Of a DNA stretch of 64,000 nt, positions 1-64,000 are shown one piece after another (positions within the stretch are counted from its first letter, which is position 1; the number at the start of each line of letters is the position of its first letter). Below the pieces are notes generated by a model, which made no database searches, was not told the origin of the DNA, and worked only from the letters and a program-made list of their open reading frames with translations. The position numbers and the translations under genes were made by a program. Source of the stretch: Atopobium massiliense (lineage in GTDB: Bacteria > Actinomycetota > Coriobacteriia > Coriobacteriales > Atopobiaceae); assembly GCA_900343135.1 (NCBI GenBank), contig OPYK01000001.1, positions 186,001-250,000 on the forward strand. Direction: 5' to 3'.

Positions 1-562
1 GACCAACACAAAACGTTCCAATGTACAGCATAAACACGGGCAAAAAGGCGGCTTGCCAGCTAGGAATAATGCCAACGACAACCATAACAATGCCCACTGC
101 AATAAGCGAAATTGCAAAGTTTACCAGGCCAAATAAGACCTTCTCGATAGGAAACACAAAGCGGTTAATTTTAACTTTTTTGATAAGAGCAGCGTTATCC
201 ACAATGGAGTGCATGCCTGAACCCGTGGAATCGGCCATAAGCGTAAATGCAATATTACCGAGGATAATATACAGCGGAAACGACGGGATATCCGAAGACG
301 AAAAACGAAGCATGTTGGTAAACACCAACGCCATGACGCTCATCATAAGCAGCGGATTAAGCACGCTCCACAACACGCCTAATGCCGAGCGGCGAAATTT
401 AAGCTTGAAGTCGCGGCTTGTAAGCTGCTGAATAATAAACAGATCACGCGCTTGAGCATACGACCAGGTGCCGCTATGTGAGACGGTTTGCGTAGGTTCA
501 GCAGCAGACGCGGCAGTCTGCGCAGCGTCGCGCGGAGACGTGGATGGTTGATTGTTAGGCAC
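1..562 (-). CDS. ABC-2 type polysaccharide/teichoic acid export permease, 3' end cut by window
   Basis: This is the N-terminal ~187 residues of a membrane permease of the Wzm/TagG/RfbA family, which with an ATPase partner exports O-antigen-like polysaccharide or teichoic acid. A Pro/Ala/Thr-rich cytoplasmic leader of about 35 residues precedes the hallmark RDFKLKFRRSALGVLWSVLN segment (residues ~47-66), where charged residues run into the first membrane span; further spans follow (LMMSVMALVF, FPLYIILGNIAF, and a long hydrophobic stretch near the cut). I chose a GTG start at 562 because AGGAGG lies four bases upstream; the ATG overlapping it is in another frame. The gene continues past base 1, where an ATPase partner would be expected. 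The exported substrate cannot be told from this fragment. Confidence 0.8.
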   Translation of the reverse strand, partial: MPNNQPSTSPRDAAQTAASAAEPTQTVSHSGTWSYAQARDLFIIQQLTSRDFKLKFRRSALGVLWSVLNPLLMMSVMALVFTNMLRFSSSDIPSFPLYIILGNIAFTLMADSTGSGMHSIVDNAALIKKVKINRFVFPIEKVLFGLVNFAISLIAVGIVMVVVGIIPSWQAAFLPVFMLYIGTFCVG

Positions 563-840
563 ATATCCTCCTGTTGTAGTAATGCCAGCACTATCATCAT
601 ACGCAGCATGGTAGCTGCAGCGCAGTGTAACAGACAAAGATAGCGTTATACACAGTGTAATATAGCGCGCATAGCGAAGCGCTGCTATTGCATAATACAC
701 GGTAAAACTAAATAATACCGAAGGCAACTGCGCGTGCAGGCGCCCTGGGGTATAGGTCTTTTTATAAGGCTCTCTTGCTATGCGCATACGTAAGCGAGCG
801 CTGTAAACCTTGAGCAATCAAGTTTCGTGGGCACATGTGA

Positions 841-846
841 TATACT
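841..846 (+). promoter_or_regulatory. candidate -10 box for the structured RNA
   Basis: TATACT is a good -10 hexamer placed about 7 bases before the start of a long hairpin. No good -35 hexamer lies at 16-18 bases upstream (TCAAGT at 17), so the promoter is only a suggestion. Confidence 0.3.
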
Positions 847-852
847 AAACGC

Positions 853-926
853 CAGTAAGGCGTAGCTACCGTCGGGGAGTCAGCCCCGTCGGGGTTACGT
901 CTTACTACGTAAGATTACTCTTTTTT
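853..926 (+). ncRNA. candidate small structured RNA or attenuator-like element
   Basis: A 12-bp helix pairs GTAAGGCGTAGC (855-866) with GTTACGTCTTAC (894-905). Two of its pairs are G-U wobbles that work only if the plus strand is the RNA. Inside it, CCG (869-871) pairs with CGG (890-892), and CGGGG (873-877) pairs with CCCCG (884-888) around the loop AGTCAG. Directly after it, TCTTAC (900-905) can instead pair with GTAAGA (909-914), followed by TTACTC and T6 (921-926). The 3' arm of the large helix is therefore shared with a terminator-like hairpin, as in attenuators and riboswitches. It does not match a riboswitch class I can name, and no plus-strand gene follows, so a free-standing small RNA is the simpler reading. 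Confidence 0.4.
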
Positions 927-1053
927 GATAAATTGTTCATTTTACATGCATACAAATAGCAAGACTGTCTGACCTGCCTAGCAATTGGGAAAGTCTAATC
1001 CTCAATAAGGAACTTTTAGGCGTGGAATGCTTCGCATCTCGCAATATTTAGCT

Positions 1054-1116
1054 CAATAGTTATTGCAAAATTATTGCATGAGCTTTTGGCGGGAAAATAA
1101 TTGAATAGTTATTGCA
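1054..1116. repeat. cluster of TTATTGCA direct repeats
   Basis: The octamer TTATTGCA occurs three times (1060-1067, 1071-1078, 1109-1116). The longer ATAGTTATTGCA occurs twice (1056-1067 and 1105-1116), and GCAATA in the opposite sense lies at 1041-1046. The density within 75 bases is unusual for non-coding DNA here and suggests protein-binding sites, but no regulated gene is obvious. Confidence 0.4.
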
Positions 1117-1177
1117 CCAGTTAAACACTGGTAATTTACACTTATGCACACTTAGCGCACCATACTATAAAAACAGA

Positions 1178-1206
1178 TAAAAAAAGAGCGCCTTTTGGAC
1201 GCTCTA
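1178..1206 (-). terminator. intrinsic terminator after tRNA-Cys
   Basis: Read on the minus strand, GAGCG(T)CC pairs with GGCGCTC around AAAA and is followed by a run of seven T. It lies 16 bases beyond the 3' end of tRNA-Cys. Confidence 0.8.
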
Positions 1207-1221
1207 CCTGCGAATTTGCGT

Positions 1222-1295
1222 TGGAGGCGAGACCCGGATTCGAACCGGGGATAAAGGCTTTGCAGGCCTCTGCCTTACCACTTGGCCATCTCGCC
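1222..1295 (-). tRNA. tRNA-Cys (anticodon GCA)
   Basis: A 74-nt cloverleaf with encoded CCA. The anticodon loop is CTGCAAA with GCA at 34-36, decoding UGC/UGU. The acceptor stem GGCGAGA/TCTCGCC pairs fully, and the T-loop GGTTCGAATCC is canonical. It lies downstream of tRNA-Gly(GCC), from which it is separated by a hairpin with a T-run, so its expression probably depends on read-through. Confidence 0.95.
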
Positions 1296-1299
1296 GTAT

Positions 1300-1323
1300 A
1301 AAAAAGGCCGAATATATCCGGCC
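1300..1323 (-). terminator. terminator-like hairpin between tRNA-Gly and tRNA-Cys
   Basis: On the minus strand GGCCG and CGGCC pair around an 8-base loop (1306-1323), followed by T6 (1305-1300). The 39-bp spacer between the two tRNA genes leaves no room for a promoter outside the tRNA-Gly gene. The hairpin may therefore attenuate tRNA-Cys expression or act as a processing site. Confidence 0.6.
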
Positions 1324-1334
1324 GTTAAAATCAA

Positions 1335-1410
1335 TGGAGCGGGCTACGGGGTTCGAACCCGCGACCTCAACCTTGGCAAGGTTGCGCGCTACCAACTGCG
1401 CTAAGCCCGC
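1335..1410 (-). tRNA. tRNA-Gly (anticodon GCC)
   Basis: A 76-nt cloverleaf with encoded CCA. The anticodon arm CAACC-TTGCCAA-GGTTG gives GCC. The acceptor stem GCGGGCT/AGCCCGC pairs completely. It is the first gene of a two-tRNA unit with a good promoter 14 bases upstream. Confidence 0.95.
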
Positions 1411-1423
1411 GAACGCAAGAAGT

Positions 1424-1452
1424 ACTATACGCAAGATTTACCGTCGGCGCAA
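1424..1452 (-). promoter_or_regulatory. promoter of the tRNA-Gly/tRNA-Cys unit
   Basis: On the minus strand a -35 TTGCGC (1452-1447) is followed by a 17-bp spacer and a -10 TATAGT (1429-1424), 13 bases before the tRNA-Gly 5' end. Confidence 0.7.
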
Positions 1453-1572
1453 GCCTTAATACGAAAAAATTTTGAATTGGTTTCTCAAAAAAATGAGACA
1501 CGCCAAAAAATACCTAACTTAAGCTGTGCAAACGGCAGATTAGAAACAAAGTAACAATGAGTTGACACGAAG

Positions 1573-2316
1573 TTACACCTTAAGCAACTTCACAAGATGA
1601 ACACGTGTGCCACGATGACATACACGCTTGGTGATAGAAACTTCATCAACCAAAATACGCATAAGCTGAATACCACGACCGCGCTCGGCATAGCTATGCT
1701 CCGGTGCAGACGGCGCGGTTTGTGCATTATCCAGGGCAAAACCCTGCCCACAATCGGATACATCCATCGCAACCCTATCGGCATACACAGAAATTTGCAC
1801 CATAGCGCAATCACTGTGCGCGTGGTCGGCAACGTTGCCCATAGCCTCACCTATGGCGAGCATCATATCAAAACGCATATCATCGCTGCATTGGATGTCG
1901 TTTAACACATCCTGCACACGCGCACGCGTGGCGGCTAAATCGCTGGTAGTTATTTCGACAACACGCTGCCATAGCGCTTCAGCATGAGTATCCACATCGG
2001 CAATTGCATGCGTGTGAAACGTACGCACCGAAATGTAATCAACCATACGACTAATTTTTAGCGCGCGAAGCACATGCGGATGCACTTCAACAAAACGCAC
2101 GGAGCCGCCGTATGCGCGCACGCTACGCACGGTGCACCACAGCATTGCCATGCCTGCAGAATCAACGTAGTGCACATCGCGCAAATTAAGTATAAGTGTA
2201 GGACAATTGGCGTTAATATAATCGCGAATAGTGTCGCGAATACGCGCAACTGTTGTAACATCGATATCAGACGGTATCGCTATAAGGCCAACATTCATTA
2301 TTGCATTCATATGCAT
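1573..2316 (-). CDS. STAS-HATPase fusion: anti-anti-sigma domain joined to an RsbW-like serine kinase
   Basis: A 247-residue cytoplasmic regulator. Residues ~8-110 form an STAS domain of the RsbV/SpoIIAA type, with the phosphorylatable serine in VHYVDSAGMAML. Residues ~115-247 form a GHKL ATPase of the RsbW/SpoIIAB type with all its motifs: the N-box GEAMGNVADHAH, the G1 box DCGQGF and the G2 box GRGIQLMRIL. In standard circuits these are two proteins: the kinase phosphorylates the STAS serine and, when the STAS protein is dephosphorylated, releases sigma. Here one chain could phosphorylate its own STAS domain or that of a partner. It lies 73 bp behind a PP2C phosphatase gene on the same strand, the expected opposing enzyme. 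ATG start at 2316 with AGGGA seven bases upstream. Family assignment is firm; the partner is inferred. Confidence 0.88.
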   Translation of the reverse strand: MHMNAIMNVGLIAIPSDIDVTTVARIRDTIRDYINANCPTLILNLRDVHYVDSAGMAMLWCTVRSVRAYGGSVRFVEVHPHVLRALKISRMVDYISVRTFHTHAIADVDTHAEALWQRVVEITTSDLAATRARVQDVLNDIQCSDDMRFDMMLAIGEAMGNVADHAHSDCAMVQISVYADRVAMDVSDCGQGFALDNAQTAPSAPEHSYAERGRGIQLMRILVDEVSITKRVCHRGTRVHLVKLLKV

Positions 2317-2389
2317 AGTTATTCCCTACCTGGCAACAAATATACATAACTTGCAGCATATACATAGCCTGTACCATGTTCGCTGCGCG

Positions 2390-4840
2390 CTACGCATCCT
2401 TCGCGCAATTGGGACAATGCTTTGAGTGCACGTTGTCAAAACGTAGCGCGACCATTGCCACATCATCGTCCAAATGCTGCGACGTAAACACATCAAGCCG
2501 ATGAAGCAGACGATGCAGCAAACCACGAAATCCGCAGCTACGCTCTTGTATAAGCGCGTCGATAAGACCGTCCTCACCAAAAAACGCACCATCCTGCGCC
2601 CGCGCCTCGGTAGTACCATCGGTATACAGCAGCAATATATCGCGCGTATCAAGCTCAATTACACCATTTTGGTAATGCATATCGTGAAACGCACCCACCA
2701 CACCTGATTGCACTGAAAGCGGAATAATATCGCTCGTATGTGCACGTATAAGCATCGCGGGCGGGTGTCCTGCCGAGCAATACGTAAGCGTTGCCTCGTT
2801 AAGATCGATGCAGCCCACAAACAACGTTGCAAAGGTTTCAAGCCTAGAAAATCCCAACAGAAAATCGTTGAGAAGCCCAACCATATGCGCCGGAGTAAGT
2901 CCCTGCCACGAATACGCCGCAAGCGCGGTTTTTACTGCAGCAGAAACCGACGCTGCTTCTACCCCTTTGCCCGAAACATCGCCCATAACAACACACGCTT
3001 TATTGCCTGGCAAACGCACCAAATCGTAAAAATCGCCACCAATACTTGCTGCTTGCGTTGCCGAAGAGTAAATTCCCTGCGCGCTTATGCCGTCTACCTG
3101 CTGAAGTTCATTTTTCATGCCCGTTTGCAGCGCCTGAGCGATATGTTCTTCTTGGCTATGCTTTGCCGACGTTTGAGAAATACTATAGATGTCTTGCGTA
3201 ATACGGCGTATAAACGCAAGCTCACTTGTGTCAAACAGCGGATCGTCAAGACTGCGCGCAAACACACACGCATAGCGTTTGTTGTTGATAGTGCCCATAT
3301 CGGCTATAACACCGCGGCAGGAAGGAAGCACGCTACATATGGCTTGTCCTATAGCGTCGTTTGCGCTAAATGGCTCAAGCAACACGCCATGATGCACAGA
3401 GCGCTCAAGACGTTGTAATTCAGGCGCAAACGCATATGTTGCCCCCGATGTGCACTCAAGCACGTAAGGCGTGGTTATAGCGCGCCCAGAGGGCGACGTA
3501 ATAGACTGCGCAGCTACAGAAGTTGCGGGTCGTGCCAGTGGCTTATCTGCGGCTGCGTCATGAGCACGAGCACTCACATCGCTCGCATTGCGCGGCCGAA
3601 TAAAATAAAGCTGACAGATAAGCATATTGGCTACAGCTACAGCCGCACGTTTAATTGCTGCAAAGGTAACAGTTTCGCGGTCGAGCAGCGTATCACGAAT
3701 GGTGGTAGCCGCCTGAAGTAGCTGATGCTCCTTGCGCGCGCGCATTGCCGAAAGCGCACCTACCAGCTGTACCGAAAGATACTGCACAACAGAATCGAGC
3801 AGGTCACTATCCTCTTTTATGGTGGTATGTGCCTTCTTCCACCCCACCTGCAACAGCGCAAGTGCAGTGTCTTCATACCAAATAGCAACACTCATGTAAC
3901 TTGTAAAAACGGGCACATATTGAGGCTCACAGGTATATATCTCATGTGTTTCTTCGTTGATAACATCGCGCGGGCAAGGCTTTTGTGTGCGCAAATCCTG
4001 CTGTGTAGGCGCAAGAACACGCAAACGCTGTGTTGCATGTGCTTCAAGCACCTTTGCACACAATTGTGAGCTTGTGGGAATACAGCGCGCAGGTGACGTG
4101 TGAGAAAGGCTCGCCGAGGCGCCCTTAAGATAAAATGCATCACCTTCGCGAATATAAAACAGTGTGCCGGATGCTTCCATAGTATCACCCAATAAGTCGA
4201 GAACGCGAGCACATAAGGTGTCAATATCCTGCGAATCAAGCGTACCTAATACAATTTTAAGCGTACCGGAAAGGCGTTTATTTGCGCGCGCAAGCTCATG
4301 TACAAGCTTGTTATAGGTGTCTTGTGAGCGCGCCTGTGCATCAAGATTACATGCCACAAGCATGTACAGCTCTGTTTCTGGATGCTCCCACGACGTGTTA
4401 GTTATGCGGTCGCAGACAACGCGCAGGTGCTGCGTTGCACCCTGTGCATCAGCGCAGGCAAGCGAAAGGGTTCCTGAGCTTCCAGTTTCGTCTATAAACG
4501 ACACAATAGACATATCGCGCACACGCAAGGTGGCAAACTGCTCACTTGGGTCGAATACGCTCGATCGTACGGGCGATAACACAAAGCGAATATCGCTATG
4601 TGCCACCGTGCCAACCTGCGCGTAAAACATATGCTCTGCAGCGTCGTTAGCAGCGTGAATATAGCCCGTTGCATCAAAAAGAAGCACGGCACTTGCACTT
4701 GTAGTAAACAGGCGACAAAACGCATACGCTTGGTGCGCCGTATCAAACAAGGGTGCTGATTGCGCAGGATGTGCCGGCGGTTCAGGATGCGCCGCGCGGG
4801 ATACGTTGGATATATCGTGTGACGGTTCTAAAGGATTCAT
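2390..4840 (-). CDS. SpoIIE/RsbU-type PP2C serine phosphatase with PAS and GAF sensor regions
   Basis: An 816-residue protein. Residues ~35-150 resemble a PAS sensor (TSASAVLLFDATGYIHAAND). Residues ~190-400 and ~415-570 look like two GAF-type modules joined by helical linkers. The last ~230 residues are a PP2C-like phosphatase with GGDFYD, GDVSGKG, AGHPPAM, LLYTDGTTEA and a terminal HLDDDVAMVAL, which supply the metal-binding aspartates. Such enzymes dephosphorylate STAS anti-anti-sigma proteins in response to a stress signal. The C-terminus ends in a small CPNC motif. I start at ATG 4840 rather than an upstream codon at 4921, because the PAS region follows naturally and the extra 27 residues look like translated leader. 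It probably forms an operon with the STAS-HATPase fusion downstream. No membrane span is seen, so any signal is probably intracellular. Confidence 0.9.
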   Translation of the reverse strand: MNPLEPSHDISNVSRAAHPEPPAHPAQSAPLFDTAHQAYAFCRLFTTSASAVLLFDATGYIHAANDAAEHMFYAQVGTVAHSDIRFVLSPVRSSVFDPSEQFATLRVRDMSIVSFIDETGSSGTLSLACADAQGATQHLRVVCDRITNTSWEHPETELYMLVACNLDAQARSQDTYNKLVHELARANKRLSGTLKIVLGTLDSQDIDTLCARVLDLLGDTMEASGTLFYIREGDAFYLKGASASLSHTSPARCIPTSSQLCAKVLEAHATQRLRVLAPTQQDLRTQKPCPRDVINEETHEIYTCEPQYVPVFTSYMSVAIWYEDTALALLQVGWKKAHTTIKEDSDLLDSVVQYLSVQLVGALSAMRARKEHQLLQAATTIRDTLLDRETVTFAAIKRAAVAVANMLICQLYFIRPRNASDVSARAHDAAADKPLARPATSVAAQSITSPSGRAITTPYVLECTSGATYAFAPELQRLERSVHHGVLLEPFSANDAIGQAICSVLPSCRGVIADMGTINNKRYACVFARSLDDPLFDTSELAFIRRITQDIYSISQTSAKHSQEEHIAQALQTGMKNELQQVDGISAQGIYSSATQAASIGGDFYDLVRLPGNKACVVMGDVSGKGVEAASVSAAVKTALAAYSWQGLTPAHMVGLLNDFLLGFSRLETFATLFVGCIDLNEATLTYCSAGHPPAMLIRAHTSDIIPLSVQSGVVGAFHDMHYQNGVIELDTRDILLLYTDGTTEARAQDGAFFGEDGLIDALIQERSCGFRGLLHRLLHRLDVFTSQHLDDDVAMVALRFDNVHSKHCPNCAKDA

Positions 4841-5010
4841 AGCTATCTTTTCGGTAGAACGTACTGATAAAAAGAAGAATACTACAGTTTGAACAAAAAA
4901 TGCGTGCGGACACGGGTGCAAGCAATGGTGCGCGCATACCTACGTGCAATGCGGGCACATCATCTCAATACTTCATCGCAATACTGATACATCATCCAGT
5001 ACAAAGGCAC

Positions 5011-5037
5011 AAAAAAAGGACTCATTTCTGAGCCCTT
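5011..5037 (-). terminator. terminator after tRNA-Leu
   Basis: On the minus strand AGGGCTCA pairs with TGAGTCCT around GAAA (one G-U pair) and is followed by T7. It begins ten bases past the tRNA 3' end. Confidence 0.8.
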
Positions 5038-5046
5038 GAAAATTCA

Positions 5047-5137
5047 TGGTGTCGGAGGCGGGACTTGAACCCGCACGACCGTTTAGTTAGTCACTAGCAC
5101 CTCAAGCTAGCGCGTCTGCCTATTCCGCCACTCCGAC
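5047..5137 (-). tRNA. tRNA-Leu (anticodon GAG)
   Basis: A 91-nt class II tRNA with a long variable arm and encoded CCA. The anticodon loop CTTGAGG gives GAG for CUC/CUU. The acceptor stem GTCGGAG/CTCCGAC pairs perfectly. Confidence 0.94.
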
Positions 5138-5155
5138 GCACAACGTGCGAAAAAG

Positions 5156-5185
5156 ATAGTACCACGAACACAAGCAAAAAAACAA
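5156..5185 (-). promoter_or_regulatory. likely promoter of tRNA-Leu
   Basis: On the minus strand TTGTTT (5185-5180), an 18-bp spacer and TACTAT (5161-5156), 18 bases before the tRNA. Confidence 0.5.
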
Positions 5186-5389
5186 GTGAAAAATTCAAAG
5201 GTTTTTTAGCTCACATGACATACACAAATTTCCGGGCAAAATAAGGCATCGCTCCATAAGGGAATATCGACGAAATACCATGCAAGCAACACCAATCACC
5301 TGCCACAAAAAAGTGGCATCCACCAGGTAAAATGCTGATGAATACCACAGTTTCGTAGATGCTTACAGCCAACAAGCGCGCTTGAGCCC

Positions 5390-6499
5390 TTACAGACTAA
5401 TTGAATCTTCCTTAATGGGATTCACTGCAGCAAAATGGCAGGCACAGAAGTGACCAGCCTCCATTTGACGCAACACGGGCTGAGGCTCTTGCGCGCAAAT
5501 CTTTTGCGCAATTGGGCAACGCGTGTGAAAACGACACCCTGATGGAGGGTTAATGGGTGATGGTGGATCGCCCTTAAGGATGATGCGTTTACGCGAGCGT
5601 TGAATATCCGGGTCGGGAATAGGAACCGCGCTGAGCAGAGACTGCGTGTAGGGATGCTGCGGAGCACTATACAAACTTTTCCAGTCGGAGTATTCCATCA
5701 TGTTACCCAGGTACATAACGGCAACGCGGTCGGAAATGTGCTGCACAACACTAAGATCGTGCGCAATAAACAAATAAGCAGTGCCATATTCTTGCTGTAG
5801 GTCATCGAGGAGGTTAAGCACCTGAGCTTGAATGGAAACATCGAGTGCACTTACCGGCTCGTCGCAAATAATGAGCTTTGGACGCATAGCAAAGGCACGT
5901 GCAATACCAACACGCTGACGCTGACCTCCCGAGAACTCATGCGGGTAGCGGTTAATGTGCTCGGGGTTTAAGCCTACAACGTCGAGAAGTTTACGCACGT
6001 AATCGATGCGCTCATCGGCATTGGGCATCAGATTGTGAATAATAAGAGGCTCAGATACTATTTCGCCAATAGTCATACGCGGGTTAAGCGATGCATACGG
6101 GTCTTGGAAAATGTACTGCATGTTGCGGCGCATTTCCTTGAGCTCTTTTTTATTCATCGTAACAACGTTTTTGCCCTCAAACTCAACAATACCGCTGGTA
6201 GGATTGGTAAGACGCATAATGCAACGGCCAGTGGTAGACTTACCACAACCGCTCTCGCCTACCAAACCAAAGGTTTCGCCAGGGTAAATATCAAAAGACA
6301 CGTCGTTTACTGCGTGTACAACTTTTTTCTTAAAGCCGTTTTTAAAACTACCGGAGCCAACGGGGAACGTTTTTGTAAGATGCTCAACATGAAGTAGTGG
6401 TTTTTGATCGAGACGCGCGTCATCAGACTGCGGCTTAGGCGCTCCTCCTTCAGAAAAGAGGCTTGAGGCGTGAGAGTTAGTTTCTTGTACATCTGCCAT
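5390..6499 (-). CDS. oppF: oligopeptide ABC importer, ATPase OppF
   Basis: A 369-residue nucleotide-binding subunit that pairs with OppD to power peptide uptake through OppBC. Walker A GESGCGKSTTGR (~residue 97), the signature FSGGQRQRVGIARA and Walker B LIICDEPVSALD are all present, followed by the switch His in LFIAHDLSVV. The C-terminal oligopeptide_ABC_C region contains the cysteines of GCRFHTRCPIAQKIC, typical of this family and able to hold an iron-sulfur cluster in relatives. ATG at 6499 has AGGAGG nine bases upstream, and the gene begins three bases after oppD. Last gene of the operon. A perfect TGCCAC/GTGGCA hairpin lies beyond it (5301-5318), without a T-run. Confidence 0.95.
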   Translation of the reverse strand: MADVQETNSHASSLFSEGGAPKPQSDDARLDQKPLLHVEHLTKTFPVGSGSFKNGFKKKVVHAVNDVSFDIYPGETFGLVGESGCGKSTTGRCIMRLTNPTSGIVEFEGKNVVTMNKKELKEMRRNMQYIFQDPYASLNPRMTIGEIVSEPLIIHNLMPNADERIDYVRKLLDVVGLNPEHINRYPHEFSGGQRQRVGIARAFAMRPKLIICDEPVSALDVSIQAQVLNLLDDLQQEYGTAYLFIAHDLSVVQHISDRVAVMYLGNMMEYSDWKSLYSAPQHPYTQSLLSAVPIPDPDIQRSRKRIILKGDPPSPINPPSGCRFHTRCPIAQKICAQEPQPVLRQMEAGHFCACHFAAVNPIKEDSISL

Positions 6500-6502
6500 G
6501 AG

Positions 6503-7627
6503 TTATGCCTCCTTACGTTTTGTACGTGATGTTTCGGGTGCATTAGCCTTAACAAATTCGGGATTGCAGGCATAGTGACAACGTGAATAGTGACCAGTTG
6601 GCGTTACATACAACTCGGGCGCTTTCTCGTGACACAGCTTGGTTGCGTATGGGCAACGCGGCGAAAATGCGCAGCCTTTTGGTACGTTTACCAGGGAAGG
6701 AGGATTTCCTTCGATGGGCGTAAGAGGCGATTTTTGGTCGATAACAGGATCGGGAATGGAACGCGTTAAACCCCAGGTGTAAGGGTGCAGCGAATTGTAG
6801 AAAATTTCGTCGGCAGTACCAAACTCAACAGGTGTACCAGCGTACATAACCATAATCTTGTCGGCAATATCGGCAACCACGCCAAGGTCATGCGTAATCA
6901 TGATAATTGCGTTACCATTTTTCTTCTGCATCTTTTGCATAAGCTCAATAATTTGAGCCTGAATGGTAACGTCGAGCGCGGTTGTAGGCTCGTCAGCAAT
7001 AAGAATATCAGGATCGCAGGCAAGAGCCATAGCAATCATAACGCGCTGACGCATACCGCCGGAAAATTGGTGTGGATACTCCTTTACGCGCTGCTCAGGG
7101 TTAGGAATACCAACCAAACCCAAAAGCTCAATTGAGCGCTTAAGTGCCTGCTCTTTAGTGTAACCCTTGTGAAGACGAAGTCCCTCACCAAGCTGACGAC
7201 CAATGGTGTACACGGGGTTAAGCGAGGTCATTGGGTCTTGGAAGATCATGGCAATATCGTTACCACGAACATGCTCCATTTCGGTTTCGGACATCTTAAG
7301 CAGCGATTTTCCACGGTAGCGTACGTCGCCGCCTTCGATTTTTCCTGGAGGCATATCAATAAGACCCATAATCGTCATCGATGTAACCGATTTACCAGAA
7401 CCCGATTCACCTACAACACCAAGGGTTTCGCCCCTATCAAGCGTATAGGAGACACCATTAACTGCTTTTACGATACCGTCTTGTGTATGAAAATACATCT
7501 TGAGATTATCAACTTCGAGCAGGTGCGCACCTTCGGGCACTGGTTCGTTTTTAAGATCGGTCCACTCGTTAGTATCTTTGTGCTTAAAAGCAAATAATTT
7601 TGATACGTCAAATAGTTTCTTACTCAT
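6503..7627 (-). CDS. oppD: oligopeptide ABC importer, ATPase OppD
   Basis: A 374-residue ATPase, partner of OppF. Walker A is [12 protein letters not shown], the signature is [14 protein letters not shown] and Walker B is [12 protein letters not shown], followed by [10 protein letters not shown]. The C-terminus carries the family extension with [15 protein letters not shown]. An N-terminal extension of about 35 residues precedes the usual [11 protein letters not shown] start of the fold. ATG 7627 lies three bases after the oppC stop and uses AAGGATG inside the oppC end as ribosome binding site, so translation of the two is likely coupled. Confidence 0.95.
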
Positions 7628-7630
7628 GGT

Positions 7631-8608
7631 TTATGCATCCTTCATCTTAACATCGAGCGCGTCGCGCAAACCGTCACCCAAAAGCGTGAAGGCAAGCACC
7701 GTAGTGAGGATGGCTAAACCGGGCATAATCATAAGCCACGGTTGCGATGCAAGATAGGCCTGACCATCCTGAATCATAACACCCCACGACGGGTCGGGCG
7801 GAATAATACCCATACCCAAGTATGAAAGCGATGCTTCGGTAAGAATAGCACCACCAATATTCATGGTTGAATACACAACAATTGATGCAATGGAGTTGGG
7901 GAAAATATGACGTGCGATGATGCGAACGTCGGATGCACCCATAGAACGCGCAGCATCAACAAAGTCGTTTGATTTAACCGACAAGATTGCCGAACGAAAA
8001 ACACGGGCAATCGATGGCCAACCCAATACACCAATGGCGATAAATACGTTTTGAATACCTGGACCAATAACAGCAAGCATAGCAATAACAAACAAGATGT
8101 ATGGAAATGCCAGGAAGATATCGGCTAGACGCATGATAAGCGTATCAATCCACCCGCCGTAATAGGCAGAAATTGCTCCCATAACAAGACCAATAACGGT
8201 TGAAATAGCAGTAGCAAGAACACCTACAGCAAGTGAAATACGCGAGCCATATACAACACGGCTTAGCACGTCACGGCCGAGCGTATCGGTACCAAACGGG
8301 TGCTCAAGGGTTGGTGGAAGGCGGGAATTTGAACTCATGGTTGCGGTGTTAATAGCAGTTGGCGATCCGAGCATTTGAGATGCCCACAGATCGGCGGTAA
8401 GTGCAATGATTATCATAAAAACAATCCATACAACAGCTGCAATGGCAAGCTTATTGCGACGCAAACGATTCCATGCATCGCCCCACATCGTACGGGTTGC
8501 TGCATGCTCAGGTTCGCTTCCCTCTTTTGGAGCTTGGGCACGCTCTTCTTCAGGCGTATAAATACCAACAGGTTTTAAATCGCGATGAAACGGATTTTTA
8601 AATTTCAT
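7631..8608 (-). CDS. oppC: oligopeptide ABC importer, permease OppC
   Basis: A 325-residue inner-membrane permease of the DppC/OppC family. A ~45-residue charged N-terminal part is followed by a first span (LAIAAVVWIVFMIIIALTA) and then the five-span binding-protein-dependent transport core, with the EAA-like loop VDAARSMGASDVRIIARHIFPN that contacts the ATPases. It also has the typical HPFGTDTLGRDVLSRV segment before the core. I chose ATG 8608 because GGGAGGTG sits seven bases upstream. The longer reading from 8644 would overlap the end of oppB. Confidence 0.94.
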   Translation of the reverse strand: MKFKNPFHRDLKPVGIYTPEEERAQAPKEGSEPEHAATRTMWGDAWNRLRRNKLAIAAVVWIVFMIIIALTADLWASQMLGSPTAINTATMSSNSRLPPTLEHPFGTDTLGRDVLSRVVYGSRISLAVGVLATAISTVIGLVMGAISAYYGGWIDTLIMRLADIFLAFPYILFVIAMLAVIGPGIQNVFIAIGVLGWPSIARVFRSAILSVKSNDFVDAARSMGASDVRIIARHIFPNSIASIVVYSTMNIGGAILTEASLSYLGMGIIPPDPSWGVMIQDGQAYLASQPWLMIMPGLAILTTVLAFTLLGDGLRDALDVKMKDA

Positions 8609-8621
8609 GTAAGGCACCTCC

Positions 8622-9659
8622 CTATTCGCTCTTAGACGAGCCATACCTAATGCGTGGGTCTAGGAAGGCATACGAAATATCAACAAGCAAGTTAATAACC
8701 ATAACTAACACAACGATTACAGTAACCGAGCCCATAACAATGGGCCAGTCGCGTGAGGTAATAGCTCGGTAGGTTTCAAAACCAACACCCGGCCAGTTAA
8801 AAACGGTTTCGGTAAGAATGGCACCCGCCATCATACCACCAAAGTCGAGACCGATATAAGTAACAACGGGGATAAGTGCATTTTTAAGTGCGTGATGCCA
8901 AATAATGGCACGACGACACAAGCCTTTTGCCTTTGCCGTACGGATGTAGTCTTGGTTGAGAACTTCCAAAAGCTGCGAGCGCATAATACGTGCAACGTAG
9001 GCAGTTGAAACCGAAGCCAAGGTAATAGCAGGCAGAATGTAATACATCCAGTCGTCGAAGTCGGCACCCTTACCACCCGTACCAGAAATTGGCAAGAAGA
9101 ACATGCCATCGGTAAGATCTTGCAGGATAACACCGAAGAACAGCTGCAGCAACATACCAAGCCAAAACGCAGGCATAGCTACAAAAATACTGGTAACAAG
9201 CGTAACTGCTATATCGAGGAACGAATATCGTTTAATAGCCGAAATCATACCGGCGCCGATACCCATAATGGCTTCAAGACAAATAGCTACAAGCGCAAGT
9301 GACACCGTATACGGATACCGTTCGAACAATATCTTGGTTACCGGCATGGCACTTTTTTGATATGAAACGCCCAGGTCGCCTTGCAACAGACCGCCAATGT
9401 AAAAAATGTACCGTTTGTACAGTGGCGTAACAATGGTGTTACCATTCTCATCAAAAATCGGCTGTCCGTTGTCGTCGGTTTCAATAAGGTGAAACGACGC
9501 ACGAAGGTTGATTTCTGTTGTTTCATCAAGCTTTTTCTCTCCTGCTAACAGCTTGATTGGATCGCCAGGTACAACATTTTGCAATATAAACAAAATGAGC
9601 GTTACCCCTAAAAACACGGGGATAAACTGGCAGATTCGTTTAATAATGTACCTTCCCAT
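8622..9659 (-). CDS. oppB: oligopeptide ABC importer, permease OppB
   Basis: A 345-residue permease that forms the channel with OppC. It opens with the family's typical MGRYIIKRICQFIPVFLGVT span and NVVPGDP motif. A ~60-residue outer loop (residues ~45-105, DENGNTIVTPLYKR) precedes the transport core, whose EAA loop is YIRTAKAKGLCRRAIIWHHALKN-like. ATG 9659 has AAAGGA upstream; starting at 9764 would add 35 residues that match no family member. The gene lies 232 bp downstream of oppA, behind a strong hairpin, so permease levels should be lower than those of the binding protein. Confidence 0.94.
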   Translation of the reverse strand: MGRYIIKRICQFIPVFLGVTLILFILQNVVPGDPIKLLAGEKKLDETTEINLRASFHLIETDDNGQPIFDENGNTIVTPLYKRYIFYIGGLLQGDLGVSYQKSAMPVTKILFERYPYTVSLALVAICLEAIMGIGAGMISAIKRYSFLDIAVTLVTSIFVAMPAFWLGMLLQLFFGVILQDLTDGMFFLPISGTGGKGADFDDWMYYILPAITLASVSTAYVARIMRSQLLEVLNQDYIRTAKAKGLCRRAIIWHHALKNALIPVVTYIGLDFGGMMAGAILTETVFNWPGVGFETYRAITSRDWPIVMGSVTVIVVLVMVINLLVDISYAFLDPRIRYGSSKSE

Positions 9660-9825
9660 GTACGATATCCTTTGATCGTCCAATACATTGCCATCTTGCG
9701 TGTTATTAATTTGGTAATTAATGCAACACAATGAATAGATAGCCGTATTTATAGTATATACCATGCATAACTGAGCTATGTTAACTGTTTGTTACATATT
9801 CATTACCTGAGCGCAAAACGTGCTT

Positions 9826-9863
9826 TTTTACTCAAACGGAGGATCACCTAAGTGACCCTCCGT
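9826..9863 (-). terminator. oppA-oppB intercistronic hairpin, partial terminator
   Basis: On the minus strand a 12-position stem (11 paired, ACGGAGGGTCAC with GTGATCCTCCGT) closes a 4-base loop at 9863-9836, followed by TTTGAGT rather than an unbroken T-run. It sits 28 bases after oppA. Such imperfect terminators commonly let binding protein be made in excess over permease. Confidence 0.7.
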
Positions 9864-9891
9864 TACTGTGTAGCATATGTTAAGCGAAGCG

Positions 9892-11541
9892 TTATGCCTT
9901 AAGTTCGAGGTTCACGTAGTCGCCCTTGCTCTGCGGGTTGAAGAAGAAGCTTTGAATCTTGCTTGATCCAACCTGGTTGTGCGAGTAGTACATAATAGGA
10001 ATTACTGGGCAGTCTTCAGCAATCTGAGCGTTAATCTTGCGGTATGCAGCTTTGCGCTCCTCGGTATCCTTAACGGAACGTGCTTGCTCAAGAGCCTTGT
10101 CAACTTCGGGGTTAACGTACTTCTCGTAGTTGTTCTCTGCAGTACTATAGAATGCAGGGTACAGGAAGTTGTCGAGCGTTGGATAGTCGGCAACCCAACC
10201 CAAACGTGCAATCTGGAACGTGCCCTCTTGCAACTTGGAGAGGTATGCAGCCCACTCAAGAGTGTCTTGCTTTACGTTAAGACCAATGTCCTTAAGATCC
10301 TGCTGGATAGACGACATAATGTCTTCGTGTCCACCACCGGAGTTGTAAGAAATGGTAATTTCTTTACCTGCAAGACCATTGTCTTCAAGAAGTTTCTTAG
10401 CAGCTTCTTTGTCGTACTTGCAGTATTTCCAAGCGCTAAATGGATCGTTGTCCAAAATAGGAGGAATGAAGCTTGTTGCAGGCTGACGAATACCTTCGAA
10501 CAGCGTGTCAACAATGTTACGACGGTTAATACCAAGCGACAGTGCACGACGGAGCACAGGATTCTTCATCAGCGGGTCGTTAAGGTTAAGAATCAGGTAG
10601 TAAATAGACATCTGAGCACCGGTGATAACCTGCTTGTCGGGGGTAACGGTGTAACCATCTACCGACTGACCATATTTGTCAACAAGCTCTTTAATACGAC
10701 CGGATGGAATTGGGCAGAAGTCGATATTGCCAGCTTCAAACTCACGGAATGCCGTCTTAGGATCTTTTTGAATTGAGAAGATAATGCCATCAACTTTTGG
10801 CTTTGCCTGACCGTAGTAGTCGTCAAAACGCTTAACAGCAATCTTCTGACCGCTTTCCCATTTACCGTCCATTTGGAAAGGACCGTTACCAATAGGTGCA
10901 AGCAAGAAATCGTCTGGATTATCAAGAGCAGCCTGAGGTACTGGCACTAATGGGTTTGAAGCAGTTACGTAGTCGAAGTCGAACGAAGGAGCCGAAAGTT
11001 TAACAACAAATGTGTTGTCGTCGGGGCAGGTTAAACCCTTAAGTTCGTCTGCTTTACCTTCGTGGAATTCTTTAAAGCCATCTACTGAAGAAAGGTGGAA
11101 TGAAACTTGTGATGGTTTTGCCATCTTAGGCGAAACAACACGCTCCCAACCACGTTTCCATGCTTTTGCGTCAACAGGATCGCCATTGTGGAATTTAGCG
11201 CCTTTTACCAAGTGGAAGGTGTACTGAGTACCGTCGTCACTAACTTCGTAAGACTCGCATGCCATTGGCACAATCTTGTGAGTTTTCCAGTCGTATGCAG
11301 TAAGTGAATCGAACAATGAGATTTCTACTGCACTACCTTCAGATTCTTGACAGTTGTAAGGGTCAATGCAAACAGGTTCCGAAATGAAATATTTAAGAGT
11401 ACCGCCAGTTTTGGCGCCGCCCCCCTTGCTATCTGACGAACCGGATTTTTTACCACAACCTGCAAGAGCTGCAAGAGCTGTAGCGGCAATGGATCCTGAT
11501 ACAAAACTACGACGACCCATCATAAATTTTCCGTCTGCCAT
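9892..11541 (-). CDS. oppA: oligopeptide-binding lipoprotein OppA
   Basis: A 549-residue extracellular binding protein (SBP_bac_5 family) that delivers peptides to OppBC. The signal peptide carries a twin arginine (MGRRSFVSG, Arg10-Arg11) before the hydrophobic stretch and ends in a lipobox ALAGC with the lipid-anchored Cys29. This suggests Tat export of a folded lipoprotein, though the motif is weaker than the full consensus. A Gly/Ser/Lys linker follows. Family hallmarks include YTFHLVKGAKFHNGDPVDAK and the W-containing lobe 2. ATG 11541 has AGGAGG six bases upstream. It is the first gene of oppABCDF. The upstream region carries a long AT-rich palindrome that may be its operator. Confidence 0.95.
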   Translation of the reverse strand: MADGKFMMGRRSFVSGSIAATALAALAGCGKKSGSSDSKGGGAKTGGTLKYFISEPVCIDPYNCQESEGSAVEISLFDSLTAYDWKTHKIVPMACESYEVSDDGTQYTFHLVKGAKFHNGDPVDAKAWKRGWERVVSPKMAKPSQVSFHLSSVDGFKEFHEGKADELKGLTCPDDNTFVVKLSAPSFDFDYVTASNPLVPVPQAALDNPDDFLLAPIGNGPFQMDGKWESGQKIAVKRFDDYYGQAKPKVDGIIFSIQKDPKTAFREFEAGNIDFCPIPSGRIKELVDKYGQSVDGYTVTPDKQVITGAQMSIYYLILNLNDPLMKNPVLRRALSLGINRRNIVDTLFEGIRQPATSFIPPILDNDPFSAWKYCKYDKEAAKKLLEDNGLAGKEITISYNSGGGHEDIMSSIQQDLKDIGLNVKQDTLEWAAYLSKLQEGTFQIARLGWVADYPTLDNFLYPAFYSTAENNYEKYVNPEVDKALEQARSVKDTEERKAAYRKINAQIAEDCPVIPIMYYSHNQVGSSKIQSFFFNPQSKGDYVNLELKA

Positions 11542-11668
11542 GGTACCTCCTATACGAGTACTACTTAACTATGCCAACAACAATGTGTATGAATACGTTG
11601 GATGTATTCGTTAGTGGTATTGTGCATGAATATGCACAAGAATGCAAAGAGATAGGAAGTATGTTAAC

Positions 11669-11704
11669 AAATATGAAATAATTTCCGCGAAAATTATCAT
11701 ATTT
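11669..11704. promoter_or_regulatory. candidate operator: nested palindrome upstream of oppA
   Basis: Two nested inverted repeats share one centre. ATAATTT (11678-11684) pairs with AAATTAT (11691-11697) around CCGCGA, and outside them AAATATG (11669-11675) pairs with CATATTT (11698-11704). It lies 128 bases before the oppA start. Symmetry of this length in a 490-bp intergenic region suggests a dimeric repressor site. Apart from this and the rpsA terminator I see nothing else in 11542-12033. Confidence 0.45.
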
Positions 11705-11914
11705 AAGTATGAATGCCCTGATTATGTGCATTAATGCATGTATTGGCCATACGTATGCATTCAGACGTGTTTGGGCTGGTACAGAGCGTGCACAGTGTGC
11801 CCTGCGGTGGTAACCCACATGCAAGTGGTATTAGCCGCTACACATGGTATGAGCCGGCATTGGCGCTGCAGCTGCAGCCGGCACGGTATACACGTGGACA
11901 ACAAGCTGTACCGA

Positions 11915-11948
11915 TAAAAAAACGAGGACTGCATGATACAGTCCTCGT
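11915..11948 (-). terminator. terminator of rpsA
   Basis: A perfect 10-bp stem (ACGAGGACTG with CAGTCCTCGT, 7-base loop) is followed on the minus strand by T6-7. It lies 86 bases beyond the rpsA stop. Confidence 0.9.
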
Positions 11949-12033
11949 CTTATATTCATTACACGGGCGTGTGTTCGTATAGACGACCACGCGCATAATG
12001 TGCACGCATGCCTTCAGCAGGCACTGTGCGCGT

Positions 12034-13209
12034 TTAAGCTTCGGCTTCTTCGCTTGCAGGTGCTTCTTCTGCCTCAGGAGCAGCTTCGGCAGCCTCGTCG
12101 TCTTGACCAAGCGTTTCTGCAGCAGCCTTCATAGAAAGAGAGATGCGACGACGCTCAAGGTCGACTTCCATGACCTTAACTTGTACGGTGTCGCCAACCT
12201 TGCATACCTGTGCAGGAGCGTCTACGTGCTGTTTGCTCATTTCAGAAATGTGAACCAAGCCCTCAACACCGTCGCCCAAATCAACAAAGGCACCAAAGGT
12301 TACAAGCTTGGTAACTTTACCTTCGATAATAGCGCCGATTGGGTATTTCTTAATAAGTGCACGCCAAGGATCTTCGGTGGTTTGCTTAAGACCAAGGGAG
12401 ATACGCTCACGGTTGAGGTCGACATCAAGAACCTGAACCTCAACTTCCTGACCAACTTTTACAACCTCAGAAGGTTGATTTACATGGTTCCAAGAAAGCT
12501 CAGAGATGTGGATAAGACCATCGATACCACCAAGGTCGACAAATGCACCAAAGTCGACGATAGACGAAACGGTACCTTTGAGCTTCATACCTGGTTTAAG
12601 TTTATCAAGGATCTCAGAACGCTCGGCTTTACGTGCAGCCTCAAGCACAACGCGACGCGAAAGAACAACGTTGTTGCGGTTGCGATCCATTTCGATAACA
12701 CGGCTCTCGATGCGCTCGCCCATAAATGCAGAAAGATCTTTTACACGGCGAAGGTCAACCAAGGATGCAGGCAAGAAACCACGAAGACCGATGTCGAGGA
12801 TAAGACCACCCTTAACAACTTCGATAACTTCACCCTCAACGTTAACGCCAGCTTTGAACTTCTCTTCAACTGCTTTCCATGCACGTTCGTACTCGGCGCG
12901 TTTCTTCGAAAGAATAAGACGACCTTCTTTGTCTTCCTTTTGAAGAACAAGTGCTTCGATGGTGTCGCCCAACGATACGAGATCTTCTGGGTTTACATCT
13001 TTGCGAATGGTAAGCTCGCGAGCAGGAATGACGCCTTCGGATTTAAATCCGATGTCAAGCAAAACCTCATCATGCTCAATTTTGACAACGGTTCCCGTTA
13101 CCAAATCGCCCTCGTCAAAATCGGTGATAGTACCATCGATAAGGCTGTTAAGCTCCTCATCGGACACATCGTCTAACGAGAAGATGGACGAATTTTGAAT
13201 CTCACTCAA
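12034..13209 (-). CDS. rpsA: 30S ribosomal protein S1
   Basis: A 391-residue protein with four S1 RNA-binding domains (roughly residues 35-105, 120-188, 207-275, 292-360), matching the short S1 of actinobacteria and Firmicutes rather than the six-domain E. coli form. Domains 3 and 4 repeat the [19 protein letters not shown] pattern. The tail is a low-complexity acidic stretch rich in Glu and Ala. S1 binds mRNA at the 30S platform and helps initiation. The start is TTG at 13209: AAAGGGG lies seven bases upstream and the first residues MSEIQNSS follow. A palindrome just upstream can pair with that ribosome binding site (see 13217-13240). Confidence 0.96.
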
Positions 13210-13216
13210 GAGTGGA

Positions 13217-13240
13217 CCCCTTTCAACTACGGGGCCCCGT
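13217..13240 (-). promoter_or_regulatory. rpsA leader hairpin that can hide the ribosome binding site
   Basis: On the minus strand the perfect palindrome ACGGGGCCCCGT (13240-13229) leaves a CCCC that can pair with the GGGG of the rpsA Shine-Dalgarno (13220-13217) across a 10-base loop; GG-CCCC with GGGG-TC gives six pairs, one G-U. This would block initiation and is a possible route for S1 autoregulation. Confidence 0.4.
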
Positions 13241-13381
13241 TACATGACTGGTGCTTATCCGTATGAACGCGAAAACTGCTGTTCATTGCGGGTGGCGTAC
13301 ATGCTCTCGGGGGCCAACAGATACAGGTGCATAGTTGTATGTGCAAGAGCATGTTTCTTGCAATACTCATATGCACGTAAC

Positions 13382-13411
13382 AGATTACCTTGTTATGTAT
13401 GATGATTTCAA
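13382..13411 (-). promoter_or_regulatory. candidate rpsA promoter
   Basis: On the minus strand TTGAAA (13411-13406), an 18-bp spacer and TAATCT (13387-13382). It would give a leader of about 165 nt before the TTG start. Elsewhere in 13210-13541 I see only the leader palindrome and a short TCAGGA/TCCTGA hairpin without a T-run, near 13463. Confidence 0.4.
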
Positions 13412-13541
13412 GGTTTTTTTTGTGAATAGTGCAATTCACCACGATACCATCATGAGCAGCATCAGGAAATCCTGACTGAAGTGCAGCCTGGCATGCGTCT
13501 TGCCTGCATTATGTACGCGCCGCGCACCTGCAGCAATCCCG

Positions 13542-14165
13542 TTAAACGTCAAATGGAAGCGCGCCTGTATGAGCAATATATTCCTGCTCAAATACCTCAT
13601 CTATGAGCTGTGTTTCGCGTGGTGCATCTGCCGCCATCGTGGCCAGCTCATCACAACGCTCATTACCAGCTATACCTGCATGGCCTTTAACCCAGTGATA
13701 ACTAATGGTGTGCTTTTGTGATGCTTCAATAAGACGCTTCCACAAATCGATATTTTTTACCGGCTTTTTGGTGGCGCTCTTCCAACCTTTGCGCTGCCAG
13801 CCCTCTATCCAGTGTTGATTATGCGCGTTTACAACGTAGCTCGAGTCGCTATGAATATCAACAACGCAGGCGCATTTAAGCGTTTCAAGCGCGCGTATTA
13901 CCGCAAGCATTTCCATGCGGTTGTTAGTGGTTAAACGGTAGCCATCATGCAGCTCTCTTGTGTGTAACTCCCCGCGGGCATCGGTGAAATACAGCACCGC
14001 ACCAAAACCGCCAGGCCCTGGATTTCCGCGAGAGGAACCATCCGTCCAAATTGTTACCCGTGGCCTTGCTGCAGGCGCGGGTGCGGGCGCCGCCGCAGGC
14101 GCGACAGACGCCGCGGGTGCGGCGGTGGGCGTTACATGTACCGCAGTGTTTGTAGAAGTATCCAT
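13542..14165 (-). CDS. rnhA: ribonuclease HI
   Basis: A 207-residue enzyme that cuts RNA in RNA-DNA hybrids. The four catalytic acidic residues are visible: Asp in WTDGSSRGNPGPGG, Glu in NNRMEMLAV, Asp in HSDSSYVVN and Asp in GNERCDELA. The basic-protrusion segment WIEGWQRKGWK is present, as in E. coli RNase HI. The first ~35 residues are an Ala/Pro-rich low-complexity tail (PAAAPAPAPAARP) not needed for the fold. I start at ATG 14165; a TTG at 14177 in frame would add four residues. It is read in the same direction as polA, 41 bp behind it, and both enzymes remove RNA primers. Confidence 0.93.
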   Translation of the reverse strand: MDTSTNTAVHVTPTAAPAASVAPAAAPAPAPAARPRVTIWTDGSSRGNPGPGGFGAVLYFTDARGELHTRELHDGYRLTTNNRMEMLAVIRALETLKCACVVDIHSDSSYVVNAHNQHWIEGWQRKGWKSATKKPVKNIDLWKRLIEASQKHTISYHWVKGHAGIAGNERCDELATMAADAPRETQLIDEVFEQEYIAHTGALPFDV

Positions 14166-14206
14166 GCATTCATCCAAATTCTCTAACTAATCACGAGCGT
14201 TATGCA

Positions 14207-17200
14207 TTATTTTGCATCTGCCCAGTTACTTGCATATGAAATATCGGCAATAAGTGGCACGCGCAAGCTCACAACGTGTTCCATAGCATCTTTTACCAGC
14301 TCGCTTAGCGCATCACAATCGGCAGTTGCCACTTCAAAATCGAGTTCGTCGTGAATTTGCAACACAAGATGCGCACGAAGCGACGATGCACGAAGGCGCT
14401 TTTCAACTTCAATCATGGCAAGTTTTATGATATCGGCCGCACTTCCCTGCATCGGGTGATTCATAGCCGTACGCTCGGCAAATGAACGTAGTTGAAAATT
14501 AGAAGCATTAATGTGCTCAATGTGACGCTTGCGCCCGTACATAGTGGGCACATATCCGTGTGCGCGAGCAAATGCCACGCTCTCATCCAAAAACTCGCGA
14601 ACATACGGGTAGACTTCAAAGTACTTATCGATCATTTCTTTTGCAGCGACGCGCGAAATCTTAAGTGACGACGCTAAGCCAAATGCCTGCTGACCATACA
14701 CAATGCCAAAATTAACTGCCTTGGCGCGACTGCGCAATTGAGGAGTAACCGCATCTTGCTCAATACCAAAAATACGTGACGCGGTTGCCGCATGAAAGTC
14801 GGCACCCGAATTAAATGCAGCAATAAGGTGCGGATCTTGGGACAAATGCGCAAGAAGTCGCAGCTCGATTTGCGAATAATCGCAGGTTAAAAATACAGAA
14901 TCGTCAGCAACGGTAAACGCCTTGCGCACCCTGTGTCCAAGCTGCGAGCGCGTAGGTATGTTTTGCAAATTAGGGTCGGAGCTCGAAAGACGCCCTGTAG
15001 CTGCAACCGTTTGATTAAAGGTAGTATGAATACGTCCATCAGGCTTTATTTGTGCAGGCAGCGCATCCAAGTACGTACTTTTAAGCTTGGCGCGCTCACG
15101 ATAGTCCAATATCAATTGCACGCGCTCATCTTGTTTACTAAGCGCCTCCAACGTTTTTGCATTGGTTGAGAAATACCCACGCTTTGTTTTTTTAAGACCT
15201 TTCGTGGGAAGCTGCCATACGTCAAACAACACATGACTAAGCTGCATAGGAGAGTCGATATTAATTGTTTCGCCAATATCGGTGTGAAGTGTGGCAAGCA
15301 TGTGATTTATTTCGCGATTAATTGCCATGGACTGCTCGTGCAAAATGTCTGTATCAACATGAAGACCCGTGCGCTCCATATCCAAAAGCACGCATATAAG
15401 CGGCAATTCTATACCGCAATACACATCATAGCTTTCGTCGAGCATAAGTGCATACATAAGGGGTGCCTGCAGCACACGCTGCGCCTTTGCGCAGGCAAGC
15501 ATTTCGCTCAGCGCCTTTTGATCATCGTCGGTGGCAAAACCGTGCGCGGCAGCGCTGCCAATGGGCTGTTGCGGATACGACGCCACACCAGCATATTGCA
15601 TAAGAAGCTCGTCTACATCGTATGATGCCGCGTCTGAATTAAGCAAATAAGCTGCAAGCTGCGTATCAAATACTGCATCTATAGCACAAGCGGCATAATC
15701 AATGCGGGCAGCACGCGAGCTATCTGCAGGATATACCAGCGAAAAGAGCTGTTTTGCGTCGGAAGTTACCATGCGCGCATGGCTCGATATAAGCTCACAT
15801 ACCACCTCATAGGCGGCGTCATTACAAAAAACACACAGCGCTTTGGACGTTGCACACGCCAAACTGAGCTGAAGCGTAAGCGAAAAGAGTGTTTGAGCAG
15901 CAGTATCTTCATTATTGTGCAGCCTATGCGCAATGCCAATATACTCGCCCGCCTCTGCCGCGCGCATAACTTCGCATTTAGCCTCGTCGCCATACAGCAC
16001 GGACACCTCTTGGCTCATGTGCACTGCAGCATCGCTTGACGTGCGCGCAAGCTGTTGCTTAATCTGCTCTGCGTCGGCGCTGGCTACAGCTGAGCTGTGC
16101 GTTTCTAAAGACGAACGTATTTCTGCTGTAGAGCGAACCGTTTCTGCGATTGCGCGCACCATAGCAGAAAATGCATTGTGTAAAGAAGCATCGGCTTGTT
16201 CTTTGCGGCACGATGAATCGCTCCCAGATGAATCACTGGCTTTTGCCGTGGTATGCTGCGGTGCATCCTGCGCTACGTTATCTGCGTTGCTATCCTTAGC
16301 TGCATTATCGCTGTGTGCAGCCGCACGTACAGCTACGGCTATGCTTTGCTGTGCATACGTTTTTCGCAGTGCTTGTGCATGCCGTGCCATAAGCCCAGCT
16401 ATATCCATGGTTTTTGTGCGTTCATCAAGATGAATGAGCTTAGTTGTAAGACTTGTAAACCCAAGCGCAAGAAATGCCTGCGCAACACGTTCGCAATCAA
16501 AATTGGGAAATGCACAGCGCTCAATAGCAAAATCCAAGGGAGCATCGGTGCGAATGGTGGCGAGCTTTTTGGAAAGACGCGCGTCGTCAATGTGAGCACG
16601 CAAGCTTTCACCCATTTTACCTGGCACTTCATCGGCGTGTGCTAGTACCGCTTCAAGGTTACCATACTGCACAATGAGCTGAGCTGCGCGTTTTGGACCT
16701 ATGCCCGGCACACCGGGAATATTATCCGACGTGTCACCTTTAAGTCCGTAAAAATCGGGCACAAGCTGCGGCGTTATACCGTGATACAAATCATCAACGT
16801 CCTCTGGTGTCATCATTGTCACATCGGTTACACCTTTTTTGGTTGAAACAACCGTAACGCTATCAGAAGCAAGCTGATAGATATCGCGGTCGCCTGTGAA
16901 AAGCATCATCGAAAAACCGCTGTCAGATCCTTGTTTTGCAAGTGTACCAAGAATGTCGTCGCCTTCCCAGCCTGCAAGCTCACAAACGGGAATGTTAAGC
17001 GCAGAAAGCAGCTCTTTTACCATAGGAAATTGCTCATGCAAGCTCGGATCCATGGGCGGGCGCTGCGCTTTGTATTTTTCGTACATATCAATGCGTATCT
17101 GGGGTTTTCCTTTATCAAACGCGCAAATAATGCCGTTTGGAGTGAACGTGCGATACATTTTGATAAGCATATTAAAAAAGCCCAAAAGTGCATTTGTAGC

Positions 17201-17545
17201 ACGACCATCGGGCGCGACCATGGGCTGACGAACAGCATGAAACGCACGGTGCATAAGTGAGTTACCGTCGATAACTGCAATGGTAGCGCCGCGCGAAAGA
17301 TCTGCAGAGACTGCAAGCGCTGCTGTAGGGGCTCCATCAACTACGCGCGCAGGCTGCGGCGGCGTTTTCTGTGCAACTCCGCTGCCATCATTAAATGCAG
17401 CATCAAGCATGCGTGCAACATCGCTAAACGAAGGCACGTGTGATTGAGAAGTTTCATTTTGCACATCATTACAACCTTGTGCACCATTACAAACAGCACT
17501 GTTAGTCTGAATATCATCGCTCGTGTTTTGGCAGGTATCGTGCAT
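14207..17545 (-). CDS. polA: DNA polymerase I, with degenerate proofreading domain and extra segments
   Basis: At 1112 residues this is about 200 longer than usual. Residues ~1-85 are a Ser/Asn/Ala-rich extension. Residues ~88-375 are the 5' nuclease (VIDGNSLMHRAFHA, FTGDRDIYQL, GLKGDTSDNIPGVPGIG). Residues ~385-510 are a low-complexity linker rich in Ser, Ala, Asp and Thr. The 3'-5' exonuclease region that follows lacks the Asp-x-Glu metal site (YIGIAHRL in its place) and should be inactive, as in Thermus Pol I. The polymerase has motif A DYSQIELRLLAH (~889), motif B RSRAKAVNFGIVYG and motif C QIHDELDFEV (~1063). ATG 17545 has AAAGG ten bases upstream; the extension contains no better-placed start. 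It fills gaps in repair and Okazaki-fragment processing. Confidence 0.95.
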   Translation of the reverse strand: MHDTCQNTSDDIQTNSAVCNGAQGCNDVQNETSQSHVPSFSDVARMLDAAFNDGSGVAQKTPPQPARVVDGAPTAALAVSADLSRGATIAVIDGNSLMHRAFHAVRQPMVAPDGRATNALLGFFNMLIKMYRTFTPNGIICAFDKGKPQIRIDMYEKYKAQRPPMDPSLHEQFPMVKELLSALNIPVCELAGWEGDDILGTLAKQGSDSGFSMMLFTGDRDIYQLASDSVTVVSTKKGVTDVTMMTPEDVDDLYHGITPQLVPDFYGLKGDTSDNIPGVPGIGPKRAAQLIVQYGNLEAVLAHADEVPGKMGESLRAHIDDARLSKKLATIRTDAPLDFAIERCAFPNFDCERVAQAFLALGFTSLTTKLIHLDERTKTMDIAGLMARHAQALRKTYAQQSIAVAVRAAAHSDNAAKDSNADNVAQDAPQHTTAKASDSSGSDSSCRKEQADASLHNAFSAMVRAIAETVRSTAEIRSSLETHSSAVASADAEQIKQQLARTSSDAAVHMSQEVSVLYGDEAKCEVMRAAEAGEYIGIAHRLHNNEDTAAQTLFSLTLQLSLACATSKALCVFCNDAAYEVVCELISSHARMVTSDAKQLFSLVYPADSSRAARIDYAACAIDAVFDTQLAAYLLNSDAASYDVDELLMQYAGVASYPQQPIGSAAAHGFATDDDQKALSEMLACAKAQRVLQAPLMYALMLDESYDVYCGIELPLICVLLDMERTGLHVDTDILHEQSMAINREINHMLATLHTDIGETINIDSPMQLSHVLFDVWQLPTKGLKKTKRGYFSTNAKTLEALSKQDERVQLILDYRERAKLKSTYLDALPAQIKPDGRIHTTFNQTVAATGRLSSSDPNLQNIPTRSQLGHRVRKAFTVADDSVFLTCDYSQIELRLLAHLSQDPHLIAAFNSGADFHAATASRIFGIEQDAVTPQLRSRAKAVNFGIVYGQQAFGLASSLKISRVAAKEMIDKYFEVYPYVREFLDESVAFARAHGYVPTMYGRKRHIEHINASNFQLRSFAERTAMNHPMQGSAADIIKLAMIEVEKRLRASSLRAHLVLQIHDELDFEVATADCDALSELVKDAMEHVVSLRVPLIADISYASNWADAK

Positions 17546-17908
17546 TGGTTATGCCTTTCTTACCATATAGGCTCATGAGTTAATGTACGTATATATCTAT
17601 ATTCTAAAACACTTATGTAACCTACATCGAAATAATGCTTGCATGCCTGGCTCATGCAACCCCCATAAAAAGCAGGTCTACCAGCTACTATACCGTACTG
17701 GTAAGCATAAAAAAGCTGGTATGTGAAAAAGATATTTACTCCTCGTTTTATACTACTTCATAGCAAAATATTCGTGCATAATAAAGCAGTTACTTTGTGC
17801 TTTGCACCTGCGTGGCACATGTACACAATGTAGTTGGAAACCGTTTTTGAGCATCAAGGAGCGTCTCTACTCACGCACACAAAAAGCCAGAAAGGTAAGG
17901 CAACATCT
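17546..17908. other. divergent polA/glnN intergenic region with inverted repeat
   Basis: This 363-bp region separates divergent polA and glnN. TACCAGCT (17679-17686) and AGCTGGTA (17714-17721) form a perfect 8-bp inverted repeat, with CTGGTA again between them (17698-17703). A TATACT lies at 17749-17754 on the plus strand without a clear -35. The repeat could be a binding site for a nitrogen regulator acting on glnN or a leader hairpin of polA; the sequence does not decide. Confidence 0.35.
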
Positions 17909-19999
17909 ATGGCAAACGACAAAGTTTCGTTAGAATATGGTAGCTTGGTATTTACCGATGCCGATATGCAAGAAAGGCTTCCAAAGCCTACATATCGCGA
18001 GCTTAGGCGTGTTATCGACGAAGGTAAACCCATTAATCTCGATATTGCAAATGAAGTTGCTCATGCAATGAAACAGTGGGCACTCGAAAAAGGTGCGACG
18101 CATTTTACGCACTGGTTTCAGCCGCTTACTGGCATTACGTCCGAAAAACACGACAGCTTTTTAACGCCTAAAACCGATGGCAACATTCTTATGACCTTCT
18201 CAGGAAAAGAACTTATTCAGGGCGAAACTGATGGTTCAAGTTTTCCATCGGGCGGTCTGCGTGCAACGTTTGAAGCGCGTGGCTACACCATTTGGGATCC
18301 AATGAGCCCCGCCTTCATTAAAGACGAAGTGTTATGCATTCCAACTGCTTTTATTTCATACACAGGAGAAGCGCTCGACAAAAAAACGCCGCTTTTACGC
18401 TCTGAAGTTGCCCTTGAAGTGCAGGCAAAGCGCGTGCTTAACCTGTTCGACAGACATCCCAAACGTGTTATTACCAACTGTGGTCCTGAGCAGGAATTTT
18501 TCCTTATTAAAGAGTCGGACTATATTGCCCGCCCCGACCTCATTTTGTGCGGACGTACGCTTTTTGGTTGCGCGCCATCAAAGGGTCAAGAGCTCGAAGA
18601 GCACTACTTTGGCGCAATTCGTCCTTCGGTAAATGCGTACATGAAAGAAGTGGACGACGAGCTTTGGAAACTCGGCATTCCTATGCGCACCAAACACAAC
18701 GAAGTTGCACCATGCCAGCACGAAATGGCACCAATTTATGAGCAAAGCTCGCTTGCTATTGATGACAACCTGCTTACCATGGAAAAACTCAAGCTTATGG
18801 CAACACACCACGGACTTGCCTGCCTCGAACATGAAAAGCCGTTTGACTATGTAAACGGCTCGGGTAAGCACGACAACTGGTCGATTTCTGCCGACGGCGA
18901 AAACCTGCTCGAACCAGGCGATGAACCCGATGAAAACCTTCAGTTCTTAGCGTTCTTGTGCTTCCTTATTGCCGCAGTAGATGAACACGCCGACTTGCTC
19001 CGTGCATCAGTGGCATCCTGCGGAAACGATCACCGTTTGGGCGGCCACGAGGCGCCTCCTGCAATCGTTTCAATCTTTTTGGGCGACGAGCTCTCCCCCA
19101 TTGTTCAAGCCCTCATTAAAGGCAAACACGTAAGTGCACACGGCTGCGATGAAGTAGACCTTGGCGTTCCTGCACTTCCCAACCTTGCGCGCGACAATAC
19201 CGACCGCAACCGCACAAGCCCCTTTGCATTTACGGGTAACAAATTTGAGTTTAGAATGTGCGGCTCGCAACAAAATATCTCCGATTCAAACGTTGTGCTT
19301 AACACAGCGGTTGCCGAGCAGTGTGACAAATTTGCAAACGACCTGCAAGATTGCACAAAAGAAAACTTTGTTGAGCGCGCCATGGAATGGATTCGCACCT
19401 CACTTCAAGAGCACAAACGTATTTTGTTTGAAGGTAATGGCTACGCGGCAAGCTGGGAAGAAGAAGCAGCACGTCGCGGTCTTAAAAACAACAAAACAAC
19501 ACCCGATGCGCTGCCGTGCATGGTAGAACCGCGCAATATTGCGTTCTTCGAGAAGTATCATGTATTAAGTGAGGCAGAGCAACGTGCGCGGTATATTTCG
19601 CAAGCGGAACAGTATTCAAAACTCATGAATATTGAGGCTAACACCATGGTGTATATGGCACGCACGATGTATCTCCCTGCGCTGTATCGCTATTCGGGTA
19701 GCTGTGCCCAAAGCGTTGAGCACATAGCCGCTCTTGGCATAAACGACACCACACAACGCGCGGTTGTAGAGCAACTTGTGACTGGTATTCAAGCTATTAC
19801 ACAAGCCGCAAACGAGCTTGAACAAGAAAACGCGCATGCGCACACCATTGATTCGCCAAAAGAGCAAAACGACTACTATCGCGACGTTATCACGTCTAAG
19901 ATGGCTACACTTCGTGCAAGCGTTGACGCAATGGAGCCGCTTTGTGACCGCAGTATCTGGCCCGTTCCTTCCTACAACGACATACTCTTTTATGTATAG
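17909..19999 (+). CDS. glnN: glutamine synthetase type III
   Basis: A 696-residue enzyme that makes glutamine from glutamate, ammonia and ATP. Its length and motifs fit GSIII, common in Bacteroides, cyanobacteria and some Firmicutes and Coriobacteriia, not the ~470-residue GlnA. Visible catalytic segments are NCGPEQEFFLI (metal-binding Glu), the EVAPCQHEMAPIYE histidine region, GLACLEHEKPF, GHEAPPAIVSIFLG and the nucleotide/substrate segment DRNRTSPFAFTGNKFEFRM. I start at ATG 17909, eight bases after AGGTAAGG; the reading from 17834 adds 25 residues unlike the family. It is divergent from polA and followed by a MATE exporter gene 131 bp away. Confidence 0.95.
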   Translation: MANDKVSLEYGSLVFTDADMQERLPKPTYRELRRVIDEGKPINLDIANEVAHAMKQWALEKGATHFTHWFQPLTGITSEKHDSFLTPKTDGNILMTFSGKELIQGETDGSSFPSGGLRATFEARGYTIWDPMSPAFIKDEVLCIPTAFISYTGEALDKKTPLLRSEVALEVQAKRVLNLFDRHPKRVITNCGPEQEFFLIKESDYIARPDLILCGRTLFGCAPSKGQELEEHYFGAIRPSVNAYMKEVDDELWKLGIPMRTKHNEVAPCQHEMAPIYEQSSLAIDDNLLTMEKLKLMATHHGLACLEHEKPFDYVNGSGKHDNWSISADGENLLEPGDEPDENLQFLAFLCFLIAAVDEHADLLRASVASCGNDHRLGGHEAPPAIVSIFLGDELSPIVQALIKGKHVSAHGCDEVDLGVPALPNLARDNTDRNRTSPFAFTGNKFEFRMCGSQQNISDSNVVLNTAVAEQCDKFANDLQDCTKENFVERAMEWIRTSLQEHKRILFEGNGYAASWEEEAARRGLKNNKTTPDALPCMVEPRNIAFFEKYHVLSEAEQRARYISQAEQYSKLMNIEANTMVYMARTMYLPALYRYSGSCAQSVEHIAALGINDTTQRAVVEQLVTGIQAITQAANELEQENAHAHTIDSPKEQNDYYRDVITSKMATLRASVDAMEPLCDRSIWPVPSYNDILFYV

Positions 20000-20130
20000 T
20001 AGTACTGAGGTAGTACAAGGCACAAGCACTGCTACCCTGTAGCGCTCGTGCCTGCCAGTACAACTAAGCATACAAGTACTAAGCAATGTTGGAGAGGGAC
20101 ATACGCTTTGTATAGGGAGTACAGCAGCAT

Positions 20131-21549
20131 ATGACACAGGTGCTTACATCAACTAAGCAACCCGCAGAAACGCAGCATAGGCGAAAAAGTCGCGCGCTCG
20201 ATGTTACAACAGGAGTTATTTGGCAACAGCTCCTGCGGCTGTGTTTGCCTGTCTTTTTGAGCTCATTTTTTCAACAGCTGCAGCTCATTTGTAATGCGTG
20301 GGTTGTTGGTCAATATGCTGGTACCGAAGATTTTGCTGCGCTTCAGGCAACAAGTTCCCTCTGCGACATTGCTATTAGTTTTTCGCTTGGTTTGGGCATT
20401 GGTTGCAGCGTTATCGTAAGCCAGTACTACGGAGCAAAGCGCACGCATGAAGTATCGCGCGCGGTGCACACCGCTATGGGCATTGCTCTTGTTGCAGGTA
20501 TTTTCTTTGCAGTCGTTGGCTATGCGTGCTCACCTATCATGCTTACCATGATGCGAACTCCGCAACAGCTCATGCAAAAGTCGCTCGATTTTACCTACCT
20601 GTTTATGATTGGTATGGTTTTTTCGCTTATTTATAACATTGGAAGCGGCCTTCAGCGTGCTGTTGGCGACACCACTACCCCGTCGTTTGTTGTAGCAACA
20701 ACGGGTATCGTAAACGCCATTCTCGACATCGTGTTTGTTGCCGGTATGCACCTGGAAACACGCGGCTGCGGATATGCAACCCTCATTTCGCTTATCTACG
20801 GCGCTGTAGTCACACTTATCTGTTTAATGCGGGCAAATGGCTGCTGGAGGCTGCGCTTACGTGAGATTCGTATAGAATACCACTATGCAAAAAAGATGCT
20901 GCTTTGCGGTTTTCCGCTTGCTATTCAAGGCTCCATGTTTGGTATTTCAAACGTAGTAATTCAAGGGAGCATCAATATTTTTGGCGAAGCGGCAATTGCC
21001 GCATGGGGACTTTCAAACCGTATGGTTACGTTTGTGTGGATGGGGTCGGATGCGCTCGGCTCATCTATTACAACATTTTCAGCCCAAAACTTTGGCGCGC
21101 GGAATATTGCACGTATGAAAAAAGGCACGATAACGTCACTTATCATGTCGGCGCTGCTTGTTTGCGGCGGCTGTGCCATCGTGTTGCAGGTAGCAGAGCC
21201 ATTTGCGCATTTCTTTACCCACGACGAAGAAGTTATTGCCATTACGCTTACCATACTTATGTGTAATGCACCGTTTATGTTTTTCTATGCCATTATGGAC
21301 GTGTTCTCGGGTGCTATACGCGGCAGTGGCGAAAGTTTAGGACCGATGATTATTACCATTATTGGTACCTGCGTTTTGCGCCTTATATGGGTTGGTGTGC
21401 TTGAGCCCTTCCACCCGCAACTCTTGCTCATTTTGTCGAGCTACCCCATCTCGTGGTCTACTACCGCTGCAATATTTGCACTGTACTATCTCAAAGGAAA
21501 TTGGCTACGCCGCGGCGCTGCAAAGCGCACACAAACACAGGCCGCATAA
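20131..21549 (+). CDS. MATE family Na+/H+-driven multidrug exporter
   Basis: A 472-residue integral membrane protein with about twelve hydrophobic spans in two homologous halves. The first half begins at LLRLCLPVFLSSFFQQLQ with the MATE-typical GQYAGTEDFAALQATS, and the second at MLLCGFPLAIQGSMFGISN. A short charged N-terminus (residues 1-27) and a basic C-terminus lie in the cytoplasm. Relatives export cationic drugs or metabolites in exchange for Na+ or H+; the substrate cannot be read here. ATG 20131 has a weak GGGAG about 11 bases upstream. Convergent with aspS, with a shared terminator between them. Confidence 0.9.
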   Translation: MTQVLTSTKQPAETQHRRKSRALDVTTGVIWQQLLRLCLPVFLSSFFQQLQLICNAWVVGQYAGTEDFAALQATSSLCDIAISFSLGLGIGCSVIVSQYYGAKRTHEVSRAVHTAMGIALVAGIFFAVVGYACSPIMLTMMRTPQQLMQKSLDFTYLFMIGMVFSLIYNIGSGLQRAVGDTTTPSFVVATTGIVNAILDIVFVAGMHLETRGCGYATLISLIYGAVVTLICLMRANGCWRLRLREIRIEYHYAKKMLLCGFPLAIQGSMFGISNVVIQGSINIFGEAAIAAWGLSNRMVTFVWMGSDALGSSITTFSAQNFGARNIARMKKGTITSLIMSALLVCGGCAIVLQVAEPFAHFFTHDEEVIAITLTILMCNAPFMFFYAIMDVFSGAIRGSGESLGPMIITIIGTCVLRLIWVGVLEPFHPQLLLILSSYPISWSTTAAIFALYYLKGNWLRRGAAKRTQTQAA

Positions 21550-21639
21550 CTGCTGCAAGGTACACTATTCTGTGCATCGCAGCGTGTACTGCATCGCAGC
21601 GTGTATAAAACCGAGCACAAAACCGCACATTATACAAAA

Positions 21640-21668
21640 GCAGGCGACATCATGTGCCGCCTGCTATT
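21640..21668. terminator. bidirectional terminator between the MATE gene and aspS
   Basis: GCAGGCG (21640-21646) pairs with CGCCTGC around an 11-base loop. The plus strand continues TATTTT and the minus strand CTTTTG, so it can serve both convergent genes. Confidence 0.7.
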
Positions 21669-21748
21669 TTGATATAACTATGTGATTATGCACGCTACTT
21701 GTATGCGCAAACACGTGCACGGTTGAGCCATCTGAATGAGCAACACGC

Positions 21749-23515
21749 TTATTTATCAACACGTAAATGTAAATCGCGTAGCTGTGCTTCCGATACAGAA
21801 GCAGGTGCAGCGCTCATTAAATCGCTTCCCGACGTAGACTTTGGAAATGCAATAACTTCGCGAATCGATTCGGTGCCACAAATAAGCATGCATACGCGAT
21901 CGAGACCAAGCGCAAATCCGCCCATAGGAGGCGCACCATATTGCAGCGCGTCAAGCAAGAAACCAAATTGCGCACGCGCACGCTCAGGTGTAAATCCAAG
22001 AAGCTCAAGGATATCAAGCTGCATCTTTGGATCGTGAATACGCATGCCGCCGCCGCCAGCTTCGTAGCCGTCCATAACAAAGTCGTAGGTATACGAGCCA
22101 ATACCAAGAGGATTAGCCTTAATTTCTTCAACAGACTCACAGCGCGGCAGCGTAAAGGGCTGATGCTCGGCTGCATAGGCGCCACGCTCGTCGTCCCAAT
22201 GGAACAGTGGGAAGTTAACCACCCACAAGAACGCATGACCGCTGCGCGTAATACCAAGTGCATCGGCCATATGAAGACGCAGCGCGCCCATAACCTCGTC
22301 GGCAACAAGGCGTGTATCAATACAAAAGAGCAGCAAGTCACCGGCGACTGCATTCATCTCACGCGTAAGATATGCAATTTCTTCTTGGCTCATAAACTTG
22401 GCAATTGAGCCTTTAATGTCGCCAGCATCGGTAAATGCAATCCACGCAAGGCCTTTTGCACCTTCTTTTTTGGCAACGTCTTGAAGTTTGTCGATGCGCG
22501 ATCTACCCCAGTTACCTGCACCTTTAGCGCAAATACAACAAATTCGTTTGTTTTCTTTTTCGGCATTAGCAAAAAGCGAAAACTCACTTGATGTAAAACC
22601 ACTCGTAAGGTTGTGAATTTCCATACCAAAGCGCGTATCGGGCTTATCGCTTCCATACGTATCCATGGCGTCCCAGTATTGCATACGTGGCAAAGGTATA
22701 GGCATGTCAACGCCAACCTGTGCAAACGCTTCATGCAAAATTTGTTCAAGCGTATGCAAAATATCGTCTTCGGTAACGAAGCTCATTTCCATATCTACCT
22801 GCGTAAATTCTGGTTGCCTATCGGCACGAAAATCTTCGTCACGAAAACACTTTGCCACTTGGTAATACCGCTCAACGCCACCTATCATAAGCAGCTGTTT
22901 TAACAGCTGAGGTGATTGAGGAAGAGCGTAGAATGCACCTTTTTTAATACGCGAAGGAACCAAAAAATCGCGCGCACCTTCGGGAGTAGACTTAAACAGC
23001 GCCGGCGTTTCTACCTCCATAAATGCATGGTTATGAAAGGCTTGACGGATAGCAAAGGTAAAATCACTTCGTTTTTGAAGTGTTTGCACTGTACGCGGGC
23101 GTCGAATATCAAGGTAGCGATACGTAAGATACATGTCTTCGGATAGGTCAATTTTATCTTCAATCTGAAATGGCGGCGTAGGCGACGCATTAAATACCGT
23201 AATGTCAGAGGCAAGCACCTCAATACACCCAGTTGTACTAGACGTTTTTTGCTGATCGGCAGGGCGCAGACGCACCGTGCCTGTAATTTGCACGCACCAT
23301 TCACTTCTGAGTTTTTGTGCGCACGCGTAGGTTTCATCGCTACAACACGCAGGGTCGATAGCAATTTGCGTATAGCCGTCTTTGTCACGAATATCGATAA
23401 AAATAAGGCCACCTAAATCGCGACGGTGCCATACCCATCCCGTAAGTACAACATGCGCATTAACATCTGAGCTTGTAAGCTCGCCACAGGTGTGTGTATG
23501 CATCGAAGTTACCAT
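21749..23515 (-). CDS. aspS: aspartyl-tRNA synthetase
   Basis: A 588-residue class II synthetase of the bacterial type. Residues ~1-105 are the OB-fold anticodon domain (VVLTGWVWHRRDLGGLIFIDIRD). Class II motif 2 is FRDEDFRADRQPEFTQVDMEMSF, and motif 3 is GGFALGLDRVCMLICG near the end. Between them lies the ~100-residue bacterial GAD insertion domain (residues ~285-420). It charges tRNA-Asp; whether it also misacylates tRNA-Asn cannot be judged here. ATG 23515 follows an AG-rich stretch. The upstream region carries two short palindromes. Confidence 0.96.
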   Translation of the reverse strand: MVTSMHTHTCGELTSSDVNAHVVLTGWVWHRRDLGGLIFIDIRDKDGYTQIAIDPACCSDETYACAQKLRSEWCVQITGTVRLRPADQQKTSSTTGCIEVLASDITVFNASPTPPFQIEDKIDLSEDMYLTYRYLDIRRPRTVQTLQKRSDFTFAIRQAFHNHAFMEVETPALFKSTPEGARDFLVPSRIKKGAFYALPQSPQLLKQLLMIGGVERYYQVAKCFRDEDFRADRQPEFTQVDMEMSFVTEDDILHTLEQILHEAFAQVGVDMPIPLPRMQYWDAMDTYGSDKPDTRFGMEIHNLTSGFTSSEFSLFANAEKENKRICCICAKGAGNWGRSRIDKLQDVAKKEGAKGLAWIAFTDAGDIKGSIAKFMSQEEIAYLTREMNAVAGDLLLFCIDTRLVADEVMGALRLHMADALGITRSGHAFLWVVNFPLFHWDDERGAYAAEHQPFTLPRCESVEEIKANPLGIGSYTYDFVMDGYEAGGGGMRIHDPKMQLDILELLGFTPERARAQFGFLLDALQYGAPPMGGFALGLDRVCMLICGTESIREVIAFPKSTSGSDLMSAAPASVSEAQLRDLHLRVDK

Positions 23516-23597
23516 AGCCTTGCCTCTTTCGATTACCGTATATTACTCTTTACACATACATATCTACCAGCATGTATTGCACGCCAGCTAACAATCG

Positions 23598-23628
23598 AAC
23601 ATATGTCATATGTTGGTAGTATATACTA
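23598..23628. promoter_or_regulatory. paired palindromes upstream of aspS and the efflux operon
   Basis: AACATATG-T-CATATGTT (23598-23614) is perfectly symmetric, and three bases on is the 12-bp palindrome TAGTATATACTA (23617-23628), which contains TATACT on both strands and so could hold a -10 box in either direction. They lie between divergent aspS and the MacA-like gene. I see nothing else in 23516-23825. Confidence 0.4.
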
Positions 23629-23825
23629 ACACACACGCGTGCACATGCGCATGCAGGCACTTTAGCGTAACTTCCATAACAGCGCTTTAATGTTCGGGCG
23701 CAAAACGCAATGCACAACAGCGAAAGTGGGAATGGAAACACGCGTGCTTATGATAAACTATAGCCACTACAATTCTATAGACGTGCATTATTGTGCAACA
23801 GTCAACCCGAGAGTAAGGGGCTACT

Positions 23826-25331
23826 ATGTGGCTTTTTAACAACCAAGAAAAAAAGCAGCGCACTTCATCGGCTGTAATGCCTGTACTACCACTCCCTACT
23901 GTACCTGCTCACCCAAGCACCCAAGAACAATCAGGCACGAGCGAACCTACCCAACCACACGCAGCAAACGAAACACACCAGGATGCAGCAGATGTAACTA
24001 ACACCGTACCTGCACCGGGAGCGGCACCTACCCCTAAACTAAATGGTAACGCCGCAGCAATTTCTCAACTACAAGAAGGTGTTATGCCGGGTACGATAGC
24101 TCCATCACAAGAAGCGATGAGCGCAGAAGCAGTAAAAACAATCGAAGCTATGCGCAAAAAAGCAAAACGCAAGCGTAAAGCCATTATTGCTGGCATTATT
24201 GTTTTGTTTATTATTGCCGTGTGCGCTATTGCAGGAAATATGCTGCTTTCGAACGCATCAAAGCCACACCAAACGCAGCAAACTGCTTTTGTTACCAAAC
24301 AAAACTTTACAGCAACAATTAAAGCGCAAGGACAAGCACAGCCCGTTTCGAGCACGTATATTACGCCCGAAATCCAAGGCATTGTCGATAAGGTATATGT
24401 AACCGAAGGTTCGCAAGTTAAAAAGGGCGACACGCTCTTTACCATTAAAAACCAGGAGATTGATGATGCTATTGAAGCGGCAAACGACCAGCTTGCCGTT
24501 GCTAAAAAACAGTTAGCGTCTGCAAAAGACGGAAAAGCACGCGCTCAAGCGGCATATGATACCGCGCTTAAAGCCTATAACGGTGCAAAAACACAGCAAG
24601 AGCAAGCAGCGCTTCCCCATCCTGATACGGTGTTTGAACAGGTAGTTTCTGCTTCAAACGCCTGCGACCAGGCGCAACTGCAGGTAAAGAACGCACAAAA
24701 ACAGCTCGACAAAGCCAAAGAACACGCAGCTAAACGCACGGTTACCTCGCCTATCAGCGGAAGTGTGTTAACACTTGGCGTAAAACAGGGTGCTTCAACC
24801 GCAATGGGCGCTGGGCAAAACAGTATGCCGGGCGCAAGCCAGCTTATGCAAATTGCCGATATAAGCAAAATGCGCGTGCGCGTAGCGGTAAGCGAGCTTG
24901 ATATTTCGCATATTGAGGTAGGTCAGCCTGCAAGCGTTACGTTTAACGCACTTGAGCACGTGCAGTGCGATGCTACCGTTGAAAATATTTCGAATACCAC
25001 CGAGGTTTCTGCGCAACCTATGCCAAATGACAGAGAATCTGTTGCAAAATACATGGTAGACGTTATTATTACCAATCCCGACCCAGCTATTCGCGTTGGC
25101 ATGTCGAGTGAAGTTACCATTACCACCAAGAATATCCCCGATGCCCTCTGCGTACCATCTGCCGCCGTGTACGAGCGCGATGGTGCCAACTACGTGCGTG
25201 TTGTACGTGGCGACTCCTCTAACGGTGAGTCTGAAACTACCGAATGCGCTATTACAGTTGTTGCACGCTCATCAAACACCTGCGTTATCGAAGGACTTGA
25301 AGAAGGCAGCGAGGTGGAAATTGAAAGCTAA
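23826..25331 (+). CDS. MacA/YknX-like membrane fusion protein of an ABC exporter
   Basis: A 501-residue adaptor (HlyD/RND-adaptor family). Residues 1-115 are a Pro/Ala/Thr/Gln-rich cytoplasmic tail, unusually long for the family. A single membrane span follows (AIIAGIIVLFIIAVCAIAGNM, ~120-140). The outside part has the lipoyl-like half IQGIVDKVYVTEGSQVKKGDTLFTI, a coiled-coil hairpin rich in Ala, Lys and Gln (~220-300), the second lipoyl half RTVTSPISGSVLTLGVKQG, and a beta-barrel ending near residue 480. It couples the ATPase and permease encoded next, as in Bacillus YknXYZ. ATG 23826 has AAGGGG upstream. The stop overlaps the ATPase start by 11 bases. Confidence 0.88.
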   Translation: MWLFNNQEKKQRTSSAVMPVLPLPTVPAHPSTQEQSGTSEPTQPHAANETHQDAADVTNTVPAPGAAPTPKLNGNAAAISQLQEGVMPGTIAPSQEAMSAEAVKTIEAMRKKAKRKRKAIIAGIIVLFIIAVCAIAGNMLLSNASKPHQTQQTAFVTKQNFTATIKAQGQAQPVSSTYITPEIQGIVDKVYVTEGSQVKKGDTLFTIKNQEIDDAIEAANDQLAVAKKQLASAKDGKARAQAAYDTALKAYNGAKTQQEQAALPHPDTVFEQVVSASNACDQAQLQVKNAQKQLDKAKEHAAKRTVTSPISGSVLTLGVKQGASTAMGAGQNSMPGASQLMQIADISKMRVRVAVSELDISHIEVGQPASVTFNALEHVQCDATVENISNTTEVSAQPMPNDRESVAKYMVDVIITNPDPAIRVGMSSEVTITTKNIPDALCVPSAAVYERDGANYVRVVRGDSSNGESETTECAITVVARSSNTCVIEGLEEGSEVEIES

Positions 25332-26163
25332 TACATCCACGCGCGATGTCCCTGCACGGAACACTCCTGCTGCAACGGGCACCACGCCAGCTGTTCAACC
25401 AGCTGTTCAGCATAACGCGTCACCTGCAAAAACGCTTGTTATCGACGTACACAATCTTGAGCGCGTGTATCAAACGGGCACAAGCTGCTTCTATGCGTTA
25501 AAAGGCGTAAATCTGCAGGTGTATCAGGGAGAATTTTTATGCATTATGGGTCCTTCGGGATCGGGCAAATCTACCCTCATGAATATTTTGGGCTGCCTGG
25601 ATACTCCAACTGCAGGAAAGTATGTGCTTGAAGGCGTTAACGTATCGGCACTTTCGGATGATGAATTGGCACAGCTGCGTGCAGAGCGCCTTGGCTTTGT
25701 ATTTCAGTCGTTTAACTTGCTTCCGCGCACAACGGTGCTTAATAACGTGTGCTTGCCGCTTGTGTATTCACATGTACCGCGCCATGAGCGTCTTGAACGT
25801 GCAGTTAATGCCCTCTGTGCCGTGTCACTTGGCGAGGAATATTACAATCACAAGTCAAATGAGCTTTCGGGCGGACAAATGCAGCGCGTTGCCATTGCGC
25901 GGGCGCTGGTAAACAATCCCGCTGTTATTTTTGCAGATGAGCCCACCGGTAACCTTGATAGTGCAACATCGCAGCTTGTACTTTCAACCTTTAAAGCACT
26001 TAAAGACCAAGGCAAAACAATTATTCTTATTACGCACGACCCACAAGTTGCCTCCTGGGCAGATCGCGTAGTGCATATTCGTGACGGGCATTTGCTTACC
26101 GACCAGCAAGAAGCACAAATTAAAAAGCAGCTTGCTTCGCATACGTTTACACGCAACGGATAG
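25321..26163 (+). CDS. MacB/LolD-like ABC exporter ATPase
   Basis: A 280-residue ATPase. Residues ~38-270 form the nucleotide-binding domain: Walker A GPSGSGKSTL, Q-loop FVFQSFNLLPRTTVLNNV, signature LSGGQMQRVAIARAL, Walker B VIFADEPTGNLDS and switch ITHD. The FNLL segment is typical of the MacB/LolD/FtsE group. The start is taken as TTG 25321, because GAGGTGG lies four bases upstream and no ATG or GTG lies between there and the fold; the gene then overlaps the end of the MFP gene by 11 bases. A longer reading from 25096 would run through the MFP coding region. The Thr/Ala/Pro-rich N-terminal ~37 residues resemble the tail of the MFP. Confidence 0.9.
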   Translation: MKANTSTRDVPARNTPAATGTTPAVQPAVQHNASPAKTLVIDVHNLERVYQTGTSCFYALKGVNLQVYQGEFLCIMGPSGSGKSTLMNILGCLDTPTAGKYVLEGVNVSALSDDELAQLRAERLGFVFQSFNLLPRTTVLNNVCLPLVYSHVPRHERLERAVNALCAVSLGEEYYNHKSNELSGGQMQRVAIARALVNNPAVIFADEPTGNLDSATSQLVLSTFKALKDQGKTIILITHDPQVASWADRVVHIRDGHLLTDQQEAQIKKQLASHTFTRNG

Positions 26164-26171
26164 GTGGCACT

Positions 26172-27536
26172 ATGAGCATTCAGGATATCCTACACGAAAC
26201 ATGGCGCTCCCTTACAAACAACAAAGGACGCTCAGCACTTACTATTTTGGGCATTGTTATTGGTATTGCCGCTGTTATATCTATGACGTCGCTCGTTGGT
26301 GGTATTCAGCTGTCGCTATCGTCAACGTTTGGCCTAAACCAAAGCAAACTCATTTACACCAACTTGCTTGGCAAATATACGCTGTCGAAAAGTGATGTTG
26401 AAGAGCTTAAAGCAGCAATTCCCGAGTATACAACATACCTTGCAGTCGAAACATATCACGACTCTCCCGCCGAATCGAGAGAGCAGGGATTTACAAACAA
26501 TATATCCGGTGTTGAACAGGGCTATTTTGGCATACTTGACATGCAAATTGTTGCCGGAAGAGATTTTACTTCGTATGAGTATAAATCGGGACAAGATGTT
26601 GCTATTCTTGAAGCACAGAGTGTGCAGCAGGCGTTTACGCTCGACAAATATGGAAACGCTACCAGCTTACTTTCCAAAAAAAAGACAACACAACAAACCG
26701 ATGAAGAGCGAGAGGATGCGGAGCAACGCTTCCAACAAAGGCTTTCTGAAGATGAGAAACGAAAGCTGTATGCTGCTGTTATTGGCAAAACTATCGATAT
26801 TAAAGGGCGCGAATACACCATTGTAGGTGTAGCGGCAAATCCGCAGTCGAACATGAATGAAGGACCGCTTTCACACATGCTCAATACAACTATTCCGCTT
26901 AAAAGCCTAGAAATTAATGTAACTGGTATAAAATCCTACACCAGGTTTGTAGGTGCCGTAAGCTCGCCTTCGCAAGCGGCTGATGTTACCAAAAAAACTG
27001 AAAAGTGGCTTGGGCGCCATTTTGGCATTGAAAAACAGCGCAAAGAACAAGGTCCAGACGGAGGTGGTGGACCTGCATTTTCGGTGATGTCGATGGAAGC
27101 ATTTGCCCAGAGTTTTAACGTGTTTATGGCAGGATTCCAAATGATTGTTGGTTCAATTGCAGGCATTTCGCTACTGGTGGGCGGCATTGGCATTATGAAT
27201 ATGATGCTCACCAACGTAACTGAGCGCATACGTGAGATTGGCTTGCGTAAAGCTCTTGGTGCAAAACGGCGTGATATTACGCGTCAGTTTTTGCTCGAAT
27301 CGATTGCACTTTGTATAACTGGTGGCATAATAGGTATGGCACTTGGCTTGCTTAGTGCCATGGGATTATCAAACGCAGTAAGCATGTATATGAAAATGCA
27401 TGTAGAGCCTGCTTTTTCGTGGAACACGGTAGCACTTGCTGTATCGATTAGCGTATGTATCGGTATGCTGTTTGGTTACTATCCCGCACGCAGAGCGGCG
27501 CGCCTTGATCCCATAGAATCGCTGCGTTATCAATAG
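26172..27536 (+). CDS. MacB-like ABC exporter permease (FtsX family)
   Basis: A 454-residue permease with the MacB topology: span 1 near residues 20-42 (LTILGIVIGIAAVISMTSLVGG), a large extracellular domain (~45-310), then three spans, ending in the family signature YPARRAARLDPIESLRYQ. The outer domain carries a charged insertion around residues 165-200 (QQTDEEREDAEQRFQQRL). Relatives expel antimicrobial peptides, siderophores or lipoproteins; YknXYZ protects Bacillus against a killing factor. ATG 26172 has AGGTGG five bases upstream, eight bases after the ATPase gene, so the three genes form one operon. Confidence 0.9.
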   Translation: MSIQDILHETWRSLTNNKGRSALTILGIVIGIAAVISMTSLVGGIQLSLSSTFGLNQSKLIYTNLLGKYTLSKSDVEELKAAIPEYTTYLAVETYHDSPAESREQGFTNNISGVEQGYFGILDMQIVAGRDFTSYEYKSGQDVAILEAQSVQQAFTLDKYGNATSLLSKKKTTQQTDEEREDAEQRFQQRLSEDEKRKLYAAVIGKTIDIKGREYTIVGVAANPQSNMNEGPLSHMLNTTIPLKSLEINVTGIKSYTRFVGAVSSPSQAADVTKKTEKWLGRHFGIEKQRKEQGPDGGGGPAFSVMSMEAFAQSFNVFMAGFQMIVGSIAGISLLVGGIGIMNMMLTNVTERIREIGLRKALGAKRRDITRQFLLESIALCITGGIIGMALGLLSAMGLSNAVSMYMKMHVEPAFSWNTVALAVSISVCIGMLFGYYPARRAARLDPIESLRYQ

Positions 27537-27583
27537 CACGCAGCGCAGCTTTACAACGCTTTTGATGGCAATAAGGAGCTCTT

Positions 27584-28321
27584 ACGAATACACTCACTGC
27601 GCACGCGCAAACCAACGCGTGTACCACCACGCATACGAGTACACACACAGAATCCTCTGCAAAGCCCGCCCGTGCGCTTATATTTGATATGGATGGCACC
27701 ATCCTCAACACACTTGCCGATCTTGCTCATGCAACGCAGTTTACGCTTGCAAAACACCAACTTACCGATACCACGCTTGCAGAAGTACGCTGCGATGTTG
27801 GTAATGGCGCGCGTGTATTATTTGAGCGCCTCTGCAAAACGCGTGGTTGTTTTTCAGATGAGTTGGTAGATACCCTACTACACGATTTTCGCATATATTA
27901 CGAAGCACATCATAACGACAACACCAAGCCCTACGAAGGCGTGCCCGATATGCTTGCACAATGCAAAAAAGATGGATGGAAGCTAGCCGTTCTTTCAAAC
28001 AAGCCGCACGATGACGTATGTGCTTTGGCAGATGTTCATTTTTCGGGCTTATTTACTGTGGCTGAAGGCGCAAGCGATGCATTTTTGCTGAAACCGCACC
28101 CCGAACACGTAGAGCACATCATGCACATACTGCACGCAACGCCGCAAACATGCGTGTACATTGGCGACTCTGAAGTGGACGTACAAACAGCTCACAATGC
28201 GCAGGTACATGGCGTATTTGTTGATTGGGGATATCGTTCGCGCGAGGAGCTTAAGCGCGCGGGCGCAACCAAAATTGCCTCAACCCCTGATGAGCTCTAT
28301 CAATTCATCACACACATATAA
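27584..28321 (+). CDS. HAD-family phosphatase, phosphoglycolate phosphatase-like, with apparent ACG start
   Basis: A HAD-superfamily hydrolase of the Gph/PGP type: motif I ALIFDMDGTILNTL, motif II in LAVLSNKPHDDV, the Lys of motif III in FLLKPHPEHV, and motif IV YIGDSEVDVQTAHNAQ. The first Asp of DMDGT is the nucleophile, so an ATG at 27689 (the Met of that motif) would remove it and cannot be the start. No ATG, GTG or TTG occurs in frame between the stop at 27572 and there. AAGGAG at 27573-27578 is spaced five bases from an ACG at 27584, giving a 245-residue protein with a Thr/His-rich leader of ~33 residues. Either ACG is used, or an ATG was lost by a T-to-C change. It follows the exporter operon by 47 bp. 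Confidence 0.75.
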   Translation, partial: TNTLTAHAQTNACTTTHTSTHTESSAKPARALIFDMDGTILNTLADLAHATQFTLAKHQLTDTTLAEVRCDVGNGARVLFERLCKTRGCFSDELVDTLLHDFRIYYEAHHNDNTKPYEGVPDMLAQCKKDGWKLAVLSNKPHDDVCALADVHFSGLFTVAEGASDAFLLKPHPEHVEHIMHILHATPQTCVYIGDSEVDVQTAHNAQVHGVFVDWGYRSREELKRAGATKIASTPDELYQFITHI

Positions 28322-28431
28322 CGCCTACCCGCCCAAACCTACCGCCTGCCCTAATTATTGTTTGTGAGAGCGCCTAATAGCTCATCTTGATATACCATAG
28401 AGGTACTATCAATCTCGAGAAAGGATGCACG

Positions 28432-28740
28432 ATGGGTAAAATAGCATCTGAGGTGCTCGATATCAATTATGACGAGCTTGCCGAGTATTTACATGCAAAC
28501 CATTCGGTATACATGAAGGTAGGCTCCACCGTCTATTATTTAACCGATGTAAATTACGAGGCATGGCGCGCACAAGACACTAATCTGCGTAACGCAAAAA
28601 ATCACTTTGTAGATTGTTCAGAATTAGTTGCAACTGTTGACGAATTTTTAGCGTTGCCCTTTATTAATGGCAAAACAATTAAAGAGCAGTTTTATAACGC
28701 ACAATTTTATGCATCAATTAAAGGCGAAAAGAGTAAATAA
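28432..28740 (+). CDS. small hypothetical protein
   Basis: A 102-residue soluble protein I do not recognise. It is rich in Tyr, Asn, Glu and Ala, without signal peptide or membrane span. It opens MGKIASEVLDINYDELAEYL, carries VGSTVYYLTDVNYEAWR in its first half, and has a basic tail. The single Cys (DCSELV) suggests no metal site. ATG 28432 has AGAAAGGATG nine bases upstream, clearly better than codons further up. Codon use resembles its neighbours. It stands alone between the HAD gene and the convergent hisS, and is followed by a structured 3' element and a terminator. Confidence 0.7.
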   Translation: MGKIASEVLDINYDELAEYLHANHSVYMKVGSTVYYLTDVNYEAWRAQDTNLRNAKNHFVDCSELVATVDEFLALPFINGKTIKEQFYNAQFYASIKGEKSK

Positions 28741-28757
28741 CACTGGACGTACGTGAT

Positions 28758-28809
28758 GCATGTAGTGCAAGCTGCAAACATGCAGCCGTTGCCTTTATGC
28801 ACTGCATGC
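28758..28809 (+). ncRNA. structured RNA element in the 3' untranslated region
   Basis: GCATGTAGTGCA (28758-28769) pairs with TGCACTGCATGC (28798-28809) in a 12-bp helix with one U-G wobble that works only on the plus strand. Inside it GCTGC (28771-28775) pairs with GCAGC (28782-28786). It begins 17 bases after the small hypothetical gene and precedes its terminator. It may be a stable mRNA end or a processed small RNA. Confidence 0.4.
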
Positions 28810-28841
28810 GCTAAACGCCAGCTCACATTAAGCAAACGTAA

Positions 28842-28869
28842 AAGACCACCGCATTTATACGGTGGTCTT
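28842..28869. terminator. shared terminator between the hypothetical gene and hisS
   Basis: A perfect 10-bp stem (AAGACCACCG with CGGTGGTCTT, 8-base loop). The minus strand continues TTACG, so the tract reads CTTTTACG; the plus strand continues CGTGTTTC. It lies 81 bases beyond the hisS stop and probably serves both genes. Confidence 0.75.
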
Positions 28870-28950
28870 CGTGTTTCTACTGTATAGACGTGCTATAGCT
28901 AATTGCGAAAGCTCCCCTGCTGAAGGGCAGATAGCACAGGGCGCAAGATA

Positions 28951-30261
28951 TTACATACGCGCTTTAAGCTTAGCTGCTAACTCGTCTAAAGCTACAAGCT
29001 CTTGCTCGTGGGTTTGCATGTCGCGAAGCGTTACTTCGTTTGCTGCAACCTCGGCTTCGCCAATAACAACACAATAGCGTGCATTATATTTGTCAGCCTG
29101 CTTAAATTGTGCCTTCAAGCTGCGCATTTGATAGGATGATTCACAGCGAATGTGCGCATCACGAAGCATATTAGACACGCTAAACGCATACATGCGCTCT
29201 TTTTGCGACGTATAAGCAACATACACAAATGGGAATGATGGCGCAGGAGGCTCAACATTAAGCGCAGCAAGTGCAAGGGCAACACGCTCAAACCCAAGAG
29301 CCCAACCAAGGCCGCAGCACGGATGGCCGCCTTCAAGCTCAACCAAATTATCATAGCGACCGCCGCCACCAATAGCGCCAACACCAGCATCAGGGCATTC
29401 AACTTCGAAGACGGTGCGTGTGTAGTAATCAAGTCCGCGCACGAGCGTGGGGTCTTCGATATACGAAAGATGCAGCTGGTCTAAGAAGCGCTTTGTTTGC
29501 GCATAATGCTCAGCACAGGCGTCGCATAAATGATCGCGATACAAGGGCGCATCCTGCATAATTGCCTGGCAGGTTTCATTTTTGCAGTCGAACACACGCA
29601 GCGGATTAATTTCTGCACGCTCAAGGCAATCTTCGCACATACTGTCTGCATGTTTTTTGATATACGCTTGGACAAGCGCACGATATGCAGGACGGCACTC
29701 CGTATCGCCCATCGAATTAATACGAAGCTGCAATTTATCGAGAGGAATACCCATTGTGGTGTAAAACTTCATGAGCATCATAATGCACTCAGCATCGGCC
29801 GCAGGATCGGGCGCGGCAAGCCATTCAACACCAATTTGATGGAACTGACGAAGTCTTCCTTTTTGCGGGCGCTCACCACGAAACATAGCCTCGGCATACC
29901 ACAGGCGCGTATCGTTTGCACCGCCTTGAATAAAGTTGTGTTCAACACAGGCGCGCACCACACCAGCAGTGCCTTCAGGACGCAGTGCCATACGTTGTTT
30001 TGCTTTTAAGTGGTCTTCTGAACCATGCTGCATAACGCCGTCGAGCAGAGCAGCTGAATACACACGAAACATCTCTTTGCGCACAACATCGCTCGACTCA
30101 CCAATACCATGCACAAATGTTGCCACTTGCTCAAGTGCTGGCGTTTCTATCATTTCAAACCCAAAGGTATCAAAAATTGAACGTGCTACTGCTACCGCAT
30201 GCTGCCATAGGCGCATTTGGTCACCGTATAAGTCTTCGCATCCCTGAATTTTTTGAGCCAT
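28951..30261 (-). CDS. hisS: histidyl-tRNA synthetase
   Basis: A 436-residue class II enzyme that charges tRNA-His. It begins with the typical KIQGCEDLYGDQMRLWQ. Motif 2 is MFRGERPQKGRLRQFHQIGVE, the HisRS histidine-A loop is LVRGLDYYTRTVFEVE, and motif 3 is CCGLGWALGFERVALAL. The C-terminal ~100 residues form the anticodon-binding domain. A Cys-rich patch in the insertion (CEDCLERAEINPLRVFDCKN, then CDAC) gives four cysteines that could bind zinc, as in many bacterial HisRS. ATG 30261. The gene is 60 bp downstream of ilvE. Confidence 0.96.
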   Translation of the reverse strand: MAQKIQGCEDLYGDQMRLWQHAVAVARSIFDTFGFEMIETPALEQVATFVHGIGESSDVVRKEMFRVYSAALLDGVMQHGSEDHLKAKQRMALRPEGTAGVVRACVEHNFIQGGANDTRLWYAEAMFRGERPQKGRLRQFHQIGVEWLAAPDPAADAECIMMLMKFYTTMGIPLDKLQLRINSMGDTECRPAYRALVQAYIKKHADSMCEDCLERAEINPLRVFDCKNETCQAIMQDAPLYRDHLCDACAEHYAQTKRFLDQLHLSYIEDPTLVRGLDYYTRTVFEVECPDAGVGAIGGGGRYDNLVELEGGHPCCGLGWALGFERVALALAALNVEPPAPSFPFVYVAYTSQKERMYAFSVSNMLRDAHIRCESSYQMRSLKAQFKQADKYNARYCVVIGEAEVAANEVTLRDMQTHEQELVALDELAAKLKARM

Positions 30262-30321
30262 AGTTCTTGTCCATTCTCACGTAAGACTAACCACCACAAA
30301 CGATACGCGTGGTCGTTTTAA

Positions 30322-31386
30322 TTAGTCGTCAAAACTAATTTCGTGCAGCCAACCAAACACGTCTTGTGCATCACCTTGCTGAATATCAACAAGCATTTGT
30401 CGAAGCGCAGAAAGCTTGGGGCCAGGCTGCGTAAGACCAGCACCAAATTGAATGTGATCTGAGCCGTCTACCACTTCGCCAACAGGTGAAATAACAGCAG
30501 CAGTACCGCACATACCGCATTCAGTAAACGCACCGTTGCGTACTTCTTCGAAGGAAACGCGACGCTGAACAACATTCATCGAAAGACAGGTGCGCGCAAT
30601 TTCAACAAGCGAACGACGGGTAATAGAAGGCAAAATAGAATCGGTCGCTGATACGGGCACAACCAGTGTGCCATCGGTATCGATAAACAGGAAGTTTGCA
30701 CCGCCCGACTCTTCAACATATTTGTGCGTTTCTGGGTCGAGATACATGTTGTCGGCAAACCCCTCGCTGTGTGCAAGCTGCGATGGATACATGCTCATTG
30801 CATAGTTAAGGCCAGCTTTAATGTTACCGGTACCGTGTGGAGCTGCGCGATCGTAATCGGGAATACGCACAGCTACCGGCTTTAAACCACCTTTGTAGTA
30901 AGGGCCAACAGGCGTTACCAAAATACGAAATTCGTACTCATCGGCAGGTTTAACACCAATAACATTGGATGTTGCCACCATAAATGGGCGAATATAGAGC
31001 GTAGCACCGCTACCATAAGGAGGTATCCAGCGCGCATTAGCACGAACAACCTGTTCTACTCCTTGCACAAAGGCATCAACCGGGTAGCTTGGCATGCACA
31101 AGCGCTTTGCAGATGTGCTCATACGCTCAGCATTTTGATCGGGTCGAAAACATACAATCTTGTTGTCTTTGGTGGTATATGCTTTTAGACCTTCAAACAC
31201 TTCTTGGCAATAGTGGAAAATGCCTGCGCATTCGGAAAGTGTAAGCGTGTGGTCTGAGGTAAGCTCGCCCGGCTCCCATGCGCCATTGCGGAAGCGTGCA
31301 ACATAGCTTGCGTCACAAGGTTGATAGGCAAATTGCAACGATGACCACGCAACCGGTGCTGTGTGAAGATCTGATTTTGTATACAT
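30322..31386 (-). CDS. ilvE: branched-chain amino acid aminotransferase
   Basis: A 354-residue class IV PLP enzyme that interconverts Val, Leu and Ile with their 2-oxo acids using glutamate/2-oxoglutarate. The Schiff-base lysine lies in GTGNIKAGLNYA; the surrounding EVFEGLKAYT and LYIRPFMVATSNVIGVKP are family hallmarks, and ECGMCGTAAVISPVGEV contributes the cofactor pocket with a CxxC. Length fits the long (type II) IlvE form. I choose the second of two close ATG codons (31386), since AAAGG lies six bases before it but abuts the first (31392). It is divergent from the deacetylase gene; the shared region holds a long inverted repeat. Confidence 0.95.
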   Translation of the reverse strand: MYTKSDLHTAPVAWSSLQFAYQPCDASYVARFRNGAWEPGELTSDHTLTLSECAGIFHYCQEVFEGLKAYTTKDNKIVCFRPDQNAERMSTSAKRLCMPSYPVDAFVQGVEQVVRANARWIPPYGSGATLYIRPFMVATSNVIGVKPADEYEFRILVTPVGPYYKGGLKPVAVRIPDYDRAAPHGTGNIKAGLNYAMSMYPSQLAHSEGFADNMYLDPETHKYVEESGGANFLFIDTDGTLVVPVSATDSILPSITRRSLVEIARTCLSMNVVQRRVSFEEVRNGAFTECGMCGTAAVISPVGEVVDGSDHIQFGAGLTQPGPKLSALRQMLVDIQQGDAQDVFGWLHEISFDD

Positions 31387-31474
31387 ACTCATCCTTTCGT
31401 TAGATATCCTATAACTATAGCGTTATTTTGAAATTGAACTATGTAAAATATAAAAGATTACGTACATCGTAACG

Positions 31475-31518
31475 ATTCGTTTTCTTATCCGCTCATAAGG
31501 CTGGAGCTGAAAACGAAT
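31475..31518. promoter_or_regulatory. nested inverted repeat between ilvE and the deacetylase gene
   Basis: ATTCGTTTTC (31475-31484) and GAAAACGAAT (31509-31518) are a perfect 10-bp inverted repeat. Within it CTTAT (31484-31488) can pair with ATAAG (31495-31499), and GCT with AGC near 31500-31507. It could form a three-way junction in either leader RNA, or be a repressor site in the 245-bp divergent region. Confidence 0.4.
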
Positions 31519-31631
31519 TATGACGATTTGTGTGTATTTGTTTGCAATTATATGTATATGAGTCATCACCCATATATGCGCTACAATTGAGCGGAGCAAT
31601 AAACTCATGAAGGACTATACAGGTGATATAT

Positions 31632-33200
31632 ATGAATAACAACCAGGGTTTATTTCACCACAACAATCAGCATAAACCACATCCACGCCATGCCGCACAA
31701 CAAACGAGCGTAACACCAAATCAGGACGCTCGTGCACAACAAGGCACGTACCAGCCGCAAGGTTACGAGCAGCAAGGCGCATACCAGCAACAAAGCTATG
31801 CACAACAAGGTGCAGTACAATCGGGCTCTTATACCCAAGGGTACTCGCAGCAAACCACCTATGGCAAACTAACCAACGACGTACATGCGCCGGTGCCCGT
31901 TATGAACGCGCACACGCGCTCGCAAGCTGAAGCCGATCACGGTGCACTTGCCGACCTTATTGTGCCAGAAGCACGTCGTGCAAAAGCAGGATACAGACGT
32001 ATTCCCGTTACACGCAGACGCGCTATTGCAGGTATTGTTGCTGCAGCTGCTGTTGCAGGCGGCTGGTTTATGTGGTCTACACGCAAAGTTACCATTCATG
32101 TAAACGATGCTCCTCTCGCCTGCCCTGCAGGTGCTCACTTATCGGATATTGTGTCGCTCGCTCAGCTTTCGCTTAATCCGGGCAACTTTGTTGCAGTTGA
32201 CGGCAGCACGCTTGAAGAAGGCAAAGGTGAGCCCTTTAGCGTGCACATTGAGGATAAGGATTTGTCAGCAGACGAAATAAAACAATACACCGTGCAGGGT
32301 GGCGAATATATTACGTTTGCCGATGGCGCCGACCGCATGGAAGACTACGACGTAGAAATAGAGGAAACGCAGCCAAAGCTGGCATCAACGGGCGAAGCCT
32401 ATGGTGCAGTGCTCTATGTTGCCCAATGGGGTAAAGTTGGCAAAACCGAAATCCGTCACGGTAAAATATCAGGTAAAACTGCCAAAGGCGATGTCATTCA
32501 AGAGGTGCAGCATTGTCTTATTCGCAAACATAACGTAAAGCCCGATAACGATGAAAAGCTTGTTGCTGTAACGTTTGACGATGGTCCGAGTAACTTTACC
32601 GAGAAGTACCTAGACATTCTAAAACAGTATGGTGCAACAACTACGTTCTTTAACATTGGACAAAATGTTGATGCGCTGCGCGATTTGCCACCAAAAGTGC
32701 TTGAAGCAGGTCATCATGTGGCTGGTCACAGCTACACACACCCGCAGCTCTCAAAACTAAAACCAGACGCCCTCTTAAGCCAGCTTACTAAAACGAAAGA
32801 TTCGATTGAAAGTGCAACAGGCGTTAAAACAACCATGATGCGCCCGCCCTATGGCGACTTTACTATGAAAACGTGGCTTAACACAAAGGGCACCATCTCA
32901 AGCGAAATTTTGTGGAATCAAGATACGCTCGACTGGAAACAACCGGGTGTCGATAAGATTATTTCGGGTGCGCTCAGGCAAATTGTACCAGGCAGCATTG
33001 TTCTTATGCATGATGGTGGCGGCAATCGCTCACAAGATGTGCAAGCGATTCCAAAAATCTTTGATGAGCTGGTAAAACGTGGCTATAAGCTGGTGTCTAT
33101 CCAAGAGCTTCTTGCAAGCGACTCATCAATTCCAAAAGACATTGCCGATGGTACGGCAACCATGCCCGACGACTGCGTATGGCCAACTGAGCTTGCGTAA
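31632..33200 (+). CDS. membrane-anchored polysaccharide deacetylase (peptidoglycan deacetylase type)
   Basis: A 522-residue protein with a ~110-residue Gln/Tyr/His-rich cytoplasmic tail bearing loose QQGAYQQQSY-type repeats, one membrane span (~residues 133-150, AIAGIVAAAAVAGGWFMW), an outer linker domain (~155-300) and a C-terminal NodB deacetylase. NodB motifs: TFDDGPSNF (catalytic and metal Asp), HSYTHPQL (metal His pair), RPPYGDF, DTLDW and LMHDGGGNR. Such enzymes remove acetyl groups from cell-wall N-acetylglucosamine or N-acetylmuramic acid, giving lysozyme resistance; the substrate here is inferred. ATG 31632 is preferred over GTG 31623 since AGGTG lies seven bases before it. Followed by its own terminator. 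Confidence 0.88.
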   Translation: MNNNQGLFHHNNQHKPHPRHAAQQTSVTPNQDARAQQGTYQPQGYEQQGAYQQQSYAQQGAVQSGSYTQGYSQQTTYGKLTNDVHAPVPVMNAHTRSQAEADHGALADLIVPEARRAKAGYRRIPVTRRRAIAGIVAAAAVAGGWFMWSTRKVTIHVNDAPLACPAGAHLSDIVSLAQLSLNPGNFVAVDGSTLEEGKGEPFSVHIEDKDLSADEIKQYTVQGGEYITFADGADRMEDYDVEIEETQPKLASTGEAYGAVLYVAQWGKVGKTEIRHGKISGKTAKGDVIQEVQHCLIRKHNVKPDNDEKLVAVTFDDGPSNFTEKYLDILKQYGATTTFFNIGQNVDALRDLPPKVLEAGHHVAGHSYTHPQLSKLKPDALLSQLTKTKDSIESATGVKTTMMRPPYGDFTMKTWLNTKGTISSEILWNQDTLDWKQPGVDKIISGALRQIVPGSIVLMHDGGGNRSQDVQAIPKIFDELVKRGYKLVSIQELLASDSSIPKDIADGTATMPDDCVWPTELA

Positions 33201-33257
33201 GGATACGCATATTCCGCCCATTGTGGGTGTGATGCGTTCATGCAAGTAATGCAAACA

Positions 33258-33292
33258 AACGCTCCAGATGCATAAGCATGTGGAGCGTTTTT
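33258..33292 (+). terminator. terminator of the deacetylase gene
   Basis: AACGCTCCA-g-ATGC pairs with GCAT-g-TGGAGCGTT around ATAA and is followed by further T. It lies 57 bases after the stop. Confidence 0.9.
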
Positions 33293-33395
33293 CATACATA
33301 AACATTTTAACGCCAAGCATCCGCCTGGTGCAGTAAATCCGCCGTGCGGCGCTTGCGGCGCTTGTGGCGCCTGTAATACAAACGGGAATACGGTA
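33293..33395 (-). other. short repeat-bearing stretch, possible coding remnant
   Basis: Three near-copies of CGGCGCTTG lie at about 33350-33378. Read on the minus strand from a GTG at 33403 they encode LQAPQAPQAPHGGFTAPGG, which resembles a Gln/Ala/Pro linker, before the reading runs on through the deacetylase terminator. No ribosome binding site or family match supports a gene. It may be a decayed tail of an earlier gene. Confidence 0.25.
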
Positions 33396-34019
33396 TTACG
33401 CACTCTTCATAACAACGGAGCGTACAACACCTGCCGCTTTATCGCAGGCATTAAGCGTATTTTCCATGCGGTCGAACAAACGAAGCCAGCTTACCACGTG
33501 ACCACGGCGCGCTTCTTTTAGCTCGTCGTCGTGAAATAGGCGGTACAGTGCACTTTCATATACGGTGTCGCCCTCGTCTTCGATGTGACCAACTTCAATA
33601 GAGTGCGTAAGCGCAGCTTTGTCCTTTTTATACGAAGGAAGTGCTTCTATCATCTTATCGAGCTCGCGCACGGCACACAGCGTTAAATCGGCAAGCTGAA
33701 TGGCCTCTGCGCGGGTACCTGAAGTGTTAAAAAGTTCAAGACGAATAGCTACGCTTTCCATAGAGTCGATAATGTCGTCGAGGCTAAGCGCCAAATGCGA
33801 AATGTCGTCGCGGTCAAATGGCGTAATAAACGATGAATACAGCTCATCCATAATACCTTTTACGTGCTCATCACAGTGAACTTCATGAACTTTCATGATG
33901 GGGATAAGGTTAATGGTGTTTGGATAATCGTGAACGAGCTTGGTGTAGTCTTCGGCCGACTTTACCAAATCGTGACCAAATTCCTTAAACTTCGTATAAA
34001 AAATGTCCTCTTTTTTCAT
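33396..34019 (-). CDS. DUF47/PhoU-like partner of the PiT phosphate transporter
   Basis: A 207-residue all-helical cytoplasmic protein of the DUF47 (PhoU_div, Pit accessory) family. Features include the acidic metal-binding segments VHEVHCDEHVKGIMDELYS and TPFDRDDISHLALSLDDIIDSME, and HIEDEGDTVYESALYRLF near the C-terminus. Members are almost always encoded with a PiT transporter and are thought to control it. Here it starts 17 bases after the pit stop, with ATG 34019 preceded by AAAGGAGAT, so the two form an operon (pit first). Confidence 0.9.
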   Translation of the reverse strand: MKKEDIFYTKFKEFGHDLVKSAEDYTKLVHDYPNTINLIPIMKVHEVHCDEHVKGIMDELYSSFITPFDRDDISHLALSLDDIIDSMESVAIRLELFNTSGTRAEAIQLADLTLCAVRELDKMIEALPSYKKDKAALTHSIEVGHIEDEGDTVYESALYRLFHDDELKEARRGHVVSWLRLFDRMENTLNACDKAAGVVRSVVMKSA

Positions 34020-34035
34020 GGGGTATCTCCTTTAA

Positions 34036-35085
34036 TTAAAAGATGTACAAGAAAATTTTCGTTAGAACAAAACCGATAATGCCACAGCCCGGAAACGTAA
34101 ATATCCAGGTGTACACCATTTCTTTTGCTACATTCCAGTTTACCGATCGCACGTCTTTTGCAGCGCCCGCACCCATAATAGCTGCGGTTTTTGCATGTGT
34201 GGTTGAAACAGGCAAGCCGGTAATAGTTGCAATAAAAAGCGATGCGGTAGCCGAAGCGCTTGCAGCAAAGCCCTGGTACTTTTCCATTTGTACCATTTCC
34301 ATGCCAACTTTTTTAATGATGCGCTTCCCACCAATTGCCGTACCAATAGCCATGGTAAGTGCGCAAAGCACTTCTATCCACAGAGGAAAGCCGTTAAGAT
34401 CCTGAACACGAATACCGGCAGAAAGTGCGACAGCAAGCATTGCCGTTGACATAAACTTTTGACCATCTTGCGCACCATGCATAAGCGCTACACCAGCAGC
34501 ACCAATAACCTGCAGCTTTCCAAACATATCATCGGTTTTTCTGCGCTCGGCATTACGACAGGTTGTACGAATAAATTTTGTAATAAGCCAGCCAGCAAAA
34601 TATCCGGCAACCGATGAAAAGATAAGGCCGTAAATAACTTTTACCCACTCATCAAAATTAACACCCGAAAAATTGCCTGATACGGCAAGCGCAGCGCCAG
34701 TAAGACCAGCAATAAGAGCATGCGACTCACTGGTTGGAATACCAAAAATCCAGGCACCAACACCCCACGACACAATGGCGATGGTAGCAGCCGCAAGTGA
34801 GACGAGAGCCGCGTGCGTGTCGCCACCAAAATTAACCATTGAACTCATGGTATCGGCAACTGCGTACGAAATAAAACTCATAGCAACAAGACCAATAAAG
34901 TTGCAAATAACACTCATGATAATGGCAGCATTAACACCAATGGAACGCGTGCCGATGGGCTCGGCAATAGCATTTGCAGCATCGGTTGCACCGTTTACAA
35001 AAATCGAACCAAGAACAAGAAATACTACAATTGCTAAAAAAGGATTTTGCTGCATTAATTGCAGAAACTGATTAAAGTCAACCAC
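34036..35085 (-). CDS. pit: inorganic phosphate transporter, PiT family
   Basis: A 349-residue integral membrane protein with about ten hydrophobic spans and the two PHO-4 signature repeats. The first is GATDAANAIAEPIGTRSIG near residue 32 (the usual GxND has Thr for Asn) and the second is THAKTAAIMGAGAAKD near the C-terminus. The SESHALIAGLTGAAL segment is also typical. It takes up phosphate, usually as a metal-phosphate complex with H+. ATG 35085 has AAAGGAT upstream. It is first in a two-gene operon with the DUF47 protein. Confidence 0.93.
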   Translation of the reverse strand: MVDFNQFLQLMQQNPFLAIVVFLVLGSIFVNGATDAANAIAEPIGTRSIGVNAAIIMSVICNFIGLVAMSFISYAVADTMSSMVNFGGDTHAALVSLAAATIAIVSWGVGAWIFGIPTSESHALIAGLTGAALAVSGNFSGVNFDEWVKVIYGLIFSSVAGYFAGWLITKFIRTTCRNAERRKTDDMFGKLQVIGAAGVALMHGAQDGQKFMSTAMLAVALSAGIRVQDLNGFPLWIEVLCALTMAIGTAIGGKRIIKKVGMEMVQMEKYQGFAASASATASLFIATITGLPVSTTHAKTAAIMGAGAAKDVRSVNWNVAKEMVYTWIFTFPGCGIIGFVLTKIFLYIF

Positions 35086-35206
35086 GTAGTATGATCCTTT
35101 CGAATACGATTATGCGCAAATTGCATACACAAGCGCACACGAGCACACACCAGGGTAAGCATATGTGTACAATTTGCATGAACTATGTCCGCCATCTATT
35201 TTTACA

Positions 35207-35244
35207 CGAAAACCCGCTCAATAGCACGAGATTATTGAGCGGGG
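35207..35244 (-). terminator. terminator of the HTH-like gene
   Basis: An 11-bp perfect stem (CCCGCTCAATA with TATTGAGCGGG) with a 9-base loop; on the minus strand it is followed by TTTTCGTG. It lies 61 bases after the stop at 35305. Confidence 0.8.
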
Positions 35245-35304
35245 CAAAAATAACGCGAATTATGAACGTTTTGTTACAACAAGCTGAAAACACAGCTATG
35301 CATA

Positions 35305-35754
35305 CTACGAACAAGATGATACGCGGGAACTTGAAGTGATGGTGTACGCAACACCCTTTTGAGGGCGTGCCCACGAAACAGCGTAACCGTTTTCGACCAA
35401 AATATGAGAAAGTGCCACGTTGCAAGCATTAACAACACGAAAATCAACGAGCGCAGATTGCGGATTATACTCGCTTAATTGCTCTTGAGAAGACCAATAA
35501 GGAAGCTGTAAGGTTTGTGCAAGTTGTGTCTCACCTGTTTTTGCATTAATGAGATCGATCATGGCGCACACGTAGGTTTTTTGATAATCCTCGGCACGCG
35601 TAAGAGCAAACACCGCATTGGCAGGAACAGGTGAATCCCAGTGAATATCGAGCCATGAACGCGCTTTTGAGGTGCTCACGCCGGCAGCACGCGATAAAAC
35701 TAACGAATTGTAACCAACTGCTTGACATCGTGCGGCAAATTCTAACCGATCCAT
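35305..35754 (-). CDS. hypothetical protein with helix-turn-helix-like N-terminus
   Basis: A 149-residue protein. Residues ~5-50 (FAARCQAVGYNSLVLSRAAG, then GVSTSKARSWLDI and SPVPANAVFAL) resemble the DNA-binding helix-turn-helix of the YdiL/DUF1870-type antitoxin and Aca regulators, where a Trp follows the recognition helix and a VP pair comes next. The remaining ~95 residues match nothing I know. ATG 35754 has AAGGGG seven bases upstream; the longer reading from 35835 adds residues without a ribosome binding site. It is a single-gene unit with its own promoter-like sequence and terminator. A DNA-binding role is inference. Confidence 0.65.
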   Translation of the reverse strand: MDRLEFAARCQAVGYNSLVLSRAAGVSTSKARSWLDIHWDSPVPANAVFALTRAEDYQKTYVCAMIDLINAKTGETQLAQTLQLPYWSSQEQLSEYNPQSALVDFRVVNACNVALSHILVENGYAVSWARPQKGVAYTITSSSRVSSCS

Positions 35755-36104
35755 AGTGCATCCCCTTACGTTGTGCATGGCAGATGCGCACAATGTATCT
35801 CGCAGAACGACAAGAAGCATGGTGCATCTACCCAAAATCGCTGAGTGTCTTCTTGGTATACATATTCACTGTAACGCATTTTTAACAAATAAACTGAAAT
35901 ATATCTAAAAAATTTTAGAGGAGCACATTAACGCTTAAATAAGCTGCATAAACACCAAAACTGCAGCAGAAAGGCGCGGCATGCGGGTGCAGATGCTCAG
36001 CTATGTATGTACATTTGGAATGGATGGACGCAAAGGCTGCATATGATAGACGCAAACGCCGTAACCATGCAGACGCACGTGCACAAAAGGCGCGCACAGC
36101 GCAC
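35755..36104. other. 350-bp non-coding region
   Basis: It holds a candidate promoter for the HTH-like gene (35859-35888) and an AT-rich inverted repeat TCTAAAA-AA-TTTTAGA (35904-35919) that could be a weak end signal for the PTS operon. No credible gene was found. Confidence 0.5.
35859..35888 (-). promoter_or_regulatory. candidate promoter of the HTH-like gene
   Basis: On the minus strand TTGTTA (35888-35883), an 18-bp spacer and TATGTA (35864-35859), about 105 bases before the ATG. Confidence 0.35.
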
Positions 36105-36488
36105 TTAACGCTTGGTGATAATACCAATAAGGGCACGTATACCTGCGCAAACTACCTGCCACGCACTGGGGCTGCGGCGCAGGCGCTGCTCTCCTATGTG
36201 CTCGCGAATAGCGCGCAGCACTTGTTTATTATTGCGTGTTGAGAAAATAAATTGGCCGGTGTGGTTCGTGACAATCATAAAACGTGAAATATATGTACCA
36301 CCAAATAGTACCGAAGCGCTTATATAGGAAATTTCGCTCCATGGAATTTGAATATAGTCGCGCGGATTTTTGCTGTTATAAAACTCAAACGCGCGATCAC
36401 CAAGAAGCACCGTGCCGTATACTGCAAGCCCTGCCATTGATGTTGCAGGAATACTGAGTTCAACACGGGTATTTTGAGATGAAACCAT
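36105..36488 (-). CDS. manO: DUF956 protein, ManO-type mannose PTS partner
   Basis: A 127-residue protein of the DUF956 family, encoded at the end of mannose-PTS operons in Firmicutes and Coriobacteriia and called ManO in some. Core features are VLLGDRAFEFYNSKNPRDYIQ, IPWSEISYISASV and FIFSTRNNKQVLRAIREHI, a PH/GRAM-like pattern that may face the membrane. Its biochemical role is not established; proposals include modulating Man-PTS activity. ATG 36488 has AGGAG six bases upstream, preferred to the TTG at 36494. It lies 167 bp after the IID gene on the same strand. Confidence 0.85.
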   Translation of the reverse strand: MVSSQNTRVELSIPATSMAGLAVYGTVLLGDRAFEFYNSKNPRDYIQIPWSEISYISASVLFGGTYISRFMIVTNHTGQFIFSTRNNKQVLRAIREHIGEQRLRRSPSAWQVVCAGIRALIGIITKR

Positions 36489-36655
36489 ACCCAACTCCTG
36501 TTTTTATTACCATACCGAAACCGTGCAAACAAGGCACCCCACAGCGAGCCAACGTATGCACAAAACCGTATAGAAAGCATACAAACACGCGCAAGCGCAT
36601 GGCAATCAACAGACCACCATGCGCAAGAGCACGTACTAATTACTGTATAGTCACC

Positions 36656-37573
36656 TTACATAATGCCAGTAAAGCGAGCGGCAATACCAATAAGGAAGAG
36701 CGCAAGAATGATAACGATAGGCGAAACATTCTTTTTTAGAAGCCAGCAGCAAAGCAACGTAAGAAGAAGTGCGGCTGCACCTGGAATAAGCATATCGAGG
36801 TTTTGCTGCAGCGTGGTAACTTTCATTTGGTTAAGACCGGTTGCACCCAAGCTTGAATATTGCTCAAGAGCCGACTTAATACCTTGCGCCGAAGGTTCAA
36901 TTTTAGTCCAATCGATAAAGGCGCCTGGCTGCTGAGCAACCGAAGAAACAACGGGCTTAAAGCTAATAGATACCCAGCGCTGAACAAGCGAACCGATGAT
37001 AAACATGCCCAAAATGGATGCACCTTCGGTAATTTTGCTTAATACGCCGCCCGATACGTCTTTTACAATTGAGGTACCAAGTTTGTAGCCAAACTCCTGC
37101 GTGTACCACATAAAGCCCATACGAATAACGTTCCACAACACAAAGAAAAGAACGGAGCCTAATAGGGCACCACCAAGGGCAAGCGACGCACCCAGTGCAC
37201 CTAAAATTGGACGCATGGTAAACCAAAAGACGGGGTCGCCAACACCGGCCAGAGGACCCATCATGCCAACCTTAACACCCTGGATAGCGGCATCGTCGAT
37301 AGCTTTGCCATTTGCACGCTCCTCTTCGAGAGCAAGTACTACACCCATAACAGGCGCAGATACATACGGGTGCGTGTTGTAAAATTCCATGTGACGCTTG
37401 CATGCGGCAATCTGGTCTTCTTTTGAGTGATACAGTTTTTTGATAGCAGGCAGCATAGCAAAGCACCAGCCGCCATTCTGCATACGCTCATAGTTCCACG
37501 AACCTTGAAGGAACTGATGGCGCCATGCAACAGCCATACGATCTGATTGAGTAAGCTTAATTTGATCTGACAT
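36656..37573 (-). CDS. manZ: mannose-family PTS, membrane component IID
   Basis: A 305-residue membrane protein of the EIID-Man family. Its N-terminal half contains FLQGSWNYERMQNGGWCFAM, HMEFYNTHPYVSAPVMG and ALEEERANG, then KVGMMGPLAGVGDP, all family signatures; hydrophobic spans lie near residues 130-200 and at the C-terminus. With IIC it forms the sugar channel. Class IIa bacteriocins often use Man-PTS IIC/IID as receptor; the extracellular loop sequence here was not compared. ATG 37573 has AAGGATG upstream, 15 bp after manY. Confidence 0.95.
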   Translation of the reverse strand: MSDQIKLTQSDRMAVAWRHQFLQGSWNYERMQNGGWCFAMLPAIKKLYHSKEDQIAACKRHMEFYNTHPYVSAPVMGVVLALEEERANGKAIDDAAIQGVKVGMMGPLAGVGDPVFWFTMRPILGALGASLALGGALLGSVLFFVLWNVIRMGFMWYTQEFGYKLGTSIVKDVSGGVLSKITEGASILGMFIIGSLVQRWVSISFKPVVSSVAQQPGAFIDWTKIEPSAQGIKSALEQYSSLGATGLNQMKVTTLQQNLDMLIPGAAALLLTLLCCWLLKKNVSPIVIILALFLIGIAARFTGIM

Positions 37574-37588
37574 AGCTACACATCCTTC

Positions 37589-38407
37589 TTATTCGTAGTC
37601 GTTGATAATATCGCCCAGAGGATCTTGTGATCCGGCAGCAGAGCCTGCAGAATTCTTTGAAAGCTCTTTTAAGCCAAGGAAAATAAGGGCAAGTGAGATA
37701 CCAATGGCACCAAGACCAATAAGGGTGAGCTCTTTAATGGATGCCATAACAAAACCAAGAATAAAGAATGGCCACACTTCGCGCGAGGACATCATATTGA
37801 TAACCATAGCGTAACCAACGGCAGCTACCATACCACCACCAACAGCCATGCCGCCGGAAAGCCATGCGGGCATTTGGTTGAGAATGCTAGTTACTGCCGC
37901 TGCAGGTAAGAAGCAAAGCGCAGCTGCAGGAACAGCAATGCGCAAACCTTGCATAGCAATACCAACAAGCTGCAGTGCAGAAATAACGCCAAAATTAGCT
38001 TCTTGAGCTGCGGAATCCATAGCGTGTACCAAAGGAATTGCAATGGTGCGCGCAATCATGGTAAGAAACAGACCGGCTACCGACAAAGGAATCGCAAGAG
38101 CAATTGATGTGTTAATAGCGTTGGCTGGATCGGTTTTACCTCCTTCGAGTGCAAGCACCATAATGATGGATGAGGCAATCGACGCAAGCGCAGCATCGGG
38201 AGCAACGGCAGCACCAATGTTAGCCCAACCAAGGGCAATCATCTGCAGCGATCCACCAAGGATAATACCTTCGGTGGGATGACCGGTAACAAGACCGATG
38301 AGCGTGCATGCTACAAGCGGTTGATGGAATTGGAACTCATCGAGAATTCCCTCCATACCAGCAAAAAATGCAACAATAACGATAAATACAACGCTTAATA
38401 TTGGCAT
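37589..38407 (-). CDS. manY: mannose-family PTS, membrane component IIC
   Basis: A 272-residue integral membrane protein with about eight hydrophobic segments. Family signatures are FHQPLVACTLIGLVTGHPTEG and LGGSLQMIALGWANIGAAVAPD near the start, which line the sugar site. It transports mannose, glucose or a related hexose (fructose and amino sugars are alternatives). ATG 38407 has GGGAGG six bases upstream and lies 11 bp after the IIAB gene. Confidence 0.95.
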   Translation of the reverse strand: MPILSVVFIVIVAFFAGMEGILDEFQFHQPLVACTLIGLVTGHPTEGIILGGSLQMIALGWANIGAAVAPDAALASIASSIIMVLALEGGKTDPANAINTSIALAIPLSVAGLFLTMIARTIAIPLVHAMDSAAQEANFGVISALQLVGIAMQGLRIAVPAAALCFLPAAAVTSILNQMPAWLSGGMAVGGGMVAAVGYAMVINMMSSREVWPFFILGFVMASIKELTLIGLGAIGISLALIFLGLKELSKNSAGSAAGSQDPLGDIINDYE

Positions 38408-38418
38408 AGTGTCCTCCC

Positions 38419-39420
38419 CTATGCGAGCTCAGACTTTGCCTTTTGAAGCAAAGCATCAAAATTTTCAGAGGTATCAGCAGGAACCTTGCGCACGTCAAAC
38501 GTAACGCCGAGTGCAAGAAGTTTATCAAAGGCTTCAACATCGTCCTTACCCATGGCAATAGCAGGGTTAACTACAACTTTGCCAAGAGAATGTGCAATTG
38601 AACCAAGATTTACCTGCTTAATATCTACACCGGCTTCGATTGTTTTAAGCAAATCGGTAGGCGTTTCGAATAAGAGGAGCACTTTTGTTGCACCAAAGCG
38701 AGGATCTTTTGAAATTTGAACCATTTTGCTGATAGGAATAACGTGTGCGTGTACACCTGCGGGAGCAGCTTCAATAATCATCTGCTTGCGCAAGGTGTCT
38801 TTGCACACGGTATCAGAAACAACGATGATACGGTCGGGCTTCACCGATTTTGTCCATGAAGTTGCAACCTGACCATGCAAAAGACGGGTATCGATACGCG
38901 CAAGACCAATTTTAATATGGCCATCGCCAAGCACGGTACCTTCGGGAATAGCTGCATGCCCAGCGGGCGCAGCTTGAGGCGTTGCAGGGGCAGACGCTGC
39001 GTCGTGAGCGTCCTTGGCAATATCACCAGGCTTGGTTTGAAAGCCACCGCGGGCTTCGCCAAGCGCTTCAGATGCCACCTCACGTGCGGTTTCACAGCCA
39101 AAACGCGCACCATATGCTGCAATAAGCATGGGCAAATTAAGGCCAGAAAGCGCAACCCAATGATTATCGCCTGCATTATCGAGCAAAAGCGATACCTGGT
39201 TCCATGGCGTGCCACCTTGCAAGTCTACTAAAAAGAGTATTTCCTGAGGATCGTCAAACGAGTCGATTGCAGTTTGGAGCTTTGCGCGCAAATCGTCGGG
39301 ACCCATATCGGGCGTAAGGCAAACGGCGTGCACATTGTCTTGTGCACCAAAAATCATTTGCCCCGACTGCAAAATGCCTTCTGCAAGTCCACCGTGGCTG
39401 GTAAGAATAATATTGACCAC
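38419..39420 (-). CDS. manX: mannose-family PTS, fused IIA-IIB component
   Basis: A 333-residue cytoplasmic phosphotransfer protein. Residues 1-~130 are IIA, with the phosphorylated His9 in LTSHGGLAEG; a ~40-residue Ala/Pro/His-rich hinge follows (~135-170); IIB begins at IKIGLARIDTRLLHGQV, with the second phospho-His in LLHGQ (~residue 190). Phosphate flows from HPr to IIA, IIB and then sugar. The start is GTG 39420: AAAGGAG lies six bases upstream and the first residues MVNIILTSHGG match the family. A longer reading from 39498 would run into the peptidase gene upstream. The operon order is peptidase, IIAB, IIC, IID, DUF956. Confidence 0.95.
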   Translation of the reverse strand: MVNIILTSHGGLAEGILQSGQMIFGAQDNVHAVCLTPDMGPDDLRAKLQTAIDSFDDPQEILFLVDLQGGTPWNQVSLLLDNAGDNHWVALSGLNLPMLIAAYGARFGCETAREVASEALGEARGGFQTKPGDIAKDAHDAASAPATPQAAPAGHAAIPEGTVLGDGHIKIGLARIDTRLLHGQVATSWTKSVKPDRIIVVSDTVCKDTLRKQMIIEAAPAGVHAHVIPISKMVQISKDPRFGATKVLLLFETPTDLLKTIEAGVDIKQVNLGSIAHSLGKVVVNPAIAMGKDDVEAFDKLLALGVTFDVRKVPADTSENFDALLQKAKSELA

Positions 39421-39454
39421 AGTATGCTCCTTTCTTGTAGTGTGATGTATAGAT

Positions 39455-40570
39455 TTACAGACAAATAAGATCGTGCGTAGACTGCGTAAAGAGCTCAAAT
39501 CCGTGTGCTGTTACCAAACCAAAGTCTTCGATACGAACACCAAATTTACCCGGCAGATAAATACCCGGCTCAACGGTAACAACAGAATTTTCGGGAAGGG
39601 GCTTTGAGTATGTAAGCGCAAGGAAGGGGCGCTCATGAATCTCAAGACCAACACCGTGACCCAAACCATGCTTAAAGTATTCGCCGTAGCCTTCTTTTTC
39701 GATAATGGCAAGCGCACGTTTGTGCATGTCAGAGCCAATATCACCCGGCATTACGGTGTCTTCAACAGCTTTTTGCGCGCGGCGAACCGTGTCATAGACG
39801 AGCTGCTGCTCTTCTGAAGGCGTGCCCATGCAAACGGTGCGCGTCATGTCGGTGTGATAATCGTGCCACGCCGCACCAAAGTCCATAACAACCATGTCAC
39901 CCTTTTGAAGAACACGATCGGAGGGCTGACCATGCGGATTTGCGCCATTAGGACCACTGATGGTGATGGTATCGAATGCAAGCGCATCGGCACCATGTGA
40001 CAGCATAAAGTTATCGAGTTCAACGCGAAGCTCAAGTTCAGTTTTGCCAACAGCAACGAAATTGAGCATGTGCGTAAACCCAGCATCAGTAATGCTTTGC
40101 GCATGTTTCATGGCATCTACTTCTGCCTGGTCTTTTACCATACGCAAATCGGCAATGTCACCGTGCATACGAGGCGTGTCGCAAGAAATTGAAAGATCGT
40201 ACAAGCGCGCGTGAAGATTGTCAAAAAATGAAAGTGCAAGCGTATCCTCAACAGCTACCACACGTGCTTTTGTTTGATAAATGTGCTGCGCAACCCACAA
40301 AGCAGGATCGATGGTGTCCATATCGATAATCCAGCTTGTGTCTTTGCCCAGCTTGGTTTTGAACGTGTTGTAATACCGAGAATCGGTGTGCAAGAACAAA
40401 TCGTCTTGCGTGATAAATGCTGTGTGAGCAAGCTCAAAATCGAATGTGCGCTCACTTCCTGTTAACCAGCGAAGATCGGGGTTATTCCGCAAAATAACGG
40501 CATCATAACCACGCTGTGCCATAAGTTTCCTAAAACGGCAAACACGACCAGCGCATACAGATTCTGCCAT
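39455..40570 (-). CDS. Xaa-Pro aminopeptidase/dipeptidase (M24 family)
   Basis: A 371-residue two-domain metallopeptidase that removes residues preceding proline. The N-terminal domain (~1-130) is a creatinase-like fold (RNNPDLRWLTGSERTFDFE). The C-terminal pita-bread domain supplies the metal ligands: Asp in VMDFGAAWHDY and again in YHTDMTRT, His in GLGHGVGLEIHERP, and Glu in TVEPGIYLPG and VRIEDFG. It could be PepQ (prolidase) or PepP (aminopeptidase); length suits either. ATG 40570 has GAGGAGAAACT upstream, and a TATAAT sits at 40617-40612 without a good -35. It precedes manX by 34 bp and may share its transcript. It fits peptide use via Opp. Confidence 0.9.
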   Translation of the reverse strand: MAESVCAGRVCRFRKLMAQRGYDAVILRNNPDLRWLTGSERTFDFELAHTAFITQDDLFLHTDSRYYNTFKTKLGKDTSWIIDMDTIDPALWVAQHIYQTKARVVAVEDTLALSFFDNLHARLYDLSISCDTPRMHGDIADLRMVKDQAEVDAMKHAQSITDAGFTHMLNFVAVGKTELELRVELDNFMLSHGADALAFDTITISGPNGANPHGQPSDRVLQKGDMVVMDFGAAWHDYHTDMTRTVCMGTPSEEQQLVYDTVRRAQKAVEDTVMPGDIGSDMHKRALAIIEKEGYGEYFKHGLGHGVGLEIHERPFLALTYSKPLPENSVVTVEPGIYLPGKFGVRIEDFGLVTAHGFELFTQSTHDLICL

Positions 40571-40710
40571 AGTTTCTCCTCTATACCGAGCGGTAAAATT
40601 ACTAAATGTTCATTATAGCTTATAGATAGCAGATATACGCGCAGGTTTTGAAGGAGTTTTATAGTAGGTTTCAGTAAGTGGTGCCACACGCACATAACCA
40701 GGGATTATGC

Positions 40711-41982
40711 TTAGTTTTGCGTTGCATGTGCGTCACACCACGCACGCGTATGCTCCGCCAAAAGCTCAGGAGTAACGTTTGTCATACGCACGCGGCCGAT
40801 CGTTTGAGGAAGTGGCAGCATACACTTGTGGCTACGCAAAAAGCACTCATTATGCAATTCTTGCTGCAACTCTGCAGGATTAATATCAACGCTTGCCCAG
40901 GGAATTTCGAAACGTGAAAGCAGCTCATCTTGAGCTAAACAATCATCAACACTCAGTGCCTCAAGTGAAACAGCAAGGCGCGCAGAAAAACGCAGCGCTT
41001 CAGCGTACGCAAGCGCGGGATCGATGGCGTTGTGCGAAGCACGTATAAGCGCGCGAGAAATAATTTCACCATACGCTGCTGCCTGACGGATGGAAAGCGC
41101 CGATGACGCCAGCATGCGACCGCGAAGCTTAATGCCCTCGATTGCATAATCGATAAGCTCTTCGGGGTCGTCGTGCATAATGGTGTAGGCGTTATCCCAT
41201 AGAGTGCCAAACTGCGATTGCGATTCTGCCATGGCACTTGCTACCATCATAACGCGCATAAAACGAGCCTGCGAGCAGGCAAGATCGCGCGGCACATAAG
41301 CTGTATCAAAAAGTACATGATCGGCCTGGCTAGGAATGTTAATCATTGCTGTACTATTCGAACACGAAAGTGCTTCGGGCTGCGTTGTTGCACATATAAG
41401 CCCGCTTATATCAATGGGCAATGCCATAAAGCGCACGCCAGAACACCACGTGCGAGCAGCATATTCGCACAGTTGAAGCGTACAGGCTGAACCTGTAGCA
41501 GTAATCATGTCGTCGGCAGTGATGTGATGCTCAAGCAATATCCTACATATAGCATCAACCGATGACAGCGTGTAGTTCATATGTTCAAGATGAGCCTCTA
41601 CAAGTTCAAAGCCCGCCGAAGTAGTTTGGCGGCGCAGCTCATCGAGGGTATCGGCGCCTGCAGCGTCATCGTAAAGTAGCATCATCGTGTGAGGAATGCC
41701 TACCTGCGACTTACAAATGTGGCCAAACTGCAATAGTGCCTGCGCGCCAACACGTAAATCGCAAGAGCCTGCACTCAGCGCAATCCATTGGCGGCGCAAC
41801 GGTTCAGGTTCAGGTTCAGGTTCAACCGCAGGCTCAGGTTCAAGTTCAGGTTCAGATATAGTCGCAGGTTCAGATGCAGATCCAGATGTAGGTTCAGATT
41901 CAACTACAGGTTGTGTGGCAGCTTCAGGTGCTGTGCTCGTAGCAACCGTTACATCGTTTGTTGTATCAATCGATTCATTCAT
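40711..41982 (-). CDS. AroB-like protein with lost catalytic residues (pseudo-enzyme)
   Basis: A 423-residue protein. Residues ~20-65 are an EPEPEP-type acidic linker from tandem DNA hexamers. From ~70 on it follows 3-dehydroquinate synthase (AroB) region by region: TLDELRRQTTSAGF, then ATGSACTLQLCEYAARTWCSGV at the place of GGG-x-x-GD-x-x-GF, FMALPIDIS for the usual FVQVPTTLL, and DHVLFDTAYV. But the NAD-binding glycines, the SVGGKTG loop, the metal-binding Glu of the AEVVK helix and the GHTFGHAIE histidines are replaced (YGEIISRALIRA, YAEALRFSARL). It should not make dehydroquinate. ATG 41982 has GGAG six bases upstream and overlaps yqeG by eight bases. Homology is by eye; function is unknown. 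Confidence 0.7.
   Translation of the reverse strand: MNESIDTTNDVTVATSTAPEAATQPVVESEPTSGSASEPATISEPELEPEPAVEPEPEPEPLRRQWIALSAGSCDLRVGAQALLQFGHICKSQVGIPHTMMLLYDDAAGADTLDELRRQTTSAGFELVEAHLEHMNYTLSSVDAICRILLEHHITADDMITATGSACTLQLCEYAARTWCSGVRFMALPIDISGLICATTQPEALSCSNSTAMINIPSQADHVLFDTAYVPRDLACSQARFMRVMMVASAMAESQSQFGTLWDNAYTIMHDDPEELIDYAIEGIKLRGRMLASSALSIRQAAAYGEIISRALIRASHNAIDPALAYAEALRFSARLAVSLEALSVDDCLAQDELLSRFEIPWASVDINPAELQQELHNECFLRSHKCMLPLPQTIGRVRMTNVTPELLAEHTRAWCDAHATQN
41801..41911. repeat. tandem GGTTCA-type hexamer repeats inside the AroB-like gene
   Basis: Near-perfect copies of GGTTCA at 41801-41824 are followed by diverged copies (GGCTCA, AAGTTCAGG, GGTTCAGAT, GTAGGTTCAG) to 41911. 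On the coding strand they give alternating Glu-Pro/Ser pairs. Unit changes keep the frame, so linker length could vary between strains without killing the gene. Confidence 0.75.
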
Positions 41983-42487
41983 GATGCGCTCCAATCCACG
42001 TAACTCTACGCAACACTATCCACTCAATGACCCGCAGTACATAGGTGTACCACAAATCGCGCCGCGATTGCGGCTTTACCAAAATTGTGCGAGTACCGCC
42101 CCGTTTACCTGCCAAAATGTCAGTAAACAGCTGATCGCCAATTACGCATGCATGCTCAGGTGCAATACCATGCTTCTTCATAACGTTTACCATAACACTG
42201 CACGACGGTTTCATCGCGTGCGAAATTGCCTTAATACCCAGGCTTTGCGCAGTGTTATTAACAGCTTCAGTATGAATATTGTTAGACACAATGTACGCGC
42301 GTATCGACGTGTGGGCAGCAAGCGCATCAAACCACGCTGATACATCAGCGGGTATGGTGCGGGTACTACGAGGAACGCAGGTATTATCGCGATCGATAAA
42401 AAGCACCTCAATGTGCCACGATTCTAACAAGCTCAGTGGTATATCTGATATCGATACATAATAGGCGTCTGCCGGAATAAAACTCAT
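41975..42487 (-). CDS. yqeG: YqeG-family HAD phosphatase
   Basis: A 170-residue HAD-IIIA hydrolase of the YqeG family. Motif I is VLFIDRDNTCV (usual form DLDNTL), motif II YIVSNN, and motif IV HACVIGDQLFTDILAGKRGG with the acidic pair. The protein begins FIPADAYYVSISDIPLSLLE, matching the family's typical lead. Archetypes dephosphorylate phosphatidylglycerophosphate (YqeG/PgpP-like in plants and cyanobacteria); this activity is not proven for all members. ATG 42487 directly follows the mltG stop. An in-frame ATG at 42526 inside mltG is less likely. Its end overlaps the AroB-like gene, so translation is probably coupled. Confidence 0.85.
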   Translation of the reverse strand: MSFIPADAYYVSISDIPLSLLESWHIEVLFIDRDNTCVPRSTRTIPADVSAWFDALAAHTSIRAYIVSNNIHTEAVNNTAQSLGIKAISHAMKPSCSVMVNVMKKHGIAPEHACVIGDQLFTDILAGKRGGTRTILVKPQSRRDLWYTYVLRVIEWIVLRRVTWIGAHHE

Positions 42488-42488
42488 G

Positions 42489-43808
42489 TTACGAGGCTTT
42501 CTTAATTGCTTCTTGGTGTTGTTCATAGGTTTCTGAAAATACGTGTTCTTTTTCGGTTATCCAAAAATACATGTACGACGTATCCTTAGGGTTAAGCGCT
42601 GCTACTATCGATGGCAAGCCAGGAGAACAAATTGGTGTTGGCGGCAAACCACGGTTAAGGTAGGAATTATAAGGACTCTGTTTTTTGAGGTCGTCGGCCG
42701 TAACCTTACCTGCTGTTACATAACCCATCGTCGCATCCGATTCAAGTGGCTTATCAATCTTAAGGCGATTGTAAAAAACTGACGCTACCAGCGGGCGGTC
42801 ATCATCGGTAAGCGCCTCTTTTTCGATAATCGAAGCAAGCGTAAGAAAATCGTAATACGACATCGTAACGTGGTATTTTTCTTTGATGGTTTTGCGCGCG
42901 GTATCAAAATCGAGCACACTTACCTCTTTTTGATACTGCGCGAGCATCGTCTTTACAATAGACGGTGTTTGCGGTACCTTACCTTCGAAATCATAGGTTT
43001 TTGGAAATAAAAAGCCCTCAAGCGAATCGTTGTGTGCATCTTTTACAAACGGAAACTCGTCAGCATAACTATGTGCCTGCAGCGATTGTTTAATGGTATC
43101 GGGGGCAATACCATAGGTAGTTTGAATAAGCTCAACTAAACGCGCTGAGGTAAGACCCTCCGGAACGCTGAGGGCATTTTCCTGGGCATTTGGCCCTTGG
43201 ATTAAGCGATCGATAAGCTGGTCGAAATCTGCACCCCGCATAAGCAGATAGGTGCCGCTTTTTATTTGCTGTGCCGCATTAAGATGATTTCCCAACGCTT
43301 TTAAGAATTGCGTTGTATCGTTGATAACATCTGCCTCTTTAAGAATCGCTGCAATCGACGATGCAGATGCACCTTTTGGAATGGTAACTTTGGCTTCGGT
43401 GCCGTCGGCATTTGCTTGCGAGCGGGCTGATTGCGCCGTTGGATTAGCAAACTTAAACGCGAAATAACCTCCACCAACAACAACACAAACGGCCAAAATA
43501 GCAGCTACAATCGTATAGCGATGCGCATGCGCATGTGGTTGTGCAGCGCGTGTGCCTGCCTTTGTTGCACCACCATGTAACGGATGAACGCGTGTTAAAT
43601 GTTCATGCGTGCGCGCAGCAGATGTGGGGCGAAGCGGCGTGCGGGCGCACTTCTTTCCTACGTTATCGGTTATAGACACATGAGCTGTTGGCGCTGTCAC
43701 AGGTGCTGGTGCGGGTGCGGGCTGAACAGAAGAATTAGCCACTTGGGGTACATGTTGAGCAGCACCTGAATGTTTTCCTTTGGGTGAGACAGTGGGCTTG
43801 GTATCCAT
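42489..43808 (-). CDS. mltG: endolytic murein transglycosylase MltG (YceG)
   Basis: A 439-residue membrane protein that cuts nascent peptidoglycan glycan strands and sets their length. The first ~100 residues are a long Ala/Pro/His-rich cytoplasmic tail, followed by a single span (~104-122, IVAAILAVCVVVGGGYF). The YceG catalytic domain contains ASIIEKEA, with the catalytic Glu, SVFYNRLKIDKPLESDATMGY, SPYNSYLNRGLPPTPICSPG and ALNPKDTSYMYFW. ATG 43808 has GAAAGGAT five bases upstream, two bases after ruvX. Confidence 0.95.
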   Translation of the reverse strand: MDTKPTVSPKGKHSGAAQHVPQVANSSVQPAPAPAPVTAPTAHVSITDNVGKKCARTPLRPTSAARTHEHLTRVHPLHGGATKAGTRAAQPHAHAHRYTIVAAILAVCVVVGGGYFAFKFANPTAQSARSQANADGTEAKVTIPKGASASSIAAILKEADVINDTTQFLKALGNHLNAAQQIKSGTYLLMRGADFDQLIDRLIQGPNAQENALSVPEGLTSARLVELIQTTYGIAPDTIKQSLQAHSYADEFPFVKDAHNDSLEGFLFPKTYDFEGKVPQTPSIVKTMLAQYQKEVSVLDFDTARKTIKEKYHVTMSYYDFLTLASIIEKEALTDDDRPLVASVFYNRLKIDKPLESDATMGYVTAGKVTADDLKKQSPYNSYLNRGLPPTPICSPGLPSIVAALNPKDTSYMYFWITEKEHVFSETYEQHQEAIKKAS

Positions 43809-43810
43809 AC

Positions 43811-44224
43811 CTATCCTTTCTGGGCATCCAAATAGGCTTGCAAAAAAAGCGAGGCGGCAATCATATCGATATGCCCCCTCATCTGCTTTTCTTTATACCC
43901 TTGTGCGCGCAAAATGCGTTTAGCTTCGCTCGAAGAAAGACGCTCGTCTACAAATGCAAGTGGAAGATTGCAGCATGCGGCAATGTGCTGTGCTTGCTGC
44001 GTTATTTTTTCTGCTTGCGCGCCACATGCGCCGTCAAGCGACTTTGGCAAGCCGCAAACAAGCAGCTCAGGCTCATAATCTTCGAGAATACGCCTAAACG
44101 TTTTTGCACACGAATACACTTCTTGAAATGGCAGCACCTTAACGGGAGATGCAACACTACCGGTAGCATCGCTTACCGCAATGCCCACACGCACATCTCC
44201 TATGTCAAGCGCTACCACTCTCAT
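43811..44224 (-). CDS. ruvX: Holliday junction resolvase-like YqgF/RuvX
   Basis: A 137-residue RNase H-fold protein. Metal-binding Asp7 lies in VALDIGDVRVGIA (usual DxGxKRIG; here Val-Arg), with Glu in FVDERLSSSEA and Asp in HIDMIAASLFLQAYLD. Members act in pre-16S rRNA processing and possibly junction resolution. It lies 54 bp after alaS and two bases before mltG, a conserved order in Firmicutes and actinobacteria. Confidence 0.92.
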   Translation of the reverse strand: MRVVALDIGDVRVGIAVSDATGSVASPVKVLPFQEVYSCAKTFRRILEDYEPELLVCGLPKSLDGACGAQAEKITQQAQHIAACCNLPLAFVDERLSSSEAKRILRAQGYKEKQMRGHIDMIAASLFLQAYLDAQKG

Positions 44225-44278
44225 ACATCAACTCATGTTTCTAGTGTACCTACACAACATACGCACCGCACAGGCGGC

Positions 44279-46930
44279 TTACACGTCTAATAACGTGCGT
44301 GCCTGAGCAAGTGCATCCTCAATGCCCTGGGCATTGGTGCCACCTGCCTGCGCCATTGCTGCCTTGCCGCCACCGTGGCCTGCAATTGCACCAGCAATAG
44401 CTTTAATTACCTGCGCGGCGTCAAAGCCTGCAGCGATGGCATCATCTGTTGCTGCAGCTAACAGAGCTGCTTTTTCGCCTGTTGATGAGGCAAGTACACA
44501 CGCGCACGGCGTTTGGTTCATGCGCTGGCGAATGCCATCCCACATGGAGCGAAGGTCTTTTGCTTCGACATGTTGAACATGAGCAATAACAAGCTTATAA
44601 CCAGGTTTTTCGTATGCTGAGGAAACCGCAGAGCTAACCTGATCGGATGAAGAGCCACTGAGCGCTGCTTTGAGTTTTTTGTCTGCTGCGGAAAGCGACG
44701 ATTTAAGCTGGTCAACACGGGCAAGAACATCGTCTTCGCGGCATTTGAGCATAGATGCAAGCTGGTTGAGTTCGCTCAGCTTGGAGTCAACATATTCATA
44801 CGCGCCACACGAAGTAAGCGCTTCAAGACGACGAACATTTGAGCCAACGGATGTTTCACTAATAATTTTGAAATAGCCAATATCGGCAGTGTTGCGCACG
44901 TGCGTACCACCACAAAGCTCACGCGAATACACAGCATCTTCGCCAGAGCCAGTTTGAACAATACGTACGTCTGCATCGTACATTTCGTCGAACAGGGCAA
45001 TTGCATCGGTTTTGCGGGCTTCAGCAAGCGGTACAACACGCGTTACCATGGTCTCAGCTGCAAAAATCTCGCGATTAACAATGGCTTCTACCTGAGAAAT
45101 CTGATCGTGAGTAAGTGCCTCAAAGTGAGTAAAGTCGAAACGCAACCGATCGGGAGCAACAAGAGAACCTGCCTGGCTTACGTGTTTGCCAAGAACCTGC
45201 TTAAGTGCAGCTTGAAGCAGGTGCGTTGCCGTATGGTTGCGACGAATAAGCTCGCGGCGCGTAACGTCTATCTGCGCAGACACCGTATCACCTTTTGCAA
45301 TGCTCCCCTTTTGAACGGTGCAGGTGTGCACAATAAGAATATGTGCCTGGTGCTGCGTATCGTCTACATGAAGCACGCTTTCGCCACAACGAAGCGTACC
45401 CGTATCGCCAACTTGACCGCCGCGCTCACCGTAAAATGGTGTTTTGTCCAAAATAACATCAACAACATCGCCGCAGCCAGCAGAAGATACCAATGCACCA
45501 TCACGCACAAGCGCAAGAACACGCGCATCGTCGCAGCTATTTTGTGTATAGCCTAAAAATTCAGTTTCGGAGAGTTCATCGGAAAGCGATGCCCAAATGG
45601 AGTTTGCCTGGCCCCATGCATCACGATTTGCTTGGGCACGAGCGCGGGCTTTTTGATCCTCCATAAGCGCATTAAACGTATCCATATCGGTTGGATGCTG
45701 AGCATTTTCGGCAATTTCGCAGGTGAGGTCGATAGGAAAACCGTAGGTGTCGTGCAGCTTAAACGCAACTTCACCAGAGAGCGGCTTGCCTGAAGGAAGC
45801 TGTGCAAGCTCTTTGTTGAGCAGCGCCTCACCCGCATCGAGCGTTGCGCAAAAACGTTGCTCTTCGGCAGAAACAATAGCATCGATGCGATCTTTACCCT
45901 CGGTGAGCTGCGGATACGACGTTGCCATAAGACGCATAACCTCGTGCGTGTACGTACGCATAAATTCACCGCGAATACCAAGCAGGCGTCCGTGATAGAT
46001 AGCACGACGCAGCAGACGGCGAAGCACGTAGCCACGACCCTCATTACCGGGCAAAATGCCATCGCCAATCATAAAGGTGCAGGCACGCGCATGGTCGGCC
46101 AAAATACGAAGGCTTTTATCGGTTGCGGCGGTTTCGTGATAGCGTTTGTTTGAAAGCTTTTCGCCAACAGCAATGAGCGTACGCAACACGTCGCCCTCAT
46201 AATTGGAGCCTTGGTGCTGCATAATAGCAGCTATACGCTCAAGTCCCATACCCGTATCGATGTTACGATGCGGCAATTCGGGCATCGAGCCATCTTCTTG
46301 ACGATCAAACTGCGTAAATACCAAGTTCCAAAACTCAAGATACCTGTCGCCGTCATCGCCCGGCTTTTCGCCTTCAAACTCTGGACCTTGGTCAAAGTAG
46401 ATTTCTGAACACGGACCGCAAGGGCCAGTGGGACCGGCAGCCCAAAAGTTGTCTTCTTCACCCAAGCGTGAAATGTGGCTTAAATCAACACCCTGCTCTT
46501 GCCAAAGTTCACATGCTTCGTCGTCGTTGGTAAAAACGGTTACATACAAGCGATCTTTGGGCAAACCCAGGTGCTCAGGCGACGTAATAAATTCCCATGC
46601 CCATGCAATTGCCTGGGCTTTTGTGTAGCCACCAAACGAGAAGTTGCCGAGCATTTCAAAAAATGACAAGTGACGCGCGTCGCCAATATTTTCGATGTCG
46701 TTGGTGCGCAAGCATTTTTGACACGATGTTGCACCAATTTCGCGCATCGTTTTAATGCCCTGGTAATATTCCTTAAATTGATTCATGCCGGCATTTGCCA
46801 ACAGCAGCGAAGGATCATCTGGAATAAGCGAGGATGAAGGATAGCGTTTGCAGCCCTTCGATACGAAAAACTGAAGAAAGTTTTCGCGAATTTGCGCAGT
46901 TGTCATTGTTTTGTAATCCGTGCCGGTCAT
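44279..46930 (-). CDS. alaS: alanyl-tRNA synthetase
   Basis: An 883-residue class II synthetase with the full bacterial architecture: catalytic domain (TTAQIRENFLQFFVSKG; SLLLANAGMNQFKEYY; FFEMLGNFSFGGYTK), tRNA-recognition helical domain (~240-460), editing domain with the zinc site RRNHTATHLLQAAL and CGGTHVRNTADIG, and a C-terminal oligomerisation domain with a GHGGGKAAMAQAGG glycine-rich motif. It charges tRNA-Ala and hydrolyses Ser-tRNA-Ala. ATG 46930 has AAGGAG four bases upstream. The 205 bp before it hold no clear gene; TTGTGT-N15-TATATT there is a weak promoter candidate. Confidence 0.97.
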   Translation of the reverse strand: MTGTDYKTMTTAQIRENFLQFFVSKGCKRYPSSSLIPDDPSLLLANAGMNQFKEYYQGIKTMREIGATSCQKCLRTNDIENIGDARHLSFFEMLGNFSFGGYTKAQAIAWAWEFITSPEHLGLPKDRLYVTVFTNDDEACELWQEQGVDLSHISRLGEEDNFWAAGPTGPCGPCSEIYFDQGPEFEGEKPGDDGDRYLEFWNLVFTQFDRQEDGSMPELPHRNIDTGMGLERIAAIMQHQGSNYEGDVLRTLIAVGEKLSNKRYHETAATDKSLRILADHARACTFMIGDGILPGNEGRGYVLRRLLRRAIYHGRLLGIRGEFMRTYTHEVMRLMATSYPQLTEGKDRIDAIVSAEEQRFCATLDAGEALLNKELAQLPSGKPLSGEVAFKLHDTYGFPIDLTCEIAENAQHPTDMDTFNALMEDQKARARAQANRDAWGQANSIWASLSDELSETEFLGYTQNSCDDARVLALVRDGALVSSAGCGDVVDVILDKTPFYGERGGQVGDTGTLRCGESVLHVDDTQHQAHILIVHTCTVQKGSIAKGDTVSAQIDVTRRELIRRNHTATHLLQAALKQVLGKHVSQAGSLVAPDRLRFDFTHFEALTHDQISQVEAIVNREIFAAETMVTRVVPLAEARKTDAIALFDEMYDADVRIVQTGSGEDAVYSRELCGGTHVRNTADIGYFKIISETSVGSNVRRLEALTSCGAYEYVDSKLSELNQLASMLKCREDDVLARVDQLKSSLSAADKKLKAALSGSSSDQVSSAVSSAYEKPGYKLVIAHVQHVEAKDLRSMWDGIRQRMNQTPCACVLASSTGEKAALLAAATDDAIAAGFDAAQVIKAIAGAIAGHGGGKAAMAQAGGTNAQGIEDALAQARTLLDV

Positions 46931-47135
46931 AATTCTCCTTATATGAACATTACAGGTGCACGCTCAAGATGTACTATTGCTACACGCACGCGCAAGCATG
47001 CTTGAACAAAGGCGCACACAAACAATCATGGTATCAATAATACCAGCTATCGCGTAGATACGCAGATTTAATATAGAATTTAAGCATTGTACACAAAGTA
47101 CGTACGCAGCGTTTGCGCCATATGCGCAAGACGAG

Positions 47136-47999
47136 CTACAGCGACGGGTCGAGCTTTTCTTGTAACTTGCGCAAGGTATTACGCAATAGGCGTGATACCT
47201 GTACCTGCGATATCTGCAACTTATCGGCAATTTCAACCTGAGTCATTCCATCAAGAAAACGCATGCGGATAATCTGTTGTTCACGCTCGGTGCAATTTTT
47301 AATAATTTCCTGAAGAACAAGCTTATCGTCGCAGGCTTCCAAATCGTCGTCTACCGAAGCATAGGTATCAAGCACGCTTGTTGCCGCTGAGCCGTCGTCG
47401 TTATCTACAGTGGGTACGTCGAGCGAAACAGAGCTATAGGCACGCGACGACTCCATTGCCTCAAGCACTTCATCAACACTAACATGAAGCTCACGGGCAA
47501 TTTCCTCAACAGATGGCGAATGCTGCAACTTTTCAGTAAGCATATCGGTTGCTTGGCTTACCTTGCTTGAAAGCTCCTGCAAGCGGCGCGGGACACGCAC
47601 CGACCAGCTCCTATCACGAAAATGGCGCTTAATTTCACCTAAAATGGTAGGCGTAGCAAAGGTAGTAAACTCCAGGCCCCTATCGATATCAAACCTGTCG
47701 ATTGCTTTAATAAGGCCAATTGTTGCCACCTGAATGAGGTCATCGAGCGACTCACCACGATTTTTAAATTTTGATGCAAGAAAACGTGCCAAATTAAGGT
47801 GATTGAGAACAAGCTGATTACGCGCTTCTTCATCGCCATGACGCTTAAACTTTATGAAAAGCTCACGGGTACGCTGCTTGTCCCATGCAGCCGTTTGCGA
47901 CGAACGCGCACTGCGCCTGCGTGCTAACGGTTGAGAATCCACCCTGGACGCTTCTTCCTTAGGAGTTTCTTCCTTGGGCGTTTCGTTATTCGTCGTCAT
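47136..47999 (-). CDS. sigB: RNA polymerase sigma factor, SigB/SigF/SigG family
   Basis: A 287-residue group 3 sigma-70 factor. After a charged, Lys/Glu-rich N-terminal ~45 residues come region 2 (NLARFLASKFKNRGESLDDL, then ATIGLIKAIDRFDIDRGLEF and FATPTILGEIKRHFRDRSW), region 3 (VPRRLQELSSKV; EIARELHVSVDEVLEAME) and region 4 (REQQIIRMRFLDGMTQVEIA, then a helix-turn-helix QISQVQVSRLLRNTLRKL). This matches the stress/sporulation class held by RsbW-type anti-sigma factors. ATG 47999 overlaps the anti-sigma-like gene by 14 bases, the classical rsbW-sigB coupling. As no sporulation genes are seen, a general stress role is most likely. Confidence 0.92.
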   Translation of the reverse strand: MTTNNETPKEETPKEEASRVDSQPLARRRSARSSQTAAWDKQRTRELFIKFKRHGDEEARNQLVLNHLNLARFLASKFKNRGESLDDLIQVATIGLIKAIDRFDIDRGLEFTTFATPTILGEIKRHFRDRSWSVRVPRRLQELSSKVSQATDMLTEKLQHSPSVEEIARELHVSVDEVLEAMESSRAYSSVSLDVPTVDNDDGSAATSVLDTYASVDDDLEACDDKLVLQEIIKNCTEREQQIIRMRFLDGMTQVEIADKLQISQVQVSRLLRNTLRKLQEKLDPSL

Positions 48000-48360
48000 A
48001 CACACGCCCAATCGTTTTTTCGATATGAAGCACGTTATCTTCTATAGAGAACGAATCACTTACCGCAGACAACATCATTTCAACAAGACGTATGTCTTCA
48101 TCGTCAATGGTATGAAACGGCTTTGAGCCAAGCGTTGCAGAAATAGACGCAACCGAATTGTTCAGCTCAAAACTAAGTGTGCACATATCCGCTGCCGTAG
48201 AACAGCTATACACGAATGCTTCTTCGGCTGCCATGCGCAAATCTTCTACGTCGTCTACACTCATATTGCACACAACAGCTAAGTTTGCGGCCATCATACG
48301 CACACAGCGGGCAAATTTTGGCTGCGCGGGAATAGTAAGGCTTATTGGTTTATTGTTCAT
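47986..48360 (-). CDS. degenerate RsbW-like anti-sigma factor
   Basis: A 124-residue protein in the position of rsbW, overlapping sigB. It keeps the RsbW opening (LTIPAQPKFARCVRMMAANL; VDDVEDLRMAAEEAFVYSCS), but the N-box Asn that holds Mg-ATP is Tyr and the His four further on is Thr. The G1 box (D-x-G-x-G) is absent, and the glycine-rich G2 box is replaced by DDEDIRLVEMMLSAV. It is also ~35 residues shorter than Bacillus RsbW. It can probably still bind sigma but not ATP, so it should not be a kinase. ATG 48360 overlaps the DUF948-like gene by 11 bases, giving a three-gene coupled operon. Confidence 0.8.
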   Translation of the reverse strand: MNNKPISLTIPAQPKFARCVRMMAANLAVVCNMSVDDVEDLRMAAEEAFVYSCSTAADMCTLSFELNNSVASISATLGSKPFHTIDDEDIRLVEMMLSAVSDSFSIEDNVLHIEKTIGRVYDDE

Positions 48361-49054
48361 GTTCGGTATCACCATCTTTGTTGGTTGCCGCAGGCTCGGG
48401 ATAGGTTATGTACGTGCGAGCAGCATACGTGGGCCTAGTTTGCGTGTGGGCGGACGTGTTGGGAGTTTCAGCAGTGCTACCTGCTACATGAGCAGCAGCA
48501 CCTGCATCGTGTGTGTCATCAACTTCGCGACCAGCAGCTTGACCAACAGCATAAGCAGGATTTCCGCCAGCAATCTGTCCGCGTGCTTCACCTGACGCGT
48601 CTTCATCGCTCACCCTATCAAACATCTGGCGCGATGTTTTGTATCCACTCATAAAATGTTGAGCAAAGGTTGAAGCGGTAGACGTTATGCCAGATATTGC
48701 CCCTTGTGCCACGCCCGCAACAGTATTTGCCGCACCTGCTGCCGAATCGGAAACCTCGCGCACATGCTCCAAAATAACTTCGGTTGTGTTAAGCTGCCCT
48801 TGGAGCTGCGCTACCGTTACATGGGTATCTTCGAGCAACGACGAAAGCTCCTTCACAGATGGCTGCAAATCGTCGAGCGTTGCATCAATTTTTTGAATAA
48901 CAGGCTCTACTTGATCCATTGTTTGGCAGGTAGTGTGCACAAACGTTTGCAAATCGCCGCGCACACGACGCAGCGTGATAACAAACTCAACAGTTGCAAC
49001 AAGCACACAAATGCACAATATAGCTGCCACGATATATGGTAGATAAGTTTCCAT
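48350..49054 (-). CDS. DUF948-like membrane-anchored coiled-coil protein
   Basis: A 234-residue protein with one N-terminal span (~residues 5-27, YIVAAILCICVLVATVEFVI) followed by a long helical region (30-125) with heptad-like LQTFVHTTCQ, IDATLDDLQPSVKELSSLL and VTVAQLQGQLNTTEV segments. This is the layout of DUF948/YtxG proteins, some of which are general stress proteins under SigB in Bacillus. The last ~80 residues are low-complexity Ala/Thr/Gly. It leads the operon whose next genes are the anti-sigma-like protein and sigma factor, which suggests co-regulation with, or autoregulation by, the sigma. Confidence 0.75.
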   Translation of the reverse strand: METYLPYIVAAILCICVLVATVEFVITLRRVRGDLQTFVHTTCQTMDQVEPVIQKIDATLDDLQPSVKELSSLLEDTHVTVAQLQGQLNTTEVILEHVREVSDSAAGAANTVAGVAQGAISGITSTASTFAQHFMSGYKTSRQMFDRVSDEDASGEARGQIAGGNPAYAVGQAAGREVDDTHDAGAAAHVAGSTAETPNTSAHTQTRPTYAARTYITYPEPAATNKDGDTEHEQ

Positions 49055-49103
49055 ATGCTCTCATTTCTCACACAACGGTGTACCTGCACAGCAGCCTGCA
49101 CAG

Positions 49104-49132
49104 TACATAGCTGTATTCATTGTATCAATCAA
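49104..49132 (-). promoter_or_regulatory. candidate promoter of the DUF948/anti-sigma/sigma operon
   Basis: On the minus strand TTGATT (49132-49127, overlapping the rarA stop), a 17-bp spacer and TATGTA (49109-49104), 50 bases before the start codon. It fits a housekeeping promoter; I could not identify a SigB-type one. Confidence 0.35.
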
Positions 49133-50544
49133 CGCTGCGACGACGATGCAGATTGTGTGCGCATCTGTTGAATTTGATTGATACGTGCTGCTTCCCAACC
49201 GCGCGGACTGGGAGTAAACAGCGAATTAGGCTCGATGCCTGAAGGCGCATATTGCTGAGCAACCCAGCCGCTCGGATAATTATGCGGGTAGCGATATTCG
49301 CCTAACGATTCTGCGCCCGGACGATGTCTATCTCGCAGATGTGCTGGTACAGCACGCAAAACACCCGATCGCACATCGCGCAGAGCTGCATCAATACCTG
49401 CTTCGCATGCATTTGACTTTGGCGCAAGCGCGTTATAGAGCGCTGCTTGAGCAAGATTAATGCGACATTCAGGATACCCAATGGTACGCGCAGCGCTCAT
49501 AGCTGCTGCAGCAACACAAATAGCCTGCGGGTCGGCGTTACCAATATCTTCTGACGCACAGATAAGAATGCGCCGTGCAATAAAAATTGGGTCTTCACCA
49601 GCATCAATCATACGGGCAAGCCAATAGAGCACAGCATCGGGATCGCTTCCGCGCATGGATTTTATAAACGCCGATATCACATCGTAATGCATGTCCTGTT
49701 TTTTGTCGTAGGGCAGCCCTACATGCGGATTTGCCTGCTCAACACAGGTTGTATCAATACAAAACGGCTCATTGTTGCGCGTATGCGCAATATACTCAGA
49801 AAGCTGCGGTATGCTAAGCGCAATGTGCTCGGGCGGAGTTGCCATCTGACTGGCAAGCTCAAGCGTACACAACGCAAACCGTGCATCACCACAGGAAAGC
49901 TGCACAAGCTTCTGTTTGGCTTCGTACGTAAGCGTAAAACAATTGTGTAACCCGCGCTCATCGTGTAGCGCACGATTAATAACCAGCTCAATATCATCAT
50001 CAGAAAGCGCAGTAAGCTCAATAATGCGCGAGCGGCTGATAAGTGCAGAATTAACCTCAAAATACGGATTTTCAGTAGTAGCACCAATAAGGATAATCGT
50101 GCGCATTTCTACAGCTTCAAGCAGCGCATCTTGCTGAGCACGATTAAAGCGATGAATTTCGTCCAAAAACAAAATGGTACGCTGCCTGCGCGTATACAAA
50201 CGTGAAGATGCTGTGCTTATGGTGTCGCGCACGTCTTTTACCGTGGCACTAATAGCACTCATCGTAACAACGTGCGCGTTCGTATAACGCGCAATAATGT
50301 GCGCAAGCGTTGTTTTACCGGTGCCAGAAGGCCCATATAAAATAATGCTGGTTACCGTGTCATGTTCGATGGCGCGCCTAAGCCAGCTGTGCTCGCCCAC
50401 TGCCTGGCTTTGACCTGCATATTCATCAAGACTGCAAGGGCGCATACGCACGGCAAGGGGCGCCGCCATATCTGCGCGGGCAGGCGCCTCCAAGGGGGTA
50501 TCTTTTGCACTGGTAGATGAATTAAGATCGAACAAGGTGTCCAT
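49129..50544 (-). CDS. rarA: replication-associated recombination protein RarA (MgsA)
   Basis: A 471-residue AAA+ ATPase of the clamp-loader clade that works at stalled forks. The lead LAVRMRPCSLDEYAGQSQAV is followed by Walker A LYGPSGTGKTTLAHI, Walker B TILFLDEIHRFN, sensor 1 LIGATTENPYFEVNSALISR, and the C-terminal oligomerisation domain (KSMRGSDPDAVLYWLARMI, with GEDPIFIARRILICASEDIG). ATG 50544 lies eight bases after the dGTPase gene on the same strand. Confidence 0.95.
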   Translation of the reverse strand: MDTLFDLNSSTSAKDTPLEAPARADMAAPLAVRMRPCSLDEYAGQSQAVGEHSWLRRAIEHDTVTSIILYGPSGTGKTTLAHIIARYTNAHVVTMSAISATVKDVRDTISTASSRLYTRRQRTILFLDEIHRFNRAQQDALLEAVEMRTIILIGATTENPYFEVNSALISRSRIIELTALSDDDIELVINRALHDERGLHNCFTLTYEAKQKLVQLSCGDARFALCTLELASQMATPPEHIALSIPQLSEYIAHTRNNEPFCIDTTCVEQANPHVGLPYDKKQDMHYDVISAFIKSMRGSDPDAVLYWLARMIDAGEDPIFIARRILICASEDIGNADPQAICVAAAAMSAARTIGYPECRINLAQAALYNALAPKSNACEAGIDAALRDVRSGVLRAVPAHLRDRHRPGAESLGEYRYPHNYPSGWVAQQYAPSGIEPNSLFTPSPRGWEAARINQIQQMRTQSASSSQR

Positions 50545-50552
50545 ATGTATCC

Positions 50553-51797
50553 TTACTCAAACCGGCGAAAACGCGGATAGGTTGGAAACACGTCGCACGC
50601 GTCGCTAAACAGATGCAAACAAATGTCGATAAAGTAATCGTCAGTCATCGAACTAATAAAATCGCATACCGTTTGTGGCAAACTTTCCTTCCAATTGTAC
50701 GTGTAATGGTAGTAAGACAGATGCTTTGATACCGGTTGTATGTGATGGCGCCAAATAATCGACGACTGATAGTCGCTACTTTCGAGCGCATGGAGTTCGT
50801 GAGTAAACAGCCGCTCAAATAACCCTTCGGTTGCACTCCCAAAATTACCATCAACTTCACTGGTCATATAAATTTTTTCGTAATTTTCTTTTTTTGCACG
50901 CGCAAGCTCAGAAAACGCCTCGTTAGACAGCTCAATGTGATCTTTACCCAAACTGTTTTCAACAGCATCAGCAATAAATGCCGAAAGCGCCCACGCGTTA
51001 TACTTGCCGCCAAGTCCGTCGTCAAAACTATCTTCGCTGCACAAGCCTGCACGAATGGCATCTTGTCTATCTTTTCCGACGTACGCAATAATATCCGACA
51101 AGCGCACCACGCAGCCTTCAAGCGTCATGGGCCGCAACGTATTAATATATGCTTCGCCCTCGTGCCAGGCGCGTTTTACCATGGTGTCGTATTCTTCAAA
51201 CGTATGCAGGGTGCTCGTGCGGATAACCTGTTGCTCAAATTCGCCGTTATGGCAAATAATACCATCGAGTACCTGCAACGATAGATTTCTTCTGTAGAGG
51301 GTATCGAGCGCACGGACGCTTTGCACGTTGTGGAAAAAATACCCGCCGGTATAGTGGTGATATACCTTGCTTAAAAAGCGCTCTCCAATGTGACCAAACG
51401 GCGTATGCCCAATATCGTGCCCAAGCGCGCACGCCTCAATAAGATTGCAATTAAGACCAAGCAAACGGCCAATATCACGTGCAATACGACTTACCAACTG
51501 CACGTGCAAATTGCGGCGCGTTAAGTCGTCGTTAGGACGAAAGGAAAATACCTGCGTTTTACCCGACAATCTGTTGTAGGCAGGTGTGTGGATTATTTTA
51601 TCGATATCGCGTGCAAATGCAGGACGAATAAGCATATCTTCCTCGGTATACGACGTAGCATCGCGGCAAATACGCATATCATCACTGCATGCATAAGGAC
51701 TTGTGTAACATCCATTGTTATGATCGAGCAAATACTGAATCGCATCGCGCGACAGTGTGCCTTGTACATGCGGCGCTTTTGGATTTGTTGTCATCAT
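50553..51797 (-). CDS. dgt: deoxyguanosinetriphosphate triphosphohydrolase-like protein
   Basis: A 414-residue HD-domain enzyme that splits dGTP (or other dNTPs) into nucleoside and triphosphate. HD-domain ligands appear in NLHVQLVSRIARDIGRLLGL, ACALGHDIGHTPFGHIGE and LDGIICHNGEFE, with the later Asp in CVVRLSDIIAYVGKDRQDAI. The region RDIDKIIHTPAYNRLSGKTQV is the usual lead. I choose ATG 51797 since AAGGAG lies five bases before it; the 51827 start has no such site. It probably shares a transcript with rarA. Confidence 0.9.
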   Translation of the reverse strand: MMTTNPKAPHVQGTLSRDAIQYLLDHNNGCYTSPYACSDDMRICRDATSYTEEDMLIRPAFARDIDKIIHTPAYNRLSGKTQVFSFRPNDDLTRRNLHVQLVSRIARDIGRLLGLNCNLIEACALGHDIGHTPFGHIGERFLSKVYHHYTGGYFFHNVQSVRALDTLYRRNLSLQVLDGIICHNGEFEQQVIRTSTLHTFEEYDTMVKRAWHEGEAYINTLRPMTLEGCVVRLSDIIAYVGKDRQDAIRAGLCSEDSFDDGLGGKYNAWALSAFIADAVENSLGKDHIELSNEAFSELARAKKENYEKIYMTSEVDGNFGSATEGLFERLFTHELHALESSDYQSSIIWRHHIQPVSKHLSYYHYTYNWKESLPQTVCDFISSMTDDYFIDICLHLFSDACDVFPTYPRFRRFE

Positions 51798-51989
51798 AAC
51801 CACTCCTTCATCCTCTTGTGAAACCATACATGTATGCGTGCCTAGACCGCGCGTTAAGCACGAACAAAACGAGCGTACATGATGTGTATCATATGATAGC
51901 AGTCACGCTAGACATACGTTTATCACATGCGAGACGCGCAGAAAAACGCACAGTGTGCGAACACTAGGAGCCTCTACGAAAAACTTTTC

Positions 51990-53177
51990 TTATGACTTCG
52001 AAGAAAAGGCACCTACAAGCTGCGGAATCTGCAACGCAAGCTCCTGCGCAATTTGCGCTGCGCCCGTTTTTCCGGGATGGACATACCCGTCGGCAAGATG
52101 TGCGGTTGAGTGTTCCATAAGCAAAGAGCCATCAATGCTATACATCTCATCATACTGAGCAATAGCAGCATGAATAAAGGTATTTACCTGGTTATATGCA
52201 CTCATTGCGTTGGGCGGAAAATAATCGGGATTATGCCAAAACATATCAATGCAGCACACCGGAACATGTGGCCACACGCGCCTGAGCTCATCAAAATAGC
52301 GGTGAATGTCCGTACTAACTTCGCGCGGACGTGAAGGCTCGTAGCGATAGTTGGTGCCAAGTGCAACAATAATGCACACAGGAACAATATACTGCGCAAG
52401 CCCCCACAACAAACCTGGTTGAAACACCGCACCACCAAGTGACTGATTGAGAATTTCGCAGCCGATAGTATCGGCAAATACAGACGGCCAGCTATACGCG
52501 CTATCGCCAACAATAAATCCCTGGCTAATAGAGTCGCCCAATACGAGCACCTGCGCCCGCGCCGTAACAGGAGAAATAAAACTACCGTTACCCCAAAGCG
52601 AACGAAGAACACAGCCGCGCAAGCTTGGCAGCCATATGCGCACGTGACGCGTACCAGCAAAACCGGGAAGCTGAATCATGCCCGCAAGCGCAGACGCAGC
52701 AGGTTCACTTAAGGGAAACGATATCTGCGCTGCATCATGAGGCATAAACGCAGGTATATGCCTATCATCAATATCAATTGATATACCGTCGCACGCCGTT
52801 TGCGCAGAAGAATCACCTGCAATTTCATCGCAGGTAACATGCGTACGCACACCACGTGCAATCTCAATCATGTGACGCGTTGCCGAAGGCTCAGCATCAA
52901 GCATAATTTCGAGGATAATTTCGGAAGAATCGGTTGTAAATTCGAGAAACATACCTGCCGTACAGCGCGCCATTTGGCGAAATAAGCCAGGGTGCCAGGA
53001 GCGGCAACTGCCCAGCTGCTGATATTGGTCGATGCTCATGCGCCAAGGACGCTGCCAGGATGTATGTTCTGTGGTAATGCGAATGGCTCCATGAAGCAAG
53101 GATGTTGCAGCTACTTCTACCCCTGATGCACCAAACTGATGGCGATTTTTTGGGCGCGGGCTGATGAGAATGCTCAT
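51990..53177 (-). CDS. SGNH/GDSL-family hydrolase (carbohydrate esterase-like)
   Basis: A 395-residue protein without obvious signal peptide. Residues ~95-210 look like a beta-sandwich N-domain, as in CE2-type esterases. Residues ~215-390 are the SGNH catalytic domain: block I VLVLGDSISQGF with nucleophile Ser, a Gly in QSLGGAVFQ, block III IIVALGTNYRYE (Asn) and block V ADGYVHPGKTG with the Asp-His pair. It may deacetylate oligosaccharides or lipids. ATG 53177 has GGAG four bases upstream, only eight bases after the CCA end of tRNA-Gly, so it is probably on the tRNA transcript. A longer reading would cross both tRNA genes. The C-terminal gene end lies 192 bp from dgt. Confidence 0.82.
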   Translation of the reverse strand: MSILISPRPKNRHQFGASGVEVAATSLLHGAIRITTEHTSWQRPWRMSIDQYQQLGSCRSWHPGLFRQMARCTAGMFLEFTTDSSEIILEIMLDAEPSATRHMIEIARGVRTHVTCDEIAGDSSAQTACDGISIDIDDRHIPAFMPHDAAQISFPLSEPAASALAGMIQLPGFAGTRHVRIWLPSLRGCVLRSLWGNGSFISPVTARAQVLVLGDSISQGFIVGDSAYSWPSVFADTIGCEILNQSLGGAVFQPGLLWGLAQYIVPVCIIVALGTNYRYEPSRPREVSTDIHRYFDELRRVWPHVPVCCIDMFWHNPDYFPPNAMSAYNQVNTFIHAAIAQYDEMYSIDGSLLMEHSTAHLADGYVHPGKTGAAQIAQELALQIPQLVGAFSSKS

Positions 53178-53190
53178 GGAACTCCAATTA

Positions 53191-53266
<76 letters not shown>

Positions 53267-53284
53267 GAAAAGCCGCAAAAAAAA

Positions 53285-53361
53285 TGGTCGGGGTGACTGG
53301 ATTCGAACCAGCGACCCTCTGCTCCCAAAGCAGATGCGCTACCAAGCTGCGCTACACCCCG
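53285..53361 (-). tRNA. tRNA-Pro (anticodon TGG)
   Basis: A 77-nt cloverleaf with encoded CCA. The anticodon loop TTTGGGA gives TGG. The acceptor stem CGGGGTG/CACCCCG is complete. It is 18 bp upstream of tRNA-Gly. Confidence 0.95.
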
Positions 53362-53374
53362 ACACAACGTAGCT

Positions 53375-53403
53375 AGTATAAATGAGATTGTGCACAAGAG
53401 CAA
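53375..53403 (-). promoter_or_regulatory. promoter of the tRNA-Pro/tRNA-Gly unit
   Basis: On the minus strand TTGCTC (53403-53398), a 17-bp spacer and TATACT (53380-53375), 13 bases before tRNA-Pro. Confidence 0.75.
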
Positions 53404-53545
53404 GGACAAACAAGCAACGAAAACGCCGTACCTACAAAATCGGCACATTGTGCAACGCAACGCGGCGGCGCAAAAAACATAAAAGTCGCGAGGGTGCGCG
53501 GCGCAAACTAGCGCTAAAATAAAACATACGACACAAAGGAGCCAA

Positions 53546-54505
53546 ATGCCAAACTTACAACTCGGCAAAACGCTAGTTATAGCAAACCCAACGTCACATA
53601 GCGGACGCGGCAAAAAAGCCGCAGCAAGAGTTCAGCGATTTTTCCAATCGTATACAGCAGTTTGCCCTGCTGTAGAGCTTGTGCTTACAAAAGCACCGCT
53701 CGACGCCTACAATCTTGCGCGCGGGGCTGCAAGCTACGATACCGTTATCGCGCTTGGCGGCGACGGCGTAATTCACGAGGTTGTAAACGGTCTTATGGAT
53801 ATCCCCGCAGATAAACGCCCCTATCTTGCAATAGTTGCAATGGGCTCGGGTAACGATTTTGCGCGCACGCTTGGTGCTACGTTTAACAATCCCGATGTGT
53901 CGCTGGCCGAAATTTTCTCTGGACATCGCAAGCAATTCGACCTTGGAAAAATTACCAACGAAGCTGGCAAGACGGCATACTTTATGGAAACCTTATCGTT
54001 TGGTCTTGATGCTGCCATTTCGGTTGATACCACCATTCGAAGGGCAAACCACGACAAACAGCACGGCTCTGCCCTCTTTACTACATCAGGACTTAAAATT
54101 ATGTCTGCAGGTCATACAGGGTATCCCTGTGTGCTTACGCTGCCAGATGGCACTACGTTCTCGCTGCCATGCTTTGTACTCGTTGCTAATATGGGTCCTA
54201 CCTACGGCGGTGGTTTTCAAATTTGTCCGCAGGCAAACCCCACAGACGGTAAATTAAGCTTGTGTTTTAACACAAAAAAGCCGTCAATTCCCAAGCTTTT
54301 GGCACTCTTTGGTCTTGCAAAATTAGGCAAACATATTCATTCCCGTATTATTCACACGTGTGATACCAATTCGTTTCACGTTGAATTTACCGATCATGAT
54401 GTACCCTGCCAAATTGATGGCGAAGTATTTAATGGCTATGCGTGCGATGTAAGCTGTGTTCCCGCTGCACTTAAGGTTATTGTGCCTGCACGCTGCAGGT
54501 GGTAG
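53546..54505 (+). CDS. diacylglycerol/lipid kinase (DagK/YegS family)
   Basis: A 319-residue kinase of the DAGK_cat family. The nucleotide-binding segments are VIANPTSHSGRGKKAA near the N-terminus and TVIALGGDGVIHEVVNGLMD (GGDGT-like, here Val); then IVAMGSGNDFARTL. The C-terminal beta-sandwich carries ANMGPTYGGGFQICPQANPTDGKL and the QIDGE motif. Bacterial members phosphorylate diacylglycerol released during lipoteichoic acid or membrane-lipid turnover; a sphingoid or other lipid is possible. ATG 53546 has AAAGGAG six bases upstream. It is divergent from the tRNA unit. Confidence 0.9.
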   Translation: MPNLQLGKTLVIANPTSHSGRGKKAAARVQRFFQSYTAVCPAVELVLTKAPLDAYNLARGAASYDTVIALGGDGVIHEVVNGLMDIPADKRPYLAIVAMGSGNDFARTLGATFNNPDVSLAEIFSGHRKQFDLGKITNEAGKTAYFMETLSFGLDAAISVDTTIRRANHDKQHGSALFTTSGLKIMSAGHTGYPCVLTLPDGTTFSLPCFVLVANMGPTYGGGFQICPQANPTDGKLSLCFNTKKPSIPKLLALFGLAKLGKHIHSRIIHTCDTNSFHVEFTDHDVPCQIDGEVFNGYACDVSCVPAALKVIVPARCRW

Positions 54506-54793
54506 GCATCGCTCAAGGCAAGGCGTGCACAAGGTAATCCTACGTGTAGTATTCCCTACGCATCGCTGCTCTGCCGTTTGTAGATTACGCGCCACCGCAC
54601 CAATACTAAGCCTACAAATATGCAATAATTGTGGCAGTTATATTCAATTTGTTTCGCAATTGTCACAACTTTGTTGCAGCATAATGGTAAGGAGCATATC
54701 CGCACATGCGCGCATAACAAAGACGCTATACTCACGGTATACGTACCGCGCATGTATACGCTGGTATACAAGCCTTGTCGAATAGGAGCTTCA

Positions 54794-55813
54794 ATGTCAA
54801 ACACTGTGTCGCGCGAGTTTCTTCAGCATTTACCAAAAGCCGAGCTTCACGTTCATGTTGAAGGAACGCTTGAGCCCGAGCTTAAGCTCATTTTAGCAAA
54901 ACGCAATAACATTACCCTTGCGCACCCAACTATCGAAGAGCTCAAAGCAAGTTACGTGTTTTGTGATTTGCCATCGTTTTTGGACGTGTACTACGAGGGT
55001 ATGAGTGTTCTTATTCACGAGCAAGATTTTTATGATCTTGCCTGGGCATACCTTACCAAAGCGAAAGCAAATAACGTGCGCCATGTTGAGATGTTTTTCG
55101 ATCCGCAAGCACATCTGTGCCGCGGCGTATCGTACAAAACCGTGATAAGCGGTCTTACGCGTGCATGCAGCGATGCTGTTGCGCTTGGTGTTGATTGTAA
55201 ACTTATCCAGTGTTTCCTGCGCGATTTTTCGCGCGTGAGCGCACAGGAAGTGCTCGACTACGCAAAACAATATGCGCAGCACATTATTGGTATTGGTTTG
55301 GATTCCGACGAGCACAACAATCCCCCACTCAAGTTTTACTATCAATATGAACAGGCCATGCAAGCTGGTTTTCATGCAACAGGCCACGCCGATATCGACC
55401 AGATAAACTCAATTGGACACATTCAAGAGCTGCTTGAAGTGCTTAATGTTGAGCGTGTTGACCATGGTACCAACATTGTTGAAAACCCCGATTTGGTGGC
55501 GCTTGCTAAAAAGCGCGGCACTGGTTTTACGAGCTGTCCTATTTCAAACTCGTTTGTAGGTGCCGATATTAAGGATAAAGAGGTAAAGCAGCTGCTTGAC
55601 GCAGGCGTGTTGGTGTCGATTCACTCCGACGATCCTGCATACTTTGGCGGCTATATCACCGACAACTACGAGCGTTTGTATAACGGTGGCCTCTTTAGTA
55701 AAGAAGATATGGTTGAGCTTGCAAAGAACAGTTTTAAGGCAAGCTGGATTTCTCCCGTTGAAAAAGATTTGTACCTGCGCGAAATTGACGAGTACGTGGC
55801 TGCAGCAAACTAG
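54794..55813 (+). CDS. add: adenosine/adenine deaminase family protein with altered catalytic motif
   Basis: A 339-residue metal-dependent amidohydrolase of the adenosine deaminase family. It opens PKAELHVHVEGTLEPEL with the HxH metal site; the later metal Asp lies in VSIHSDDPAYFGGYI, a form typical of the adenine-deaminase branch. The His before it lies in VERVDHGTNIVENPDLV. The HAGE motif that provides the general-acid Glu is not seen; the matching place reads ATGHADIDQINS. I recall a similar HxDxDQ form in some family members, so activity may be kept on an unusual substrate. ATG 54794 has TAGGAG six bases upstream. The 288 bp before it contain no convincing gene. A strong terminator follows. 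Confidence 0.8.
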   Translation: MSNTVSREFLQHLPKAELHVHVEGTLEPELKLILAKRNNITLAHPTIEELKASYVFCDLPSFLDVYYEGMSVLIHEQDFYDLAWAYLTKAKANNVRHVEMFFDPQAHLCRGVSYKTVISGLTRACSDAVALGVDCKLIQCFLRDFSRVSAQEVLDYAKQYAQHIIGIGLDSDEHNNPPLKFYYQYEQAMQAGFHATGHADIDQINSIGHIQELLEVLNVERVDHGTNIVENPDLVALAKKRGTGFTSCPISNSFVGADIKDKEVKQLLDAGVLVSIHSDDPAYFGGYITDNYERLYNGGLFSKEDMVELAKNSFKASWISPVEKDLYLREIDEYVAAAN

Positions 55814-55887
55814 CAGGTAGTAAAGGACAAGCGCGAATACCATAAGCGCGAACACAGTACAACCAATACGCACTCAAGCCTCATTAC

Positions 55888-55927
55888 AAAAAAGAAACCC
55901 GAGAAGCATTACTTCTCGGGTTTTTTG
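55888..55927. terminator. bidirectional terminator between the deaminase gene and ptsI
   Basis: AAACCCGAGAAG (55895-55906) pairs perfectly with CTTCTCGGGTTT around CATTA/ATTA, followed by T on the plus strand. The A-rich left flank gives T-rich sequence on the minus strand, so it ends both convergent transcripts. Confidence 0.92.
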
Positions 55928-55992
55928 TACAAGCACCATGTGCAGAATATGCAGGTGCACGTAAGCGCAGGCAGCTAGCGGGCAGCTACGAG

Positions 55993-57696
55993 TTAACGTG
56001 CAGCTGCTTGCAGCGCAGCTTTTACTTCAGCAGCGGTTTTAAGCGTAAGTACTTTTTCGGTAAGGGCATCTGCCTGCTCTTTTGTCCACAACGACAACAC
56101 GCGACGCGTGCGCAAAATTGAAGGCGGATTTACGGAGTACTCATCCAAGCCAAAGGAAATAAGAACAGGAATAAGCAGCGGATCGGCTGCGGCTTCACCG
56201 CACATACCAACCATAATACCAGCCTTGTTAGCTGCGGAAATAATGCGTTTAAGGGAGCGCAACACAGCAGGCTGATATACTTCGTACAAATAAGCAACTT
56301 TGTCGTTACCACGGTCGGCACACATCGTGTAGCCAATAAGGTCGTTAGTACCAATGGAGAAGAAGTCGGCTTCTTCGGCAAGATTATCGGCAACAAGGGA
56401 TGCGGCAGGTGTTTCGATCATGGTACCTACCTCAATATTTTTGTTGTAGCTAATACCGCGCTTATCAAGATCGGCTTTGCATTCCTCAATAAGTGCGCGC
56501 GCCTGGCGGATTTCTTCAACAGCCGTAACCAGCGGAATCATAATTTTGATGTCGCCAAATGCACTGGCACGCAAAAGCGCAGTGAGCTGCACCTTGTACT
56601 GATCTTTGTTGTCGAGGCAATAACGCACCGCACGATAGCCCATGAAGGGGTTATCTTCTTTTTGCAGGTGTAAGTATGGAATGTTTTTATCGCCACCCAC
56701 ATCAAGCGTACGAATAATAACGGGTTGATTTTTCATGCGCAACGCGACTTTTTGATAAGCGGCAAATTGCTCATCTTCGCTTGGAAGCTCAACGGCGTCC
56801 ATAAACAAAAACTCGGAGCGGAACAGGCCAACACCCTCGGCATCGTGCTCGATAGCAGCATTTGCGTCGTCGGGATTACCAATATTTGCAACAAGCAACA
56901 CCTTGTTGTTGTCGCCCGTAACGGTTTCTTTACCGCGATATGCCTCAAGAGCAGCTTTTTCCTGGGCAAATGCAGATGCTTTTGAACGATATTTAATAAG
57001 TTCGGCATCGGTTGGCTCAGCAATAACTTTACCGCGCGTACCATCAACGATAACCATGTTGCCGTGCTTGATAACAGAAGTAGCATCTTTTACCGACAAA
57101 ACAGCAGGTATCTCAAGTGCGCGGGCAATAATGGCGGAGTGCGATGTGCGACCACCCGTTTCGGTAACAATACCGGCAACGTGCTCTTTATCAATGTCAG
57201 CGGTCATAGAAGGCGTAAGCTCGCTCACCACAACAATTGAGTGCTCGGGCAACACGGAAAGATTTACCACTTCTTTGCCAAGAAGGTCGGCCAAAAGACC
57301 GGTTTTAACGTCGGCAACGTCGGCGGCACGCTCGCGGAAGAGTTCATCGTCCATATTGGCAAACATGTTGTAGTACATGTCGTATGCTTCGCTTACTGCC
57401 TGCTCGGCACACATACCCGATTCAATAGAGGAACAAATTGTTTCTTTAATGCCATCGTCTTCAGCAAATTCAATGTGAGCTTGCATAATAGCAGCAGATT
57501 CTTTACCAATCGTAGCTTCCATACGTGCAATTTGCGCGTTTGTTTGATCGATAAATTTTTGCAAGGCCGCAGAGTAGCGAGCCTTTTCTGCCTCAATATC
57601 GGAAGGAGCTGTTGGTGTAAATGATAAATCGGGTGCAATAGCAACAACCGCTACACCAATGCCAATACCGTCCGATCCGTTGATTCCCTCAAACAT
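55993..57696 (-). CDS. ptsI: PTS enzyme I (phosphoenolpyruvate-protein phosphotransferase)
   Basis: A 567-residue enzyme that takes phosphate from PEP and passes it to HPr. The phosphorylated His lies in TETGGRTSHSAIIARALEIP (~residue 185); the PEP-binding domain has FLFMDAVELPSEDEQF, TLDVGGDKNIPYL, MIPLVTAVEEIRQAR, GTMIETPAASL and ending FFSIGTNDLIGY, then GMCGEAAAD with the active Cys. ATG 57696 is chosen because AGGAGG lies six bases before it; the ATG at 57702 overlaps that site. HPr is not encoded nearby, although ptsI is usually next to ptsH; instead fruK lies 126 bp upstream on the same strand. The product powers the Man-PTS of this window. Confidence 0.96.
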   Translation of the reverse strand: MFEGINGSDGIGIGVAVVAIAPDLSFTPTAPSDIEAEKARYSAALQKFIDQTNAQIARMEATIGKESAAIMQAHIEFAEDDGIKETICSSIESGMCAEQAVSEAYDMYYNMFANMDDELFRERAADVADVKTGLLADLLGKEVVNLSVLPEHSIVVVSELTPSMTADIDKEHVAGIVTETGGRTSHSAIIARALEIPAVLSVKDATSVIKHGNMVIVDGTRGKVIAEPTDAELIKYRSKASAFAQEKAALEAYRGKETVTGDNNKVLLVANIGNPDDANAAIEHDAEGVGLFRSEFLFMDAVELPSEDEQFAAYQKVALRMKNQPVIIRTLDVGGDKNIPYLHLQKEDNPFMGYRAVRYCLDNKDQYKVQLTALLRASAFGDIKIMIPLVTAVEEIRQARALIEECKADLDKRGISYNKNIEVGTMIETPAASLVADNLAEEADFFSIGTNDLIGYTMCADRGNDKVAYLYEVYQPAVLRSLKRIISAANKAGIMVGMCGEAAADPLLIPVLISFGLDEYSVNPPSILRTRRVLSLWTKEQADALTEKVLTLKTAAEVKAALQAAAR

Positions 57697-57822
57697 GCAC
57701 ATCCTCCTTGTGATGCCTTACCTATACAAATTCACAGCACATAGTGTGTGGCTGCTAGCCTGGGTTAGACCAGCAGACAACACATGTGCATCGCCATCAT
57801 GCGCAGCTTACGTGCGCGAACA

Positions 57823-58761
57823 TTATTTTTCAGACGCTGCTGAAGACGCAATAAGCTCTTCGAGCTCCTTGTACACACGCGTAATAGTGTCGATGGTTGC
57901 AATACCCTTCGAAGCCGCAGTTGCAGTTCCGCACGCCGACGCAAAACGCAGTGCACTCTCGTAATCTTCGCCCGCTTGTGTTTTTGCAACAAAGCCGGCT
58001 ACCATAGAATCGCCTGCTCCGGTTGCGTTTTCGAGCTGAATTTTTACGGTTGGACACGTGTGAATTTCGTCGTGCTCATCGATAAGAAGCGAACCGTGCG
58101 CGCCACACGAAACGATAACATTTTGTGCACCTTGTTCGTGCAGCTGGCGAGCATATGGAATGCAGTCTTCGGGTGTTTCGGGATGAGCATCAAAAATACG
58201 ACCAACTTCGTGGTTATTGGGCTTAATAAGAAATGGACGCGCGGGCAAACTCTTCATAAGCAGTGCACCAGGTGCATCAACAACAAAGCGGACGCCACGA
58301 CCTTCCAAACGATGCATAATTGTGTCGTAGATATCTTCGGGAAGTGTTTTGGGAATAGAACCAGTAAGAATGAGGGTGTCGCCTTCTGCAATGCATTCAA
58401 GACGGCGGAGAAGTTCATCAACTTTATCTTGGCTGATGTTTGGACCCATACCGTTGCACATAGTCATAACAATGCCGTTAAGTTTTACGTTAATGCGTGT
58501 AAAACCTTCGTCGAGGCGAACAAAGTTTGCCGAAACACCACTATCTTGCAGTGTTTTGATGAGGTAATCGCCTGTAAAACCGGCAGCAATACCAAATGCA
58601 ACGTTAACAACATGAAGCTCGTTGAGCAATGTTGAAACATTGATACCGTTTCCACCGCAAAGAAGTTCCTCACTTGAGGATCTATTGGTAAAACCCATAT
58701 CAAGGGTAAGGGGGTGCATAACATAATCGAGTGCGGGGTTTAACGTTACGGTATAAATCAA
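57823..58761 (-). CDS. fruK: 1-phosphofructokinase (PfkB family)
   Basis: A 312-residue kinase that turns fructose-1-phosphate into fructose-1,6-bisphosphate; tagatose-6-phosphate kinase is the close alternative. It starts MIYTVTLNPALDYV as the family does. The substrate segment is CGGNGINVSTLLNEL, where the usual GGKGIN Lys is Asn. The ATP site is NATGAGDSMVAGFVA with the catalytic Asp. The start is TTG 58761: AAGGAG lies six bases upstream and gives the family N-terminus; GTG one codon earlier is only three bases from the site. It probably shares a transcript with ptsI. No fructose-specific PTS permease is in the window. Confidence 0.92.
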   Translation of the reverse strand: MIYTVTLNPALDYVMHPLTLDMGFTNRSSSEELLCGGNGINVSTLLNELHVVNVAFGIAAGFTGDYLIKTLQDSGVSANFVRLDEGFTRINVKLNGIVMTMCNGMGPNISQDKVDELLRRLECIAEGDTLILTGSIPKTLPEDIYDTIMHRLEGRGVRFVVDAPGALLMKSLPARPFLIKPNNHEVGRIFDAHPETPEDCIPYARQLHEQGAQNVIVSCGAHGSLLIDEHDEIHTCPTVKIQLENATGAGDSMVAGFVAKTQAGEDYESALRFASACGTATAASKGIATIDTITRVYKELEELIASSAASEK

Positions 58762-58834
58762 CACGAGCTCCTTTCCGAAAGGTCCTTTTTTATTATGACG
58801 CAAAAACGACAAAAAATCTAAAAAACCTTTCAAA

Positions 58835-58863
58835 AATATAATGAACCTATGCGACAAGCGCAA
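58835..58863 (-). promoter_or_regulatory. promoter of fruK(-ptsI)
   Basis: On the minus strand TTGCGC (58863-58858), a 17-bp spacer and TATATT (58840-58835), about 70 bases before the fruK start. Confidence 0.6.
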
Positions 58864-58935
58864 GACGAGATGTGCAAGTAAACAAAAAAACAAAAAGTTG
58901 AACGCGAAGACGGAGTGTTGCGATGCACTGCAATA

Positions 58936-58966
58936 GAAAACAAGCCCATCGACATCGACAGGCTTG
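58936..58966 (-). terminator. terminator after tRNA-Arg
   Basis: On the minus strand CAAGCC pairs with GGCTTG, with inner TCGA pairing, followed by TTTTC. It is 13 bases past the tRNA end. Confidence 0.75.
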
Positions 58967-58978
58967 CGTAAGATGCAA

Positions 58979-59055
58979 TGGTGCTCCCTAGGCGATTCGA
59001 ACGCCTGACCTGCGGTTTAGAAGACCGATGCTCTATCCAACTGAGCTAAGGAAGC
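58979..59055 (-). tRNA. tRNA-Arg (anticodon TCT)
   Basis: A 77-nt cloverleaf with encoded CCA. The anticodon loop CTTCTAA gives TCT for AGA/AGG. The acceptor stem GCTTCCT/AGGGAGC contains one T-G pair. It lies 91 bp downstream of manA on the same strand. Confidence 0.94.
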
Positions 59056-59146
59056 ATATATGTAGTTATAGTATCACGAACAGGAATAAATTTATACGAG
59101 GTTTTACAAAATAGGCGCCTCATGTGCGCGGCAATTAGCAGACGAA

Positions 59147-60235
59147 TTAGCACGGTATGTGCGAAACAATAACACACATATCGCCACAACACACAAGCTG
59201 CGATGCGCGCGCGGTAAGAATCATGTGTGTACCAGCAATAACGGGCACACCCTGAATGGTGCCGCGGCCACGAACCACCGAAACACACAAAAACGGCCAG
59301 GATTTGTGTAGCGTAAGGGTGTGTTGCTGTGTAAGAATAAGGCGCTTAACTGTATAAAACGGCGAGGTAACAAGCGTTGTTTCACTACAGGTTCCATCGG
59401 GCGTATACACCACATTACCAGCTGGAATGCTGCCACTTGTTGGATTTGTCAGCGTAAAATCGATGGTGTCAAGGCTTTGCTTCATGTGCAGCGTGCGCAA
59501 GGTACCGTCATCTTGTTTACGGTTGTAGTCGTACACACGGTAGGTAATGTCACTCGATTGCTGTGTTTCAAGCAGAAGTGTTCCATTTTTTATTGCGTGA
59601 ACACGACCCGGTTCAATTTGGAAAAAGTCGCCCTCATGCACAGGAATTTCATAGAGAAGCTCCGACCAAGCTCCCTGGCGTACAGCACGTGCAAACGCTT
59701 CTTTCGTCTGCGCATGTTGCCCCACAATAATCGTTGCACCGGGTTCTGCCTTAAGCACGTACCAGCACTCACTTTTGCCACGTGATCCATGTTCGTGCAA
59801 GGCTGCATACTCGTCATTTGGATGCACCTGAATAGACAAATCGTCGTGAGCATCAATAATTTTTACCAGCAGAGGAAATGTTGCAGGCTGCGGGTGTGCA
59901 GCATTGGTGTCATCTCCAAATAACTCAGGGTGCTCAGCATACACACTCGAAAGCGTATGTGCCGCATAAGGACCTGATGCAAGTACACAATCACCCGCCG
60001 CATGCGCACCAATTACCCACGCTTCACCAATCTTACCAGCCGGAACATCATAGCCAAATTCCTGCTCAATTTGATGTCCGCCCCAAATTTTTGTATGTAA
60101 AACCGGCTGCGTTACAAGCAACTCAGCATTACAAATTGCAGGATAATGAGCAATTGATTGCAGGAAGCTTGTATATGAAGTAAATTGTGAGGGAAAAGCA
60201 CATGCAGACGTACGTGCGGATGTGTGAGTATTCAT
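59147..60235 (-). CDS. manA: mannose-6-phosphate isomerase, class I
   Basis: A 362-residue zinc enzyme that converts mannose-6-phosphate to fructose-6-phosphate. Zinc ligands lie in LSIQVHPNDEYAALHE, KSECWYVL and the later GRVHAI. TKIWGGHQIEQEFG and GEAWVIGAH are family signatures near the start. An N-terminal extension of ~45 residues (Thr/Ser/Ala) precedes the usual beginning. ATG 60235 has AAGGATCGT directly upstream; starting at 60298 would read through tRNA-Phe. It lies 30 bp after tRNA-Phe without a separate promoter visible. It completes use of mannose imported by the PTS near 37-39 kb. Confidence 0.93.
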   Translation of the reverse strand: MNTHTSARTSACAFPSQFTSYTSFLQSIAHYPAICNAELLVTQPVLHTKIWGGHQIEQEFGYDVPAGKIGEAWVIGAHAAGDCVLASGPYAAHTLSSVYAEHPELFGDDTNAAHPQPATFPLLVKIIDAHDDLSIQVHPNDEYAALHEHGSRGKSECWYVLKAEPGATIIVGQHAQTKEAFARAVRQGAWSELLYEIPVHEGDFFQIEPGRVHAIKNGTLLLETQQSSDITYRVYDYNRKQDDGTLRTLHMKQSLDTIDFTLTNPTSGSIPAGNVVYTPDGTCSETTLVTSPFYTVKRLILTQQHTLTLHKSWPFLCVSVVRGRGTIQGVPVIAGTHMILTARASQLVCCGDMCVIVSHIPC

Positions 60236-60265
60236 ACGATCCTTTTTACATGTGAAGAGAAAAAA

Positions 60266-60341
60266 TGGTGGCGGGGAAGGGAATCGAACCCCTGACACGG
60301 GGATTTTCAGTCCCCTGCTCTACCGACTGAGCTACCCAGCC
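60266..60341 (-). tRNA. tRNA-Phe (anticodon GAA)
   Basis: A 76-nt cloverleaf with encoded CCA. The anticodon arm GGGGA-CTGAAAA-TCCCC gives GAA. The acceptor stem GGCTGGG/CCCCGCC has a T4-C69 mismatch, which is unusual but leaves six pairs. A T6 follows the CCA directly, ahead of manA. Confidence 0.93.
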
Positions 60342-60378
60342 ACGCATCAACAACAACTTGCAAAATGCAAGCTTGATA

Positions 60379-60406
60379 ACTATATCAAAATTTGGCGATA
60401 CGTCAA
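60379..60406 (-). promoter_or_regulatory. promoter of tRNA-Phe (and probably manA)
   Basis: On the minus strand TTGACG (60406-60401), a 16-bp spacer and TATAGT (60384-60379). The leader before the tRNA contains the hairpin CTTGCA/TGCAAG (60357-60371). Confidence 0.75.
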
Positions 60407-60518
60407 GTGATTGACTGCGAAAAATTTCCCTTCAAATATTATTAACAATTGATAGCCGCACACGCACACCGCGTTTCAGTGCGCCGAAGCGAGGTGCGTG
60501 TGCGCGCTTGCACGTGCC

Positions 60519-62099
60519 TTACGCAGGCACGTTTTCTGTTTCAGACGCATTTTCGGCGGTGCGCGTTAGCTCATCGTCGTCTGCATCATAATCGAAAAGC
60601 TCCGCATAACGGCCCCAGCTAATTGCAATATCAAACTGTTGCCGTGCAATGGCATCGGTGTGCTTGCTGCGAAGCAAATCTAAAATAAGCTCGCCTCTCA
60701 GCGTACCTTTACTTGAACGAGAAAGTGCTTGGTCAATGGCATGCACAAGTGGCGCATGTGTTACCGCAAGCTGTGCGAACACCTCTTTACTGTGCAAAAT
60801 ACCTGCTTTATGCCACGTAATTCCATTGCTTGTAAGCATGATGTGACCATTTTCTGCCGTAAAGAGTTCAAGCATGGTACCCGCATCGATAAGCGGGAAC
60901 AAGTCGTCTACCTCAAACGACAAATCGGCAGCTAAATCAGCTAAATCGATCCCATCGTGATATTCAGACAACACGTCGAGCAAACCAGCCAACCCACCGG
61001 GTGTTGCGTTTGGCAATAAACGCACGTGAGCAGGCTCACTAGCAGGCTCATGTGTGGCATTGTCATCATGTGTTTGTTGCGACTCCGCGGGTGCATCGTA
61101 GTCTTGCGAAATAAGCATGTCTGCAATGGCAGAAGCCTCGCTTTCATTGTGCTCTTCAAGCGTAGAGGCTGTTTGTGTAGGAGATTCTACCGAAGCGTGC
61201 GCATCGTTAGCATCCGCCTCCTCTTGTGCTTCGGGAGTTGATTGAGACAACACGGCATAGAGCCTATCCACCATGTCCTCAAATTCGCTACTGTGCTTAT
61301 CGCGCGGGCGCGGTAGATTAATGGGCACATCAGCAATTAAATGACCTGGATGCGAGCCCAAAACAACAACACGGTCGGCCATTTGCACAGCTTCTTCAAT
61401 ATTGTGTGTAACGATAAGCACCGACTTAATGTCGCCTTTTTTGCTCGACCAAAGCTTAAGCACTTCGCGGCGGAGGTTTTCTGCTGTAAGCACGTCAAGC
61501 GCAGAAAACGGCTCGTCCATAAACAGCGCATCGGGACGTAACACAAGCGCACGCGCAATACCTACACGCTGGCGCATGCCACCCGAAAGCTCCTTTGGAT
61601 ACGCCGTTTCAAAACCGTCTAAGCCAATAGCGTCGATAGCCGCAAGCGCACGTTCACGGCGTTCAGCTGCAGGAACACCGCGCGCCCGCAAACCAAGCTC
61701 AACATTATCTTGCACCGTAAGCCACGGCATAAGCGCAAACGTTTGGAAAACGATGGCAACGCCGGGGTTAGTACCAGTTAGCACACGATTGCGATAGCTC
61801 ACCGTACCTTCAGTTGGTTGAATAAGACCTGCAAGCGTACGTAAAAATGTTGACTTTCCAGCGCCCGAACGTCCCAAAATAGCAACAATTTCGCCCTCAT
61901 GCAGCACAAATGACAAATCATTAAGAATGTGCTGCATAGCGCCGCTATCCGACACAAAACGCTGACTTATGTGTTGTGCCTCAATGATAACCTGGCCATG
62001 CGGACGGGTTTGCGGCTGGCGTGCAGTGGCATTGCTGGTAGTGTTTGTAGTGGTTGAAACTGTAATGGGTGATGTTGTATTGCTTGTGGTGTATGTCAT
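60519..62099 (-). CDS. nitrate/sulfonate-type ABC ATPase with C-terminal AAA-associated domain
   Basis: A 526-residue ATPase. Residues ~35-265 match SsuB/TauB/NrtD: Walker A LGRSGAGKSTFLRTL, Q-loop VFQTFALMPWLTVQDNVELG, signature [17 protein letters not shown], Walker B ALFMDEPFSALD and ILIVTHNIEEAV-like switch. After an acidic low-complexity linker (~290-370) comes a ~125-residue winged-helix-like module matching the AAA_assoc_C type (GLLDVLSEYHDGIDLADLAA, then DLFPLIDAGTMLELF and LRGELILDLLRSKH), which may sense a ligand. ATG 62099 has AGGTG six bases upstream; the reading from 62186 lacks one. It follows its permease by 136 bp. The substrate is unknown. Confidence 0.88.
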   Translation of the reverse strand: MTYTTSNTTSPITVSTTTNTTSNATARQPQTRPHGQVIIEAQHISQRFVSDSGAMQHILNDLSFVLHEGEIVAILGRSGAGKSTFLRTLAGLIQPTEGTVSYRNRVLTGTNPGVAIVFQTFALMPWLTVQDNVELGLRARGVPAAERRERALAAIDAIGLDGFETAYPKELSGGMRQRVGIARALVLRPDALFMDEPFSALDVLTAENLRREVLKLWSSKKGDIKSVLIVTHNIEEAVQMADRVVVLGSHPGHLIADVPINLPRPRDKHSSEFEDMVDRLYAVLSQSTPEAQEEADANDAHASVESPTQTASTLEEHNESEASAIADMLISQDYDAPAESQQTHDDNATHEPASEPAHVRLLPNATPGGLAGLLDVLSEYHDGIDLADLAADLSFEVDDLFPLIDAGTMLELFTAENGHIMLTSNGITWHKAGILHSKEVFAQLAVTHAPLVHAIDQALSRSSKGTLRGELILDLLRSKHTDAIARQQFDIAISWGRYAELFDYDADDDELTRTAENASETENVPA

Positions 62100-62235
62100 A
62101 CTAAGCACCTGCCTTACAAGACGGCTACGAGCAGCATATGCAGGCAGCCAAACGAATAGTACCATGTGCCGACACGCGTTTTTCACTCAAGATTGAGAGC
62201 TTTTGGTTGCGGCACAAACAAACGGAATAAAAGAC

Positions 62236-63984
62236 TTAACTGATAACGTATCGTTTTTCGGCGAGACGCTGAAGTGGCGTCCAAATGAGCCTGTTGCTTA
62301 CAACAACAATCAAACTCATAACTGTTACCCCAACGAGCGTTTTAGCACCGTCGCCCACTGTAGTAGCTGCAGTAATATAGGCACCAAGACCTTGCGTTTC
62401 CATATGAAATGCACCAAATTCAACAATTTCGGCAACTATCGACGCATTCCACGCGCCACCTGCCGCTGTGAGTGCACCGGTGCACCAGGCACCAAAAATA
62501 GCCGGCAAAATAAGCGTTTTCCAGCGCATGATGAGCGGCAATTGAAAACTTGTTGCCATTTGACGCAAATCATCAGGAATAGCACTTGCACCTGCAATAA
62601 CGTTAAACAAGATGTACCACTGGGTGCCAAGTGCCATAAGGATAATGCTGCCAATGCTTAAATCGATGTGCCATGCCATAAACCACGTCATGGCAAATGG
62701 AAAAATAAAATTAGCAGGAAAACTTGCACATATTTGGACAATTGGCTGGGCAATACGCGAAATTCTTGGGTTCATGCCAATGCACACGCCAATAGGAACC
62801 CAAATAAGCGAACTCACCACAACAAGCAGCGCAACACGCACAAAGGTAAGCGCGCCGAGCATGCCGGCGTAGGCAAATTCAAAAAGGCCAACAGACGTTG
62901 CTACAACATACAACAAGTTAACGGCAAATACTCCTATAAGCACACATGCAGCAGCAATAATAATCATATCAATCACGCGAAGGTGAGCTGCAGCAGGTTT
63001 GGAGCTTGCGCCCGTAATGCCAAATATGCGGGTAAGCCTATCGAGCCATGCGCGCAACGGCGCCATGAGCGCGCGCAGCACTTCATCGGCATGAGAATGA
63101 CGAATAAGCGTAAGGATAGCGCTATGACGCTCATCAACTGAAGCACTTTGCGTAATGCGGAATTTTTCTGCCCAGGCAAGAAAGGGTTTCCACACTAAAA
63201 AGTCAATCGCAATAACAACTATCACCATAGCGAGAATAGCCCACCAAATGTTGTCAAGTTTTTGCTCGGCCGCTGATTGTGCAACAAAGCTGCCAATACC
63301 AGGAAGCGCATAGGTGTTGTTGTTTACCGAAATCATCTCGGACGCCGTAAGGAAAAACCAGCCTCCCCCAACACTCATCATACAGTTCCACAACAGCGCA
63401 ATAGTGGCATTTGGCATGCTGAGCACCCAAAAGCGCTGCCAGTGCGTAAGGCGCAAACTGCGTGCAGCTTCTTCGAGTTCCTTTGGTTCGCTTTGCAATG
63501 AGTGATAAAACGAAAACGTCATATTCCATGCTTGACTAGTAAAAATAGCGAACATCGAAGCTGCTTCGACGCCAAGCATCGATTCTGGAAACAGCACAAG
63601 CCAAATGCTTACCGTTGCCGACAAAAACCCTAAAATGGGTACCGACTGCAATATGTCGAGCAAAGGAATAAGAATTTTGCCTAAAGTCGAACTATGAGCT
63701 GCGAGTGAACCATATAGAATGGTAAACACGAGCGAGGCGATAAGCGCAACAAACATGCGAAACACCGAGCGCAGCGTGTAATATGGCAGATTGACAATAT
63801 CTGTTGAAACCGTTGATGGTATGCCCTGAGGACCAATTGGCTGCGTTGTACATTGCAGCAAAAATGCCGTAAGGCCAAAAAGCGCAAAAATTCCTACGCA
63901 CACAACAATATCTGACCACACGCGTGTAGCTGTACGTGCATTTGTAGGTGCGCTTACGTGGTTTGGTGTTGAAAGTAATCTCAT
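62236..63984 (-). CDS. fused double-domain ABC permease, nitrate/sulfonate-like
   Basis: A 582-residue permease made of two fused binding-protein-dependent permease domains (about residues 15-270 and 335-575), each with about six spans. Each half has an EAA coupling loop: LEEAARSLRLTHWQRFWVLS in the first and LRQMATSFQLPLIMRWKTLI in the second, both followed by a conserved Gly-rich span (MSVGGGWFFLTASE; GALTAAGGAWNASIVAE). Such fusions usually accompany ATPases with the AAA-associated domain, as here. No substrate-binding protein is visible in the window; it could lie beyond base 64000, where the operon begins. ATG 63984 has GGGGGT just upstream. Confidence 0.9.
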   Translation of the reverse strand: MRLLSTPNHVSAPTNARTATRVWSDIVVCVGIFALFGLTAFLLQCTTQPIGPQGIPSTVSTDIVNLPYYTLRSVFRMFVALIASLVFTILYGSLAAHSSTLGKILIPLLDILQSVPILGFLSATVSIWLVLFPESMLGVEAASMFAIFTSQAWNMTFSFYHSLQSEPKELEEAARSLRLTHWQRFWVLSMPNATIALLWNCMMSVGGGWFFLTASEMISVNNNTYALPGIGSFVAQSAAEQKLDNIWWAILAMVIVVIAIDFLVWKPFLAWAEKFRITQSASVDERHSAILTLIRHSHADEVLRALMAPLRAWLDRLTRIFGITGASSKPAAAHLRVIDMIIIAAACVLIGVFAVNLLYVVATSVGLFEFAYAGMLGALTFVRVALLVVVSSLIWVPIGVCIGMNPRISRIAQPIVQICASFPANFIFPFAMTWFMAWHIDLSIGSIILMALGTQWYILFNVIAGASAIPDDLRQMATSFQLPLIMRWKTLILPAIFGAWCTGALTAAGGAWNASIVAEIVEFGAFHMETQGLGAYITAATTVGDGAKTLVGVTVMSLIVVVSNRLIWTPLQRLAEKRYVIS

Positions 63985-64000
63985 GGGACCCCCGTAAACG

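Follow-up and report, generated by a model that had tools for sequence, protein, structure and literature searches.

The window, a stretch of 64,000 nucleotides, carries on its minus strand two separate loci whose products resemble the parts of a partner-switching system. In the first, a gene for a serine phosphatase is followed by one in which an STAS domain is joined to an RsbW-type kinase domain:

2390..4840, minus strand: SpoIIE/PP2C (PPM) serine phosphatase, RsbU/RsbP-like, 816 residues, ATG at 4840
1573..2316, minus strand: STAS-HATPase fusion, 247 residues, 73 bases past the PP2C stop
2008..2301, minus strand: STAS domain of the fusion, residues 6-103 (Pfam STAS, E 1.4e-14, above cut-off)
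1588..1944, minus strand: HATPase domain of the fusion, a serine kinase domain of RsbW type, residues 125-243 (HATPase_c_2, E 1e-18, above cut-off)
2158..2160, minus strand: Ser53 codon; this serine, in the DSxG motif, is the predicted site of phosphorylation in the fused STAS

The phosphatase matches Pfam SpoIIE (E 2.4e-44) and has the intact acidic residues expected of a PP2C/SpoIIE enzyme in a SigB/SigF-type partner-switching system, D603, D621, D741, D792 and D793 being kept in all 66 to 67 homologues that reach them; these were read from alignment columns in place of a GGDFYD pattern, which matched 32 of 67, its last residue varying. Its long N-terminal region gives weak matches to PAS_8 and GAF, under the Pfam cut-off. 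One more SpoIIE match in the genome, a weak one, belongs to another PPM phosphatase. In the fusion, D52-S53-x-G55 of the STAS half is invariant in all 68 homologues, as is each kinase motif of the other half (N box E157/N161/H165, G1 D188-x-G190-x-G192 and G2 G213-R214-G215), which provides the intact RsbW-type kinase of such a system; Arg131, early in the HATPase domain, is also invariant. The fusion is the sole HATPase_c_2 match above cut-off in this genome and usually the only RsbW-type kinase in a genome. Of the order's 149 genomes 68 contain it, and in 66 of these the PP2C gene adjoins it on the same strand, so that the locus is not a product of chance. A stop codon and 73 bases keep the two genes apart, and the single chain of the Rv1364c type is not found here. 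A structure model of the fusion from its single sequence was discarded (pLDDT 36), and PADLOC returned no match for four proteins.

The SigB locus and its RsbW-like protein

The second locus consists of three overlapping genes:

47136..47999, minus strand: SigB/SigF-family sigma factor (NCBIfam SigBFG TIGR02980, 277.7 bits against a cut-off of 234.35)
47986..48360, minus strand: kinase-dead RsbW/UsfX-like protein, presumed anti-sigma factor, 124 residues, directly 5' of sigB
48350..49054, minus strand: DUF948-like protein, apparent operon partner (Pfam DUF948, E 2.9e-5, under cut-off)

The sigma factor thus passes the cut-off of its family model, as the target of a SigB/SigF-type switch should. 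The gene for the 124-residue protein, whose stop overlaps the SigB start by 14 bases, is the immediate 5' neighbour of sigB in 68 of 68 genomes, and its own start is overlapped by the end of the DUF948-like gene, which was beside it in all 33 loci with enough flank. NCBIfam RsbW models score far under cut-off for this protein and Pfam HATPase_c_2 is also under cut-off; a search of the PDB with its family profile gave a single match, RsbW 6m36 (E 3e-6). Its model (pLDDT 91) has the RsbW fold expected of an anti-sigma factor encoded next to its sigma, with 6m36 as the best fold match (Z 16.4), followed by M. tuberculosis UsfX in complex with RsfB (8ih8, Z 16.3), the RsbW domain of Rv1364c (3ke6, Z 14.0) and UsfX in complex with SigF (8jzt, Z 13.8). 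The kinase motifs are lost in all 68 homologues. The N-box Asn is replaced by Y, F, L, W or C (44, 17, 4, 2 and 1 of 68 respectively), while G1 and G2 are absent from the family, as judged by alignment column counts (n=68) that replaced loose N, G1 and G2 patterns matching 2, 2 and 1 of the 68 proteins. A bifunctional RsbW of the Bacillus type, an anti-sigma factor with kinase motifs of its own, is therefore not what this gene encodes; RsbW fold, lack of kinase motifs and a gene directly 5' of sigF/sigB are the features of the UsfX/RsbW1 type. Profile-profile comparison of this family with the fusion gave a weak result (probability 7). A weak match to the protein in one further genome (G065, E 0.003) was dropped as due to chance.

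Much of what an earlier note had read from the sequence alone thus stands: a PP2C phosphatase beside an STAS-HATPase fusion; an STAS serine and an intact kinase within that fusion; and a kinase-dead, anti-sigma-like gene overlapping sigB elsewhere.

Two STAS proteins as candidate antagonists

The same note had described the two genes of the first locus as a self-contained switch, a view that has to be abandoned since a separate, single-domain RsbV-like STAS gene is found elsewhere in the same genome (contig C10) and in all 69 genomes with either the fusion or SigB. It had also named a separate rsbV together with an intact rsbW as grounds for giving up its design, and here the answer is divided, for the rsbV is present while the genome holds no separate intact RsbW. 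The standalone gene lies next to a TatA-type gene in 65 of 69 genomes and its Y-I-D-S-T-G motif is invariant in all 69; strong matches were found in none of ten controls from family f2, two of which gave weak ones (E 4e-7 and 9e-6). The genome therefore offers two candidates for an STAS antagonist with a phosphorylatable serine, this residue being invariant in both families.

From the domain content, the conservation or loss of motifs, the gene neighbourhoods, the co-occurrence and the predicted fold of the kinase-dead protein we infer that the general stress response of these bacteria is probably governed by a switch split between proteins. We give an even chance to a specific form of this arrangement, partner switching that controls the SigB-type sigma factor, with two proteins sharing what RsbW does alone in Bacillus. 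The UsfX-like, kinase-dead product of the gene next to sigB would bind and silence SigB, which would be freed when the unphosphorylated standalone STAS binds the kinase-dead protein. The HATPase half of the fusion would act as a dedicated kinase, phosphorylating RsbV and so keeping SigB off, and would probably also phosphorylate the STAS joined to it; under stress the sensor-bearing PP2C would remove the phosphate and turn SigB on. The fused STAS would most likely work in cis: serving the kinase as an internal substrate, or imitating one, it would tune kinase activity or compete with RsbV. Alongside RsbV, it may also antagonize the anti-sigma factor.

A possible alternative, which we consider rather less than probable, follows the design of the earlier note. 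The kinase half would phosphorylate its own STAS, the stress-activated PP2C would reverse this, and the dephosphorylated fused STAS would capture the anti-sigma factor and free SigB, with the standalone STAS serving something else or, like RsfA of mycobacteria, acting as a second antagonist of minor weight that answers to particular signals. The invariant serine of the fused STAS is in keeping with such a role, as are two mycobacterial precedents: Rv1364c, which has kinase and STAS in one chain, is described as autophosphorylating and dephosphorylating its STAS serine (PMC10950880), and M. smegmatis RsfB is encoded beside the kinase RsbW2, the pair that a fusion would unite (PMC7693655). The canonical standalone RsbV in 69 of 69 genomes is nevertheless a strong rival for the part of captor, and it is somewhat more conserved (mean column identity 0.65 against 0.59 for the fused STAS). 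One genome (G020, an assembly 89% complete in 470 contigs) moreover has SigB, the anti-sigma factor and the standalone STAS without a fusion. A first STAS tree suggested that the standalone STAS is the orthologue of operon rsbV, an assignment dropped after a second tree and an AU test in which the fused STAS held together with outside operon rsbV was not rejected (p 0.455); either STAS may be the RsbV orthologue and the antagonist that frees SigB.

Co-occurrence of the two loci

The earlier note had proposed co-occurrence as a check on its design, and the two loci do co-occur strongly. A count over the 149 genomes of this order gives 67 with fusion as well as SigB, one with the fusion only, one with SigB only and 80 with neither (Fisher p 2e-40, a statistic that ignores kinship). 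The association rests on few independent events, as presence follows whole families (34 of 34 in f1, 31 of 31 in f10, 2 of 3 in f3, 1 of 1 in f7 and 0 of 80 in the others). The whole layout of fusion and PP2C in tandem, kinase-dead protein with SigB, and standalone STAS recurs in five of five genomes of another family of the class (f11). Trees place the kinases of the fusions with those encoded beside rsbV in other Actinomycetota (SH-aLRT 95) and the kinase-dead protein with sigma-adjacent f11 proteins (SH-aLRT 99). The two loci lie 45.6 kb apart in the window and 25 kb to 1.16 Mb apart over the 20 genomes with both on one contig, a range that led us to reject the 45 kb spacing as meaningful. 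A SigB-type promoter motif was not enriched upstream of the rsbV (69), anti-sigma (68) or PP2C (37 of 68 usable) genes, where a SigB consensus, which may not hold in this class, gave 0 strict matches and at most 3 loose ones, little or no better than shuffles. Any link of the PP2C-fusion locus to SigB is accordingly a presumed one, joining loci that are unlinked and without promoter enrichment.

Co-occurrence through shared ancestry only would be expected if the PP2C-fusion-RsbV module acted on some other target and SigB were set by other signals, a reading that we think unlikely. Besides the distances and the presence by whole families, one genome (G108, 98% complete in few contigs) speaks for it, since fusion, PP2C and RsbV are kept there without SigB or anti-sigma factor and the module seems to have another output. 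Against it, both halves are found in 67 of the 69 genomes with either and the same set recurs in f11; with an anti-sigma factor devoid of kinase motifs and the fusion usually the sole RsbW-type kinase, an RsbV-dependent switch would also have no other kinase. It is very improbable that the fusion is a full RsbW, binding SigB and phosphorylating RsbV, with the 124-residue protein as a decoy relieving it, as the RsbW1 homologue RsbW3 of M. smegmatis is described to act as antagonist (PMC7693655): the complete RsbW motifs and invariant Arg131 of the fusion would suit this, but the 124-residue gene, which overlaps sigB here, is on its 5' side in 68 of 68 genomes, the position of the true anti-sigma factor in M. 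smegmatis, and kinase-lacking proteins adjoining sigma genes occur across the phylum sample.

Comparison with known switches

The divided arrangement that we favour resembles the SigF switch of M. smegmatis (RsbW1 of UsfX type, RsbW2, RsfB and the PP2C RsfR), in which RsbW1 is described as binding SigF without kinase activity and RsbW2 as phosphorylating RsfB without binding SigF (PMC7693655), with a PP2C gene adjoining rsfB-rsbW2 (PMC7693655; PMC10950880). Both combine a kinase-negative anti-sigma factor encoded with the sigma, a separate kinase with a PP2C gene near it, and an STAS antagonist phosphorylated on serine, a modification we infer for the proteins studied here. In M. smegmatis, however, rsfB and rsbW2 are two genes, whereas here STAS and kinase form one chain, and a histidine kinase drives the receiver domain that its PP2C has in place of the long N-terminal region with weak PAS/GAF matches; the additional RsbV, in a tat-gene context, is a further difference. 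M. tuberculosis Rv1364c (PAS-PP2C-HATPase-STAS) likewise joins HATPase and STAS, its STAS serine being phosphorylated and dephosphorylated in cis (PMC10950880), and its RsbW domain matches the fusion profile (3ke6, E 1.4e-4), but here a gene of its own encodes the PP2C and the STAS precedes the HATPase. The RsbU/RsbP-RsbV-RsbW-SigB system of Bacillus subtilis would share the same four activities, and its RsbW gives the best anti-sigma fold match (6m36), although there one RsbW is both anti-sigma factor and kinase and here two proteins from unlinked loci would be.

The fused STAS could even be a covalent gate on the kinase, phosphorylated in cis, such that the kinase acts on RsbV only once the STAS is saturated or emptied by the PP2C. 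We regard this idea as doubtful; if true, one enzyme would couple cis and trans substrates and create a threshold or timer before SigB release, a control element of which we have seen no description for this family.

The division of anti-sigma factor and kinase between two proteins has already been shown in M. smegmatis (RsbW1/RsbW2, PMC7693655); what is new here is a fusion of STAS and kinase next to a PP2C, together with the layout of five proteins. No study of such a switch in Coriobacteriia was found in the literature searched, the broader matches, among those listed, being judged by title and the start of the abstract. The natural STAS-kinase fusion is a protein in which cis and trans phosphorylation could be compared. 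The findings list, in testable form, the parts of what is probably the general stress response of these anaerobes, and they suggest that the division of the two jobs of RsbW, known from mycobacteria, reaches across the phylum.

Gene layout, residue conservation and fold

The genes of interest in the window are, by coordinates and strand:

2390-4840, minus: SpoIIE/PP2C phosphatase gene
1573-2316, minus: STAS-HATPase fusion gene (247 residues), 73 bases beyond the PP2C gene
48350-49054, minus: DUF948-like gene, overlapping the start of the anti-sigma gene
47986-48360, minus: gene of the 124-residue protein, the presumed anti-sigma, overlapping the sigma gene
47136-47999, minus: sigma gene of the SigB/F/G subfamily, scoring above the curated cut-off

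Genes for tRNA-Cys and tRNA-Gly (1222-1410) and for tRNA-Leu (5047-5137) flank the PP2C-fusion locus on the same strand. The DUF948-like gene adjoins the anti-sigma gene in all 33 loci with enough flank, and is possibly part of the SigB operon.

Column counts across 68 fusions (one from the window, the other 67 from further genomes of the order) show that D52, S53 and G55 of the fused STAS are invariant, as are E157, N161, H165, D188, G190, G192, G213, R214 and G215 of the kinase half. The metal-binding acidic residues of the PP2C are intact in all of the 66 or 67 sequences. The 124-residue protein lacks the N-box Asn throughout its 68 homologues, where the position holds Y (44), F (17), L (4), W (2) or C (1); the G1 motif is deleted and the G2 motif lost, while A17, R18, R21, M22, A24, M43, A45, E47, F49 and D102 are invariant in 52 sequences.

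The profile of the 124-residue protein matches one distinct PDB sequence, Bacillus subtilis RsbW (6m36, E 3.2e-6), whose N-box Asn aligns opposite an aromatic residue. Its AlphaFold2 model (pLDDT 91, 60 sequences), also searched with Foldseek, superposes on RsbW (Z 16.4, rmsd 1.4 over 101), UsfX in the RsfB complex (8ih8; Z 16.3, rmsd 2.1 over 112), SpoIIAB from its complex with sigma-F (1l0o; Z 15.2, rmsd 2.3 over 119) and SigF-bound UsfX (8jzt; Z 13.8, rmsd 2.7 over 112). As modelled, the protein appears RsbW/UsfX-like by fold, a likeness that is no proof of binding. Most of its closest named relatives belong to Atopobiaceae, among them Olsenella, Atopobium, Lancefieldella and Parafannyhessea.

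Distribution and origin of the two loci

The fusion, a strong match to the 124-residue protein and SigB (counted at E < 1e-90) were each found in 68 of 149 genomes of the order; one additional weak match to the 124-residue protein was discounted as chance. Fusion and SigB occur together in 67 genomes, singly in two (fusion in G108, SigB in G020) and are both missing from 80, bearing out the co-occurrence of the two loci anticipated in the earlier note. Presence follows families (f1 34/34, f10 31/31, f3 2/3, f7 1/1, others 0/80), implying few independent events, so that a Fisher p for this co-occurrence overstates the case. In 66 of the 68 genomes the PP2C gene and the fusion are same-strand neighbours, the exceptions being G090, where the PP2C gene lies nearby on the other strand, and G050, where it is on another contig. 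A cation-efflux (CDF) transporter gene separates the two in some genomes, as read at three loci from two families (L163:3070-4071, L159:3002-3937 and L165:1153-2118; Pfam support for L163 only), a hint that metal ions may be the signal or the output. Two results speak against a link: fusion and SigB locus are 25 kb to 1.16 Mb apart in the 20 genomes where a single contig carries the two, and a search of upstream regions with a SigB consensus found no promoter motif linking the PP2C and rsbV loci to the SigB locus.

Among 396 sampled genomes of the phylum, stop-free full-length fusions also occur in five from family f11, which belongs to the same class; each of the five has PP2C in tandem with the fusion, the kinase-dead protein with SigB, and a standalone STAS. 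Beyond f11 the best profile matches are adjacent rsbV and rsbW genes, with a stop between STAS and HATPase. There too, most SigB-like sigma genes have a short kinase-lacking protein encoded directly 5'; the sigma search covered 25 genomes, 23 of which gave a match. In the HATPase tree, the kinase halves of fusions from the order and from f11 form one group that next joins six outside rsbV-adjacent kinases (SH-aLRT 95 each), which places the fusion HATPase with the kinase type. A second group (SH-aLRT 99) unites the kinase-dead proteins of the order and of f11, so the kinase-less anti-sigma dates back at least as far as the class sample reaches. A first STAS tree placed the standalone type with outside operon rsbV; in a second, holding the fused type there instead costs 1.6 log units and is not rejected (p-AU 0.455).

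A standalone RsbV-like STAS

The earlier note took the switch to be self-contained in two genes. Pfam STAS, searched across the whole genome (assembly of 1.55 Mb, 16 contigs, 95.5% complete), matches in two places: the fusion and, elsewhere on contig C10, a single-domain protein of 105 residues, which that reading had overlooked. The reading would have been at odds with a separate rsbV and an intact rsbW serving SigB; the genome has this separate RsbV-like gene and no separate intact rsbW, the fusion alone matching HATPase_c_2 above the cut-off. The fusion is likewise the sole HATPase_c_2 match at E < 1e-7 in most of 69 genomes searched; some have more than one (seven in G120, five in G108) and G020 has none. 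Besides fusion, PP2C and RsbV, G108 (L166) encodes several more proteins of the SpoIIE, STAS and HATPase types.

The standalone STAS is present in all 69 genomes with fusion or SigB, its DSTG Ser invariant (69/69); among ten control genomes of family f2 there were no strong matches and two weak ones. On C10 its gene is flanked by genes for a TPR protein and a TatA-type protein (L005:371-2572), and this TPR-rsbV-tatA neighbourhood is conserved, a TatA-like gene adjoining in 65 of 69 loci and in all 30 with a long flank. In f11 a second STAS frame lies adjacent on the opposite strand at all five loci (L387, L393, L395, L396 and L403).

A proposed partner-switching scheme and its precedents

Passages of PMC7693655 and PMC10950880 describe M. 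smegmatis RsbW1, encoded with sigF, as an anti-sigma without kinase activity, RsbW2 as phosphorylating RsfB with no binding to SigF, and the PP2C RsfR as dephosphorylating RsfB. By analogy, the 124-residue protein would act as RsbW1, the anti-sigma of SigB, with the HATPase half of the fusion as RsbW2 and the PP2C as RsfR, presumably the kinase and phosphatase of an RsfB-type STAS. Either the standalone or the fused STAS, or both, could take the place of RsfB. We favour the standalone STAS on the evidence of two genomes: it is retained both in G108, which keeps the fusion kinase and phosphatase and in which SigB and anti-sigma were not found, and in G020, which keeps SigB and anti-sigma and in which the fusion was not found, but whose assembly, in 470 contigs, reaches 89% completeness. 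Such retention is expected of a piece shuttling between the modules. If the standalone STAS takes this role, the fused STAS may be a cis substrate or a regulator.

A division between anti-sigma and kinase is already known from M. smegmatis, and in Rv1364c a single chain already carries PP2C, kinase and STAS. In a 2025 article on RsbU-type phosphatases (PMC12143880), sensor-PP2C proteins with PAS and GAF, including Rv1364c, are named as initiators of the general stress response, which fits the role assigned to the PP2C here. A term search of a review of STAS-only proteins (PMC8256260) returned neither 'fusion' nor 'fused'. Searches of open-access papers, judged from their listings, turned up no account of a kinase fusion with STAS first that lies next to a PP2C and is accompanied by a separate RsbV, and against those papers the arrangement is apparently new. 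G108 suggests that the kinase-phosphatase-RsbV module is able to exist without SigB, and the module may therefore have other outputs.

Follow-up and report, generated by a model that had tools for sequence, protein, structure and literature searches.

In Bacillus subtilis, RsbW carries intact ATP-site motifs and serves both as the anti-sigma factor and as the kinase. In the 64,000-nucleotide stretch of the Atopobium massiliense genome analysed here (the window), the gene that occupies the rsbW position beside a SigB-type sigma factor gene specifies a protein in which these motifs are not recognisable. This raises the question of what such a protein does, and of which protein would act as the kinase in its place. 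A first-pass annotation of the DNA had proposed that the protein is a pure sigma holder, and that it thereby breaks the standard rule that the anti-sigma factor is also the kinase of the STAS protein. The genes at the locus are as follows.

47136..47999, minus strand: SigB/SigF/SigG-type sigma factor, 287 aa from the ATG at 47999, downstream of the anti-sigma gene.
47986..48360, minus strand: predicted kinase-dead RsbW/UsfX-type anti-sigma factor, 124 aa, with Tyr51 and Thr55, without G1 and G2 boxes, and with Arg21 and Glu47 kept.
48350..49054, minus strand: DUF948-like coiled-coil/membrane protein, encoded upstream; its gene shares 11 nt with the beginning of the anti-sigma gene.

The anti-sigma reading frame begins with an ATG at 48360 and its stop codon ends at 47986, so that the sigma factor gene, starting at 47999, overlaps it by 14 nt; both the gene position and the overlap are as the first-pass annotation had them. 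Its description of the N-terminus as RsbW-like was also borne out, since the N-terminal half (residues 3-56) matches the RsbW model TIGR01924 with an E value of 4e-6, and B. subtilis RsbW (PDB 6m36) was matched at E 0.003 with the single sequence and at 5.8e-12 with a family profile. The protein nevertheless misses the equivalog cut-off of TIGR01924 (26.4 versus 155.05 bits) as well as the Pfam cut-off (15.6 versus 27.4 bits), and TIGR01925 reaches an E value of only 0.073. The adjacent sigma factor lies above the cut-off of TIGR02980 (277.7 bits against 234.35; E 7.5e-83), its best PDB match being 8x6g_H and its second 1l0o_C, the sigma factor in a complex with SpoIIAB. The DUF948 match of the upstream protein is below the Pfam cut-off; the gene itself, positioned at the anti-sigma start, is a conserved neighbour in the Coriobacteriales. 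Promoter and terminator scans found nothing.

With regard to the ATP site, alignment with intact proteins placed Tyr51 at the position of the N-box Asn and Thr55 at that of the N-box His, both of which are present in 33/33 intact comparison rows, as selected by a pattern demanding both residues. Neither the DxGxG motif of the G1 box nor a glycine-rich G2 box is found in the sequence or in an AlphaFold2 (AF2) model built from a 31-row alignment (pLDDT 90.9, pTM 0.86), and the rest of the chain contains no N, G1 or G2 box either. The secondary structure of the model (E6-11, H14-30, H35-54, E59-66, E70-76, H88-100, E103-107, E110-116) has the order E-H-H-E-E-H-E-E, from which the ATP-lid segment is missing. 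Structural comparison of the model, which had been suggested as a check on the original reading, matched it to an RsbW-type fold like that of B. subtilis RsbW and Mycobacterium tuberculosis UsfX: Foldseek recovered 6m36 and 6m37 at E values from 1.8e-8 (6m37) upward, the UsfX-RsfB complex 8ih8 at 1.8e-7, the SigF-UsfX complex 8jzt at 5.4e-7, and SpoIIAB (1til, 1l0o) at about 2e-6 to 3e-6. The predicted protein thus shares with B. subtilis RsbW its fold (TM 0.75-0.89), its N-terminal sequence and its place beside a SigB-type sigma gene, and differs in lacking the ATP-site motifs. With SpoIIAB, an ATP-dependent kinase, it shares the fold and a surface arginine, Arg21, whose counterpart in SpoIIAB, Arg20, contacts sigma F and SpoIIAA.

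What appears to be kept, then, is the RsbW fold together with the arginine used by SpoIIAB, while the ATP site is gone. Arg21 and the N-box Glu47, neither of which the first-pass annotation mentions, occur in every one of the 75 sequences compared, whether kinase-dead or intact; because intact kinases have them too, these residues are not a marker of sigma binding and do not tell holders and kinases apart. A holder without an ATP site should have no kinase activity and no need of ATP. Its ATP-independence may be doubted because nucleotide binding and hydrolysis were reportedly claimed for UsfX, despite its lost motifs, in a 2008 paper. Together with the invariance of Glu47, this claim favours a different reading, in which the site is degenerate yet nucleotide is bound at a remodelled pocket and sigma binding is still nucleotide-sensitive. 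We consider this unlikely given the loss of Asn51, His55, G1 and G2 and the absence of the lid segment from the model. RsbW1 of M. smegmatis failed to phosphorylate RsfB when given ATP (PMC7693655), a result that counts against kinase activity and not against binding.

A short, divergent reading frame below the Pfam cut-off might also be a decaying gene or a chance ORF. A scan of public genomes identified 33 relatives, all in a Coriobacteriia-type context, and the sigma factor gene directly adjoins the anti-sigma gene in all 33 of these class loci, overlapping it in most. In a census of 398 Coriobacteriia genomes the anti-sigma factor was present in 242 and a sigma factor above the TIGR02980 cut-off in 240, so that about 60% of the genomes sampled have the gene pair. 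Fourteen columns are invariant in the 31-row alignment, including R42-M-A-A-E-E47, F49, V50, L97 and D102. This conservation, with the fixed gene position and the conserved sigma overlap, refutes decay, which we regard as next to impossible. Nor is loss of the kinase site by chance or decay compatible with its being common to 53 distinct Coriobacteriia homologs: the homolog search proposed for the missing motifs found DxGxG in 0/53 and Asn at residue 51 in 0/53, the residue being Tyr in 42, Phe in six, Leu in three and Cys in two. Seven further homologs outside the search pattern (VAEEAFVY, AADEAFVY, IAEEGFVY or IADEGFVY) are likewise without the Asn.

Gene order around the pair is also conserved. 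In Coriobacteriales loci on sufficiently long contigs, the order rarA, DUF948-like gene, anti-sigma gene, sigma gene, alaS is kept, and in deeper families the rarA-alaS order is found without a DUF948 match. Atopobiaceae-type loci mostly show an 11-nt overlap between the sigma and anti-sigma genes; in others the two genes overlap by, or are separated by, a few bases. The four Eggerthellaceae loci that were read have rarA and alaS with no anti-sigma/sigma pair in between. A few class genomes contain two matches to the anti-sigma profile (G368, at G368:C1:134057-137470, as well as G247, G291 and G087); in G368 both the anti-sigma and the sigma gene occur twice, 2.2 kb apart and with identical scores, which may reflect a tandem duplication or an assembly artefact. 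Within the window, a minus-strand ORF at 51990-53345 has a 5' part that is non-protein, crossing a tRNA-Gly gene (53191-53266) and most of a tRNA-Pro gene (53285-53361).

Kinase-dead homologs extend well beyond the class, and the idea that the A. massiliense gene is a local oddity of one genome was dropped. Of 296 Actinomycetota genomes sampled, 150 gave matches to the class profile, including a few to intact kinases. Among the loci read outside the class, 32/33 encode a kinase-dead homolog, and a SigB/F-type gene lies directly downstream in 30 of those 32. UsfX, whose N-box region reads DEVCTRLIRSA, similarly lacks the Asn. In a tree of 75 sequences (42 kinase-dead, comprising 13 from the class, 28 others and UsfX, and 33 intact), for which the two labels were set by the N-box itself and rows off pattern such as L167-L169 were excluded, the 42 kinase-dead rows form one side of a branch with support of 100/99. 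The tree alignment is short (96-136 columns), and two of its rows are Bacillus reference sequences (RsbW and SpoIIAB) entered by hand. After removal of the N-box and G1-G2 columns the split still required a single change, with support of 74/87 and in 72% of bootstraps. Because all kinase-dead rows group together in this way, we abandoned the notion that the class lost its kinase site independently of UsfX; the tree suggests instead that the loss was one ancient event in the Actinomycetota and not a mycobacterial quirk. Two kinase-dead proteins from other Actinomycetota, L120 and L132, have an N-box-like His and Asn one residue off register (EAWNHAISH and EASNYAIAH), perhaps as remnants of an intact site.

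Loss of the ATP/kinase site is therefore a normal and already described state in the Actinomycetota, represented by the tuberculosis-type UsfX/RsbW1 proteins. In M. smegmatis, RsbW1 is the anti-SigF factor and has no kinase activity in vitro (PMC7693655), and RsbW2, in which the N, G1 and G2 boxes are present, is the sole RsfB kinase and does not bind SigF (PMC7693655, PMC10950880); the authors describe RsbW1 as a specialised holder and RsbW2 as a specialised kinase (PMC7693655). The A. massiliense protein resembles RsbW1 and UsfX in being a kinase-dead RsbW fold encoded directly upstream of a SigB/F-type sigma gene, and it falls in the tree group of UsfX; it differs in its low identity to them (15-19% in structural alignments), and its binding of sigma is a prediction. 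Of the original proposal, then, the sigma holder fits an RsbW-type anti-sigma factor without a recognisable ATP or kinase site, whereas the claim of novelty does not stand, as the loss is common to a large Actinomycetota group and the division between holder and kinase was already demonstrated in M. smegmatis (PMC7693655).

The missing kinase would be encoded by a separate gene. The genome encodes the following candidates for the remaining components, two of them in the window.

1576..2316, minus strand: STAS-HATPase fusion (P0002), 247 aa, the probable separate kinase of the switch.
2390..4921, minus strand: SpoIIE-type PP2C phosphatase (PF07228, E 2.3e-44), the probable input phosphatase, immediately upstream of the fusion.
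G000:C10:84893-85150 (L039:1456-1773): free STAS protein whose STAS site is the canonical IDSTG, encoded between the genes for a TPR-type protein and a tatA/B-like protein.

The fusion combines a STAS motif, VDSAG, with a kinase N-box (EAMGNVADH), G1 box (DCGQGF) and G2 box (RGRGI), and its C-terminal half is the sole HATPase_c_2 match above cut-off in the genome; two weaker matches, in frames of 446 and 505 residues, are probably histidine kinases. The phosphatase, which has weak PAS and GAF matches, is likewise the only SpoIIE match above cut-off, and of the 20 Atopobiaceae-type fusion loci read, that of A. massiliense included, 16 have a SpoIIE gene next to the fusion. The fusion is class-wide outside the Eggerthellaceae; it is present in 241 of the 398 Coriobacteriia genomes, for the most part those that also have the anti-sigma and sigma genes. 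Counted by hand from two census tables, 234 genomes have both the fusion and the anti-sigma factor, eight the anti-sigma factor only, seven the fusion only and 149 neither, a co-occurrence that rests on few independent losses, chiefly that in the Eggerthellaceae. One genome with the fusion and without the sigma pair (G130) also lacks rarA, so that an assembly gap is the simplest reading and we did not retain it as a true exception. We first supposed that STAS and kinase are encoded by separate genes in deeper families. This was wrong: those genomes also have the fusion, and the additional match is a stand-alone STAS protein; free STAS proteins similar to that of A. massiliense occur in these families.

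This arrangement parallels the RsfB-RsbW2-RsfR module of M. smegmatis, in which RsfR is the PP2C that dephosphorylates RsfB (PMC7693655, PMC10950880). In both species a STAS domain, an intact RsbW-type kinase and a PP2C are encoded together and away from the sigma/anti-sigma pair, from which the fusion is separated by 46 kb. The A. massiliense system differs in that STAS and kinase form one polypeptide, in that there is a further free STAS protein, and in that the phosphatase has weak PAS/GAF matches instead of the receiver domain of the M. smegmatis module. By this analogy the fusion is likely the separate kinase of the sigma switch, with holder and kinase divided as in M. smegmatis; its joining of STAS and kinase is possibly a new arrangement of that kinase. 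The first-pass annotation had overlooked this probable kinase, which lies in the same window.

The roles could also be reversed, with the small protein an antagonist or decoy and the fusion kinase the real anti-sigma factor. M. smegmatis RsbW3 provides a precedent, being a kinase-dead RsbW paralog that acts as an antagonist, pairing with RsbW1 and freeing the sigma factor (PMC7693655), and the fusion does contain an intact RsbW-type domain, the type of kinase that binds sigma in Bacillus. Several observations make this reversal improbable: the small protein is encoded beside the sigma gene in all 33 class loci of the scan, as rsbW1/usfX is beside sigF, whereas RsbW3 lies beside rsfA and not sigF (PMC7693655); the A. 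massiliense genome has no second kinase-dead paralog; and the fusion is unlinked to the sigma pair. We therefore think it very probable that the anti-sigma factor is dedicated to holding the SigB/F-type sigma factor encoded next to it and belongs to the kinase-dead RsbW/UsfX group, and that the switch is probably run by a separate kinase, phosphatase and STAS protein.

In the mechanism that we favour, the switch would be carried by the intact kinase of the fusion and by the adjacent SpoIIE/PP2C phosphatase, and the antagonist would be a STAS domain, most likely that of the free protein, otherwise that of the fusion. With an active phosphatase, the STAS protein would be dephosphorylated, bind the holder and free the sigma factor; the kinase would reverse the dephosphorylation step, and sigma would be held again. 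The direction of this signal, with PP2C dephosphorylation releasing sigma, is adopted from M. smegmatis. A less conventional possibility, to which we give limited credence, is that the Coriobacteriia switch is unlike any described, the fate of sigma being decided not by the anti-sigma factor but by the STAS-kinase fusion as its own substrate or built-in antagonist, which may dock on the holder.

In the literature collection used, searches for a degenerate RsbW N-box and for a SigB/RsbW system in Coriobacteriia found nothing, and a search on anti-sigma partner-switching in Coriobacteriia returned only a Streptomyces review in which RsbW is not mentioned. Our findings would extend the separation of holder and kinase, demonstrated experimentally for M. 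smegmatis, to a class of anaerobes that live in the gut and mouth. They provide a testable set for stress control in Atopobiaceae and Collinsella: holder, sigma factor, STAS-kinase fusion, PP2C phosphatase and free STAS protein. Annotating such anti-sigma genes as RsbW kinases would wrongly assign them a kinase function. At one locus (L138, genome G424), genes for a kinase-dead anti-sigma factor, a sigma factor and an intact RsbW-type protein are consecutive, from which it follows that holder and kinase are able to be neighbours.
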